A stretch of 64,000 bases of DNA from Sialis fuliginosa (Eukaryota > Arthropoda > Insecta > Megaloptera > Sialidae). A model generated the notes under the pieces. That model did no database searches. It had not been told where the DNA came from and was given only the letters and a program-made list of their open reading frames with translations. The translations under genes and the position numbers were made by a program. The stretch lies in NCBI GenBank assembly GCA_961205875.1, contig OY540809.1, forward strand, positions 28,470,267 through 28,534,266. The letters are read 5' to 3'. Of the stretch, positions 1 through 64,000 are shown piece by piece (the stretch's first letter is position 1; each line of letters begins with the position of its first letter).

Positions 1-175
1 AGATAGGTACTTTTTGTTTGCGGTTTCATAAAGCACTTCACAAAATCACACATACAATTATTAATATTTTTTGATGTAGTAATACTCACCCCTTCCTTAC
101 AAATAATTCATCTTATTTAACCAAATCTGTATCTCTTACCGTTTAGGAAATCCCCATGCATTCCACGCTTATCTT
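1..175 (+). repeat. Dispersed repeat, inverted relative of 43.92-44.14 kb
   Basis: Bases 45-141 (including AATTCATCTTATTTAACCAA) match the reverse complement of about 43957-44040. The GGTACTTTTTGTTT motif near base 7 recurs at about 44109. A more diverged direct copy of bases 85-175 lies at 930-1040; both end near a CCTGTATA motif. Superfamily unknown; the copy is cut by the window edge. Confidence 0.6.
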
Positions 176-267
176 GGACATCCTGTATACATTATGCACA
201 TACAATAATATACATATATACAATATACATATTACAATATACATTAATCATATTTTTTTCATTCATA

Positions 268-410
268 TCCATACTAATATTATAAAAAACAGACGTACTT
301 ATGTTACCTTTTTACGACTAAACCGCTGAATCAATCTTAATGAAATTTGGCAGGGATATAGCTTGTATCCTGAGGAAGGACAGGCTAAATATACATATTT
401 TATTTGTTTA
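268..410 (+). mobile_element. Helitron-like fragment, 5' part
   Basis: Starts TCCATACTAATATTATAAA and carries ACCGCTGAATCAATCTTAATG and AGCTTGTATCCTGAGGAAGG, shared with the fuller copy at 24929-25221. No CTAGT end was found near the expected place, so it is truncated or interrupted. Confidence 0.5.
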
Positions 411-925
411 ATACACAATACCAGCCAAAGTTGGCTATGGTTATTAACAATAACATATTAAATTAACTTATAAAAAATTTGATTAGTAATTAATTGTATT
501 CATAAAAATATTTCAGTTCTTCTTAAATCTTATTGTTGATTGTCATAGCCATCTTTGGATCATACAGGGTATTAAATAAATAAAAAATACTTTTTGATCA
601 TTTTTTGAGAAATTTTGAAAAGTAAGTGCATCAAGTTGCATATCATTGAAAAGGTAATAAAATCTTTTGTTCAAAAATTACAAAATTTCATATTGCTCCT
701 ATTTAAGAAAACATAAGTTAGTCTCATATCTCAAAAACTACGAGATTTCTGAAAATTAAAAAAATATTTCTAAATAGACAATACTAAACCCTACAGCATT
801 TATTTGAAATATTTTTTAAAATTTCAAGTCGCTTAAGAAATATTCACGATGGAAAAATTCGGACTAAAATGGTTTTTGACTAATATCTAGTAGGGTATGA
901 AATTTTTGTGAAATGTTAATACACC
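411..925. other. AT-rich interval, nothing recognised
   Basis: Low-complexity A/T-rich sequence. No convincing ORF, splice pattern or transposon end was seen. Confidence 0.4.
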
Positions 926-929
926 ATTG

Positions 930-1040
930 AACTGTCCCCTCTTAAAGGTAACTTTTCTCTCATTTAACCGAATCTCTATCTCTTATAGTTTCCGAGATCC
1001 CCATACTGTACCCTGGTATTTAGACACCCTGTATAAGATT
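930..1040 (+). repeat. Diverged direct copy of the repeat at 85-175
   Basis: Shares CATTTAACCGAATCTCTATC, a following ATCCCCAT and a CACCCTGTATA end with the first 175 bp of the window. Confidence 0.5.
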
Positions 1041-1235
1041 TGTTATATTTCATTGAAAAAAAAATTATGGAAAAAATTAACGCGACCAACCAAATCTTCT
1101 CTTGGCCTTGGTTTTAGTCTTGTCTCAATCACGTGTATGAGACGAGACCGGCTTCAATTTTCACGTGACAAGACTATCAGTTATAAAGTTTGAAATTGAG
1201 ACGAGACAAGATTTATCTCAATATCGTCTCGTCTG

Positions 1236-1545
1236 TTATTGATCGCATTGGCTTCCGGAAACAAAACACACACTGCAATGGCTGATGTAGAATGTGTGCA
1301 CGTTGTGTGCCCCCAGTTGTTTATACGCCGGACACGGTCGTGTTTTACACAAAACCGTAAACCCGCGACAAGTCACTGCCGCGAACCTGCTCCTTGTTAT
1401 TGATTGACACCTGTCAAACAAACCCTGTTGTACTGACGTGCAACCACCTGCCACAGTCCACTGACAACGGTGCATTTCACTTATTAGATTTGTACAGTAA
1501 CATATGAGTCGTCCTAGTGGCCAGCTAATAAAATTTTTGCAGCCT
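1236..1545. other. GC-richer island of unknown role
   Basis: About 300 bp are clearly richer in G+C than the surroundings. A 108-codon minus frame (1562-1236) is open here, but its product, rich in Cys and Ser, resembles no family I know. The 1090-1235 flank contains opposed GTCTTGTCTCAAT/ATTGAGACGAGAC segments, suggesting an inverted-repeat element boundary. It could be an old exon, a regulatory island or the inside of a transposon. Confidence 0.3.
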
Positions 1546-1639
1546 TTTTGGCATTTTTTCAATTAATGGAATCATAGGCAATTATTATGGTAAAACCGTT
1601 TATTGCTTGTAAAAGAATATTTTTTTTAATTATACAACT

Positions 1640-2127
1640 ACCATTACACTTATTAATAGGAAATATGCCCCCTTTGGCTTCAATAACTACTTTTACTCGT
1701 TTTGGCATGGACTCTACTAGTTTTTGACAGTTTTCAGAGATTCTCTCATCCCTGAATGACCGCTTCTATCATCTTTGTTTTTGTAGTGCAGTCGATTTTG
1801 CACAGTCTAGCTTTGCAAATGGCCTATAAATTCACAATAGGGTTCAGATCGGGTGAATTCCCGGGTTAATCTACAATAGAACCGGAAATATTTCAACATT
1901 TCCTTAGACTTGTGGCAGGGAGCATAGTCCTGTTGAAGAATTGCTCCTCCTTGGAGTTGATACTTTTCAAGTTCTTTGTTCAAATGGTGTTCCAACATCG
2001 ATTTGTATTTTTGGCTGTTCATGCCTTCGATTGGCACCAAAGATCCAACCCCCCTGTATGAAAAACACCCCCAAAACATTACATGCAAAAAATGCAAAAA
2101 CATCATAATGATTCCATTAATTTGCAC
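1640..2127 (-). pseudogene. Decayed Tc1/mariner transposase, C-terminal half
   Basis: The minus-strand frame 2127-1807 carries VMFWGCFSYRGVGSLVPIEG and ILQQDYAPCHKSKEM, the region of the Tc1-like DDE transposase that includes the second catalytic aspartate (QQD.AP.H). After about residue 85 the frame is scrambled; PDLNPIE-type residues with the third acidic position are not recognisable in frame. Downstream, about 1760-1640, other frames keep the family's tail (ESMPKRVK..I.AKGG). There are stops, frameshifts and no N-terminal DNA-binding domain, so it is a dead 5'-truncated copy. Clean terminal repeats were not found. Confidence 0.85.
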
Positions 2128-2677
2128 AATACTGTATGAAACAGAATTTCAAATTTAAATACAATTTTAAAAACATTAGCGGATAATACAAATAACTCCA
2201 GCATATCCCTCATTTGCTGCAACAACGTCATAACTCAAAAATTGTGATTTTTCAGATGATATGTTTCAAGTTTTGAATTGGTATAACCTTATATGATAAT
2301 TTTCAAATATATTTATGCTCTCTCGAAGTTAGTTAAAGAAGCTGAGATATATCGTTCCTGCTGTATAAAGTACATGTATGAATGTTTTTTCCTGTATAAA
2401 CAACTCAAAAATAGCAATTTTTGAGTTGTTACGTTTTTACAGCAAATGAGCGATATGGATCTCATTGTCAGTACTTATGTATTCAATTCTAAAATTTGGT
2501 TTCATTGGTCTAATTGTTTATTTAACTACATTTATTGCAAAATAAGTTTCGCAGTCCTCATTATGAGCCTATTTATTACATTTAAGAAATTTTAGCCAAT
2601 CAACATTACCATTTATTTTTTAACCGAATTCAAAAAAGAAGGAAGTTCTTAATTCAACGCGTATATTTATAAGGGTG

Positions 2678-2978
2678 TTTTTACTTCCATGTTCTGAAGG
2701 AAATGGAAGTATTGTAATACCTTCGAAAAATCGTGTCCGAGCTAATGACAGATTCTGATTGTACTAACTTCAAAACGTAAAGAAAAGTTACTTTCCGCAT
2801 GGCGGCTGTGCGTGTGTCTGTGTGTCTGGATGTAGAATTTTTTTTCGTTCACGATAACTACTGTAAAAATCCACTGATCTGAATTATTTTTGGGAAAAAT
2901 GTTTGTTTCAGTGAGTACACCAGACCTATTGATTTTGGTGCTAATCGAATTAGAGGTTTTGGAAATATTCGAAATTTT
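2678..2978 (+). repeat. Dispersed 300-bp repeat, copy 1
   Basis: Aligns over its whole length with 6697-6995 in the same orientation. Both begin TTTTTACTTCCATGTTCTGA, share TTTCCGCATGGCGGC and CGTTCACGATAACTACTGTA, and end in an A/T tract. The ACTTCCAT...ATGGAAGT start can fold as a small hairpin. No ORF; family unknown. Confidence 0.75.
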
Positions 2979-2979
2979 G

Positions 2980-4690
2980 TAACGTACTCATTGTCCGTTT
3001 TATTGCGTATCTCCCCTCCATACTAGTAGCTAACAATATTACTGCTTTTTTAAACAAAATAATATACACAATCCGCTGGAAGACGTTAAAAATTGCATTA
3101 CTGTTAACAGCAGTTGTCAGTTGACGGTGCGCCGCAATTGTAGTTCAGCAGTACCTATATAAAAACTGCACGTGTAAATGCCAATATTCATACATAAATT
3201 TCATATCATTTTTACCTCGAACTTGTATACGATCTATGATGGACTCGACATTCTTGCGCAGCCAAAGAAAAAAACTAACAACTTCGCGATATTTCCTAGA
3301 AAATCTTGTACACATTGTTTGAAATTCCTGTTCAATCTAACGTGTGTATTACTGCAGTTCATATCCGACATATGAAACACACGCACAAATATGTAGGTAC
3401 TCAAACCAGCGCCGGATTTATCATTATAAGCTACCACCTTGAACCCTGTGGTTATATTTGTATTACTTAATAATATATTCTAGTTAAAAAAAAAAACTAA
3501 AAAATACGCTTGTGCTTATTGTTAGCTATCGAAGAGTCCCTATGACCACCTCTACCATCATACAAGCTCGATGGAACCATATTATCACCAGAATTGCATA
3601 AGTTTTAAATCGATACGACAATTAGAAGTGGGTGAAAAGCGAGTTGTAAAATTTGTTAGGAAGTTACAGGTTAAGTAAAAAAAGCGTGTAAAAAATACAC
3701 ATAACATTCTTAAGTATAGAAAAAATAAATAGTTTAAAAATTAATAAAATTTGAAATCTCTTCTTTCCAGTGCTTCTTACATATAAAAGTTTCAATAGAA
3801 AAATGTCATCATAAAAATATCAAAAAAATCCTCAATTTCACATTACTACATACCGTAGCGATTCTCAATTTTTTAAAGATTTTTCATAGTATCCTAATAC
3901 TCGTGTTTGTTTTTTACTTTTTTTATAAACAATCATAAAAATGGAATGTCACTGATGTAATGTTTATAAAAATAAGATAAATTCGTTTGATGAAAGTGTT
4001 AACGAACTGTTTTGACTTACATTGGCTCCACATTTGTAATAGTATTTAGCTTAAGGTACTGCATTACCTAAATCCAACCCTGACTCAAACATCCTTCACT
4101 ATCGCAAATGTTTTGGAATCTTAACGTAAGTTAACAGGTCGACAAAATTATAAATAATATATTAAAACAAGACTTTAGTGCCTATATGTGTGATCTATAA
4201 AGGTGTTGTGTAAAGTTAATTCCATATTCGTTATTATTATATTAAACTCGTAATTATAATATAAAACTATAAATGTAACGTATTTCAAAATCGATTAATG
4301 CCCGCGTGACTGACAACTCTAAATACACATCCCTACCACATAGGCACCCCCTGGGGCTATTTTAAGGAAATCTTAGAACTGCACAATATGAGTGAAAACC
4401 AAAAAATGTAATTGTCGACTTCAATTTGCACACAGCACTTTTGGATAATATATTTAGACTTAATTGTAATTATGGACATAACACATAAGTATGCAAAACG
4501 CATATGAATATTAGGTACCTACATAAAAATATCTGCTGAAATCACTCACTACTATTAGCTCTAGCTCATACGACGTACCTACACTATTGATATACTTGTA
4601 AGAAAAAAAATAAAAATGTAAGTATTTGAATTGCAATTCAAACTCAGCTATTATACTGCTACAATGAAACCGACTTATTTGGCGTCAAGG
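2980..4690. other. AT-rich interval, no gene recognised
   Basis: Contains small overlapping frames only (at most 67 codons). Neither their codon use nor their product looks like a known protein. Homopolymer tracts such as poly(A) at 3487 occur. No transposon ends identified. Confidence 0.4.
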
Positions 4691-4763
4691 CAATGAATAA
4701 CTTTACTAATATGTTTTGTGCAAGTCTGAATTCGCATAAAATTGTACTTTTAATGTGTACTTC

Positions 4764-5052
4764 AATGTACTCGAGTACACGGAAATATACCCGAGTACAA
4801 GAAAATATACTCGAGTACATGGAAATGTACTCGAGTACATGGAAATGTACTCATGTACACGAAAATGTACTCGAGTACATTTGTGTACTCGATTACATGG
4901 AAATGTACTCAAGTACACGGAAATGTACTCGAGTACAAGAAAATGTACTCGAGTACACAAATGTGCTCTAGTACATTTGTGTACTCAAGTACATGGAAAT
5001 GTACTCAAGTACACGGAAATGTACTCGAGTACAAGAAAATGTACTCGAGTAC
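4764..5052. repeat. 20-bp satellite built on palindrome GTACTCGAGTAC
   Basis: About 14 tandem units of roughly GGAAATGTACTCGAGTACAC, period 20. Most carry the perfect 12-bp palindrome GTACTCGAGTAC with a central CTCGAG. A higher-order unit of 96 bp occurs twice, starting at 4877 and 4973. The palindromic unit leaves frames open on both strands with peptides such as MYSSTWKC repeated; these are by-products, not genes. Confidence 0.95.
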
Positions 5053-5173
5053 TTTTTCGCCGTTTAAAATGGGTTAAGTACAAGTACAAGTACATTAAAA
5101 GTAAAGTACTCGTGGACTAAGTACCGAGTACACTAAAAGTACTTATACAGTACTCGAGTACTGCACATCTCTG
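5053..5173 (-). mobile_element. hAT-like terminus attached to the satellite
   Basis: Read on the minus strand, the segment starts CAGAGATGTGCAGTACTCGA, a hAT-type end (CAG-A-G first bases), followed by degenerate GTAC-rich sequence that runs into the satellite. The satellite is therefore probably internal or subterminal DNA of this element. No matching left terminus or 8-bp duplication was found, so the copy appears truncated on its left. Confidence 0.5.
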
Positions 5174-5549
5174 GATGTGCCCCTTTAAATTAATGAAATA
5201 TTTTGATTTCTCAACTATTATTTGTTTTACATAATTAAGCTCTTTGACTTCCGAGCAGATCGTATCAAGAGCAATAACAATTATCTGAGAATCTCGCATA
5301 ATAATAATTTGATTATAAGGATTTAATCATGCTAGAAAATGTAGCCGACCAATGTGTGTCAATATAAATTACACATGATTGTTACAATTAGCGAGAGAGA
5401 ATCACGTGTGAAAACATGACACAGGGTTCGCTAAATGAGCGGCGATTGATCTGTGATAGCCTTCGGTGGGTTCCCTCCACGCAACCCATCTCTCAGATGC
5501 ACATGTTGAGCTCGCTTTAGACGCGACGATGACTCTCATCTGTCCTTAG
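5174..5549. other. Host DNA next to the hAT-like insertion
   Basis: Bases 5390-5540 are GC-richer and not obviously repeated in the window. If the 5550-7922 element is removed, this segment continues at 7931. No ORF or splice signal of note. Confidence 0.35.
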
Positions 5550-5844
5550 TAGTGATGTAACATTTTTTTTAAATTCGCAAGTAAAAGTGCGAACCTTACT
5601 TGTTTTTTAATAATAATAAAAAATACACTCACGGAAAATATTAATGGACTACTTTTATTTTTCGAAAAAATTGCTCATTTTCAAAGTAGTGCCGATAGGT
5701 CAAATATGATCCTTTTCTTACTTATAGGAAATGAAAATTAAAGGAAATTTTATCATCTTTTTGAATTTAGGAGTATTTTTGTGTTATTAAACTTATATTT
5801 GGGACCAAATCGCGGTTTAATAAAAAATAAATATTTTTTTTTAC

Positions 5845-6680
5845 AATTTTGAAAGTTACCCACGGGGGTGTTTAATTTTTTTTCTAAAATTTCAAGGTAA
5901 CCATTTTGAAGGAAATTTTCTCAGCTTTAAAACACTTTTTCAAATTTGTTTTAGCATTTTTTGGTGTTGCGATATTCGAGTTTGAATGAAAAAAGTACCA
6001 AAAAGTTTTAAACGACCATAAAGGGTTTAATTTTGGTCGCATAGAAAAGAAAAAAAAATATTAAAGCTTAAACAATCACCTATTGTCTAGTAGCATTTAA
6101 AAAATGTTTAATTTTAACTTAACCCTTCAAATACGAAAAACAAAACAATGTTTGAATTTAAATAATCCTGTAAAAATAACCTTTTTTTAATCATAGTTCT
6201 AATTACTTCTAATGTTTAAAATGTATCCGGAAATTAAGTTCTATCAAAGAATATGAAAATTAGACTTATTACCTTCTATGTGAACAAAAGTTCTAGTAAA
6301 AAATCTTTTAATTTGGCTGAGAAATTGCATTTTGAATTTTTTGTATATGTTTGTAAATGTTTAGGACTTGGCCGTACTTTTTATAACAAGTTTTTAAAGA
6401 TTTTTTTTTCGAAAAACAATAATTTTTGAGAAAAATTGCAAGAGGGGAAAAGTTTTTGTTTCTTATCAAAGAATATTCATAATTTTTTCAGATGTTTTAT
6501 ATCAATATTGTGGTATCAAGTTTATTTTTAATAGGATACTTTTTTCATTCAAACTTGAATATCTCGGCATCAAAAAATGTGACAATCATTTAAAAAAAAG
6601 CATTTTGAAGCTAGGAAAATTTACTAAATGATGACTATCTTAGAATTTTGAAAAATAAATTAGACAACCCCGTGTTTTAT
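5845..6680. repeat. Diverged foldback inside the hAT-like element
   Basis: Left arm about 5845-6001 and right arm about 6527-6680 are inverted copies, roughly 70 % identical by eye; both carry GAATGAAAAAAGTA and a CAAGGTAACC/GACAACCCCG-type end. The centre is A/T-rich. Confidence 0.55.
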
Positions 6681-6696
6681 GAACAGTCAACATTTA

Positions 6697-6995
6697 TTTT
6701 TACTTCCATGTTCTGAAAAATGGAAGTACTTATTTTAATATCGTCGAAAAATCATGTACCTACGAGCTAAAAAGAACAGATTCTAATTGTACTAACTTCA
6801 AAACATAAAGAAAAGTTGATTTCCGCATGGCGGCAGTGCGGGTGTGTCTGGAAGTAGAATTTTCTTTCGTTCACGATAACTACTGTAAAAATTCACCGAT
6901 TTGAATTATTTTTAGGGGAAATGTGTGCCATAGTGAGTACTCCAGACCTATTGATTTTGATGCTAATCGGATTTGGATTTTTTGAAATATTCAAT
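6697..6995 (+). repeat. Dispersed 300-bp repeat, copy 2
   Basis: Second copy of the repeat at 2678-2978, same orientation, lying inside the hAT-like element. Confidence 0.75.
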
Positions 6996-7170
6996 TTTTT
7001 TTTTAAATTAAAGCAAATTAAATAATACAATACATTTAGGGGGGTTGATGAATCATGCCCAAACTCCCAAAAAAAAAGTTATAAAATTAAATCAAATTAA
7101 ATAACGTAATAATTGTTTATGGTGGAAGGGATTATTTGAACCATGCCCCCCCCCCCAAAAAAAAATTATC

Positions 7171-7620
7171 AAATTATTACAAATTAAAATTTACAGAAAA
7201 AAATGTTGAGGGGGCTTATAGGCAGTGCTTCGAACCGGAACTGAACCGAAAACAAAAAACTGGAAAAACCGTTATTTGTGGCCAGAACAAAAACCGGATC
7301 GATGAAAAAAAATCGTTTTTTTCGGTTCGGTACATGTTAAAATATGCGCGTTAACATGATCCTACACCCCACTTCAGTTCTTCAATTTATCAATCAAATT
7401 ATTACAATTTAAAATTTACAGAAAAAAATGTTGAGGGGGCTTATAGACAGGGCTTCGAACCGGAACTGAACCGAAATCCAGAAAAATCGTTATTTTTTGC
7501 CGGAACAAAAACCGGAATCGAACCGAAAAATAATCGTTTTTTTCGGTTCGATACATGTTAAAATATGCGCATTAACATGATCTTATACCCCATTTCAGTT
7601 GTTCAGGGTTAACATACAAA
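7171..7620 (+). repeat. 225-bp tandem duplication
   Basis: AAATTATTAC and the following sequence to at least TTAACATGATC recur at 225-bp spacing (first unit from 7171, second from 7396). The unit includes target flank and left half of the hAT MITE, so duplication followed insertion. Confidence 0.8.
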
Positions 7621-7828
7621 TAGATACCATAAAGTGTTCTAAATTATGGTAAAAAATAAATTTTTAATACCAATAAGAAAAATTACAATTAATCACTCGG
7701 AGCTGAACCGAAAACCTAAAAAACCGGAAATATCGTTATTATTTTCGGTACGAAAACCGGAACCAAACCGATATATATATTTTTTAACTCGAAAACCGAA
7801 ACGAAAAAAATAACGGTTCGAAGCCCTG
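7223..7828. mobile_element. Nested hAT MITE with perfect 8-bp duplication
   Basis: Left end CAGTGCTTCGAACCGGAACT at 7223, right end complementary to CAGGGCTTCGAACCG at 7828. The flanks are CTTATAGG at both 7215-7222 and 7829-7836, a perfect 8-bp target duplication. The left end and its flank are duplicated in tandem: a second CAGGGCTTCGAACCGG end starts at 7448. Interior is rich in GAACCG/CGGTTC. No ORF. Confidence 0.85.
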
Positions 7829-7930
7829 CTTATAGGTCTTAATACTCCCCTTAAAGCGAAAATATAAGAATAAGAAAATTTATTATAAAAAAAGTCAATA
7901 TCATCCATTCGTTACATCACTAATCCTTAG

Positions 7931-9840
7931 TATCCTGTTGAAAATAACCTATCTATTCAACAAAATATAAAATACAATCATCCACCAGAATCCTATTAAT
8001 TCGTCTGTCTGTCTGTCTGTCCATTCTTCGCATTAACTAAATATATAGGTAATAAATATAATATAGGTACTTCTAGATGTAAAAATTGTAGAAAAAAATT
8101 TGTTTAGGAAGTTAGGTTAACATTTTTATTTGTATCTAGGCATTAAGTATATGGGGTATCAAAATGTTGGTTTTATCATTAAAACTTGACCCTATTTTTA
8201 TAACTCAAAATGTCGCCTTTTGCAATTGTCTCATTAACCGTTACTGATTAAAACAATGTAATAAAATATTGAATGTAGTAAATTACACAATAATGATAAA
8301 AAACACATGCACCAATTTTTTTTATCATCGATAGGTACCTATACGAAACCCTAATAGCATATTCATATATTTATTTACTTAATTTTACATAGCTAAAGGG
8401 ACTTCAGGTCCTATATAGACTCGGGCCCAAGACGGTGATGAAACTTTTATAATCGCCCATTTAATACCCTAAGCAAATATTTATTTTGCTTAAGGATGTA
8501 TGGCAGGTATCTAATGTCAACGAGAAATAGTTGAAATTTGGAGAAGTTACTCCTTTATAAATCTTAAATACCCACACAAAATTTCAAAAGGATTTACAAC
8601 TAGTCCATGCTAAAACAAATTATTTTTGCGTACAGTTTTAATACTTACAGAATATGTTACAAAAGTGGTGTAGAATAATATCCTAAGTTTTCTCCGATTT
8701 TGGTTGTCCGCGACAGGGGTTATCCATGATTCAATTGCAAAATTCTTCAGATTTTATGATTTTTGCTAAATAAAATAAAATAAAAGTTTTAAATAAAAGT
8801 TATTCGCTACAAAATTCCCTACAACCTCCATTTTGAAAAAAAAATAAAAAATTAATTTGTTTATCCGCTACGATGATTAAAATGACTGAAAACACACTTT
8901 TTTAAGCTGTAATAACTAATAAAGTTTAACGGTTTTTAAGTTGATACCCCTGGAAAATAAACATACTGTAGTACAGAACATTCACTGAAAATTAGGACCT
9001 GATATCATCAGTTTGTTTTATTAAATTGTTAATAATGGAATCATGCTTGTCTTTGATTAACAATAAAAGTGTTTGTAAAACCTTTATTTTTTGTACAACT
9101 GTTTGTATGTGTTCTCAAAGACTTATTTAATCGATTCCTACCATAAAAAAGTGAATATTTTCAATTCTTTGGCAAATGGTAACTCTAAAATCTTATTGTT
9201 GAGTTTTTTTAACTTTAAACCAATTCAATTGTTTCGTAGAACCAGAAATATTGAAAAAATAATAGCCAAGAACCTGCTCTGAATAATTATTTATTTATCT
9301 ATTCGTGAAAACCGCATTAAAATCAGTTCAGTAGTTTTTCAGTTATTTAATGTATATTACACACTACATAATTTTTAAAATTGATTGTTTATACAATTAA
9401 TTAACTCTACCTACATAAAAAGAAGCTTATTTTTGTATCTTTTACCGCTTATCTCAAAAACTACTATAAATCAGACCGGATTGGACCAGGCCGAAAAAAA
9501 ATAGTTTCGGACCGGATCGGGCTACTTTTTTAAGGCCCGTTCTGATCTCTAGTACATACATACTACATAGACACACACACACAGATATTCAAATATTATG
9601 AAATGCCAATACCAGTGACAATGAACTTGCGGATTAAAGGCGGTCATACCGACATGAAGCCATGAAAAAAACACTGGAACAATGATACATTTTTCCTTTC
9701 AAATTTCTTTATATATTTTTTATATCCATATCATGAATATTATAGTTTTAAACTAAATCATTTGTATTTTTTCTGTCCATATTGTATTAAAACGTAGTGT
9801 AAAAATGTTATTTTTGTATACTCCATGTAGAAATTCCAGC
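7931..9840. other. AT-rich interval without a recognised gene
   Basis: A (GTCT)n microsatellite lies at about 8001-8021. At 9470-9552 there is a GACCGGATTGGACC-type repeat whose minus-strand end reads AGAGATCAGAACGGGCC, probably a hAT end remnant. The 63-codon frame at 9091-9282 has no recognisable product. Confidence 0.4.
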
Positions 9841-9844
9841 CTTT

Positions 9845-10110
9845 ACGATGGACCCAAGCTTAGCCCAATATTGAGTTGCCAGTGTTGCTTTTCCGGTATT
9901 GGTCACAGTCAAGGCTAACCTTCAGATACCGAACTTCTGTCACCTATTCTTTACCCAAGATTGGGCCAAGTCTTGGCTAGCCTTGGTACGACAAGCTTTG
10001 AACGAAGTTATCATTTTTATATTTTTATATGAATCAGTGTTGACTAGCATTGGCGCAAGCCTAGGTCAGCCGTGGTTCCTTTGTAGTTTCCTACATGAGA
10101 CGACGTTGTA
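9845..10110. repeat. GC-richer segment with repeated CCAAG/TTGG motifs
   Basis: Holds several related, partly palindromic motifs (CCCAAGCTTAGCCCAA, CCCAAGATTGGGCCAAG, GGCTAGCCTTGG). It looks like an old element with degenerate internal repeats. The open frame 9899-10111 is compositionally biased; I do not call it a gene. Confidence 0.35.
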
Positions 10111-10968
10111 GGATGTGCTAAATTATTATATTTTGCTAAATATGAAGCATTTAGAAATAATCAAATTATTTTCAAGATATAAAAGTGTTTGGAACAGTGA
10201 TTTTTGTCCACCTTCCCTCTAATCGAAACCTTACTGAAATGTATTATTTGTCTATAGATATACATATATACTGTGTATGTAATTTAGACATTATAATTAA
10301 TGCACAGCTAAATCAATGTTATTGATAGAATTTATTGACCATGCTGTGTTGTTCATCATATTTTTAATTTTATTGAGAATAAAACCACAAAATCCAAAGG
10401 ACACAATAAAATCAAGTCTAAAGTCTACTATAGACAGCACATAATGGTATACAGTGCATATAGTTATACAAAAATTTGCATAACAAATTATCAAAAGTTG
10501 TCATAAATATTAAATGCTATTGAGCAAATTATGATTATTATGGCTGTATAAACTTCGCTAAAGCATTTATCCCCGTTCAAGCGATTAACATACCGTTAAT
10601 GTACCGACAGGTCTGCCTGCAACAATCAATGATCGTATTTATATTAAAGAGAAAACTGCGAATATAATAAGTATTTATTCTACTTGTGTTAAAATCGTTT
10701 TTATTTTCTTTTTTATTTTGCTTAAAATCATTTTCATTATTTTATAAATTACAAAAATAAACTATATATATAATGTAAACAAAACTTAACATTGTATTTA
10801 TAGCTTTTTAATATATTTAAAAATATATCTATCAAATAATTTTATTATTCTTGTAAAAAATTCAGCACCATTGTTGTAGTGTGGTGACCTCTAGAATAAA
10901 ATCGTGAAACTAAAATTGACAGCCTGTATTGACAGATAAAATCTAACCTATATTATTACTACTGAGAT

Positions 10969-11165
10969 CATAGACATAGAGAATGGACCAGGCATCTGAC
11001 TCGAACACAGAACCGTGTCAAAAGAAAGAGATAGAAACAGATTTGGAATAACTGTGTAACTCTATGTCTATGTTCCAAACTACACTGCATCTCTCTCTCC
11101 TTTTTTGAACAGATGTTACACCATTGAGTTAATACAGAATGCACTGTCCATTCTCTATGTCTATG
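10969..11165. mobile_element. hAT-type MITE, 197 bp, perfect ends and duplication
   Basis: Both ends read CATAGACATAGAGAATGGAC inward, a perfect 20-bp terminal inverted repeat. It is flanked by ACTGAGAT at 10961-10968 and 11166-11173, a perfect 8-bp target duplication. A further internal CTATGTCTATG lies mid-element. The identical ends suggest a relatively recent insertion. Confidence 0.9.
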
Positions 11166-11179
11166 ACTGAGATGTAAAT

Positions 11180-12398
11180 GAAGACCCCTTTTTTTTATTC
11201 CTTTTTTTTTCATAAAATTTTTTACCATAATCTGCACTTTTGTGTCCCCTGCTCTATTTTTGACGACCTTTTTTTTTAGTCATCATTTTTGCACCCAAAC
11301 CCGGAGCCCGGAGAACCAGTGTGCAAACCCTGAGACTCCGGGTCAAAACCGGAGACCTGGTCACCCTATATGGAATCGATGTAATATGTATTATTTTGAC
11401 CATTTTAATCTTATTTTAGCTGTAGAAGATTGATATATAAATAATAAAATAAATTTTTTACTGGCAATTATTTAACAAATGATTCATAACCGTATTCTAT
11501 AAAATGTCCAGAAAAGAAGGGGAAAAATTAACAAGTCAAATTATTTTTTACAAATTGGTGGGTACTAGTTGTGTTCACACACCAAAGTTCAACTCTGAGA
11601 TTTGCCTCTTTTTAAAAAAATTTGAAAATTCCAGAAAATGGCACTTTTCAAAGCTAAATAACTCTGGTGGGGGACCAGACAAAAATCTAAATTTTAGCCC
11701 ATAATAATACTACATAACGGTATTGTGCCAAAAATTTTGAGATTAAGATTTAACTACAAGCACAAAAATGTTTCAATGAGCGTATCTATACATGTGATTT
11801 TGATTCAATAATAATTAAAACATGTTATATCTTTGTTATGAATTATTTTAAGTAATTATATGTCGTGTCATAATTTTTTAAAGCTGACATAATTTTCTAC
11901 TAAAAAATTTAAAAATATAGGGCGTACCTTTCGAAAAACAAAAGTTGACATTATTTCCGGTTCAACAGGAAGTGCCAGAAAATCAAAAATAAGATTTTAA
12001 AAATATTCAGAAAAAATACAATTTTTTTCTTTATTTAACTATTCTTCTATTATCAATGGTAAAAAAGATAGTAATAGTGACTATATTAAAGTTGACACCT
12101 GTATTAACATATGAACTCCTATTGAATATTATACTTGCAATATCACTGATTGGAGTTAAATCTCAAAATTTGTTTCATTTGTTGTTCAATCCATGTAAAA
12201 AGAAACATTCAATAAAAAATACTAAAAATAAATAAACAATATATTTAAAAACATATATAAATCATTTTCAAAAATGTCCTTTCTTATTTATAATATATAA
12301 TACATTAACTAACCTAATGAAAATAAATACAACAATAATATACAATGATAAGTAATTAGTTTTTAATGCAAGGAATGTTATTAGATTGCTTTAAACAA
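11180..12398. other. AT-rich DNA downstream of Vti1a
   Basis: Presumed to contain the Vti1a 3' UTR at its right edge. Short frames at 11242-11433 and 11504-11704 have no recognisable product. No transposon ends seen. Confidence 0.4.
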
Positions 12399-13391
12399 CT
12401 ATGATGAATGTTTATTGACAGACAAGTAAATCCCCAATGAAATCGCACCAATAAATGCAAACCCGACAACATACAGCACTACCCTCTGTTGAATTGAACG
12501 CATTATCATCGAATTCATCAATCGCGATGATCGGCTGAGTTCCACATCAGCTTCTCTCAACTGTAATAAATATAAACAATTACATTTTAAACTTCTACTA
12601 TTACATAAAAATTCTTGCCAAGAAAAATGTATAACCATTAAATATTACATCTGTAAATACTTACTCTTCCCCTAGACCTTTGTATAGTTTCTCTCTGTGC
12701 ACTTAAGTCATGTAACACATGCGTTCCTATTTGCTCTGATTCCAACAAAACTCTATATCCGTGATTTAACTGATTTCCGCTACGTTCTATACGTTCCGAA
12801 TTATCAAGAAGCCTGCGCTTTTGATCTTCTGTTAATCGTACTTCTGTGTATTCGTCCATCGAGTCATATCCGCCTACAATATTTGATGACCTAGCATTTG
12901 AAAATTCTTGACAAAGCCGTTTCAATTCACTTCGATAACAATCTAAACGCGAACGGTATCTTTGTCTCTGTGATGGGTCCACTTCACGTACCTCAAGTTC
13001 CATTTGTTCCAACTAAAATTGAGTGTTACGAATTATTTTTTTTATGAATACAGTATGATAAAAAAATATTCGCTACCGCATCTTACCAATTCCTGCGCTT
13101 CATCAACATGTTTTTCAATTTCTGATATAAATGATCGTTTTTCATCTAAAAATGTAATAGAAAACATAGTTATTTAAATAGGTACCTAATATAATCTATT
13201 CTTGAACGTTAAGACGTTTTTTTGGAAAACGAATATGAATTATAAAATTACAGAATCGGAAAATTTCTACTTTAAAATTATAAAACATATATTTTACCTG
13301 ATGTTGCAATATTAAGTCGTCCAATTTGTGCTGTAATTTCAGCTGTAAGAACAGCATATTGTTGTTCATAGTTGTCAAATAACGTCGCCAT
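12399..13391 (-). CDS. Vti1a: Vti1a-type Qb-SNARE, four coding exons
   Basis: Vesicle-fusion SNARE of the Golgi/endosome system; in this family it supplies the Qb helix of four-helix SNARE complexes. Coding exons on the minus strand are 13391-13298, 13145-13087, 13012-12665 and 12560-12399, all joined at GT-AG boundaries with matching frames, giving 220 aa (human VTI1A is close to this length). An N-terminal helical domain occupies roughly residues 1-100. The SNARE helix covers about 128-190, with family-typical stretches LLDNSERIERS, ESEQIG, LSAQRETIQR and LREADVELSRSSR. A C-terminal membrane anchor spans about 194-213, followed by a seven-residue tail, as in tail-anchored SNAREs. The ATG at 13391 starts MATLFDNYEQQY, close to the family N-terminus. 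The sequence resembles Vti1a more than Vti1b. It is head to head with RpL34. No frame damage is seen. The 3' end is not defined; no canonical AATAAA is obvious just downstream. Confidence 0.93.
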
Positions 13392-13693
13392 GTTTAAATC
13401 GGCTCATTATGCGTAATATTAGGGTCATTTTGTACTGACACAATCAAATTAGTTATCAACAAAGCACTTTTGAAAACAAATGTTTACCATATTCAAATCT
13501 ATGTATTATTTAATCTGATATCCTACTTTACTTGAAAATACAGGAAACTAAATGAAAAATAACAAATAATAATATATTTAAATTTAAAATAATTTATATA
13601 TTGTGTGCAATAACCCTAATCTAGTAATTTTTATTTTCAATGCCAAAAACCCTAAACATTTCTTAACGTGTTTCCTTTTCCTATCCATCAGAG
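13392..13693. promoter_or_regulatory. Shared Vti1a/RpL34 promoter with TOP-type RpL34 start
   Basis: The interval lies between the Vti1a start codon and the putative end of RpL34's non-coding first exon. At 13671-13686 there is an unbroken pyrimidine tract (TTTCCTTTTCCTATCC), the kind of TOP start used by ribosomal protein mRNAs. It is followed by CATCAGAG and a donor-like GTTAGT at 13694. Spliced to the acceptor ending at 13850, this gives a short 5' UTR exon and a 157-bp intron. No TATA box is obvious. The tract and splice sites are seen; promoter function and bidirectionality are inferred from gene arrangement. Confidence 0.6.
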
Positions 13694-13861
13694 GTTAGTT
13701 TGTCAAATGCATTATTTTTCTTTATCGTAATTCATCATTATGAAAGTTTCATTAGATTTATAAAGTAAATTATAATTATACATTAAACGTGTCTGTGATT
13801 TAGATTAAGTAATTATTTTCGTGAACTGTAAACATATTTTCTTCTTTCAGAGGGAACAAAA

Positions 13862-14493
13862 ATGGTTCAACGACTTACATATAGACGACGGCTGTCGTAT
13901 AATACAAAATCAAATAAAAGGAGAGTGTAAGTAAAATATATATTTTTCTCTAAATATTTAAAAAAGTATTTATTTAACATTGAATAATTGTTCGCTTTGA
14001 AATAACCATTTTTTAGGTTATGTTAATATGATCGATATTTCCTATTAACTAGTTTTGCCATTTATTTTAATTTAATGATGAGATACAAGGCTAGAGTCCT
14101 GAATCTAAAAAAGATGACATTAGTTCTGCTGAAAACTTTTGATAATATGTATTTTCACAAAATTTTTTACTACGTATCTAACTCAAATTCTTTTATAGCG
14201 TACGCACTCCAGGTGGCCGACTTGTATACCAATACCTTAAAAAATCTAAGAAAGTCCCAAGATGCGGTCAGTGTAAAGACAAACTTAGAGGTATTCAACC
14301 CGCAAGACCTATGGAACGAACTAGAATGTGCAGACGTAAGAAGACCGTGAAACGATCATACGGAGGTGTTCTGTGTCACAAATGTGTTAAAGAACGTATT
14401 GTTCGTGCATTTTTAATTGAAGAACAAAAAATCGTAGTTAAAGTACTCAAAGCACAACAAGCTTCGAGTAAAGCAAAAAAAGCTGAAAAGTAA
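13862..14493 (+). CDS. RpL34: 60S ribosomal protein L34 (eL34), two coding exons
   Basis: Cytosolic large-subunit ribosomal protein. Coding exons are 13862-13926 and 14199-14493, joined by a 272-bp intron (donor GTAAGT, acceptor TTTTATAG). The intron splits codon 22. The product is 119 aa, starts [18 protein letters not shown] and continues [15 protein letters not shown], both near-invariant in the family. Cysteine pairs C44-x2-C47 (CGQC) and C81-x2-C84 (CHKC) form the zinc-ribbon of eL34. The C-terminal part [24 protein letters not shown] is highly conserved, and the tail is lysine/alanine rich. A splice acceptor (CTTCTTTCAG) lies 11 bp before the ATG, so the 5' UTR is split. A poly(A) signal follows 21 bp after the stop. 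Intact and probably functional rather than a retro-copy, because it keeps introns. Confidence 0.97.
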
Positions 14494-14513
14494 TCATATG
14501 TACATTTCTTATT

Positions 14514-14519
14514 AATAAA
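14514..14519 (+). terminator. RpL34 poly(A) signal AATAAA
   Basis: Canonical AATAAA 21 bp past the RpL34 stop codon, giving a short 3' UTR as usual for ribosomal protein mRNAs. Confidence 0.75.
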
Positions 14520-15079
14520 ATATTTAAAATCCAAATGGTTTATTTATTTCTCTACACATTTATTAGTTCATTAATTCTTGTTATTAATAAAATGATCTTG
14601 TAAGTCAACAACATCCTATCTTAGTAAGTATCATACATGGATTTATTTTATATTTAATGATTATATTTATTTTTATTTATAATAAGTTGTCTTTTGAGAC
14701 CTGGTAGGTATATTTTAGACATTATATTTATAGATGCAATTAAGTGTAAAAAAAAAATAATTAATAAAAATGCAGATTGTTATCTTTTAATGTACAAAAA
14801 CTGATAATACACAGTTAAATTTTATTATTGATACTGCAATTTAAAATTATAATGAATTCAGTTTTAGAACAATTACATAAAAAATCTAAATTATTAATTT
14901 GTAAATCCCGCGTTAATTTGAACCAATGAAACACAAGAAATAGTTCCTATTCGACCAATCATAACACGCAATTAAAATTGATATAATCCGTGCAGTGGCG
15001 CCAGACGTGAATTCCAAGAAATTCTTTGACGCATGCGTGTTTATTTTAAGTTTATTGAAAATGGTGGCTAAAATAGTGT
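14520..15079. other. Spacer between RpL34 and the candidate exon at 15.1 kb
   Basis: Almost pure A/T for 400 bp, then a GC-richer stretch from about 14985 that would be the proximal promoter of the candidate exon. Confidence 0.4.
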
Positions 15080-15192
15080 GTCAGTTGTGAATTGTGTTTT
15101 TTATTATGTATTCTGACAGTTTTTCACGTGGTTGGAGTGCCAAAAATGGATTGATGCTCACCGTAGATATTTTGATGAAACATACAAGATAT
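15080..15192 (+). other. Candidate first exon of an unidentified gene
   Basis: A TCAGTTGTG initiator-like sequence at about 15080 is followed by an ATG at 15106. The frame stays open for 29 codons (MYSDSFSRGWSAKNG..., ending MKHTRY) into a strong donor TATG|GTAAGC at about 15192. Just upstream lie GGCGCCAGACGTG and GACGCATGCGTG (NRF1-like) in locally GC-richer DNA. I do not recognise the peptide, and the exon may be wholly 5' UTR. No matching acceptor and coding exon could be identified downstream, so any intron would be long. A chance arrangement is possible. Confidence 0.33.
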
Positions 15193-16259
15193 GGTAAGCC
15201 CGTATAGTAAATTTAAATATTTTAATTGCAACGCCTACTGCTATAACTACGCGAATAGCCTTGGTTCTTTCATGAATATTTTTTTTAAATTGACATTTCA
15301 CGAACGTTATCAGAGATTAATGTTTACTATTTACGCATGTTTAGTTGTAAATATATATATTTGTTACACCGTTTCTTATTAATATGAATGTAGGGTGCAC
15401 GCAATTAAAGATATTAATAACATTTGTTGACAAAAAATATGCAACCAATAATTCTCGAGATTTCATCTCGAACAATATTTATGCATAGATTCCTCATTTT
15501 AATACACATGTATTTAATTTCATTCTACAATGAAATTATTTGCTTTTAAACATTCGTTTGTATAATATCTCGTTTTATATTTGATTAAACCATGTTTTCT
15601 TATTTCACAGAATGTATTTAAAATGCATGTACATATAGGTACATTATAAATTAAACATACTACATACACAATAATATAAAGTATTTCAATGCTTTTAGTA
15701 AAACACTAAAATATTTCGTCAAAAATTTATATCGACTACGGGCATCCCCCATCATAAAATAAGCAATCAAAAATGAATTTTTGGATAAATAATTGCATAG
15801 TTTACAATATAAGTTATTATCTTAAAAAGTATAAACAATTATATTTATAGATAACTCATACGAAACTGCTTTAAGTAAAAAATATATGTGCAAAAATGCA
15901 CTGATCAGATTGGTACCATAATCGATCTTGAGTGAACGAAATAAAATTTTAAACATGGAATGCGGAAATCATTTTTTCTTTACCTTCAAAAATATAATCG
16001 AAATCTTACCTTATCTAGGATACAATATTTCGCCTCTATAACCATACTTCTAATTCCTTCAAAACATTAAAATACAAATCTAATCGAATTATATGTAATA
16101 TAAATAACACCTTTATTTATGAGTAAAAATGTTGAAAAAATATTACACATTGCATTTTTTACGTTTCATGTGTTCAAAGGTGCAGCAATAATTTGTATCT
16201 AGTTAAATTCACGTAATTTAACTACCTTATAGCTTATAGTACACAATACATGCGCATGC
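15193..16259. other. AT-rich interval, possible start of a long intron
   Basis: No ORF of note and no repeat seen elsewhere in the window. If the 15.1-kb exon is real this is its first intron. Confidence 0.3.
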
Positions 16260-16530
16260 ATTTTTATTGAAGCATTGTCACACATATACATGTAACGAAC
16301 GCCCTTGAACTTCCGGTACGTGAGTGGGCCTTTAATCGAGTAGCCCGGTGTGCGTTTTATTCACTCACCTTAATTAGATACTGACCACCAAATCTTAATT
16401 AATGTACGTGTCACTACCATTTTGTAGCTGTTTAGAGAAACACGTTATGTCGGCGTGGGACGCGCACCGACCGTGGAAGATCTGTTATTGAAGATTGGGT
16501 GTTTTATAGAATATGTTGTCGGTGTTATTT
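16260..16530. promoter_or_regulatory. GC-richer island, possible regulatory region
   Basis: A 270-bp block with unusual G+C for this window: CGAACGCCCTTGAACTTCC, GTAGCCCGGTGTGCG and GGCGTGGGACGCGCACCGAC. It contains no long ORF and does not recur in the window. It lies 1.1 kb inside the putative first intron. Enhancer or alternative first exon are both possible; the role is inference from composition only. Confidence 0.3.
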
Positions 16531-16585
16531 AGCTGATCTCTGATAAAATGTTTAAGTGTTGAATGGAATGATTTTAAAAATTATA

Positions 16586-17135
16586 AGGTACTGGCACCAG
16601 TTATGGCCGCTATAAGAGCAAGGTTTACTGTTTTTCTGATTGACGGGCTTCTTTTTTGTAATTTTCATGAACTTATATTACTAATAAAATAAGTAACTCT
16701 TTATTTAATCAATTTAATGACCAAAGTCCGCAAATATAGTTTGTTTTTTAAATTATAACCTTTTATTTTGTTTATGTTTTTTCTACAGTAATGGATAAAG
16801 TAAAACCAGTAATGAGCACGCAGTGATGGACACTTGCCAATGATTACAAAATGATAAGTACTACAACACATAAGATATAAAAGAAAGAATCATCAAATTT
16901 TAAATAATGTAAAGCAGTTGCAAATAAATAAATTATACTAATAATTAGTTTAAATGTCCACCATTTTGACACCTATTGGCCAATTGTCATCAAATCACGC
17001 TGTAAGACAGTTAAATGTAATAGATTAACATTCAGAAATGGTAGTAATCAAATATCCATAAATATTTCTAATTCAGTACATTTAATTAAAAAATAGCCAT
17101 TACTGGGGTCATATCCAAGACTGGTGCCAGTACCT
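16586..17135. mobile_element. MITE with AGGTACTGGCACCAGT ends, copy 1
   Basis: Ends AGGTACTGGCACCAGT and its exact complement, flanked by TA on each side (TA target duplication likely, as in Tc1/mariner-like MITEs). 550 bp, no ORF. A reversed copy lies at 29286-30034. Confidence 0.8.
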
Positions 17136-17139
17136 TATA

Positions 17140-18250
17140 TTTATAAATCATTGCTTATATATAAATGTTTTAAAATATTAGGTACAACAACAATAAGTTC
17201 AATTAGCTATATAGAATTAAAATTTCAATAAATATAATCAATTAAAGTTGATTATTAAATTATAAAATATTATTTTGTATATTTATTGATTTTTAAGGTT
17301 CAGTGACTTTGTAGTTATTATCATTTGCCTATACTTATTAAACTGTAATTCATAGCCCCCATATGGGGGGGGGGGGGCTGACAGTACTCTAGTCCTGGGA
17401 CCCGGAGCTAAGGGAGGCCCGACAGGAATAGCAAAAAAACTCAATGATTGGTATTTACGAATTAAAATAATAATTAAAGAATTAGTTAAAAAAAAGTAAT
17501 TCAAATATTTCTTTGATTTCTTTCCTATTGAAAGGCCTAACAATTCCAGTCCGAGAGTCCGTGGTAAAATGTGGGGCCATACTGTTATTGCATTTATAAA
17601 TCAAATTAATACGTATATGTAGCTATATACAGAACACAAAAATTCACATTCTGATTTCTTTTATCAAATATCAGCAAACGCAGCATTATTTTTGTATATC
17701 AAGCATACAGAAATAAAAACAAAGTTGTATAAGTTCTTTCTTCTCATATCTTCGATATATTATTTTAGCACGCGATTAGATAGTGTATATCGTTTTTAAA
17801 AGATATATTTTCGTGGGAGGGAGATAACATTTAAAATGTAAACTAAATTAGAAATACAAACATAAGTCTTTTACGCTTAATTTAATTTCCAACACTTCAT
17901 TTTTCAGAGCCACCTCTAACCTGTACTGTCAAACCAATTTACATATTATTTATAATGAATACATATTTTTTTGTTATACTTATATGTACATATTTTTTGT
18001 AGTACGTTAAGATATATTGCTTGTATGACAATTACACTTCGGGTACTGTATTTATTAAATCGTATTCAAATTTTAACAGACAGTAAGAAGGCACGGCTAT
18101 GGTATATACAGGCTTCATGCCGAGATGCCTAATCGAAAATATATACACGACTACTAATCGGGCAGACTCGTCTCGTCTCTCTACCTGGCCATTCGCAGCA
18201 TCTTGGTTAACAGTGAAAGTGGCTCAGGTACTCAGTAGAACACGTTAAAA
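17140..18250. other. AT-rich interval with a GC-rich fragment at 17.35 kb
   Basis: At 17354-17440 a palindromic CCCCCATATGGGGG runs into a GC-rich stretch (CCTGGGACCCGGAGC), probably the end of an old transposon. Bases 18110-18240 are also GC-richer. No gene recognised. Confidence 0.35.
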
Positions 18251-18254
18251 TATA

Positions 18255-18600
18255 TCCTGTTTTAAAGGACCCTGAAAATTGCTGATTTTCGTGATTTAAA
18301 AAAATAAAATTCGATAACGCAGTCGGATTTTTTTTAAAACGGCCATTTCAAAAATAAATGTCAAATTAAGTAAGCCTTTTTTGACTGTTTTTTGTTCAAA
18401 AAATGTGAAATAAAAAAAAAAAACGTACGACGTTGAGGAATGCCATGAAGAATGATGGGGCAAAATTTGAGACGGATAACTTGAAAACTTTTTGTTTAAA
18501 TTAAAATCTTCCACCGTTTTGAAAAACCGCGTTTCGAAAAAAACGCGTTTAAAATTTCGAGTACCTACGAGATTTTCATATGAACTGTCTCACGCAGCTA
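18255..18600. repeat. Dispersed repeat with TTTCGAAAAAAACGCG motif
   Basis: Shares the motif TTTCGA(G/A)AAAAACGCGTTT and its A/T-rich surroundings with 23370-23710 and, inverted, with about 42800-42830. A family of decayed elements; ends not defined. Confidence 0.45.
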
Positions 18601-18942
18601 GACGATCTCTTTCTAAGAAAGACGGTAACGACCGGACTAATTCGAATGTCACGACCAAAATTTAACAGCAATTTATACTTACTTTTATACTCTCTAAACA
18701 TATAAACACATCTTAAGTTGGATAATTTTTTCCTCCCTAAACTGATATTTTCCCCTTGGCTTCTTTCCATACCACTAGACACTAGTTTAAGGTCATGTTC
18801 AACTTGGAATTGTGTCTGTAACTGCACATAAAATGGGGCTAGAGGGAAAATATACTTTTAGAGAGGTTGTCAGATCCAAAGTTTATACGTTTTACACAAT
18901 TTTAATAAATTTTTAATAATAATAATAATAATAAATTATTAA

Positions 18943-19129
18943 CAGTAGCGGATTTACAGTTTTACCGCCCGTAGGCTGGAGGTTTTTTGCCACTTAGAAC
19001 AAATAAAAAGTATCCTTTTTTATTTGATTTTCATAAATCACATTTTTTTTGTCGCTGGAATTTTGCCACCCCCTAATTTAGACTATAGCGACTATAGCCT
19101 ACTCAGTCTATTGGGAAATCTGCCACTCG
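18943..19129. mobile_element. Probable hAT-like MITE, 187 bp
   Basis: Left end CAGTAGCGGATTTAC, right end an imperfect complement (GAAATCTGCCACTCG). TTATTAA flanks both sides (18936-18942 and 19130-19136). Directly upstream is a (TAA)n microsatellite, so the flank match is partly expected by chance. Confidence 0.45.
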
Positions 19130-20150
19130 TTATTAATATGCTGAGTTACAGCAACTGTCAAAATAATGTCCGTATAGTTTACGAGCGGTTGTAAAATTTG
19201 ACGAGTAGAACTTGCTATCCTCCACATGACAGAACACAAAAAAGGAAACCAACAAAAAACATATACAACCCATAAAGTGTCAAAAGTATAATGAATGTAA
19301 CACCTATGACCCAGGGCTTGGAATCTCATTTAGGACCCGGGTCCAACTATAGCCGGACCCCATCTCATCTCAGTGTCCTTGAGATCGCCTGGCGCCACAC
19401 AGAGGTGTAGTGTAGGGACAAATGACCTGCTTGCTCCAATAAAACGCTCAATCATATAAATACATTGCTCGATTTCTATGGTAATTTGCTGGTTATGTAA
19501 TACCCTGTGTTTTTTATGTGATTTAGTTTTTGTAGGTGTAATTTTGGAAGGTGTTAGTTGTTTAGTAGTTATATTAATTATTTCCGTACTGGAATTATTG
19601 ATATTGATAGTTTGTAGAGTTTTCTTGAACTAGGTAATTGCTGTGTAGATTCGTTTTACTAGGTACGAAGTATGCGTTAACTATTTTGCCTATTAGTTTT
19701 AAATAAGGTAATTTCAAAACACAATCATTTTTAGATCTTTTTTTTGAACCGGTGATGATAACATTTGATTTTTGTTATGTTTTTTAAATTAGCGCATCAA
19801 AAGAACGACTTATGTAATACCAACTAAAGTGACAGTAAGGCGACTGCTTTGCAACAAGAATCATAAACCAGTTGCGGAAGCGACTATTTTACAACTGGTT
19901 TGCAATAGATTTAAGTCTTCGCTTCGCACACGAGCGCAACTGAATCTTGATCAGTCGACAGTGTTATGGGAATTGTCGTGAAAAAAGCGATTTTAGTTTA
20001 AAATTTTTTTTTACTTTGCAACATGTCAAGCATTCTTGAATACTCAGGAAGGTTATAATTGTATAGAACTTCATATTGCTTCCTCGCAATATTGAAGATA
20101 CGAGAAGCTATGTGATCGTTTCAGATTGAGACAAAAAAATATTCTCCGAT
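19130..20150. other. Mixed interval, no gene recognised
   Basis: Contains a GC-richer stretch at 19335-19440 and, at 19830-19960, sequence related to 21050-21250 (AACCAGTTGC, ACTGGTTTGCA). The minus frame 19329-19108 has no family signature. Confidence 0.35.
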
Positions 20151-20164
20151 TTCAAAATTTTAAA

Positions 20165-20560
20165 TTGATTTATCCGTTTCACGTCAACGCAAACACTTTA
20201 CGTTCCGTGTCTGTCTGTCCGTCCGTCCGTCCGTCCGTGTGACCGTCCGTCTGTCCCCTGAATCCTTGTCACACGCATAACTCATGAACCACTGAACCGA
20301 TATTATTGAAACTTGGTCGGATGGTTGGGTCTGGCTTGAGGACGGTCCCATTTGAAAATCATCAAAATCGTATGTAAGGGGGAGGGGTGACACCCCAAAA
20401 TATTTATTTTTTCAAGATATCTCAAGAACGACGCATGTTACGTGAAAATTTTATAGAATATTTTTTGTAGAGCATTAAATTTTCTATAATATGGGTCTAC
20501 AACGTTTGTTGTAAAATATTCCCTTACAAAGATTTATCTCAATTTATTTTAAAAATTCGT
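20165..20560 (+). repeat. Dispersed repeat with (CCGT)n, copy 1
   Basis: Includes a (CCGT)n tract at about 20218-20240 and, beyond it, CATAACTCATGAACCACTGA, GACGCATGTTACGTGAAAATT and ACAACGTTTGTTGTAAAATA. Reverse-complement relatives lie at 22995-23130 and 32865-33075. Non-coding. Confidence 0.6.
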
Positions 20561-21049
20561 GTTTTGTTTTTCTAAATTGATATTGCTTAGATATATTAAA
20601 TGTCATTTTCACGTTTTAAATGCCATTTTGACATTTGCATAAATTTAGATTTAGATTGAAATTTCCAAAAAATTAAAAATATATGAAAACATATTCAGGT
20701 GCGTTTTAAGAAAAATTTCGAACTAATATTTTTTAGTAAAATTGTATAAAAATTAAATGGTTAACCAATTCCAGGCAATTTATATAAACACTATCAGTTT
20801 TTATTTAAATTGTTGAATAATTAACTACCTTTGGTGAATTTAGCACGAGGAAGAACTGTGCATTTACTTGGCAGATGTTTTTTCCATCTCCTCGATGAAT
20901 TTAATGTTTATTAACTGATCATTTATTCTGAATGAACTAACTAATTGTAAGTAGGTAATTATTAATAGGAATAATGATAATAATTAACTAATAATTTTAA
21001 TTAGAAATATATAATAATATTATTATAATTATAAAGCTAAAATATCATG

Positions 21050-21254
21050 CAACCACGCAACTGAAACCGAAATTCGACCTGTAAGCACAGTTGCACGAAA
21101 CCAGTTGGAAACTGATTGCAAATCAGTTTTGTTTCAGTCGCACCGTGTGCGGAGGGCCATTACATTACACGTGCAAAGTCACCAAACGGTTTCTTACTCA
21201 ACTGGTTTGCAGTTCTCGTTGCAAAACGGTTACTCCGTGTGCGGAGGGCCTTAA
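21050..21254 (+). repeat. Element end with doubled CCGTGTGCGGAGGGCC
   Basis: CCGTGTGCGGAGGGCC occurs at about 21147 and again at 21235 before TTAA. Between them CAGTTGG/CAACTGG and GTTGCA motifs repeat. It looks like the right end of a terminal-inverted-repeat element whose left end may be the related stretch at 19830-19960. The frame 21091-21282 is a by-product. Confidence 0.4.
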
Positions 21255-22990
21255 ACATTTTTTTGTTGAAAACAGAAATTAGATTTATTTGAATTTTTCA
21301 AAGTTTACATCTTTTCATATAAAATAAAAATATTTGCGTGTCTAAAAGATAGTAAACACGATGTATAAATAAAAATATACAAACTTTTTTAGTAAAATTT
21401 CAACTTGTTATATATGTCGACTGAGATATAAAAAAATATAAGTCTACATTAAAATTGTATTTATCTAAAATATATCAATACCTATTGTATAATTTTTTTA
21501 TTATTGGGTTTTATTCCGCGTTGTACTTTAATGTACATTAAAGTACAACAAACAAAATTGAACACCCGTGAAAGTCTACGTTAAAAAATATATCAATATT
21601 TATTTTATTTTATAAAATAGCCAAAAAGTCTATTAAAATATGATTTTATTAGAGGCATTTCCTCTTAATTATACGTTTTTTCAAACCAACCACTATTAAA
21701 TGTATTCTATCTGTATAATACATTCATTTATACAATTCTATTGTAACTGTCATAACAAGAGTTATGAAATGGTTTTACCCAACCAAAAATAAACATAGAA
21801 CAAGGGAGTCTTTATATTTCGTGTTTTATGAGAAATAGAAACAAACTTTTATTATTATGTATCCAGTATTCACAATCTAAAAAGCACTATATTGATTTTC
21901 TGTACATATTTTATTTGAAATGATTGATCACCGTGGCTAATCAGGGTTCATTTGTAATGAAAATTTCCTCAACAATATATTCAGAATATTTCCATCGAAG
22001 CAGCAGTTCTAAAAAAAAAAAAAGTTTTTGTTACGATATACAAAACTTATATCAACATGTTCATATTTTGTATTTTTGCTTTTTGGGAATTTGATACGTT
22101 CATAGTTCAAAAGCCAAACAACATATTATACTCATGTTTATAGAAAGTCAAATATTTATATATTCAAATTTTTCATATCAACAAATTTATCTGAATAGAA
22201 TGTTTCATATAAATAATTGCAATACAGTAAAAACCCTCTGATTAACTAATAATTTTATTCTAAAGGTCGAGAAATTTACGATCTCTCTTCATAAAATGCG
22301 AGTAATATACGACCCTATAAAATTTATACCCTCTGATTTTTTATGATTATTGCATAGTAAATAATTAATTAAAATTTGTGTTATTGTTAATATTAGATTT
22401 ATAACGTTTACAATTTATTCCTTTCTTCTACAACTATTTTTTACTTATTTTTTTATTTATAAATGAAGAAATAAATAGTACAGTTTTTATTTAAATTTCA
22501 GCGATTATATTGCGTAAAAATATGTTTAGTAATTTATTCATTTAGCAATTTTTATAACTCAATATACCATATATATTTTTTTTTGAACCTACTAACAAAA
22601 ATATAAAATTATTTTTATTTCACAATACAACTTTTTTTCATATATAACTTAATTCTATGTATATAAAATGTTAGTGTGCTATATAATTAATCATTGGGTC
22701 ACAAAATATGGCGTTTAAATTTAAATATATACTTGTATAAATGTATACCTGTTTTTTTTTTCGACAGACCGTACAAAAGCGCTTGATTGTAAGATATGAC
22801 AAACTGTTATTTTTACATTTTTTATTCGTGAAGTCAGTTGGGGGCGTCTTGTAATAAATTTGACTCTTTTACAGTGGCAGTCACTATCTTCAAACATACG
22901 AGGTGTTTGTTAAATAATAATAATACTTTTTATTAATATTTGAAAAAATATCTGCCAAATGATAGCACAATATTTCCTCGTACTAAATTC
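21255..22990. other. AT-rich desert
   Basis: About 1.7 kb of A/T-rich DNA. Nothing resembling a gene, RNA or defined element end was seen. Confidence 0.45.
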
Positions 22991-22994
22991 TGCA

Positions 22995-23130
22995 AAAACG
23001 GGGTAAGATAATTTATTACAAAAGTTGTAATGATGCCCTTCCTATAGTCAGACCCAACTAACTAGCCAAGTTTCATTAAAATTCGTTCAGTGGTTCATGA
23101 GTTATGCGTGTTTGTTTCGACCTCAAACAA
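22995..23130 (-). repeat. Dispersed repeat, copy 2 (inverted)
   Basis: Shares with the reverse complement of 20165-20560 the string TTACAAAAGTTGTAATG-like core and CCAAGTTTCATTAAAATTC, then CAGTGGTTCATGAGTTATGC. Confidence 0.5.
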
Positions 23131-23369
23131 AATGACCAAATGGAAATTTTTAAAACGGAAACTAAAAATGTTTCTACTTTCAAAAATGATTACATTACTT
23201 CCTGCTATCCTTTAGATATTGTAAGGAAGCAGAATGATAACTAATTATTTTAGGATCGGGTAAAGGACATTTTATTAAGTATATATTCAACTTATTCAGT
23301 ACAAATTTTTATTGAAAAATATTCAAAATTTACAAAGCTATGATCCTCGATGTGACAACCAAACAAAAA

Positions 23370-23710
23370 TTTTTGTCCATGGTTCCATCGAAATTTCGGG
23401 ATGGGTTATCGGAAAAAAATATTTTATCTATATGAATGTAGCTATGGTTTTTTTATTTAATTTTTTCACAAAATAGCGTCGGTTTGAAACTTTTTTTCAC
23501 CTTTTTTTAAATATAAGCGGTATTAAAAAATAGTAAATATCAAAATTTCAAAAATCCGCTACGCGCAGACTTAGCCACTGCAATTACGAAAATTTAGAAA
23601 AAAAATTTTAACTTTGAGGATCGCTGGAACCAGGTTGAAAAAAGACGTTTCGAGAAAAACGCGTTTTAAGTTTTCCTAAGGTCATAAATGGCCACGTTAT
23701 CTGCTCTCAC
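23370..23710. repeat. Dispersed repeat with TTTCGAGAAAAACGCG motif
   Basis: Second member of the family described at 18255-18600; TTTCGAGAAAAACGCGTTTT at about 23648. Confidence 0.45.
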
Positions 23711-24928
23711 TAAATTGACTGTAACAATTTTCGGAATTTTAACTAAACATTTTTTTTATATATTTTTGAATATGTATACTTTAAAGAAATGCATAAAAAA
23801 CGGGTTTTCTGTCACAGTGGTTTTTAACTAAAGTAAAATTATATTACTCAATGATTCATAATATATATAATTTTTTAATAGAATATTTAAATAGCATTCC
23901 CCTATAATTGATTACTTAGAACTACCACTGGTCTGGCACATGAATAGGTGTCATTTATGGGCGTAGAGGATTTTTCTTAAATTAAATTTCAATGGATCAC
24001 ATTTTTATTTTTATTCTGACAAGTCGATCTAAACGCAAATTAATGTCCGTGGACATTTTTATGATTTTTTGTTGTATATATACATTGTTATTTATGTTTA
24101 TTGTTATATGAAATAAGTTTTTCATAAAATTATGATTACATTAATAGCTTTTGTATTATTCTCATTTTATTTTTTATTTCGAGAGAGGTAATAATTTAGA
24201 GAAAGAATATTATTTCTTTTATGTTTATAATAAAAGATTTGATTATAGTAATTTATTTGCATAATTTGCAATAAATTTCAGACAGTCAAAATTTATAAAT
24301 TGAATAAAATAACATGTTGACATTATATTGTACTAGTTTGTAAGTTATCTCTTAAACTAAGAAACCTAGAAACTTGAATCCAAATATATACACGATGTAT
24401 CTAATATTTATTTTATTGTACCTATTCGTTATTTTAAATTCTTGATATTAAATAAATTAGGTTTTAACGACCGATATGCACAGACCATAACGCAATTTGT
24501 TTATAACATTGGTAAGTACAAGGGTCTTTTGTTGTTTGGATTGTTTTTTTTAACACCACAAGAGGCATTGGTGTTGACACGGTCGAATGCGTTAACTGAA
24601 TCAAAATCGAATTAAAAAAGGTGGTCACAATCCGGCGCGCACGGTTCCTTCGAGACTTGGGCTTTTTGTGTGCACGCTCAGATTCTTTGATTTGATACAC
24701 TCTAAACAAGGGCTGCGTAACATTTCGTTGGCATACAAAAAAATTCACGTATTCGAAAAAATTAGTTCTAAGATATTTGAAATCTAAAATTAATTTTGCA
24801 CCAGTACGAAACAACTGAAATTAGTCTTGTCTTGCGTCGTGAAGATCTATTTATTAATAATAGTAAATATACCAGATTATAAAAAATCATTAGAATATTT
24901 GAAATAGAATCTACTAAATCCATACTAC
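23711..24928. other. AT-rich interval with a GC-richer block at 24.5-24.75 kb
   Basis: A minus frame of 116 codons (24814-24464) spans the GC-richer block; its product is basic (HKKPKSRRNRARR) and unrecognised. Length and composition make a chance frame or transposon remnant more likely than a gene. Confidence 0.3.
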
Positions 24929-25221
24929 CTATACATACTAATATAAATGTAAAAGTGTGTCTGTCTGTTTGTTACCTTTTCACGGCTGAACCGATAAACC
25001 GACCTTGATGAAATTTGGCACGGAGATAGCTTGTATCCTGAGGAAGGACATAGGCTACTTTGAATCCCAAAAATTTAATAAATAAAAAAATTTATACGTG
25101 CGAAAGGTTATACTTTTTTCGCGCTACTATCTAGCGTGTAAATGCGAAATTAAAAACCTTTTTTTGTTGACTATATCATATGATCTGTATTGCCACACGT
25201 GCAGGTATAATAACAGCTAGT
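24929..25221 (+). mobile_element. Non-autonomous Helitron-like element
   Basis: Starts CTATACATACTAATATAAA, contains GTCTGTCTGTTTGTTACC, ACGGCTGAACCGAT and GGAAGGACATAGGCTAC, and ends ACAGCTAGT. The ATACTAATAT start and CTAGT end are the signature of short Helitron-type repeats abundant in Lepidoptera and other insects. Helitrons have no target duplication. Confidence 0.65.
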
Positions 25222-25320
25222 AGAATTATATTTTTGTTAAAATATTTTCCGAGTTAAGTACAATCTATGATTTTTAGAAAAACGGGTAATTTTCTAAACG
25301 TGGCGATATCATTAACTTTA

Positions 25321-25845
25321 TAGTCCTCGGTTCCGGCTTTAAATTTTGAAATAAAAAATACTCCTCTGAAACTTCGTGAGTGGATTAATTTTGGCGTAAC
25401 CTACAACTTTTTCATCTTCGAAAATTCTGAGAATTGGGGTGTTTTTAATGTGACATGCGTCAAACATGTTTAGGGCGTAGGTCAGGGCAAAAGACCTTTG
25501 ATTTTTGTAGGCCAGTATAACCATAACATTTTATTATTATTTATCTAGTAATTTTGCAAAAATCAGCCGGTTATTTATAAATTACATAATATCATGAATT
25601 TGACATGTTGAGGGTGTAGGTCTCGCTAAATGCCCCAATATTTTTGTAGGTTGATATATTTCCTGATGTTTGCATTATAAAATCATCTAATTCAAGAAAA
25701 AAAGAAAGGGTTATTCGTAAATTTCCTATAACTATCGTTAAATTTCGAAGATAAAAAAGTTGTAGGTTACGCCAAAATGAATACACTCACGAAGTTTCAG
25801 AGGAGTATTTTTTATTTCAAAATTTAAAGCCGGGACCGAAGACTA
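25321..25845. mobile_element. MITE with about 115-bp terminal inverted repeats
   Basis: Arms 25321 to about 25435 and about 25731-25845 are inverted copies, very similar by eye; they start TAGTC(C/T)TCGGT(T/C)CCGGC. TTA occurs on both sides (25318-25320, 25846-25848), a possible 3-bp duplication. Inside, a GACATG..GGG.GTAGGTC segment is directly repeated. The minus frames here follow the repeats and are not genes. Confidence 0.8.
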
Positions 25846-25849
25846 TTAT

Positions 25850-26990
25850 TTCTCCCTAAATTATTAGATTTTCACTATGTATACCTAATAATGATTTGAC
25901 ATTACATGATATAAATAATAACTGTTTAAATATTTTTATATTTCTATTATTTTTGGGTTCCCTTTTTATCCAAACATATTTTTCTAAAAATTGAATGAAC
26001 TTCTTGTATTTTGTCAGTACTAATAAATTAAAGATTAATACAAATTTTACATAATATGATATCTAACGATCTGATAATAAATAATATAACCTACTTACCC
26101 ATCCCTGATCTTTAGACAGCTGGATTTATTTAATCCCCAATTCGTGGACTACGGCAAACATACAATTATTGAGAAGATTTTCCATTTAGGTTGTTTTTTT
26201 ATTCATCTCTGACTTCATGCTTTATCAGATTTTAAATGTTTCAAATGTATGGCGTTACCAGCAACTTTTTTTAATCTCTAAAAAACCGTGGCGTCAAACG
26301 TTTTGTAATGGGGTCCGCTGGAATGCTACATATGTATGTATGCACGTTTTGTTGTTTTTTTTGTAGAATATTCTTGTTAAATTTGAAGAATCCAACGCTG
26401 TTTTTACTTTTTGTTATTGTCATATGAAATCGAACCTATCGGTTTTGAGAAGAGTTGCTTTGAAACCCGATTTATTTTAAAAAATCCATTATAACAAAAC
26501 TTTTAATTACATTACAATTTTTTGATAATTTATACAAATTAAATAAAAAATGAAGTTTGATTTACATTACGAAAAGTAATAAGTTTTCCTATTTTTAATT
26601 ATTAGTATTTTTATAATTTTCTTTGCTATAAAATATTAAAAGAACAAAATATAATTTTTTAAAGACATACATATGTATTTCATTTATTTCAAAAACTTTT
26701 TAACTTAATATATAAATATAATTATAGAGGTAACTTAAATTAAATCAATGCAACCCTTGTTTTGAGTTTGGAGATTTCGATTTTTTTAATTTGTTTATCC
26801 ATGCATAAATACTTATTAAAATATCTTAACTAACAAAAAGACATCAATCATGTAAAATTTTCTTCGATTTTTAAAAATAAATATCATCGACTGCATTCTA
26901 CTTCACCGCGCTACCCGCCTACGTTACTCATGTGTTTGTTTTGTCAAACGTACTACTCTGTCTTTCTTTGAAAATTATATTTGTTTTTTG
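25850..26990. other. AT-rich interval, nothing recognised
   Basis: No ORF or element end. GC-richer at 26900-26950 (CACCGCGCTACCCGCC). Confidence 0.4.
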
Positions 26991-27359
26991 CCAAAATTTG
27001 ACACTTTCTAAACAATGAATATCCCAAGAACTATCTGCATACAATTTTAGGGTCTTAGATTTTTGAACAGTCATAAAAAATCGGTTCAGTATTTTTTGAG
27101 TTTACTGGAAATAGACAGATTTTGGCAAAAAAGTACATAAAAAAATAAAATTTACCCTACGATGTTTTCTCATTAAATGGCGAACTTTTCCATTTTTTTT
27201 CAAAAATGGCCGATTGTGGGTGTAAAAATCAAATTTTATTTTTGAAAATGTTATTACGTATTTGTAACATAAAAATACATAGGTACTTCCTCTTTTTTTC
27301 GTAAAAATCCCTTCATTTTTACGTTAATTATTGCATTATTAGTGATAAAAAAAATTTCG

Positions 27360-27769
27360 AGAATTTTTTTATTTTTGAGGTTAGGATACGTTTGAAAAGT
27401 AACGCTACCTATGCAGTCTATTAACTTATTTTTTTTTATTTTTCTACGACTTCTAGTACCGGAGACATTTCAAAAATAGTGTAGCGATACACTCGAAATG
27501 TATCAAAAATACACAATTATGTAATTTTCTCGGGACGCACATGACCGATTTTCCTTAATTTTTGATTTTCAACTCATCTTCGAACTTATAAAGAGAAAAT
27601 CGAAAAAAATCCAACTTCCCGAATGCATCACTTTAAAATGCAAATTTCCCTCTATTATCCGTCTTTGAGTTTTTAAAAACCATTTTTTTTAGTCCCCATA
27701 TCAATTTTTATTCCTCATAATGCTCTTTTGCCTCGATAGGGGCCGGTTTACCCCTAGCTACACCACTAT
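27360..27769 (-). mobile_element. hAT-like end fragment
   Basis: Read on the minus strand, the right edge begins ATAGTGGTGTAGCTAGGGG followed by TAAACCGGCCCC, a common hAT-type terminus. No partner end was found on the left. Confidence 0.4.
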
Positions 27770-28260
27770 TCATTTGTATTCATACATATGTATTCATTCA
27801 TTATTTCATAAATATATTTAGATTTTTTTGTATGTAAATCAGTAATCAGTAATGACTGATTCAGCGTAAGTTTACACAAATTGTTGAAACACTGATGGTT
27901 TGTTTACTTAACGAGTTTAAGATATTTCCCGTCAATACGTGATGGCGCACCAGTGTTAATATTGACACGTTGGCTCGCTTGGACATTTCAAATATTGGTT
28001 CGGGCAGACACTGCTTATGCAAACATCCTACAAGTGCATTTATTTTTGTTTCAACATTCTGTGTATATCAAAGTGATATTTTCTTTTTAATGTCGTAAAA
28101 AATATAAATATTAATGTTCAGTGTGTCGAGTCTTTATTTTTGAATCTTGTAAAAAAACGTTGGGATGTTTTATCTTTACATTTATGGAAACTTTCAAAGG
28201 GGTCTGCGTATATGTACAGTGTAAATAAGATGATATATTAATACATTTGAAATCTCACTG
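27770..28260. other. Apparently unique interval, GC-richer at 27.94-28.03 kb
   Basis: CGTGATGGCGCACCAGTG and TTGGCTCGCTTGGAC stand out from the A/T background and are not repeated in the window. No ORF. Could be regulatory or an old exon; no specific evidence. Confidence 0.25.
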
Positions 28261-28264
28261 CATC

Positions 28265-28544
28265 CTGTAAGTTTTCTTAGGTCTCGGGCCGAATAGAATT
28301 TATTTTAAACATAGGGGGCCGGACTAAAAATATTCTTGTTGGAATCCTATTAGAATTTTTATTTACATGTGCAATTAGCTATATGTAAATAGAGTATATA
28401 TCGAAAATAATGGAAAATATCTATTCAAATGTAAATAAATACACATATTTACATCAAATCCTTAAATTTAATAAAATTAATAAATAAATTATAGAAATCA
28501 GGGGCCGGATGCAAAACTTTGGAGGGCCGTAGTTTGGTGACCCC
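28265..28544 (-). mobile_element. hAT remnant with GGTGACCCCTG end
   Basis: On the minus strand the segment starts CAGGGGTCACCAAACTACGG and continues CCCTCC; GGGGCCGGA motifs recur at 28315 and 28501. CAGGGGT.. with GGCCC/GGGCC motifs is typical of hAT elements. The opposite end is not clean. Confidence 0.5.
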
Positions 28545-28864
28545 TGCAATAAGCAATAACATTATGGGTAAATAATATAATAAATCAAATTTTTGTCTAA
28601 ATTAGGGGCTTGATTTTTTGTTCTACGAATTGTATGTGAAATTTTAAATGTTTTAGTATATAGCTGAGCATTTTAAACCTCGAAATTATCTAATCAAAAA
28701 ACAAGTTTACAATGGATTATTAAAGTCTCGCCATTTCAAATTCACCGCGGAAGCATCAAATTTTATTGTAACTGTTATTTATCTATGTATATGCAAAAAT
28801 GATTAGTACAATATTTTGGATAAAAGTCATCAATAAATTCTACCACATTGTACATTGTAAATCA

Positions 28865-28895
28865 AAGGTCCCGGGTTCAAGTATCGTATTGAAGA
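28865..28895 (+). other. Isolated B-box-like motif
   Basis: GGTCCCGGGTTCAAGTATCG resembles a tRNA T-arm/B box. No acceptor stem or A box pairs with it, so at most a SINE remnant. Confidence 0.2.
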
Positions 28896-29285
28896 AAACA
28901 CAAAAGATTTAATACCCTACCGGAATGAGATATCATTATTACTATTTTTAAATAACTGTTTTTACATTCTTCCGTACGTTTCTATTATTAATTACACATA
29001 CAAAAGAAACAATATTTTTTACGTGTATTTATCGACTATAAAAACATAATTCATTATCAACTGATAAACAATTAGTTATGTATCTAATAAATGGCGCCAC
29101 TGTAGAAATTTCGTCTGTTGTGTTTTCTCTATAAAACGGTATTTCCACCCATACTCTGTTCGCGTGGATCTCGACCCAGTGTGACCTGTCGCAGTGGCTC
29201 TAAACCTCTTAAAATTATAGATCCATTTTTCGTTGAAAATGCACATATTCCTTCGTAAATTATATGTACATATTATAATAGTATA

Positions 29286-30034
29286 AGGTACTGGCACCAG
29301 TCTAGTCTTGGATATGACTCCAGTAATGGCTATTTTTAAATTAAATGTACTGAATTATAAATATTTGTTGATATTTAATTACTACCATTTCTGAATCTAT
29401 ATACATTTAACTGTCTTACATCGTGATTTAATGACAATCGGTCAATAAGTGTCAAAATGGTGGACATTTAAACTAATTATTAGTATTATTTATTTAAAAT
29501 ATAATACTACTTTTAGCCCCCTGCAGGTGCTATTTTTGAGTTAGAAAAAAAATAAAAAATATGGTCAAATTCTACTAATTGAGATGTACATTTTGCCATG
29601 CAAATACAATTTTTTTTTTTTTTTTTTTGGATTTGCTTTAAAACCCCCTACAGGCACCATTTTAGATTTAGAAAAAAAATAGAAAAAGGGTCAAATTCCG
29701 CTTGTTTGGTTATACATTTTAACGTGCCACATGCCTTGGTATAAAAAAAATATTTTTTTTACCTAGCTTTAGCTCCTTATTACCCCCACTGAAAAATTAT
29801 TTATTCAATAAATTTGTACATATTTTACTAGAGGGTGCATTTTACATGTTCAGTAAAAATTTCAAGTTTCTAGCTTATATAGTTTACGAGCTATTTAGCT
29901 TTGAGTGAAAAGGACGGACGGACGGACGACAAAGTGAGATTAATAGGGTTTCTTCGGAACCCTAAAAAGAAGCCCGTCAATCACAAAAACAGTAAACCTT
30001 GCACTTATAGCGGCCATAACTGGTGCCAGTACCT
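29286..30034. mobile_element. MITE with AGGTACTGGCACCAGT ends, copy 2 (reversed)
   Basis: Same ends as 16586-17135 and TA on both sides, but inverted relative to it. The outer parts match copy 1; the middle (about 29500-29970) is foreign sequence related to 36.3-36.98 kb. Confidence 0.8.
29500..29970 (+). repeat. Insert with CCCCTGCAGG-type internal repeats
   Basis: Carries two degenerate units (CCCCCTGCAGGTGCTATTTT and CCCCCTACAGGCACCATTTT), then GGACGGACGGACGACAAAGT and CGGAACCCTAAAAA. The same sequence order occurs at 36300-36980. The GGACGG...GGAACCCTAAAAA tail is frequent in Lepidoptera repeats, from general knowledge. Confidence 0.65.
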
Positions 30035-30039
30035 TATTC

Positions 30040-30890
30040 TATATAACTACATAGTAGAAAATTTATTTTATTAGGGCAACGGTTCTAGACTTCTGGTTGT
30101 AAGATGAAATTAAAACAAAATTTGAGGTGTATTATAAAAATATTTTACTGTTAATAAAAAAAAAAATTCCTGCAGGAAATCTCCCAATAAAAGATACTGA
30201 CTTCGTTGGTGTGCCAATTGAAGCGTCTTGACGTGAATATGATCTGAACGGAGTTTAATCAAATTCGGCCTAGTCATTTTTTTGTTAGATCAAAAAGACT
30301 GCAGTAGTAGTAGTAGATTTCGGAATTTCTTAAAAAAAGATGTAATTTGTTTATGTGGCATTCGATACTTTGAAATATTGGATATAATAATAATTGAATT
30401 ATTTAATCAATTTTAAAAAATAGTCCAGACGCATTTTAAGTAATATTTTATGCCCCTAGTGTAATTGTTTAATATTTTACATCGATAGGTATGTAATGAA
30501 AAATCATTAGTACTGCGTACATAACAATTTTGGAACCGCTGATTACGTTGCATGAATTAAAATAATTCACATACATACAACCATATATCATAAACTCGTG
30601 TATCTCTTGTAAACTACAAGTATTCTATCTTTGTTGTACTGTGTATGTTTAGTAAGCAGTGGGACAAAGAGCATGTAAGTGTTGTAATATTCGATGTTAA
30701 CATTATTGTTTAATAATTATTTATTACAATTTTCTCTATAAATCTAAATATCGAGAATTCTGCATATTTATCTTGTTGCATACCTTTCTTCATGTTTATT
30801 AAATTATCAATAATTTATACTTAATAATAATAAATAATGAATATTAATATTAAAATGTGTGCAATTTTATTAACACTAAATTTACTATAT
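30040..30890. other. AT-rich interval, nothing recognised
   Basis: A short (AGT)n tract lies at about 30305. No gene or element end found. Confidence 0.4.
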
Positions 30891-31672
30891 AGGGGAAAGT
30901 CGGTTAATTTGGAATATTTTTTTAAATTAAGATATTCAGTATACCTACTAGTTTTAGGTTTAGACAAATTATTTTTTTATGAAATGAAACAGTAGTTTAT
31001 AGATTTTGTATATAGATGAGGTATTAATCAATATAATTATCATAAACTCCACAAAAATCAAGAAAATGTGAGATCGGAGCTTTGTTGTTTCAATTTAGCC
31101 AACCGGTTAATAGAATCTTAACTAAAATATACCTGTAAACAAAACATAATATAGGTACATTTATGAATTACAGACTATCACACAATTATTTATCATAAGT
31201 ATTAAAACAAAAAGCTGTAAGAAATCATTCTTGTTACATTATTTCAATTCAATTATTCAAGAAAATCATCACATATGTCAGGATTATTGGTACAAGTTTC
31301 ATGATTTCACTTATGGTAACTATGTGCGGTCCATTTTAACTAACAGTGTGAAAAATGAGAAAAAAAATTAACAAAAACATAACCTATCAAAGCCGCCAAT
31401 CAATCCATGACAGTTAATTGTTGATAAATTGCTGCTGCAAACTATAAATTAAAAACGCTGTATACTTACCTTTATACTAACTACACCCTTAGCACGAATC
31501 ACTAAAAATTACATCAAAAATCACTTATTTACATTTGCAGAAACAAAACACTATCATTCAACTTGTCGAGAAAAAATCCCACAGTGTTGCCATTTAAGAA
31601 ATCAGAAAACTACTTTCGAGATATAAAGGTGGTCCTATTTAGCGAGTGGTCCAATATACCATACTCTCCCCT
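30891..31672. mobile_element. Probable TIR element, 782 bp
   Basis: Left end AGGGGAAAGTCGGTTAATTT and right end complementary to AGGGGAGAGTATGGTATATT form an imperfect terminal inverted repeat. Interior is A/T-rich without ORFs. Target duplication unclear. Confidence 0.45.
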
Positions 31673-32104
31673 AAATATGTATGAAAATAAAATTAAACTT
31701 TATATTTTTACATCATAATTATTGTGTTTTGCAATTTTTTTAGTAAATTACGTAGTTCAGACGCCAAAAAAACTATGCCCACTTGTCAAAAGAGTCTAGA
31801 AAATCGTACAAAATTATATTAATATAATTGTACTAATTGGCAGTAGTAGTGACTTGATTTCGAATTGAGAAATTTTATAAACAAGGGATGTTGCCAATGA
31901 ACCAAGTATAGCACTTAAACACTAATATAATGGTCAGTATCTATAAATTTACAGTTAAAGCTTTAGTGGAAAGTTTTCCATTTTTATTCGTATTTGATTA
32001 AGTATTCGTAATTAAAACCTAAAAAATAATTCAATATTTCATCTTCCACAAAAAAATAGCAATAAAATGACTTTCTAACAAACAAATGCCACCGGTTACG
32101 CCAA

Positions 32105-32355
32105 TTAGTATTTAAATTTATCGAATCTCTTATGTATTTTAATTACAGGTCGTTTCTTGAATTTGATGCGCAAACAACAAAGGCGCCAGGTTTTTAAAAC
32201 CAATAAACAACTAGATAGTACTGCAATAATTGCCCAGTCAATCGGCATGGTGCCAAACGATATAGGATTTTGGTCAATATTGTTTATGTTTAGATCCTTT
32301 TGGCCCCACACATTTAACTGTTTTGAATATTTGAATAGCTGCTTGTCTTGTTTTC
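32105..32355 (-). other. Open frame with one predicted membrane segment, unrecognised
   Basis: The minus frame is open for about 82 codons up to the stop near 32105. The first ATG in this frame comes late (at TMPIDW); upstream codons would need an acceptor or a non-ATG start. It reads ...SKQLNVWGQKDLNINNID..., then a hydrophobic stretch DWAIIAVLSSCLLVLKTW followed by a basic segment (RIKFKKRP). The plus strand is also open here (32157-32375). I recognise no family. It may be a chance frame, an exon fragment or a pseudogene. Confidence 0.2.
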
Positions 32356-32864
32356 ATAATGTAGCTATAAACTAATTATATAGTTAACATTAATTTAAAT
32401 TGGTAGTCGAATACTAATTAAGGAAATGTTTTTAGCTCGAATAATTAATTTTTATAATTTTATTGTTTAACTGTTTATCACAAACCAAAGAGTAAATTTA
32501 TGGGGCGTTCTAAAAGCTCCCGGGAAAATTAAAATAAATCGAAAATTATTTTTTATGTATTTAAAAAAATTTAAACAGCGTTTTTTTGCACATTTTATCA
32601 TCTTCTAAAAACATTAATTTAGAAACCAAAATAGGGAATTAATTATAAGAGAATTTAATAAATACCGATGAAGTATTCTAATAAACTACCATTGGTTAAC
32701 CTTTTTATTTTTATACGATTTTATTAGAAAATATTAATTCTAAACATTTTCATATTACCTTACCTGATTATTAATTTCTAAATCAATTTTTTTTCTGTTA
32801 TACATACATCAAATACAACATATTATAATGTTAATTCTGTAAAGGGAGATATATATTTGTTAGG

Positions 32865-33075
32865 GAATATTTTACTACAAAAGTTGTTACGAGCATTCTT
32901 ATAAAAAAATTAATTCTTTACAATAGAGTTTCTATCAAATTTTCACGTAACACGCGTTGTTCCTGAAATATTTTAAAAATAAGAAAATAACACCTCATCC
33001 CCTCCACACGATTTTTATATGGGATCATCTACTAGCCAAACCCAACCAATAAACCAAGTTTTATTAAAAATCAGA
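32865..33075 (-). repeat. Dispersed repeat, copy 3 (inverted)
   Basis: TTTACTACAAAAGTTGTTACG, TTTTCACGTAACACGCGTTG and ACCAAGTTTTATTAAAAATC correspond to the reverse complement of 20165-20560. Confidence 0.55.
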
Positions 33076-33456
33076 CGGAGCCAAATCTAGAGAGTTAGTA
33101 TGCCAATGATTTCTATAGATATGATAACTTGAATTGATAAATATTTTGGACAGAAACCCGATCAATTTAAATTAGACAGCGGGCAAATTCAATGTTTAGT
33201 TCCTTAATTGAAATTGGCAGTTTATTATTTCGCTCGGTCACCCTTTAAAAAATTGTATAACCCATTCTATTATGCGTTACATTAAAACATTTTATATTCG
33301 TTTACTCTAACTATGATCGGCCCATCAGCATCCTCCCTCTCCATCGTGTGCTCCATTAATACTGTTCTATAACCAACACGAAAACCCAACCCTACTACTG
33401 AACTGTCGGAAAAGAAAATGCCTAGCCGACAAAAAATAGAATATGAAGAAAATATC

Positions 33457-33930
33457 TGTCATGGGAGCCACGGGACTTTCTTATACGGAATCGTGACAGT
33501 GAACAGTGTACGTGACTCTTAATTTATTAAAACAGTACATTTCTGATAAACTAATAAAAGATAAAATAAAATGAATGGGACATAAACTATAGATAATATT
33601 ATTCTCTACATTATGTATCAAATGAATATTTTGAACGTTTTAACAGAAAACGGATGTTTACTCTTGTCAATTTTTGAATTTTCGAATTATTTTTAAAATA
33701 AGAAAAAATATTTTAGATAAAAAATGTCGAGTATGTTATTATCTATAGTTTATTCCCTACATTTTTTTCCAACACATGATTTAGCCAGAAAGAATTTTTT
33801 TATATAATAATTTAGACTCATCGACACTTTTCTCTCTCAATATTACATATAAGAAAGTCCCATGGTACCTATAGCTAGCACGCACACTGTTCAAACTCTG
33901 TAATACGTATAAGAAAGTCCTATGACACTC
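33457..33930. repeat. Foldback element, about 475 bp
   Basis: GTCATGGGAGCC...GGGACTTTCTTATACG on the left is mirrored by GTATAAGAAAGTCCTATGAC on the right. Inner ATAAACTATAGATAAT (33583) is mirrored by ATTATCTATAGTTTAT (33738). A further pair, CGGATGTTTACTC.TGTCAATTT (33652) and its complement at about 34100-34120, partly interleaves, so two elements may overlap. Confidence 0.6.
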
Positions 33931-34144
33931 AGGACTGATATTTCTTCTTTGTTATGAAGCATTTGAATTATAATAATAAAAAAAATTTCAAAAATTTGTT
34001 TTTTCGAAAAAATGAATAAAACATATATTACCTATAATTTTTAACTTGACTAATTTTCTGTATTTCGCACTGTTTCAAAGTTATTCGAAAAATTCCAAAA
34101 TTGACGTAGGCAAACATCCGTATTCGGTTGAAAGATCGTTTTCA

Positions 34145-35178
34145 AAAGTAGGACGTTTTCTTCCCAGACAAAAATTAATCTTAAATATAAAATTTCATCC
34201 TTCTACGATTTATCGTATTTGAGTTACAGCACTTACAGACAGACAGACACACACACATTTTGGCGAAAATATAATATAAAAATATTATATAAAATTCAGA
34301 GAAGATCAAAATGGATAATTCCATCAAAATCCGGACTTCGAAAAAAATCAGCTTAACAATACATTACTTATACTATATATATTATGTATATTCCATATAC
34401 ATGGGTATAAGAAAGTAAAAACATAGAATAAGATGATGTTGAATACCACTGGTCTTCGTACTAATAGCATCCGTTTTGTATAGAAGAGATATTACAAAAA
34501 TCAATTTCGGATTTGTGTGATTGAACATTCAGCTCGTTAGCATTTATCAATGTTATTAAACATCTATGAATCTATGCTAATGAAATTAGCATATTTATAA
34601 AAATATTTTCGTTTATATTTATGACGCATTATTTTTCTATGAATAATAATTACGCTTATGATGTGAATTGTATTTTATATTCATATAGGTACGAGTATAT
34701 TTGATTAATTATTTTATTTTATTTTACAACTGTACTGCGTCGATAAAACATTTATTTTTTATTTATTAATATTTGTATTTTTATTGGATAATTATGAGCT
34801 CCTATCTTATTTTAAATAATGGAAAATAAAGCAATTTTGATTTAGTGAACTTCTTACCTATTGAAATGACAGTAACCTAGACCTTCTTCAAGCTTAAAAT
34901 AAATCATTTCTGAATATTAATAAAAATATAAAATAAAACAATATTTTCATCTGAAGCACTAAAAACTGTCAGTTTTAATAGATTATAGCGTAAAATGCAT
35001 TATTTCAAAAATGTCATATTAAAATGAAATATTTGGCATGTGTTGTTCAAACGGGTGATGCTAAATTACAGGGAATATTTGAGATATTACACATTCCATT
35101 TTATTCGTATGTAGTTTAAAATGCATATTGAAATATAGAAGCTAGCTTTTTTATCAAAAAACCTAGAAATCAAGTATT
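34145..35178. other. AT-rich interval, nothing recognised
   Basis: Short (ACAG/ACAC)n tract at 34230-34255; otherwise A/T-rich without gene-like features. Confidence 0.4.
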
Positions 35179-35487
35179 AGTTGAGGAAAAACTTATAGAT
35201 CTGACGTGATCAAATCAGATCTCGATAGATATGCATTTTGAGACAAGATCATATTTGTTCACTGTTTTTTTAAGACCTGCAAAGATCTACAAAGATCTCT
35301 GAAGATCGTTGTAAAATTTATGAATTTTTAACGTTTGAATCTCTATCACGATCTACAACGATACAATTATTGTAGATCTTTGCAGGTCTCCACAGACCAG
35401 TGAAAAAATATGATTTTGTCTCAGAATGCAGATCTATTCCAGATCTGATTTGATCACTTAAAATCTAATTTTTTTTCCCGAGTTATT
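35179..35487. mobile_element. AGATCT-rich inverted-repeat element
   Basis: Arms of about 120 bp: GTGATCAAATCAGATCT on the left and its complement on the right, then GAGACAAGATCATATTT and GACCTGCAAAGATCTACAA mirrored inward. AGATC motifs recur throughout. No ORF. A non-autonomous foldback/MITE. Confidence 0.75.
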
Positions 35488-35489
35488 AA

Positions 35490-36265
35490 TATTAAAAAAT
35501 ATTGTTTAATTAAATCCAACACTAATAAATAAATAGGTCGATATTTTGGCTTCGATGTCAAGTACCTAACTCTTTGAATAAAATATTAGATCAAATCTAA
35601 AAAATCGGCGTAACAATACTTTCTTATACAGCGTATACTATATGTATATTTCATATGCATACATGGGTAATAATAAAGTAAAAAAAATAATTTTGAAATT
35701 GAAACTGTACAGATTTTGTCTATATTTTTTATATCCTAAATACACCCCCATTACATATGTATGGTATGTTAAAATAATTGGTATATATTTAAATTGGTAA
35801 ATATTTTCAAATGCAATATAAAATATTTGCCTTTAATTCAAATTAATATAAATAATGTTCTCTACATGACAAATTAGGTACATCTCAAAAATATGAACAC
35901 GTTGAAATATTTGTATGTATATTAAAGCTAATCCTATACAATAATATTATGTAATACATTCCACAAGTGACGTTAAATTTGTCATCAAATTAGTTAAACA
36001 GGGACAAATTGTGCCTCTTACCCCATGAAAAATAAAAATTAAAAAAGATGACTGTAATATTTGAACCGTATCCAAAGTAATTTTTCATGTTTATAGACAA
36101 ATATTATTACGTGAATAATTATATTCATCTGGGATTATATTTTTAGTTAAATGATCGTTAAAAAGAAAAAAAGTTTTAACTATTTGGGTTTTTATTATTT
36201 TTGTACTATTTAACTCGTTCTTAAGGTATTTCTCGGAAAATTAAAAATTAAGTCAAGACATACAC
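35490..36265. other. AT-rich interval, nothing recognised
   Basis: No ORF or element end seen. Confidence 0.4.
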
Positions 36266-36299
36266 GGGTGTATGCCATAAGGGTTACGAAGTACGTACT

Positions 36300-36980
36300 A
36301 CGTGGACTGTTTGGAGTCACTTACAGGTGCATTTTTGAGTTGGAAAAAAATATAAAAATAGTGTCATATTCTACTAATTGAGATCTACATTTTGACATTC
36401 CACTTACCTAGATATAAAAATTCTATCACGCTCCTCCCTATTTCCTCAAAATTTGAAATGATATTGTTAACTTTAGTATTTGTCGTTGGTAGTTTCACCA
36501 AAGCCTCGTTACCAATTTTTTTTCAGATGTTTTTAGCCAATAATTACCGAGGGGGGACAAAATAAACTACTGCTTGGAGCCCTCTGCTGGTGCCATTTTT
36601 GAGTTAAAAAAATAGGGTCAAATTATACTGATTAAGATCTACATTTGGACACCCCACACGTCTTGGTATACAATTTTTTTTATTTGCTTTAAAGCCCCCT
36701 GCAGGCACCATTTTTGATTTAGAAAAAAAATTTAAAAAATGGTCAAATTCCACTAGTTTGGTTACACATTTTGACTTGCCAGATGCCTTGGTATAAAACA
36801 ATATTTTTTTACTTAGCTTTAGCTCCTTAGCGCCCCCCCCCCCCCCCCCACTGAAAAATATTTTTTTTCAACAAAGTACATTTTTTACTAGAAGGCGCCA
36901 TTTTACATGTTCAGCAAAAATTTCAAGTTTCTAACTTATATAATTCACAAGATATTTTGCTTTGACTGAAAAGGGCGGAC
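36300..36980 (+). repeat. Repeat related to the insert at 29.5-29.97 kb
   Basis: At least three degenerate units with (C/G)C(A/T)GGTGC(C)ATTTTTGA and TCAAATTCTACTAATTGAGA motifs, then a poly(C) run at about 36834 and AAAAGGGCGGACG. The frame 36801-36604 lies inside the repeat. Confidence 0.65.
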
Positions 36981-36984
36981 GAGT

Positions 36985-38635
36985 AAAAATATCACGAGTA
37001 AGGTCAAATTTTGTAAATAATTAAATAAAGATTATAGGCTCTGGATTTTGAAGGAACTTTCGTTTAATATTTTTTGGGTTATTTACAAAATTTGGGTTTC
37101 CCTTGATTTTTGTTTTAGTTTTCCGAGTAACTCACGCAATCTTTATCTTTTTTCTATTATATAGTGAACTTTGTTGTTCCCCAAGAAATACTTTAAACTA
37201 CACAAGCTAGAAAAGTAAAATTAAAATCGAAACATTTTCTCTGTAAAACAGAAAGAGAAAAGTTTTTGTTTTTTGATACCAACTTAAAATTTGGTCAAAC
37301 ATTATGAAATGAGTTATTTCCTTTATATTTATTCCTGATTACGCCTATGTATGTAGACCGCATATCCTATTGATCTCAATGCCAACATTTAATTGCACAT
37401 CAATAAAATACAGTATGCATAGAAAATTCAATCTAGATATAACCGCGAAAGCCTCAAATAGAAATAACTAGGTGCAGATTCACTTTATTACATAAGTCAT
37501 GATACCACAGCACATGGTAAATGTTGTATGGAAATGCACACAGAAACGTTTATATTTAGATGGGCTTAAAAATAAATATATGAAACATCGTACAACTAAT
37601 TTTAACTAATGAAGCTTACAATTCTCTTCAGTGTTGTAATGGCGGGGACAGATCTTTTGTACAGATACACTGCGCGTGTGCGTGTGTGTGTGTATGGCTG
37701 TGTGTATGTAAAAATAAACGCAGTTTTTGTGACTTGTTTCAATTAAAAAAAAGAAACACGAACGAAAATAATATGATATATATACATCATGTACAATATG
37801 CTACCTGGTATGTTTTTATCACATTTCCTGGATTATTTTTAACTCCAGTAGCGCATCCAGACATTTACTTGAAGGTGGATTTTTTTTAAAACCAGTAGTT
37901 CATTTTATGATTATGGTTATAGCTTTAAATGTCGACTAGATGTTGTCCTCTACCGACAGCTCCTTCGGTGAAGTTCTTGATTTGGTGTGTGTATTTTTTT
38001 ATTTTATTTTTTATTTATTATTAAAGGATGACCAGATGGATAAGGATGTTGCATATGGGTCGATCATTGCAAGTTAAACGAGCTAGAGGGCCATGTTTAT
38101 GGAGTAAAAGGTAGAATCAGTGAGGGTTTAATTAAGGATATATTATGTATCTAATCATTACTTTATTTATTTTTTTTCGATTTTTATTATTTTCTATATT
38201 GTCATTTTTGATTCTTCTATGTATGTCATAATTTCTTGATATGTAGTAGTATCTGAAAGTAAATCATGTAAGGTTGTAATCGTTCTGATTTTCTTGGCTA
38301 GTATTAGGGGAATGTTGCAATGTCATCAAATACTTATGTCCGATATTATAAAGGAGCTAGCAAATTTGCTAGCTAGCAAGCACTTTCAAATGAGGTATTA
38401 AACTTATATGACAGTTTTATTGGAATTTTTGACGGATAATTTCATGCATAGGAAGTATTTGTTTATGATTTCAAGTGATAATCAGCTGTATAAAAGCCGC
38501 GGTGGTAGGTGTTCATTATAAGAAGTATAGCGGCTTTACATCATTATAAATTTAATTTCTCTAAAATCCAAACCAAATTATCAATGATTCAAAACCTTGT
38601 TTAATTAAGTTTTTGTCGAGACCAAATTATTTATA
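36985..38635. other. AT-rich interval with a (GT)n tract at 37.68 kb
   Basis: A TATAAAAG at 38489 followed by TCATTA at 38513 in a locally GC-richer stretch resembles a core promoter, but spacing is slightly short and no exon follows. No gene called. Confidence 0.3.
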
Positions 38636-38639
38636 ATAA

Positions 38640-39285
38640 GGTACCTGGGTGTAATAAGACCCATGTGAAAAAAAACACATTTGCAATAGTTGGATCCGTC
38701 TGGATTTTTATATACACATAGAAGGTACTTATACAAAGCTAACTACCTCTGAGTTTGTTGCGAGAGATGGTGACGAATGCTCAATTTTATTTTTTATGTA
38801 TTATTTGTTTCTTATTTGTTCAGGTAATAGTTCGATCCTTGAAGTATATATACCGTAGGCCCACCAAATTTAAGATTGAACTTTTTATTATTTATTACAA
38901 TTTATTATCACATATTTTGTTCTATATAGATTGGTATGTCATTTTTATTTACTAATAGTTCTATAAAAAAATCATCTACAACGAAGAAATAACGTGTTTA
39001 GTAGCTGCTAAGGATGCAGCATCGACACGTTATGGATAAAAAATAAATGTTTTATATTATAATTATCTAAAAATGTTTAATTTAGTTAAGTGGCCTTGTT
39101 ATACCACCATAATTTAATAAGACCCAAAGTAACTTTTTTTAAATATCTTAAAAATTAAAAAATCATTTAAGAAAAGTTAGTTTTCATACTTCTTTAGATT
39201 AATAATAAACCAGTTTACCGTTAACATAGCCTTTATAATATAAATAACTTATTACCCGAAATATAAGGTGGGTCTTATTTGCCTC
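38640..39285. repeat. Possible inverted-repeat element with TAATAAGACCCA motifs
   Basis: GGTGTAATAAGACCCA at about 38651, AATTTAATAAGACCCA at about 39110 and the opposed GGTGGGTCTTATTTGCC near 39268 suggest an old terminal-repeat element. Ends are imprecise. Confidence 0.35.
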
Positions 39286-39731
39286 CATGACCTTACTTAT
39301 TTTTATTAAATATGTGCAATATCGGTTTTGAAAAATAACCATAATCAATATTTTCTTACCAAGATATTTTCCCGAATTAAAACTACTGTGTTACTTCAAA
39401 AAAGTGACTTGCAGAACTATTTTTTGACTTCAGTATTCTAACAAAGGCACCTAATCAAGGTATAAAATCATATTCTATTATAGCGTTCTAAATGTGTTGG
39501 CCGTACATTTTGGCCGGAGGATGCGGGGTGGGTTCAGTGAGATGATAATACAAAACACCACGGGTACGTTACTCTGAGGCGGCTACCTTTATCTGATGAT
39601 CAGAAGTGTTAAACCAGTTAGACGCCACAAAGCCGGCGAGACTTTTACTTGTTTGGGCCATAAGTAAATGTGTGTTGTGCTGCATTGATTTGTAGATAGC
39701 CCAGAGGTAGTCAATAGTTATGTTATTTTTT

Positions 39732-39893
39732 ACTAGCTCTTACCCGCGACTTCGTCCGCGTGGAATTTATATATTTTTTATCTAATCAATTGTTCGGGAT
39801 ACGAAGTAGCCATGTCCTTCATACGTTCAAAAGTTTATCCGTGAGAAGGTAACAAACAGACAGACAGAGTTACTTTCGCATTTATAATATTAA
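39732..39893 (-). mobile_element. Helitron-like element, minus orientation
   Basis: On the minus strand it starts near AATATTATAAATGCGAAAG, passes CTGTCTGTCTGTTTGTTACC and ends CGACTTCGTCCGCGT-complement then AGCTAGT. Same family as 24929-25221. Confidence 0.65.
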
Positions 39894-39894
39894 T

Positions 39895-41000
39895 TTTTTT
39901 ATATCAAATTAGTTTTTTTTATATAAAAAAATAGGGAATCCACTATCCAATTTTTCGTCTTGAAACACAGTTTCTGAATAAAATATAATCTAAATTGTTT
40001 TTATAGTGTCTTTCATGAAGATAATCATAATCTATTATAATTAGTATAAACTATAAATTATTTTTTATTCTAAAATCTCAATTCAACCGGGAAAAAATTG
40101 AAAAATAATAAAAAAAATAATCATCGTTCCACAATCAGCTAAGGCGTAAAATAATCGTCTTGAATAGATAACTTTAGAAGAAGAAAAAAATTCATATTAA
40201 TCCTTTTTTTCGAAATTCAACTTTAATAATTTTAATCGAAAAATTCACTATTAAAAACGATACGAAAAAGTTTTTACCTTTCCTATAATAAAATGATACA
40301 ATTAGTTATCAATTGATTGAACAATAAAGTTAATGTAAAGAAATAAGAAACAATTTAATTTTAATATTTTTACTAAAAAAAATATTTAAAACTCCTGCTT
40401 TATCTGGTATTGGAATAAGGATCGTATGGAAATTTGAGACGCACACTTTTGAAGTTGAGCCTGAGATGTTATCTGAACATTTTTAATAGACCCCTTGTAC
40501 TAGGTTGGTTTTAAACGGAGAATTAATTCATCTTGTTTTATTGGATTATACTGTCCGAGTTATTTACTGATTTAAAATGTTGTTCTCACATTTAAATATC
40601 CTGATGAACTAAGGTTCACAGAATTTTTATTTCTATCTAAAATCAGAGGAGACTCAACTTTAAATGTATCTGATGTATTTATGTAGATTTCTATGTGTTT
40701 TTACTCGCTCGTTATTTATTATCCGTTTTTTGTACGTAGTTTTTATAAGATTTTAGTTATTTTTATTGAAGCTAGAAACAAATGCCCAAATAAAAAAAAA
40801 TCAAATGGGGAAATTGTTTTTCGGTCAAATTGGCTGAATTTTTTATATGTTGTAGCTTATGTGATGCTGATCAGAAATTATCCTTGCTGTAAAAATATTA
40901 CTATATTATTTAGGGTACTGCAATTATGCTGTTTCGTAGATATTATGATTTGTTATATGATACCAAAAAACCTTTTTTATAATTAATTACATATAATCAC
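39895..41000. other. AT-rich interval, no gene recognised
   Basis: The 97-codon frame at 40693-40986 is rich in Phe, Tyr, Ile and Cys, as expected from A/T-rich non-coding DNA. No other feature. Confidence 0.4.
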
Positions 41001-41001
41001 A

Positions 41002-42346
41002 TATAGGGTGTCCCAAGACTGTGTCAATGTTCAATATTTCATTTATTATAACAAATGGAAAAAAACTTTAAATACAAAAATTGTCAGGATAGACAAGCAG
41101 CATATTTTAAAAATAGTTACATTCACATAGGATGTCCCATAAGTGCGTTACAAATCAAAATTATGTTTTTTTTAAATACAATGTATATATTTTTGATTGA
41201 TAATCTAAAAACATTTATTCTTTTGGATATTTTGATATAAGCATGTGTGGGATTATAACGAACGGTTTAAAAATTATCACCATTTTTGTAAGAAAATTGG
41301 TATATTTTCAACACCTTGTAATTTTCTAATTACAAAAAAAACTGTTTTCTCCTACAAATAGTTTTGGCATATGTTCTATTATTGCGATATTACATTCTTT
41401 GTACAAGGTGTATCAAAACTCTGAACTTAATTTTTTTCAAAATTTTCAAATAGAACACCCTATATATTTTCACATTTTCGAATTGCCTATTCTATTCTTA
41501 ACACATTTTACAAACAATGTTCTATAGGTTTAATTTCTTAATATGACATATTTCACACTACGAATAGTCTATACGAAATAAAAAATCTATCTATCTATCT
41601 ATCTATACCTAAATCCATCCGTTAAAAAGTTATTTGAAGATTTAATTTTATTTGAATGATAGGTCATGGACATTTTGAACAAAAAAAATTAACTTTTGTG
41701 TATCATTTTGTTTATTTAATTTCTAAATTTTCATGTTATTGATGTTTGTAAGTTCTAGCAAATTGTTTTATGGATTATAATAAAGTTGTATTGTATTTAT
41801 AAAACATGTTAAGATTTTAAAAATCTTCAAATAAACTTTTTAAAGGCTGGATTTAGGTATAGAACATAGTTTATAAAATGTGTTAAGAATTGAATAGGCA
41901 ATTCGAAAATGTGAGTTTTGGTACACTCTGTACAAAGAATACAATTTTGTAAATGTTTGATATAATATCGCAATAATACAACATATGCCAAAACTATTTT
42001 TAGCAGAAAACAATTTTTTTTTTAATTAGAAAATTATAAGGTGTTATATACCAATTTTCTTACAAAAATGGTGATAATTTTTAAACCGTTCGGTATAATC
42101 CCACACATGGTTATATCAAAATATTCAAAAGAATAAATGCTTTTAGATTATCAATCAAAAATATATACATTGTATTTAAAAAAACATAATTTTGATTTGT
42201 AACGCACTTATGGTACACCCTATGTAAATGTAACTATTTTTAAAATATGCTGCTTGTCTATCCTGATAATTTTTGTATTTAAAGTTTTTTTCCATTTATT
42301 ATAATAAATGAAATATTGAACTTTGACAGTCTTGGGACACCTGTAT
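41002..42346. mobile_element. 1.34-kb palindromic (foldback) element
   Basis: Ends GGTGTCCCAAGACTG and its exact complement CAGTCTTGGGACACC. Arms of roughly 550-650 bp are inverted copies along their whole length (for instance AGACAAGCAGCATATTTTAA at 41092 and its complement at 42240; GAATTGCCTATTCTATTCTT at 41480 and its complement at 41890), separated by a spacer of under 200 bp. A (CTAT)n tract at about 41587-41607 lies in the left arm only. No ORF beyond repeat-driven frames. Confidence 0.85.
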
Positions 42347-42353
42347 AAAAATT

Positions 42354-42390
42354 AACCTCCCCCCCCCAAATTTTTCTGGGTGCGTCACTG
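42354..42390 (-). mobile_element. hAT-type terminal fragment
   Basis: On the minus strand reads CAGTGACGCACCCAGAAAAA followed by a T/G run, a common hAT-type end. Only the end is visible. Confidence 0.4.
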
Positions 42391-42564
42391 TGTAAAACTA
42401 ATAATTTTCATCTTCATCTGTGACGAGTTTGATATAAAAAAATATTCTTAATTTTCCTTTTGCTTAATATCAAGTTTATCAAAATCTGAAGATCTTTCCT
42501 TTTTAATTTGTTTTTTGGTATACTTAACATCAATTGAACTACACCTGACATATTTGATTATTAA

Positions 42565-43135
42565 GGAGGCAGACCCAATTAGAATTTTGAAAAAAATCCT
42601 TTTTTTTGCATTTTCTCAAAGCAGAATATTTCAAAAGTATTCTTTGAAAATTTCAGACAAATGTCCTGGAATAGACGATTCAGTGTAAGTTCAAAAATAA
42701 TTTTTTTATCTGCATGCAAATCGTACTCAAAACTTTTTTTTTTTTTTTTTAATTTAAATTATTGGCCATCGGGCGTAGCCCCTCAGCCATACTCAAAACT
42801 TTAAACGCGTTTTTCTCGAAACCATGTTTTCGAAATCGGTGATCACTGTAACTTGAGAACGGCTTTGCCGATCGGTTTGAAATTTTTCTCACTTATTCTA
42901 TACATAATTGTCCTCCGGATGGATGAAGAATTTTTTTTTTGGACCCCTCCCAAATTTGTTGTATCCTACTTATTTTTTAATATTTTGCCATAAAAAAATT
43001 ATAATATTTTCTGTAAATACATATCTTTCATGTGGAAAAACATTTGTTATTAATTATTTTAATGCGTGGCCAAAAAAAATCCTAAAAAAGACCTTTTTTT
43101 GGAAGTCCCAACTGGGTCTGCTCCCTTAAGATTTC
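42565..43135. mobile_element. TIR element with GGGTCTG ends
   Basis: Left AAGGAGGCAGACCCAATTAG and right complementary to AAGGGAGCAGACCCAGTTGG form imperfect terminal repeats about 570 bp apart. It holds a TTTCTCGAAACC..-type segment shared with 18.5 and 23.65 kb, and a tiny retro-insert. Confidence 0.5.
42737..42789 (-). mobile_element. 53-bp 5'-truncated retro-insert
   Basis: On the minus strand: GGCTGAGGGGCTACGCCCGA...GGCC, an A/T-rich bridge and a poly(A) tail. It is flanked by TACTCAAAACTTT at 42724-42736 and 42790-42802, a 13-bp target-site duplication. Poly(A) plus duplication is the mark of target-primed reverse transcription. Confidence 0.7.
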
Positions 43136-43149
43136 AGTCTAACACCCCT

Positions 43150-43275
43150 AGTAGCGCAACTATCGCGTCATGGCATGTTATTGCAGTATGCAGCGCGACT
43201 ATCGCCAGTGTGTATTGTTTTTGCGTTTTACATAAAAAACAATGTAAAATAAATGTACGCGTTAGTCGCGCTGCT
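43150..43275. mobile_element. 126-bp MITE with AGTAGCGC ends
   Basis: Left AGTAGCGCAACTATCGC, right complementary to AGCAGCGCGACTAACGC (14 of 17 match). GCGCGACTATCGC recurs internally. Explains the odd GC-rich frame at 43066-43341, which is not a gene. Confidence 0.6.
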
Positions 43276-43279
43276 AAAA

Positions 43280-43915
43280 GTCGCTTGTATGTAAGTGGTC
43301 TAAATGTCTCATTTCTCGAAGTTGCTGCAATAAAATGTTAATTAGGAACACAGCTAAATTGACCGAAAGCCATTTTTCTATAATGAAATTATTTACAAAA
43401 TAATATGATATAAGAAAAAAGTACCTTATTCTTTCCACTTTATTCATTACTTAAAAAATATAAACAATAAATAAAAAATCAAGAATCCAACCTCTGTGTA
43501 GTTATTTAATAATTCAATTATAATTTATTATTAAATACCTACAGAGCTTAATTAATGAACGTGCTGTATGATCTTAAGATTACAAATCGCAACCGCAGCA
43601 AGTAAAACGCATGTTATCAAGTATTAAAACCATTGTTATATTAATCGATTAATTAAATGGATAAAGTCTAAACAAAACGTGCAAAATTAACACCTATCAA
43701 AGATTGTAATAAATTAACAAATAAATGTACTTCATAAATTATAAATTACCTATTGTTCTTGTAATACAAGCCGTATTAATGTACTTCAAAACTTGAGAAC
43801 CGACTTAATGTTAAATATACGACCGAGTACATAGGTTTTTGTTGCTTCTGTGGCGCCCATTGTATTAATTTTCCAATTTTATTAAAATCCACTTATAATA
43901 ACCTATAACTTTTTT
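43280..43915. other. AT-rich interval, nothing recognised
   Basis: No ORF or element end seen. Confidence 0.4.
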
Positions 43916-43919
43916 TCAG

Positions 43920-44140
43920 ATAACTTTTCCAGCATGAGAATTTCAGTATCATCTATAAGAGATACAGTTTTGGTTAAATAAGATGAATTATTTGTAAGAA
44001 ATTTACTATATCAAAAAAATATTAATAATTGTATGTGGTTTAGGCGGTATACCCAAAAATCTAAAAATTCGGAAATTCTTTAAATGGTTATAAGTTTTTT
44101 GTCAAAGTAGTTGGTACTTTTTGTTTCCGGTTTATTAAGG
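43920..44140 (-). repeat. Dispersed repeat, inverted relative of 1-175
   Basis: TTGGTTAAATAAGATGAATT and TACAATTATTAA-complement match the first 141 bp of the window in reverse. Confidence 0.6.
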
Positions 44141-44144
44141 CATT

Positions 44145-45550
44145 TTTTTATGTAGAATTGATTGGCGTATCTAGAATTTTTAATATCACTTTTACTTACC
44201 TAGACCCAGAACCGTGCACTATTCTTGTTGAAAATGGTGTTCTCTGGATTTACTCAAACTTTGCCAATTTGTTCTTCTAGTCATGCTTATAAAATTTACC
44301 ATTATCACAACTCAGCCCTGAGTAGTGTTCTCTGTAAAGCGCTTTTAAAGTTATTACATATTACAGTATTTTACTGTACCTAAGCGAGTATTCAATAGCC
44401 TGTGTGTATATAGCTCTAAGCGCTGTACAAAAAAACAACTTGATAAGCAAAGTTTGAGCTAAATCCAACAAACTTCATATCCCATAAGAACTTTGATTAT
44501 TATTACAGTAGAATATAAGATAAAAATTTTGGCGAGGGGTGTCCGATAAAACCGAACACGTATGTTTATCCACGTTTTCAATTTTCTCTGTTGTAAATGC
44601 GAAAAAATCAATTATCTGATACAATGAGGTTCGTTATATCGACTTTTTACTTAAAATATTTGCTATTTATGCATAACTTGAAAGAATAAAATAAATAAAT
44701 AAATAACCACTTAAAATACTAATATTGAATTTGAAAAAAACAAATAAAATTCATTCATGAATTCTATAGAAAATTGTTAAAACCAAGTTCTCGAAAATAT
44801 ACGCCTTGCAAATAATTACACAAACAAAACTGCCCACAACTTGATAGCCTATGTGAAATCCGGTTTTGCTATGATGGATTATTTTTTGTAGAATTACAGG
44901 TAATTAACTAAGACGACAAATATGTATAAATTACATTATACATATATCAAATAAAGAAATGTTGAATGGGAAAAGTGTGTTATTAATAAGTAATGGTATA
45001 TCTGTCTTTATCCAACGCTAATTAACTTTAACGTTTCAGCATCTGTAAATAGTTATATACATGTCTTAAATCAAGTATGTTCTTTTTACTTGAAAAATTA
45101 TATATTTTTTAATGTATTTTCATATATTTCGTATAATAATAACTTAACAATTTAATTAAATGGATTTTTGGAGTCTGTAGATTAAAATGCATTAGCCAAT
45201 TAAGACAAAAATATTTATTGTTTCTAATATTCAGTTCGTTTTTTCGACTGCCACACAGTGGGTCTGAATCACACATTTTGCGCGAAAGTTCACTTTAAGC
45301 CAATTTTCAACCAATTTTAATATAGTCAGTCGCATTTGAAAGGTAAGTAGTTATAGTTTTTAAAAATTACCCCAAGAATAATCAATTCACCCTCTTAATT
45401 ACCCTTTCATCCCCTTAAATCTGAAAAATCGATCGATCGATCCCTATGGAGTAAACCTTTTAATTCATAGAGTAGGTGTACCATACCACTTCATGTAAGT
45501 AGAAGTGACATAAATAATAAGAGATAGCAAAAAATGTTGTGGTTGTCATT
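44145..45550. other. AT-rich interval, nothing recognised
   Basis: GC-richer only near 45240-45300. No ORF, splice pattern or element end. Confidence 0.4.
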
Positions 45551-45551
45551 G

Positions 45552-45916
45552 GTCACGTTCACGACTGACCAAAAACAGTGAACAACGAGCTTTGATTAAT
45601 TGATTCATGGAATTTCTGGTTGATTGTACCAGAAATTTAAAAAATGTCATTTTAAGCGTGTCAGGAAGTGAGAAAGAAGTAACTAGAAAGAGATAGAAAC
45701 AGTGACCAGGCTAACCAAAGAACTTTTATGTTCACTTCATGTTGAGCGTTTCTGTCAGAATATTAGTTTCTATTTCTTTATGGTTACTTCTGTCTCACTT
45801 CCTTACAAGCTTACAAAATGACATTCTTTAAATTTCTGGTACAATACACCAGAAATTCCATGAATCAACCAATCAAAGCTCGTTGTTCACTGTTTTTGGT
45901 CAGTCGTGAACGTGAC
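45552..45916. mobile_element. MITE with about 135-bp inverted arms
   Basis: Left arm from GTCACGTTCACGACTG at 45552, right arm ending in its complement at 45916. Matches continue through AACAACGAGCTTTGATT, TCATGGAATTTCTGGT and CACTTCC. The frame 45818-46075 starts in the right arm and is not a gene. Confidence 0.85.
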
Positions 45917-46114
45917 TATTGTCTTATGAACACATTTGCAGTAAGTATTCTGCGCATACGACATTTAACAAAGATAGATTCCCTCACGATATTTTTTCTT
46001 TTTCTATCAACAGTTCGATTTTTTGGCTGCCATACCTTCTCTATGTATAATATCATTAATATATCTATAATGTAGTCTCGACGTTCAGGAAAACACCGTG
46101 TTTGTGTTATGTCA

Positions 46115-46329
46115 ATCTATATCTAAACATTGTATAAAACAAAGTCCCTCGCAGCGTCTGTCAGTCTGTGCACGATTTTCTCAGTAACTACTGAACGGAT
46201 TTTATTCCGGTTTTCACTAATGGATAAAATGTTTCATGAGAAAGGTTTAGGTGTATAATTTATATCGGAAAAATAACAATCGTCGTAGAGGTTTATATCC
46301 CCAGGTAACACCGAGTCCAATGCGCTAGT
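46115..46329 (+). mobile_element. Helitron-like fragment ending GCGCTAGT
   Basis: Contains CAGTAACTACTGAACGGATT and ends GCGCTAGT at 46329, directly abutting the next element of the same kind. Confidence 0.45.
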
Positions 46330-47079
46330 CCTTAATTTATATAAAGCTCAACGTCTCTCTGTCTGTCTGTCTGTATGTCCGTTAGTGCACTTATCACTCG
46401 AGAACCACTTATCCGATTTACGTGGTTTCTTTTTTAATTCATAGGTACATTCTCTGGCCAGGTTATAGGCTATATTTTGTTACGTTAGGTAACATAACAA
46501 CTAAGCAGTGACGATAATAGTAAATCAAGTCGGAAAAAATTTTGCCGTCAACCGTTCAATATTGAACAAAATCATGTATTATAGAATTGTGTAGAATCAA
46601 AAGATCTACAATAAAGTCAGCGACACCAAATGCCTAACTTTTATATTTAAGCCACAATGACTGCTTTTATGTTACAAAGAAAATTTAAAATATATGGGTT
46701 TTGTTTACGTGGACTTACGATAAGTACTTAATGTAGATATAATTTGCCCTTTACAAAATTCAATTTGATCGTACAGATTAGGAAATAATATGAAATATAC
46801 ATACAATAACATATTATTCGCGGCAATTCGCGCGAACTATGATGTGTCGCGGGGAGCGTGAAGATTCTTCGCTCGGCCAGTAGTTGTTTATTTTGTTTTC
46901 AATTATTAACTTTTAAATTTAAATTTGTTTTTTTTTTAGGTTCGTTAGGTTTTGGTTAGTTATTATTACGATAATAATAAATAATTAATCGTGTTTGTAC
47001 TTAATTCATCTATATTTTTCAAAAAACTGAACCATAATTCCGTAGTCCAAGCGGGCGAAGCCGCGCGGGTCTAGCTAGT
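46330..47079 (+). mobile_element. Longer Helitron-like element, 750 bp
   Basis: Begins TTAATTTATATAAAGCTCAACG, carries (GTCT)n and CACTCGAGAACCACTTATCC, and ends in a hairpin-forming GGGCGAAGCCGCGCGGG, then TCTAGCTAGT. The 3' hairpin plus CTAGT end fits Helitrons. Bases 46815-46875 are GC-rich (CGCGGCAATTCGCGCG...), possibly captured host DNA. Confidence 0.6.
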
Positions 47080-48084
47080 TTTATATAAAACAGATGAATT
47101 GTAATAAAAAACTATATAGCAAATATCTCACAAATGGATCGTTAACACTTGTATCGGCATGTTTTCCGTAATAATAACGTGTATCTCTACGCATGTCGAC
47201 ACAATAAAACGAACAAACCTGTTAACATGAGGTGTAGCGTAGGTGTTCATATGGAAATGTCAACCCGAGAGGCTTCTTGGTTATTGCTCTCGGCTCGTGG
47301 GTGAGCGCGCGTGGTCGAACCCCGGTACAATATTTCGGTTTTTAATTCAATTTATTCAATAGCCGTTTAATGGATGTGGACGTCAAGTGCGTTGTTTACA
47401 CGTCTTCAATTTATATTTAAAGATAATGGTTTGATTTTATGGGTATGTTTGACTTACCAGTTTTGGAGTTTGGAAATTTTTTATTTTTTTTTAATTGGGG
47501 AGTTTCTTTTTATTTTAAATTAAATTTAAACTGTAAGAAAAATATTCTGATGGAATTCTACTAAAAATGGAGTTACTTGTTTTGGCATCTGAACAGTTTT
47601 TAATATTACCATAATGATTATTATAATTGATGGGAAGGTCCATATAGAAAAAAAATACCTATAAAACAATTTGAGTAAATCAAAATTTTCTGACACTTTC
47701 ATTACATATTATTGTATATTTAATATATTAATATACCCCACGCTGTCAATTTTGTTAATTCCTTAAAAAATTCTATCTCTACATTATCGAAGAGGCGCAC
47801 CCATAAAATTGATTTAAAATTTTACGCGAATTTCGAACAAATAACTAAAAATTTCATATTTCTAGTTATGCCCAACCTATAGTCTGCGAGCCAGTTTAGA
47901 ACTTTTTTAATCTGGCCCACCATTAAATATTTAATTTTTTTTATATTAACAATAAATTTAAAATCTACACTAGAGGTAAGTCACATCATAGTTGTAAGTG
48001 TAAATAACATAAAATATGATGACTTAATTAGAACAGTCCGGAATATCAATAATAATTAGCACACCCAAAGCATACTATGCTTTG
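47080..48084. other. Interval with a GC-richer stretch and a hAT-like remnant
   Basis: Bases 47260-47330 include GTGGTCGAACCCCGGT (B-box-like, no full tRNA). At 47873-47935 TAGTTATGCCCAACC and CTGGCCCA recall hAT ends. No gene. Confidence 0.3.
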
Positions 48085-48751
48085 CAGTGCACTATGGGCC
48101 AGGATACCCTGTTCTGTGGCCAAAAGTCTACTTTCGAATTTGAGAAAACGAATTAGACCACTGAATTCGGTATTAATTGAAGTAGTTATGATGACAATTA
48201 CATGTTGATTAATCAATTCCTGTTCAAATGACAGGGGCGCAAAGTTGAAAAATGTATAAAAAAAATTATGTTACTGTCGCTAGTAAAATGTAATATTTAT
48301 TGTAAAGTCATAAATTTCAAGCCGTATATTTGGATTATTTCATTCGTGGAAGTTCAAAAATTATTTTAAATGTCACATGAATGCGTTATTTTCAGTTTTA
48401 CTGAAGTAAAACCACATTTTTAGTATAAAAAACAAGATTTTTCAGCAAAGCACCTGCTGCCGATTGCGAATACCGAAAGATACCGCCTTGTATTAAGTAA
48501 TGAGACCCACAAATGTCTTCTCTAGGATGTGCACTTTAGCCTAGATCTGCCCCTTTTTGCCCGTTTTCATTTGCTTGACTGTGAAACTCTTCTAAACGTA
48601 CAAGAATGATATGTACAATGTACAAATTTATTTCACATTGTATAAACGAATATAGTACTACGAGTGTACAAACTTTCTCTGGACCGTGAAATTTGAGGGG
48701 TGTCTTCCTTTTATGATCCAAGCACCCATTAAGAAAATATTTTTTTAAATA

Positions 48752-49400
48752 CAACCCCTACGGGGTAAAAAGGGGTGTAAAATTTTGAATGGGAAAATAT
48801 TTTTTGGTTGGATTTACTTGAAACTTAAAATGAATACTCTATAATACAAATAATGAAACTAGTATTTACATAAGTATTTCCCAAAATTAAACTACTAAGG
48901 GGTGCAAGGGGGTGGGAAAGTTTATATGTCGAAAAAAATTTGTTTGTACTCACTCGAATGAAACATTGCACACATATTGTACAAGACAAATAGCATTTTC
49001 GAAAATTCAACCCCTAAGAGATGGGAGGGGGGGGGGTTATTGGTGTTTAATTTTTTAAAATTATGATATATTTATTTACATATTTTTTACGATATTAAGG
49101 TAAATTCGGACAAAATAATATTCAATTAAAATTAAAATTTCAACCCCTAATAGCGTAAAAGGTGGACGAGGGTGGGTTTTTGATAAGTTTATCTTCATAG
49201 TTTCTTTAGTTATACAGGTGAATTTGGACAAAATAGTCTTCCATAAAAAAAAAATAGACACTCAACCCCTAATGGCCCGGGTAGTCAGTGGGTGGGTTTA
49301 TGCAATTTTTAACTAAGATCCAAGATATTTACAATTATTTATAGGTAATAAAAAATTAAAAAATTATATTTCATCCCTTGTCACGGATAAAGGGTTGCAA
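48752..49400 (+). repeat. Tandem array, about 128-bp period
   Basis: CAACCCCTA-type blocks followed by GGGG(T/A)-rich sequence recur at about 48752, 48887 (variant), 49008, 49141 and 49263. Units are diverged. Small minus frames over this array are by-products. Confidence 0.65.
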
Positions 49401-49489
49401 TTAGTTTCATTCATAGTGTTACAGCGAAACTTTGTTATGGATTGTTGTAAGATTCTTATTTTTTACACCGCGTGCTTACCCTTATAAAA

Positions 49490-49880
49490 TTAATTTTATT
49501 TAAATTGGATAACTTTTGAAATATCTTGGTCGCCATATTGGATCCGCCATTTTGAATTTTTAAATTTTATAAAAAATTGAAATCAGCGTCCCAATATAAC
49601 CTTATAAAATGAATTTTATTAAAATCGGATAACTTTTGAAATATCTTGGTCGCCATATTGGATCCGCCATTTTGAATTTTTAAATTTTCATAAAAAATTT
49701 GAAATCAGCGTCCCAATAAAACCTTACAAAATGAATTATATTTAAATTGGAGAACTTTTGAAATATATTAGTCGCCATATTGGTTCCGCCATTTTGAATT
49801 TTTTTATTTTTATTAAAAATTTGAAATCAGCGTCCAAAAAAAACCTTATAAAATGAATCTTAATTAAAACGGATAACTTC
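49490..49880 (+). repeat. Tandem array, 120-122-bp period, 3.3 units
   Basis: CTTATAAAAT starts units at 49491, 49611, 49723 (CTTACAAAAT) and 49845. Each full unit contains CGCCATATTGG(A/T)TCCGCC ATTTTG and GAAATCAGCGTCC. Units are about 85-90 % alike by eye. Confidence 0.9.
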
Positions 49881-49926
49881 TGGACTTTTGGCCATAGAAC
49901 AGGGTCTCCTGGCCCATAGTGCAGTG

Positions 49927-52655
49927 TGGTATTACTCTCGTCCCATTTTTTTTTTTCGTATGAAATTTGATAAAACGAGCATTATATATTAAATTTCTTC
50001 CCTTACATGTTTACATTTTATAAATGAGAACATTACAGTCTCCGTATTCACTTAATTTAATATCGATTGGTTTTAATTTTCTGTCATAAAAATATAAACA
50101 AAGTTCAATTTGTCGTTTTTGGCCCGTTTTTACACCTTGTCAACAAACTGCAGTTCGCAATATGTAATAAATTAACACAAAACCTTTTGAATTCGCTTAA
50201 TCTATTTGCAGAATAGAACCCTATTAAAACTCAACCAAATCGGATAACTAGAAGTAAGGAAATTTGCAGTTTATTTACATCATTTTGCTTATTTTAACGA
50301 AATTCTGAATCGCAAATATAGGTAGTGATCGAGGTAGTTCGATAAATATCCACAGCGAGCGCCACTATAGTTACTTAGCTTTATTATATATGTTTTGTGA
50401 TGACTTCATCTGTCATATTATACTTATTATTATAATTTATATGTATATAGCTACGTCGATATGTTCTGTATTTTAATTATTTTATTCAAAGTCAATCAAT
50501 GACTTTTTAAACAAGATAAAATTAGGTAAGTTCATTTTTAAAACAAAAATATAATATCATATAGTATAACCTATAAATATTATTTTTATTTTAGATCAAT
50601 GAAAGTTTTTGTAAACGCCAGACATTAGGTGAATACAGCTGTTATCGTTGTAATTTAAAAATATGTGGATGTATTTATTTTATCTTTTTAATTATTATTA
50701 AATTTTTATACATTGTCATATTAATACAATTTACGAAAAATCATGTATCCATTTTATATGTCATTAGTTAAAAAATGTACATTTAAATTTTGTATTGTAT
50801 TAAATTATGTTATTGTCACATTGTTTGATACGTTTTTCTATGAAAATATATGACGAAAATGAACATCTGGATTTGTTCATACTTTTCATTGTTGGTATGG
50901 TATGTTTTTTTAAAATTTTGAATTGTGTTTGTTGAAATTTAATGTTAATTCCGAAAAAATATAGTTGTATGATTAACGTATTATGATAAATTAAAATGTA
51001 TTATTTATTATTTGTGGAAGATGTTTTTCAGGTTCTGTATTTATTTATTCTTTTGTGACAAATTGTTTTAAGAAAATATACTACATGAAAGTGAGGTTAT
51101 GTCATTTAACTAATAAAACCACTATTATTACTATTAATATCAATTTAGACAAGAAATGAGAGTAAAAAATTAACATTTTTTAAAAACATTCTTCAAAAAA
51201 CAATAGTTTCAAAAAATTATTAAATATTTTATTAAAATAGGTGTATAATTCAAAAATATTTCCAAAAAATTTTAAGTCAAAATATTAAAAATTGACAAAC
51301 ATACAAAAACTATTATAAAGTCTCGAATGAAAAATAATTTAAATTTTTTTATAGACCACCATATTGTATTTTATAACTTGGTAATTTGTTAATATTTTTC
51401 AATAAAAATTTGTATAATCATAATTAATCAGAATAACATCCTATCCTCAATTCTAAAATAATTAATTTAATGAATTAATTGTGTTTCCCCTTAAATATTG
51501 CAGCAAGTGAAACTTATTTCTAATTTACACCAAACTTAAAAAGTCATACCGTTGTATTTTAAATCTGAATCTTTCTGTTCTGCCAACTTAGTGTAAAAAA
51601 GGCAATACATTAAAAATTTTAATATTTTAAATTATAACATAATATTAACATACATACAAGTTCTTTTAATATTCCAGTAGTGTTAAAATTGTAGTATAAA
51701 TTTCACACAACTTTATTTATCAGAACAATATATTGCCTGCGAAATATTGCATGTTAGTTGATTTCAGATGCGGAATGCACGCATATGCGCGTGAGTTATG
51801 GATATTGCATATGTGTGTGTAGGTGTGTGTATGTGTGTGTGTGTGAGTGAGTGCGCACACGTTTGTTTTTCCTACGTATGTGCAAACAAGTGTGGGTGAA
51901 GGTCAGGTCCGTATAATTAATATTTGTGATCCCGTTCAGAAATAACAAGTTTAACATGTGATTTACATTCAATTTATTAGACTAGCAGTTATGAAGTTCT
52001 GGTTTGGTTAGGTTATTGGTAAGGGTTAATGAGTAAGTGATCGTGTTGAAAATTAGGTTATTGGTAATTGGTTTTAGATATATTGTACAATACTAATCAG
52101 GAAATGTTTACAGTAACTGGATTAAAACTGCAGGGGTAATATTTTTAATTATTTTTTTTGGATAAATTAATTACTTTTAAGATTCTAGATAGTTATTTTT
52201 TAATGGGAACCAATTAAACTCGCACTATTTTAAATGAAATTAGAAATAGTGAAGAGCATTAAATAAACTATTCTAACACTTAATAAACTATTATAGCATT
52301 TGTAAACAATATTGAACAGTATTTTTTGTGTTTTAGTAATAGTTAAACTAGCGTTAAGAAAATACTTTTTGTTCATTAAAGAAATAAAATGACACATAGA
52401 AAAAAATGCAACTTAAAATGACTAAATGAGTATTAGGTTGGTGAGATTTGTACTAAATGAGCAATATCATGTATTTATATAATATTTTATAAATCGTACA
52501 GAGTTGATGTTTTAATAAAATACAAGTTACCTGTCCTTGGTTGGGGCAATCTATTGGGGCGAAATCGAGTTGATTAATTTTGGGTTGATTAGTTCTCGTT
52601 ATGTTAGTTGATAGTTGTGATGTCGGTAACAACATAGTCTTCAGGTTAACCTTGT
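49927..52655. other. AT-rich desert with a (GT)n tract
   Basis: About 2.7 kb of A/T-rich sequence. A (GTGT)n microsatellite lies at about 51808-51846. No gene, RNA or element end recognised. Confidence 0.45.
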
Positions 52656-52659
52656 TTTA

Positions 52660-52830
52660 TTTTAGGGTGGGATGGCAATTGAATATCCCTCCCCAAAACA
52701 TTAAAATTTATAAGCAAGTTCAATAATACAATTATTTTATTTGGGGGGGGGGGAGAGATAACTGAACATCTCCCCCCCCCTCAAAAAAAAGGAAAGTTAT
52801 AAAATTAAAGCAAATTAAATTATACAATAA
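52660..52830. repeat. Poly(G)/poly(C) repeat related to 7.0-7.17 kb
   Basis: GAACATCTCCCCCCCC then AAAGTTATAAAATTAAAGCAAA matches the arrangement at 7000-7170 (CATGCCC..., AAAAAGTTATAAAATTAAAT). Confidence 0.5.
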
Positions 52831-52834
52831 TAAT

Positions 52835-53890
52835 GAACGAAAAAATTACTGCGCAAAACAAAATTTTAATGCTCAAAACGGAAAATGTTATTGCTCAAAA
52901 AAATTATTTTTAAAGTCACACTTTATGTTCAGTACAAAGCTCAGAATTCAAAATGTTATTGCTCAAATACTTATATAAAATATTGCGCGCTTAAATACCA
53001 CCCTTTTTACACCTTAAACAGATATTTTTATTTGTTTTGTTAGTTACCTACTTGTATTATTTTATGCCGTGCATTTTTCTGTTTTTTATCAAAAAAAATA
53101 TAATTATAATTTTTAGATAAAACTTCATATAAAATAACTTTTTTATTAATTAAAATCTAGACATTTGGGTTCAAATTTATTTTCTTGATAAATCAGAAAT
53201 GTCGAGAATCGATTAATATTTAATAGATCAAACAAGTGGTGAAAATTAAACAACCATTTAATATTTATAATTTTAAAACCGGTCCTGTCCACATTGCACA
53301 CACGCTGGCTAGATCTCCATAGCTCGATGATATTTTTAAAGACTTCGCCACTTGTGAAAACAAATACACATCGGCTCGAGTTGATTATTCTAGCACATGT
53401 GCAGTAAACTATTCATCACCGAGCACACCTACACCGACAACATGTGTGTGAGTTGTGTGTTGCATCGAACTCGGTCGGTAAATGTTTCTCTTATTGTATC
53501 TTCGTAACATTTGACGTTTTCAAAAAGTCAGAACCGATTTTAGGGTTTTTTGTTTTATTATACCCATAGAAAAAATGGGTCCAAAACATCTGTAGTTGGA
53601 TGTTTTTACTTAATGGATACATTACAAGTCACCTACAGTCTGTTATTCGAAATTGTTAACAAAATTTAATGGCACCCATTTTAAAACATTTATTATTCAT
53701 TCATTTTTAGATAATTTCAAAAAATTAATATTTATTTTACAATATGAATAATACGCCGCTGACTTTACGGAGCACATTTTTACGGAGTAAATTGGTTTCA
53801 ATGATTAGGTAACATGTATGAGTCCTGTATTTTTCTTGTGTAAGGAAGAACGTAAAAAAACACCTTTAAGACAAAATGCTTAAAATTAAG
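52835..53890. other. Mostly AT-rich, with a GC-richer unique block at 53.28-53.48 kb
   Basis: The block contains CACACGCTGGCTAGATCTCC and ACTCGGTCGGTAAATG, is not repeated in the window and has no ORF. A regulatory role is possible but unsupported beyond composition. Confidence 0.25.
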
Positions 53891-53957
53891 GAGTCATCCA
53901 TAAATTACGTCACATGTTAAGGAGGGGGGGGGGGGATCTACAAAGTTTGACGTTAAA

Positions 53958-54612
53958 TAGGAACATATAGTTTTTATTAAGTAATCATATTCTACGTGAA
54001 TGAACACGAATCTTTCATTGAAAATTTTTTTTTGAAAAACCCAAATTTTCCAAGGTATCTAACAAAAAGAAAAAAAATAATTCGAGATTTTGAACTTTTT
54101 TTACTCAGAAACCATAAACTTTATAAAAAAGTACAAGACACAAAATAATTTTATTTTGGTCTAATAAAGCATGGAGAATTACTTTAAAATTTTTTTTTCT
54201 AATTATTTTATTTTAGGAAAAACAAAAAAAAATACGAAATGCTAAAAAAAATTCTAAAATAATTCTCCAAGTTTCATTAGACTAAAATAAACATTTTTAG
54301 TATCTTGAACTTTTTCTCTAAAGTCGATGATTTAAGAGCAAAAAAATCATGAATGTTCAAAATCTCGAAATTATTTTGTTAGATATCTTGTAAAATTTAT
54401 ATTGTTCAAAAAAAAATTTTCAATGAAAGATTTGTGTTTTTTCACGTAGAATAAGATTACTAAATAAAAACTATAAGTTCCTATTTAAAAAAATGATGTT
54501 GACAATTATATATTACTGCTCGATTACCCCCTCATAACCAAACATTTTTTTCAAATATGCGATGGTTCTGAAATAATAATCTGTAACAGTTTAAATGCCC
54601 CACCCTGTATAA
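53958..54612. mobile_element. Foldback family, copy A
   Basis: Inverted arms 53958-54235 and about 54245-54485: TAGGAACATATAG/CTATAAGTTCCTA, TTTTGAACTTTTTT, GGAGAATTA/AATTCTCC. The right side continues through ATTACCCCCTCATAACCAAA to a CACCCTGTATA end. Copy B at 60891-61532 has the same organisation. Confidence 0.8.
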
Positions 54613-54614
54613 TC

Positions 54615-56694
54615 AAAAATAACGAGTGTTAGAATGTGCCGCGATTTTAGTAGACAAATTTCACAATTTGGAAAATCTAGATTTAAAAACCTTTAAATTG
54701 GTGAACAAATAAAAATGTTAAATATCTTAGGGATCTAGGGTACTGCAATTTTTCTTTGTATAATAATTAAATTGCCTCCCCTCCATCTATGTTAAACAGT
54801 TTAGGAACTAACTAATAAAATAAAAATAACTAATTAACATTAATAGTATAATAGATTATATTTCACTGATCGCTTACTTTAATTCAGAATCCTCTATATA
54901 TAAAAAATTCAAACATTACATACTCAGCTCGCAAAAAAGATGTTAATTAATACAATTTGATTAAAACAGACGCGAAATAATCTAAAACCTTGTCACTGAA
55001 TTTCTAACAAGAATTTTCACATACGAAATAGAGCTCATCAAATAGAATAAAAGAAACAAAACAAAAAAAAAAAAAAACCGGTCCCGAAGTATCCAGTATC
55101 CTGCATAATATATAAATTTCTGAAATTCGAGTCACCTCGCTTTGCAAACAAAGGTGTATAAAAAAACGAGTGCCGAATTTAAAAAGAATAGCCACGAAGA
55201 ACGTCAAAGATTTCGGCGCCGATTATTCTGTAAATCGCGTCAATTTCGTTACCTTCAGTGTTACCAATGTAAAAAAAAATAAAATAAAAAATATCTTGAA
55301 ACAAGCGGTTGACATCACAAGATCAAATTTATTCCAAAAATGTTGTCTGTGTGAACGTTTTTTATTATTATTCTTTAATGCCTTGTTATTTTGATGATAT
55401 TGATTTTATACCCGATCGGTATTTGGCGACAATCAGAAGAATTTATTTGAAATTAAATATATCAAAGGCGGAACCGACTTGTATCGAGTTTATTCTGCGA
55501 TATGTAATGTATTTTGCTATATAAAATAATTCTTGTGGTTCTTATTATGGTATTATTAGAAATCATCGGCGATAAAAATTTTAGTGCGATAGCCAATACA
55601 ATTATCTTCATTTTATTTTATTGTAAATTATAGTTCAATATGTGCAAAATTATATTCGATATTTGTTTTACTATTATTATACTTCAATATATTAGTATTT
55701 AATTACATACATTTTTTGGTAGATAAAATAAATAAGGTTTATCGAATTAGATTTGTTTATTAAGTTTTTTATCATTATTTTCGTTATAACTTATTATTCA
55801 TGATAATTATATTTAGAATAATTCTAAGAAAGAATAAGTTTGGGATTTTTAGTTCATAACTTCTTATTTTTTACTATTAAACTATTATTATTTTTATATT
55901 ATATTATTATTGACACTATAAATGTAATTACATTCAATCAAAAAGAACGTATGTTATACAAATAATTTAACGAAATTATAGCTATACAAATAGTTTTATG
56001 AAGCTGTAAAAATTACAGAATATGTAGAAAACACAAATTTTATAATTTAATGTATTTTCTTAAAGAAATACTATACAGAATAATGATATATTAATTTAAG
56101 ATAATAATCTATGTATTTATATTTAAAATATAATAGTAGTGACGTTAGACGTGAATTTCGGCCGGGATTCCGGTACACCTAAATTTTTTTAAATGTTGTA
56201 ACCTCTATTAAAACAAAAAATATTCTTGTAGACAATCTGTCACAGATATATTGTCTTTTAAATTTATAAACCTATTCTACATTTAACAAAAAATAAGAAA
56301 TCATTCGCGTTTTTATAGAAACTAATTATAAATAAAAAAATGTAATACTATATTTTTATTAAATATTAATAAACTGGCGCCAATACACATTAAAGTGTTT
56401 AGAAATTTTCTATAGAAACATGTTTTCATACATGTCGTGTAGGCGACTTTCTTATATGACCATTTTCATTTTTATACAATACTCGGCAATTATCCACAAT
56501 GCATATTCGATTATTGCAAACATTGTTAATTTTATGCTAGATGTAAACAATGGTTTATAGGTATTTATTATACGAATAATCAGAAGCGTGTTTTAAATAA
56601 TTTCAAAATAAATCTTTCATGTATTAGTATTTATGATTTTTACTGCTGGTCTTTAATATATATATTTTTTTTTAATTTTTTTTATTAAAAACTA
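54615..56694. other. AT-rich interval, no gene recognised
   Basis: Overlapping frames at 55004-55524 are at most 74 codons and unrecognised. A poly(A) run occurs at 55060. Confidence 0.4.
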
Positions 56695-56696
56695 CA

Positions 56697-57090
56697 GTGA
56701 AACTTCGATATAACGCTCCCGTTTATAGCGCCCCGTGTATTACGTGCTTTTGCTATAGTCCCTACCCCGACACATAATTTAATATACAAATATTCATGTT
56801 TTTAACACTTATAGATCACGTTATAACGCGCAAAAGTTTGTTTGTTGTGTTGACAACGAAAACCTTTTGTTAAAATTTTTCAAATCAACTTCGCAACATT
56901 TTTTGTGCACGTGTTGACCATTCCAAACTCTTTTTAGCGGAAAAAATGATGATTTTACGAAAATGTGACGAAAAAAAGTGTTCTATGCTTAAAATCGTCA
57001 AGAAATCGATAAAAACGCTTCAAATTATGATTCTACATTTAAACATATTTATTTTCTAATTGATTTCCCGCCTATAACACGTTTTTGATC
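56697..57090 (+). mobile_element. pogo/Tigger-like left end, truncated
   Basis: Starts TACAGTGAAACTTCGATATA then ACGCTCCCGTTTATAGCG; CAGT..A.CT.GATATAACG is the typical pogo/Tigger terminus next to a TA site. TATAACGCG and CCTATAACACG recur inside. No right terminus was found. Confidence 0.6.
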
Positions 57091-57705
57091 CAATCCGTTC
57101 AAGAACTTTATAATTTATTGTAATTTTTATAAAATTATCCAATTAAAAAATATATTTAGGTATATTCATTTTAGTATTTACTTATTTACATACAAAAACA
57201 AAAAAACAATAAAATTAAAATTATGGTCATTTTGAACTACCAACATGTTAGGGTAATTGCACACATAAAATCAAATTGGACCACTGAGATGAAATGGCTC
57301 ATAAATAAATATTAGCAATATTTTTTTAATGTAAAAGATTAAAGTTCTTACGATTAGAAACTTTCAATGAAAAAAGTCCCATGAAAATCCATTCACTATA
57401 GACGGGTTCCGAGGTAAAAAGCTAACTACACCGTACTACATATGTTACAATTAGATTGACACCAAACATATAAAATAAACACGATTGACATAAGAATGTA
57501 ATTAAAATGGGTAAAATATGTCGTGTTTATTGAATTGTATGAGGTGTGACATAAAATACATTTATTGCAAGTTGTTATACACACACCTTTTAGTTTCTTT
57601 TACTTTAATTCAATATGCATATAAGATTTTTTCTCTTATATTATGTTTTTATTAGTTCAATTAATTAATATATTAAAGTATCATTTTTATATGTCAATAA
57701 AATAA
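57091..57705. other. AT-rich interval, nothing recognised
   Basis: No ORF, RNA or element end seen. Confidence 0.4.
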
Positions 57706-57709
57706 AGTA

Positions 57710-58533
57710 CAGTCGGGACTCGTTTATTCTAAGCCATCTGAATCGTTTTGAATCGAGGTAGTCGCGTTTATTCGAAGTCGAGAGTGGCTCCCACCATGTT
57801 ATGTACTTGACCAATCAGCGTTGGCACGGGAATTGACGTCACCACGAAGATGTATTCAAATGTTATAAATGTATAATAGAATATTAATTACAAGAAATCC
57901 TTTATTTATTCTTGTCTTCGTATTTTTTGATATTTTAACACCATATACAATCAAATAAGTACAAATTCGACATTGCAAAATCATGAAAAAGCTATCACAG
58001 ACAATTTTGTCTATTCGAGAAGTGTCATTTTTACTATTCTTAAGTTGGCAATACGTTATGTGGTTCTGACAGCTCTTTATGATTTTGCTATGTCGAATTT
58101 GTACTTCTTTGATTGTATGTGTTGTTAAACAATACAAAAACAAGAATAAATGAAGGATTTTTTGTAATTGATATTCTATTATACATTTATAACATTTGAA
58201 TACGTCTTCGTGGTGACTTCAATTCTCGCGCCAACGCTGATTGGTCAAGGAGCTATAGAGACTATGTATGTAAACCTTGATATTTAATATTTATCGTTAA
58301 CAGTTAATCGTGATAGTGAAATAATTTTACTTTACTTTTAATTTCGAATATGAGCAAGGTGACGAGTGACGACGGTGATAAGTGTATCTAATTAATTCTA
58401 CAAAAAATTCAAAAATATGTTCGTTTACGCCATGACTCGAGAATGGTGGGAGGTGAAGGAGGAGAAAAAATTTCGAATAAACGAAACTCGATATTTCAGA
58501 TAACCGAGACTTAGAATAAACGAGTCCCGACTG
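57710..58533. mobile_element. Foldback MITE with pogo-like ends and TA duplication
   Basis: Ends CAGTCGGGACTCGTTTATTC and its exact complement, with TA on each side (57708-57709, 58534-58535). Inside, about 57805-58000 and 58045-58250 are long inverted arms (ACCAATCAGCGTTGG, GTCACCACGAAGA, GTACAAATTCGACAT mirrored). The minus frame 58143-57856 spans the hairpin and is not a gene. Confidence 0.88.
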
Positions 58534-58539
58534 TATTTT

Positions 58540-59065
58540 TTTTTAAACCATCAAAATAATTACAAATATTTGATTCGAAAACATCAAGCAACAAAAAAAA
58601 TATAAATTCGACAAAATCCTGTTTATCGCATTGAATAATTGAACAGAATCGAATAGATTTCACATAAATAACAAATAAAAAAATCACAAACATACAACAA
58701 AAACTCGTGTCTGATGTGTGTCAACCTTTGCACACGATTAATGTAAAGAACCCATATCATTGTCAGACAAGTGACGTTTAATCGAAACAACAATGCACAA
58801 GATCTACCTGTGTCGCAGAAAACATTGAATTTATTTAAAACCGATGTAAAAAAACGCAGCTGCAATCCGTATCAAATCGGACTGTAACGTTTTTGTTATT
58901 CAATAACGCCATTATGTAAGGCTATGGTTTTGTAGTTATTTTACATTCAAGGCGTCTGGGATGTTTATGTGATGCGTGTACAATGTGAGATGGATTTGTT
59001 CTAAAGCAGCAGTTAAGAAAATTGTATTTGTTTTTAATTATGATATATTTATTAGGGTGTTTTTT
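58540..59065. other. AT-rich interval, nothing recognised
   Basis: Only small overlapping frames on the minus strand. No element ends. Confidence 0.4.
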
Positions 59066-59069
59066 TTTT

Positions 59070-59665
59070 TTTTTTCGGTCCCATTGGCCTATGTTTTAAC
59101 TTTGGATCAAAAATTAATTGTCACAAAATTTCAGACTCATAGATCAAACCTGTGGACGGCGCAAACCGAGTCTTTTTCCCATTTGATTAATATAGGAAAA
59201 ATTACTTTTTTAGTTACGCGTGAATATCTCGTTGAAAAATTTTTTTTTTAAATTTCTCAGCAATATTTTGTAGAGAATTAAGTACTTTACTTTTTATGAT
59301 AATATTTAAACGAGCATATCTTTAAAAATACTCGATCTATGAATTGAGCACTTGGGATCTTTTTTGTAAGAAATTTAATTCTCTATGGTATGCTGCTGTA
59401 AGAAATGAAAATAAATAAATTTTTCAACGAGATATTCACGCATAAACGTTTTTTTTTTTTTTTGTTATTTAGTATGAAAATTGAAGTCGATTCATGAAAT
59501 ACATATTATTATTACCTACCCCAAAATTTTGTGTTTTCGATTTCGTTAAAAGTATGTTTACTATATAGAAAAAGACGTGATAAGTTTAAATTTTTAAACC
59601 GCAGGTCTGTATTTCGAACCAGTCTCGATTTGGTCTATCAAAGTTTTTTTTTTTTTCTATTTTTT
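59070..59665. repeat. Foldback with CGTGAATATCTCGTTGAAAA arms
   Basis: ACGCGTGAATATCTCGTTGA at about 59216 is mirrored by TCAACGAGATATTCACGC at about 59424. Outer TTTGGTCTATC/GATC motifs and poly(T) tracts suggest a larger diverged palindrome. Confidence 0.5.
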
Positions 59666-59669
59666 TTTT

Positions 59670-60250
59670 AAATGGACATATCTTTTTAACTGATTAACTT
59701 TTTGCCTCTCTCCCCCATTAGAAAATTTTCTGATACTCCCCTGCACTTATAAAATATTATAGTATGAAAATATGAAATATTACGGTAGTTTTAAACCAAA
59801 AAAATAAAACACCGTGTTTTTTTACAAAATGGTAACAAAATCAATACATTTTTAAATACAAATTGTTTTAAAAACACCGTTTATGTGTTTTAACTTTTTA
59901 GTGTAAAACCACGATTAACTTACATGAAAAAATAAACGTATTCGGCTTTTGTCGTCATAGGGTTATCAAATTATAGTTGAAGACAAAAAATGAAGTGGCA
60001 TATTTTCTTACAGATTTAACTTAAACATTAAATAAGAACGTAAACATATACAATCACAGTAAATAAATGGCATTGCCCTTGTCCGTCATTTTCTTAGATT
60101 ACATACACAGTTTTTTTCCCTATACTGACCACAAGAAATCGATTTAAATTCAAACGAAGCCAAACGTCGGATTGGAGTCTTGATCACGTTTCAGATATTT
60201 GGTGAAGCTACCCGTCTGTCACTCGTTAACAAGATCGTATTACTTCTGGT
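59670..60250. other. AT-rich interval, nothing recognised
   Basis: Bases 60140-60250 are somewhat GC-richer; no gene or element seen. Confidence 0.4.
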
Positions 60251-60262
60251 CCTATGTCTGCA

Positions 60263-60264
60263 CG

Positions 60265-60316
<52 letters not shown>
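60263..60316. repeat. (GT)n microsatellite
   Basis: About 25 nearly uninterrupted GT dinucleotides. The frame 60254-60445 (VCVCVC) is a by-product. Confidence 0.95.
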
Positions 60317-60319
60317 GTG

Positions 60320-60885
60320 TACATAGTTGACCGATGCCATATAAGCTTTAAAATATCATGTACGAATATAAAAATTAATTATATTTGTTATGTAGTACTC
60401 GTATGTCCAATCGTTCCAAGCAAAGTAAAACAGTGGTGGAAGTAGAAATTATCGTATTTGTTCTTTGAACGGGAACTTTTACTTGTTTGCGATAAATTTT
60501 ATTATTTAATTATCGCGCAATTTCTTTTGAACGTATTGTTTCTGATTTTATTACAATGGAGAAAAAATGTACGTAAAGTAAAAAAATTACAGTTACACTT
60601 AAATTTTCGCCTCACGTAACCGATAAACTTGCATTATCTTTATACTTTATTATTTTTGCAATGCATATTTCAAATAACATTACTTGTAAAACAACTCTAT
60701 AAAAATACATACTGTTTTGATCTGATCTTATCAATTAACATAAAATCATAATTAGTTGCTTCTGTATTTATATTAACTAGTTTTGGTTGTGACTTATCGC
60801 ATAAATGATTAGGATTTTTATCCATTACAACCAAGGGGAGAGTGAGAACATAAAAATAATGATATGTAATACTATACATATAGGA
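60320..60885. other. AT-rich interval, nothing recognised
   Basis: No ORF or element end seen. Confidence 0.4.
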
Positions 60886-60890
60886 ACCTA

Positions 60891-61532
60891 TATTTCTTAT
60901 TTAGTAATCTTATACGAATATTTTATTGAAAACTTTTTTTGAACGACCTAAACTTTATATGATATCTAACAAAATAATTTCGAGATTATAAACATTCAAG
61001 ATTTTTTTACTCAGAAATCATCAACTCTAGAGAAAAAGTACAAAATACAAAAAATGTTTATTTTCAATTAATGAAACTTGGAGAATTATTCTAGAATTTT
61101 TTTTTACATTTCGTTTTTTTTTTTTTTAATAATTCTTCAAGCTTTATTAGACCAAAATAAACATTTTTTGTATCTTGTACTTTTTTTCTAAAATTTATGG
61201 TTTCTGAGTAAAAAAATCTTGAAAGTTCAAAATCTCGAGTTATTTTGTTAGATATCTTGGAAATTGATTTGTTAATAAAAAAAAGTTTTTAATGATAGAT
61301 TCGTATTTTTTCACGTAAAATAAGATTATTAAATAGAAACAATAGGTTCCTATTTTAAAAAAATGATGTTGACCTTCAAATATCCTTAAAAGCCACGTTA
61401 AAATAATAAATAAATATTACTATTCGATTACCCCCTCACAACCAAACATTTTTTGGTTGGAATATTTTTTTTCAAATATGCGATTGTTCTGAGATATTAA
61501 TATGTAACACTTTAAATGTCCCACCCTGTATA
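60891..61532. mobile_element. Foldback family, copy B
   Basis: Arms from TAGGAACCTATAT at 60891 to AATAGGTTCCTA at 61352, then the same right tail as copy A ending CCACCCTGTATA at about 61532. Confidence 0.8.
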
Positions 61533-61684
61533 ACGAAAACAATATTTTCTTAATACAAGAATATACTCTTATAATTCAACTATATTATTGTTTCTCTTTA
61601 AAGCAATATTGTCGGAGGAAAACAATAATATATTTGGATTAGGAGTATATTCTTATACATATTAAGAAAATATTGTTTTCGTTA
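61531..61684. mobile_element. 154-bp hairpin MITE
   Basis: TAACGAAAACAATATTTTCT at 61531 is mirrored exactly at 61684; arms of about 60 bp (GAATATACTC.TATAAT/..AGGAGTATATTC) surround a short loop. It abuts the end of foldback copy B. Confidence 0.8.
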
Positions 61685-61689
61685 AATAT

Positions 61690-62010
61690 AAAACAAAGAT
61701 TTCTTGGCCCCAATCAATGTCTGTAACGATCAGAGACTCCTAACGAGAACTTTTTGGAAAATCGAACCACGTGTCGAGTGACATTGTTTTATTCCTCTAA
61801 TAATAAAACCAAAAGCACCAATGACCTATTCACGAATCTTTATCAACCGCAATAAAGTAACCTCAGCTCATAATTATTTATTATCCAAACCATATTTTAA
61901 TTATCGATGACATAATACTAACATAAGTTGTCAAAAAACATTGATGTCATTCAGTGTATGTAAATGAGATGTAAACACAGATAAAGGCAGGTCCGTGCGT
62001 GGTCGTTGTT
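61690..62010. other. Interval without recognised features
   Basis: Nothing gene-like; moderately AT-rich. Confidence 0.35.
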
Positions 62011-62012
62011 GT

Positions 62013-62066
62013 CATTGACGGGACTCGAACCTACGCGGTCCACACCTGCAGCTCTCCCAGTCAATG
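62013..62066 (-). other. tRNA-like remnant
   Basis: On the minus strand a CATTGAC/GTCAATG outer stem encloses GGGAGAGC (D-arm-like) and GGTTCGAGTCCCG (T-arm/B box). At 54 nt with no proper anticodon arm it is a degenerate tRNA or SINE head, not a functional tRNA gene. Confidence 0.35.
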
Positions 62067-62361
62067 GACACCAAGTGTTTGTACTCTGACACGTGTCCGT
62101 GTTGCAATATTATGTGAATCTGCTCGTACTAAACAATTCGATAGCTGAATCATTCTAATAACTGTCGCCAGAACTTGTTTTTTATAGGTACTTAAAGCGA
62201 CCTGATTTTATTTTCATTTTGTAATGAAATCAAACCCTACGATATGTATTTACTACTAGTAAGGTGTGATTTATTATTAGTCCAACCTAATGTATAAGGA
62301 AATAGCACCTATCTTATTCCTAATCATATTTTTTAATCTTAAAATCACTATTATTCACAAG

Positions 62362-62885
62362 AGAAATCCTTGAACCTGTTCTTTCCGATTTTCTGCATAT
62401 TGAAATATGTTGTAGATGGAGATTCCCTGATAAAACCTATACCCACTTTTGGGCGTAGACAAGTAATAGTTTAAAAGATATGATCCAAAATATATATTTA
62501 ATGCTGCATATATACTATGCTTATGTCTACAGTTTGAACAAACATTTTGAAAAATGAACATTGAAAATAAATTCATAAATTATTTTGCAGAAGAACTATA
62601 TATTTAAATAACGTCACTGTGTGCAATTAAAAATAAAAATTTGAGAGCACACACTGGGAATCGAACGCGCGGGTCTATTATCATTACCGCTTGGCCAACA
62701 GACGCTTATGTCTACAGTTTTAACAAATAGGTATATAGGCAGCATTAAAAAATATTTTGAATCATATTTTCTAAACTATTACCCGTCTACTCCCAAAACT
62801 GGGTATATATGTTATCAGGGAACCCCCCTCTACAACATATTTCAATATGAAAAAAATCGGAACGAACAGGTTCAAGGGTTCCCGT
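62362..62885. mobile_element. Hairpin element split by a SINE
   Basis: Arms 62362-62518 and 62728-62885 are inverted copies, about 85 % identical by eye (CTTGAACCTGTTC/GAACAGGTTCAAGG; ACATATTTCAATAT). Removing the SINE and one duplication copy restores a hairpin with a loop of about 24 nt. Arm-derived frames encode matching peptides (GY..YQG, YNIFQY, EQVQGF), which may be only a consequence of the inverted repeat. Confidence 0.8.
62543..62703 (-). mobile_element. tRNA-derived SINE with 24-bp target duplication
   Basis: Minus-strand head has an A box (TTGGCCAAGCGGTAATG) and B box (GCGTTCGATTCCC), the RNA polymerase III promoter of tRNA-type SINEs. The A/T-rich tail lies at the left. Flanks GCTTATGTCTACAGTTT(G/T)AACAAA at 62519-62542 and 62704-62727 match at 23 of 24 positions. 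161 bp. Confidence 0.88.
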
Positions 62886-63145
62886 TGTCAGTATAAACCC
62901 TTCTAAATCAATACGTCAGGTAACTTTTAAACTGCGTTTCCACGGTTTACTTTACCAGGATAAAATATTAAATTATCTTTAAAATGCCTGTGTACCATGT
63001 ACTTTAATGACACTAATGGGTATTAGAAATTATTTTTCAAAAATGTATTTTATTTTACTCTATAGTTTATATTAATATATTGGACATTTTGGCGACCATT
63101 GTCTGTATGAAAATGTAAAATAGTTCGTTTCATACACTAGATTTA
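62886..63145. other. Spacer between elements, nothing recognised
   Basis: A/T-rich; no ORF. Confidence 0.35.
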
Positions 63146-63985
63146 AGCCCGCTTTCCACTGCAAGCGGAGCGGGGTCATTACGGACTACGTTTGACTCGC
63201 AAATGTAATTTGCATAGTAATGCTTCCACCAACAAAGAGTCAAGTAGAACGGACTGAGCGAGTAAAAATAGTTAAGAACGAGCTCGTTCCGCTAAAACAA
63301 GCGGAGCGGTGTCCGTACGGACTCCGTTCGACTAGCAATCGAAAATTACATAGTAGCACTTCCACTGGTAAAGGGGTAAACGGAACGGATCAAACGAATA
63401 AAAATAGGTAAGAACGAGTTCGCTGCGTCACAGTACCACTGACTAGTTTCTAACGGACTCCGCGTGCCCCCGAGGTGAAATAGCTTCCCTAAAGTTGATA
63501 TTTTATTTTAAAATATCGGCCTCTATAAATGACAGAAGTTCTTAAAATTGTTCTCTGCTAACTCTGAAGTAATTCTTGAATTGTTCATCATGTAAATCAT
63601 AGAACAATCTATATTCACCTCTTAACGGTCTCTCTTTGATATGATTACTTAACCAAAACCTTGGTTTGGCGCGCTTTTTTTTGTATACTTATAAAATTAA
63701 ACATTTCTTTGTTTGCATATAGTCAGAATCGGCTTCACGAGCTTTCCCTTCCAAATACAAAGTCCGACTAGACTCGCTCGCAATGGAATTTGACCAATTT
63801 CTCATTTTCCGTTTAACTCGCTCCGCTCATTTCTCGTTTTCATTTCTCTTTCGCAATGGAAGGGAAATAATAAAAATTATCAAAACTTTTTGTTAATGGA
63901 AGGCAAAACCTACTTTAACTAGTTAGACCCCGTTCGGCTCAACTATTTCTCGCACATTACCCTTTTGCAGTGGAAAGCCCGCTTT
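63146..63985. mobile_element. TIR element with GCTTTCCACTGCAA ends
   Basis: Left AAGCCCGCTTTCCACTGCAA and right complementary to AAGCGGGCTTTCCACTGCAA; 17 of 20 match, the CCC/GGG triplet being swapped. Internal subrepeats AGCGGAGCGG, ACGGACT(A/C)CGTT(T/C)GACT and AGTGGAAGCA-like motifs occur in both orientations. About 840 bp, no transposase. It ends 15 bp before the window does. Confidence 0.75.
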
Positions 63986-64000
63986 AGAATATCGCATAAA

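Follow-up and report, generated by a model that had tools for sequence, protein, structure and literature searches.

Which transposase moved an element of 1,832 bp that lies between two identical pentamers in the genome of Sialis fuliginosa? The question is raised by the 64,000-nucleotide stretch of contig OY540809.1 analysed here (the window), in which an earlier note had read the terminal inverted repeats (TIRs) and the target-site duplication (TSD) of this element as those of Transib. Based on the structure of the element, on a comparison of its copies across the genome and on the sites into which these copies have been inserted, we propose that it very probably belongs to a young family of non-autonomous Transib elements.

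The element and its surroundings in the window

The element occupies positions 48090-49921 of the window and has the ends CACTATGGGCCAGGA...TCCTGGCCCATAGTG (Table 1). Its TIRs agree at 37 of 39 positions. Extending the comparison to 41 positions gives 38 matches, and this recount, together with the CACTATG start and the CAGTG pentamer on both flanks, bears out the description in the earlier note. At either end, 23 bp separate the heptamer from the A-rich block CCAAAAGTC. When the whole window was scanned for inverted pairs starting with CAC (first six bases exact, at most three mismatches in 15, a spacing of 60-8,000 bp and exact 5-bp flanks), this element was the only such pair returned, while the same scan on 20 first-order Markov shuffles returned none. 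Taken alone, the window copy allows its border to be read also with a 3-bp AGT, a 4-bp TGCA or a 2-bp GC, TA or AT, and the probability that chance alone places a repeat of at least 5 bp at one of the symmetric borders within 3 bp is about 0.008.

Table 1. Features of the element and its flanks, in window coordinates.
Feature	Position	Strand	Basis
Left TSD, CAGTG	48085-48089	no strand	flank comparison; copy comparison
Left TIR, 39 bp: heptamer CACTATG, 23 bp, A-rich nonamer-like CCAAAAGTC	48090-48128	+	
Interior, non-coding, without detected tandem arrays	48129-48738	no strand	repeat, Pfam and Rfam scans
Array A, degenerate units	48739-49314 (limits approximate, taken from the repeats detected)	no strand	repeat families D3, D5, D6, D8
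Array B, 122-bp unit	49480-49879	no strand	tandem-repeat scan; repeat families D1, D2
Right TIR, 39 bp, identical to the left TIR at 37/39 positions	49883-49921	-	
Right TSD, CAGTG	49922-49926	no strand	flank comparison

The interior had been described as consisting only of tandem arrays. This does not hold, as no array was found over about 610 of its 1,754 bp, roughly a third, and the first of the two arrays is highly degenerate. Array A is composed of units of about 118-137 bp around a AACCCCTAA...GGGG motif; one 37-nt core is present in four copies, the other three being 62-70% identical to the reference copy, and is accompanied by related pieces. Array B comprises 3.3 copies of its unit with 90% matches and extends to the right TIR. 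Read from stop to stop, the six longest frames (59-73 aa) of the window copy have no match in Pfam, and Rfam gave no match across the window at gathering thresholds. The arrays are best seen as passengers of the element. To call them an unusual cargo, as the earlier note did, is overstated: such a cargo is not new in kind, because reviews, in the excerpts available, already describe satellite-like arrays inside non-autonomous transposons, with miDNA4 of Xenopus as an example. The latter is likewise a DNA transposon with satellite-like repeats, but belongs to Tc1/mariner. Satellite-like repeats are also tied to a DNA transposon in the MITEs of Donax, a likeness drawn from a title alone, and in Tetris, where it is drawn from a title and the opening of an abstract.

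Palindromes that resemble miniature transposons are densely packed around the element. The palindromic repeats at 53953-54488 and 60880-61539 are related to each other, with a likeness of about 70-75%, and the former, when read as 53957-54484, has TTAA flanks as in piggyBac-type miniature elements. Further long inverted-repeat structures occupy 41007-42341, 57806-58249, 45552-45916, 35185-35478 and 33468-33865; no convincing target duplication was found at these five sites. A partly palindromic 20-bp unit with GTACTCGAGTAC is arrayed in 14.8 copies at 4764-5052, and a 113-aa frame on the minus strand (1810-2148) resembles, by eye, a remnant of a Tc1/mariner transposase and has no Pfam match. 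Host genes are represented by a Vti1 SNARE exon (12641-13012) and by an exon for ribosomal protein L34 (14182-14490), which matches Pfam Ribosomal_L34e and has its best solved match in chain 4v6w_Cg, from a Drosophila ribosome. Both exons identify the window as nuclear DNA of an animal, in all likelihood an insect. Finally, a perfect 19-bp palindrome, CAAAGCATACTATGCTTTG (48066-48084), adjoins the left duplication of the window copy. We rejected it as a feature of the family: it lies near the target in one of 38 copies with both ends, and palindromes with arms of at least 8 were absent near the target in the other 37. It could be due to chance or could be the repair footprint of an earlier hairpin-forming excision.

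A recently spread family with 5-bp duplications

The genome (392 Mb, 20 contigs) was searched with the first 116 bases of the element, and the best 40 of 230 first-look candidates, ranked by left-end similarity and including the window copy, were compared. This ranking under-samples older copies and makes the conservation of the left end partly a product of the selection; the right end, which was not directly selected, is conserved as well as the left one. Both ends are present in 38 of the best 40 places, the window included, with lengths of 1,448-1,891 bp.

The copy comparison fixes the borders of the element. In the window copy a TA stands beside both inner ends, and one could therefore imagine a Tc1/mariner-type element that begins at TGGGCC and is flanked by TA, the outer CAC..GTG being a coincidence of the target. 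This reading, to which we assign a negligible chance, is refuted because CACTATG belongs to the conserved repeat at both ends of all 38 two-ended copies, whereas the bases outside it differ from copy to copy. An exact 5-bp duplication flanks 36 of these 38 copies and is the longest exact repeat in each of the 36, which settles the ambiguous border of the window copy. The two remaining copies have no exact flank repeat, three of five bases differing in L028 and two of five in L050. Duplications of 2, 3 or 8 bp in other copies, which the earlier note had named as grounds for refutation, did not appear, nor did any other length.

The same count bears on the relatives of Transib with shorter duplications. 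Mirage elements make 2-bp and Chapaev elements 4-bp duplications. For EnSpm a duplication of 3 bp is given in the excerpted literature, which also describes the CMCT clade, Transib included, as having mostly CA..TG termini and TSDs of 2-5 bp. The first five bases of our element are indeed CACTA, and an origin from a CACTA/EnSpm, Mirage or Chapaev element would account for them. Yet, a repeat of 2-4 bp is the longest one in none of the 38 copies and all 36 duplications measure 5 bp; this length strongly contradicts such an origin, which we regard as highly improbable.

The copies are young. Their mean pairwise divergence, counting substitutions only among two-ended copies, is 3.1%. When they are split at a distance of 3% from the consensus, a group of 30 and a group of 8 copies result, with mean pairwise divergences of 2.1% and 3.6% within the groups, respectively, and 4.8% between them. 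The window copy and copy L026 differ by no substitution over 1,832 aligned columns, while residing at different loci with different TSDs, and several pairs of copies at separate loci are substitution-free. As copies at different places can be free of substitutions in this way, the family has moved recently.

The two of the 40 places that lack a full pair of ends deserve mention. L045 is a family copy broken by an insert of about 1.85 kb, and the fetched stretch ends within the copy. The insert (1215-3060 in the coordinates of L045) has inverted ends of its own (TAGTACGTCTGG...) and is flanked by TTA or TA; a reading of L045 as an expanded array was rejected. At L055 the match is confined to the first 530 bp of the element. 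It was considered as an autonomous parent and dismissed, as inspection by eye of the 7 frames of 70 aa or longer in 3,552 bases of this place revealed no transposase.

Target-site preference and the responsible transposase

The 36 duplicated sites share a marked preference. Over the five duplicated positions C occurs in 26, A in 28, T at the fourth position in 27 and G at the fifth in 31 of the 36 sites, the middle position accepting any base. The full CANTG is present in 15/36 sites, compared with 0.3% of window positions, and the sites match CCANTGG at a mean of 4.22 of 6 positions, compared with 0.75-1.5 when the motif is moved to 14 other positions of these flanks. The preference continues outward: the fifth base leftward is C or T and the fifth base rightward G or A in 32/36 sites each, and the sixth base out is T in 24/36 sites on the left and A in 27/36 on the right. 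The profile obtained by pooling both strands, and hence symmetric by construction, approximates TTYaCaM-CANTG-KtGtRAA and weakens past 9 bp from the centre. The stricter possibility that every single site is palindromic in itself was not supported. Opposite bases pair in 24 of 36 sites at distance 1 (22.2 predicted) and in 21 at distance 2 (22.9 predicted), which is about what the separate columns predict. Because the halves pair no more often than that, the preference is one for two half-sites and not for perfect palindromes.

We lean towards the view that the transposase of this family recognises a target of about 19 bp, TTYaCaM-CANTG-KtGtRAA, instead of 5-7, preferring the core CA..TG together with C/T at -7, T at both -8 and -9, and the complements on the opposite side. 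If so, elements may insert repeatedly, and in both orientations, at a single site of another repeat. When all 60-bp flanks were compared, different copies matched in 11 cases, five of them long (33-60 bp) and six of 20-25 bp. The long ones comprise those of two pairs in opposite orientation, L026/L040 and L037/L050, which match on both flanks, and a match of L028 to L043 on the left flank. The TSDs of L026 and L040, CATTA and TAATG, are reverse complements; L037 has the TSD CTGCG and L050 the left flank CGCAG, likewise its reverse complement. These pairs point either to repeated insertion, in both orientations, into a single site of another repeat or to elements that were inverted where they stood. 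Among the pairs with long flank matches, only L026/L040 have both members in the 36 counted sites.

Ends, duplications and target can be set beside those of known systems. Transib ends follow a heptamer-like pattern, CAC(A/T)(A/G)TG, and the ends of hopper and transib2 are of the CAC type. CACTATG fits this pattern at both ends of all 38 two-ended copies, in line with Transib TIRs beginning with CAC (PMC7204232). According to the excerpted text of PMC3276498, hopper and transib2, both Transib elements of D. melanogaster, make a 5-bp TSD (532/533 hopper sites and 7/7 transib2 sites) at the target CCANTGG, and the present family has the duplication length and the target in common with both. The TIRs of hopper and transib1-4 measure 33-45 bp in the available part of PMC10299278, a range that includes the 39 bp found here. 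The present elements differ from hopper and transib2 in their length of 1.45-1.89 kb; the window copy carries tandem arrays, and Pfam matched none of its six longest frames. For hopper a 7-bp motif is reported, compared with a preference of about 9 bp on each side of the centre here, but the excerpted hopper logos stop 3 bp past the TSD.

Several points count against Transib. One is the spacer between heptamer and nonamer-like block, which is 20-22 bp in symmetric Transib ends, and 12/23 in a few asymmetric ones, according to the part of the review available (PMC8355894); at 23 bp, the spacer in our family is one base longer than in the symmetric ends. Another is Hztransib of Helicoverpa zea. 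As excerpted from PMC1852546, it is an insect element with TIRs and a 5-bp duplication as here, but has a length of 3,518 bp, encodes a 489-aa transib5-like protein and is recorded at a site, GCTCG, that departs from CANTG. There are, moreover, the two copies, among 38, in which the duplication is absent. As Hztransib shows, CCANTGG is not shared by all relatives, and this is further illustrated by RAG, for which the excerpted literature gives GC-rich targets such as CGCCG. Since CCANTGG is common to two Drosophila families and absent at the one recorded Hztransib site, target choice would seem to be characteristic of a Transib lineage.

Taken together, the CCANTGG target, the 5-bp duplications and the CAC-type ends leave a Transib enzyme far ahead of any other explanation, and in the main the reading of the earlier note is supported.

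The ends of hAT elements often begin with CA, as do the TIRs here, and the main rival is a non-autonomous hAT5-type element, moved by a variant of the hAT transposase that makes 5-bp and not 8-bp duplications. Elements of this type with 5-bp TSDs are known to us from a title (reference 31 of PMC12730594), and the duplication length in 36/38 copies fits them. The target core, however, speaks against hAT: CCANTGG is the target of hopper and transib2, while hobo, the sole hAT element in the same table of the excerpted PMC3276498, makes an 8-bp duplication at GTNCGNAC. The ends, too, fit the CAC heptamer pattern. A hAT5 origin is consequently disfavoured by the target core, and we consider it unlikely.

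For the preferred Transib reading, we infer that the enzyme is, or was until recently, encoded in this genome. The 39-bp ends, with their CACTATG heptamer and inner A-rich block, would be bound by a Transib transposase that is supplied from another locus and cuts exactly before CAC. The two ends would then be joined to opposite strands, 5 bp apart, of a symmetric target with a CCANTGG core, and this staggered joining would give rise to the 5-bp duplication.

Novelty of the family and its meaning for Transib

Searches outside the host brought little. A phage search returned nine records, each covering just 1-3% of the query, and a 15-base end piece matched eight viral contigs, which we take as chance; longer end pieces had no match in the viral contigs or genome contigs of the collections searched. 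The literature was searched by end sequence, array motif and CCANTGG, few of these searches being able to reveal the family, and no printed description of it was found. An 11-base end matched six papers, all of them unrelated by title, and the array motif had no match.

In summary, this is a new family of a kind already known. Its one new detail is a target preference that spans about 9 bp on each side of the centre, and it is otherwise an ordinary transposon family. Transib transposases are close relatives of RAG1, and the many near-identical copies of a young family leave a clean natural record of the ends and targets that such an enzyme selects. A Transib strand-transfer structure has been published (PDB 6PR5, cited in the excerpted PMC11844651), with which the wider preference can be compared. 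If the transposase indeed reads about 19 bp, each subunit would contact the target well beyond the duplication, one half-site each.
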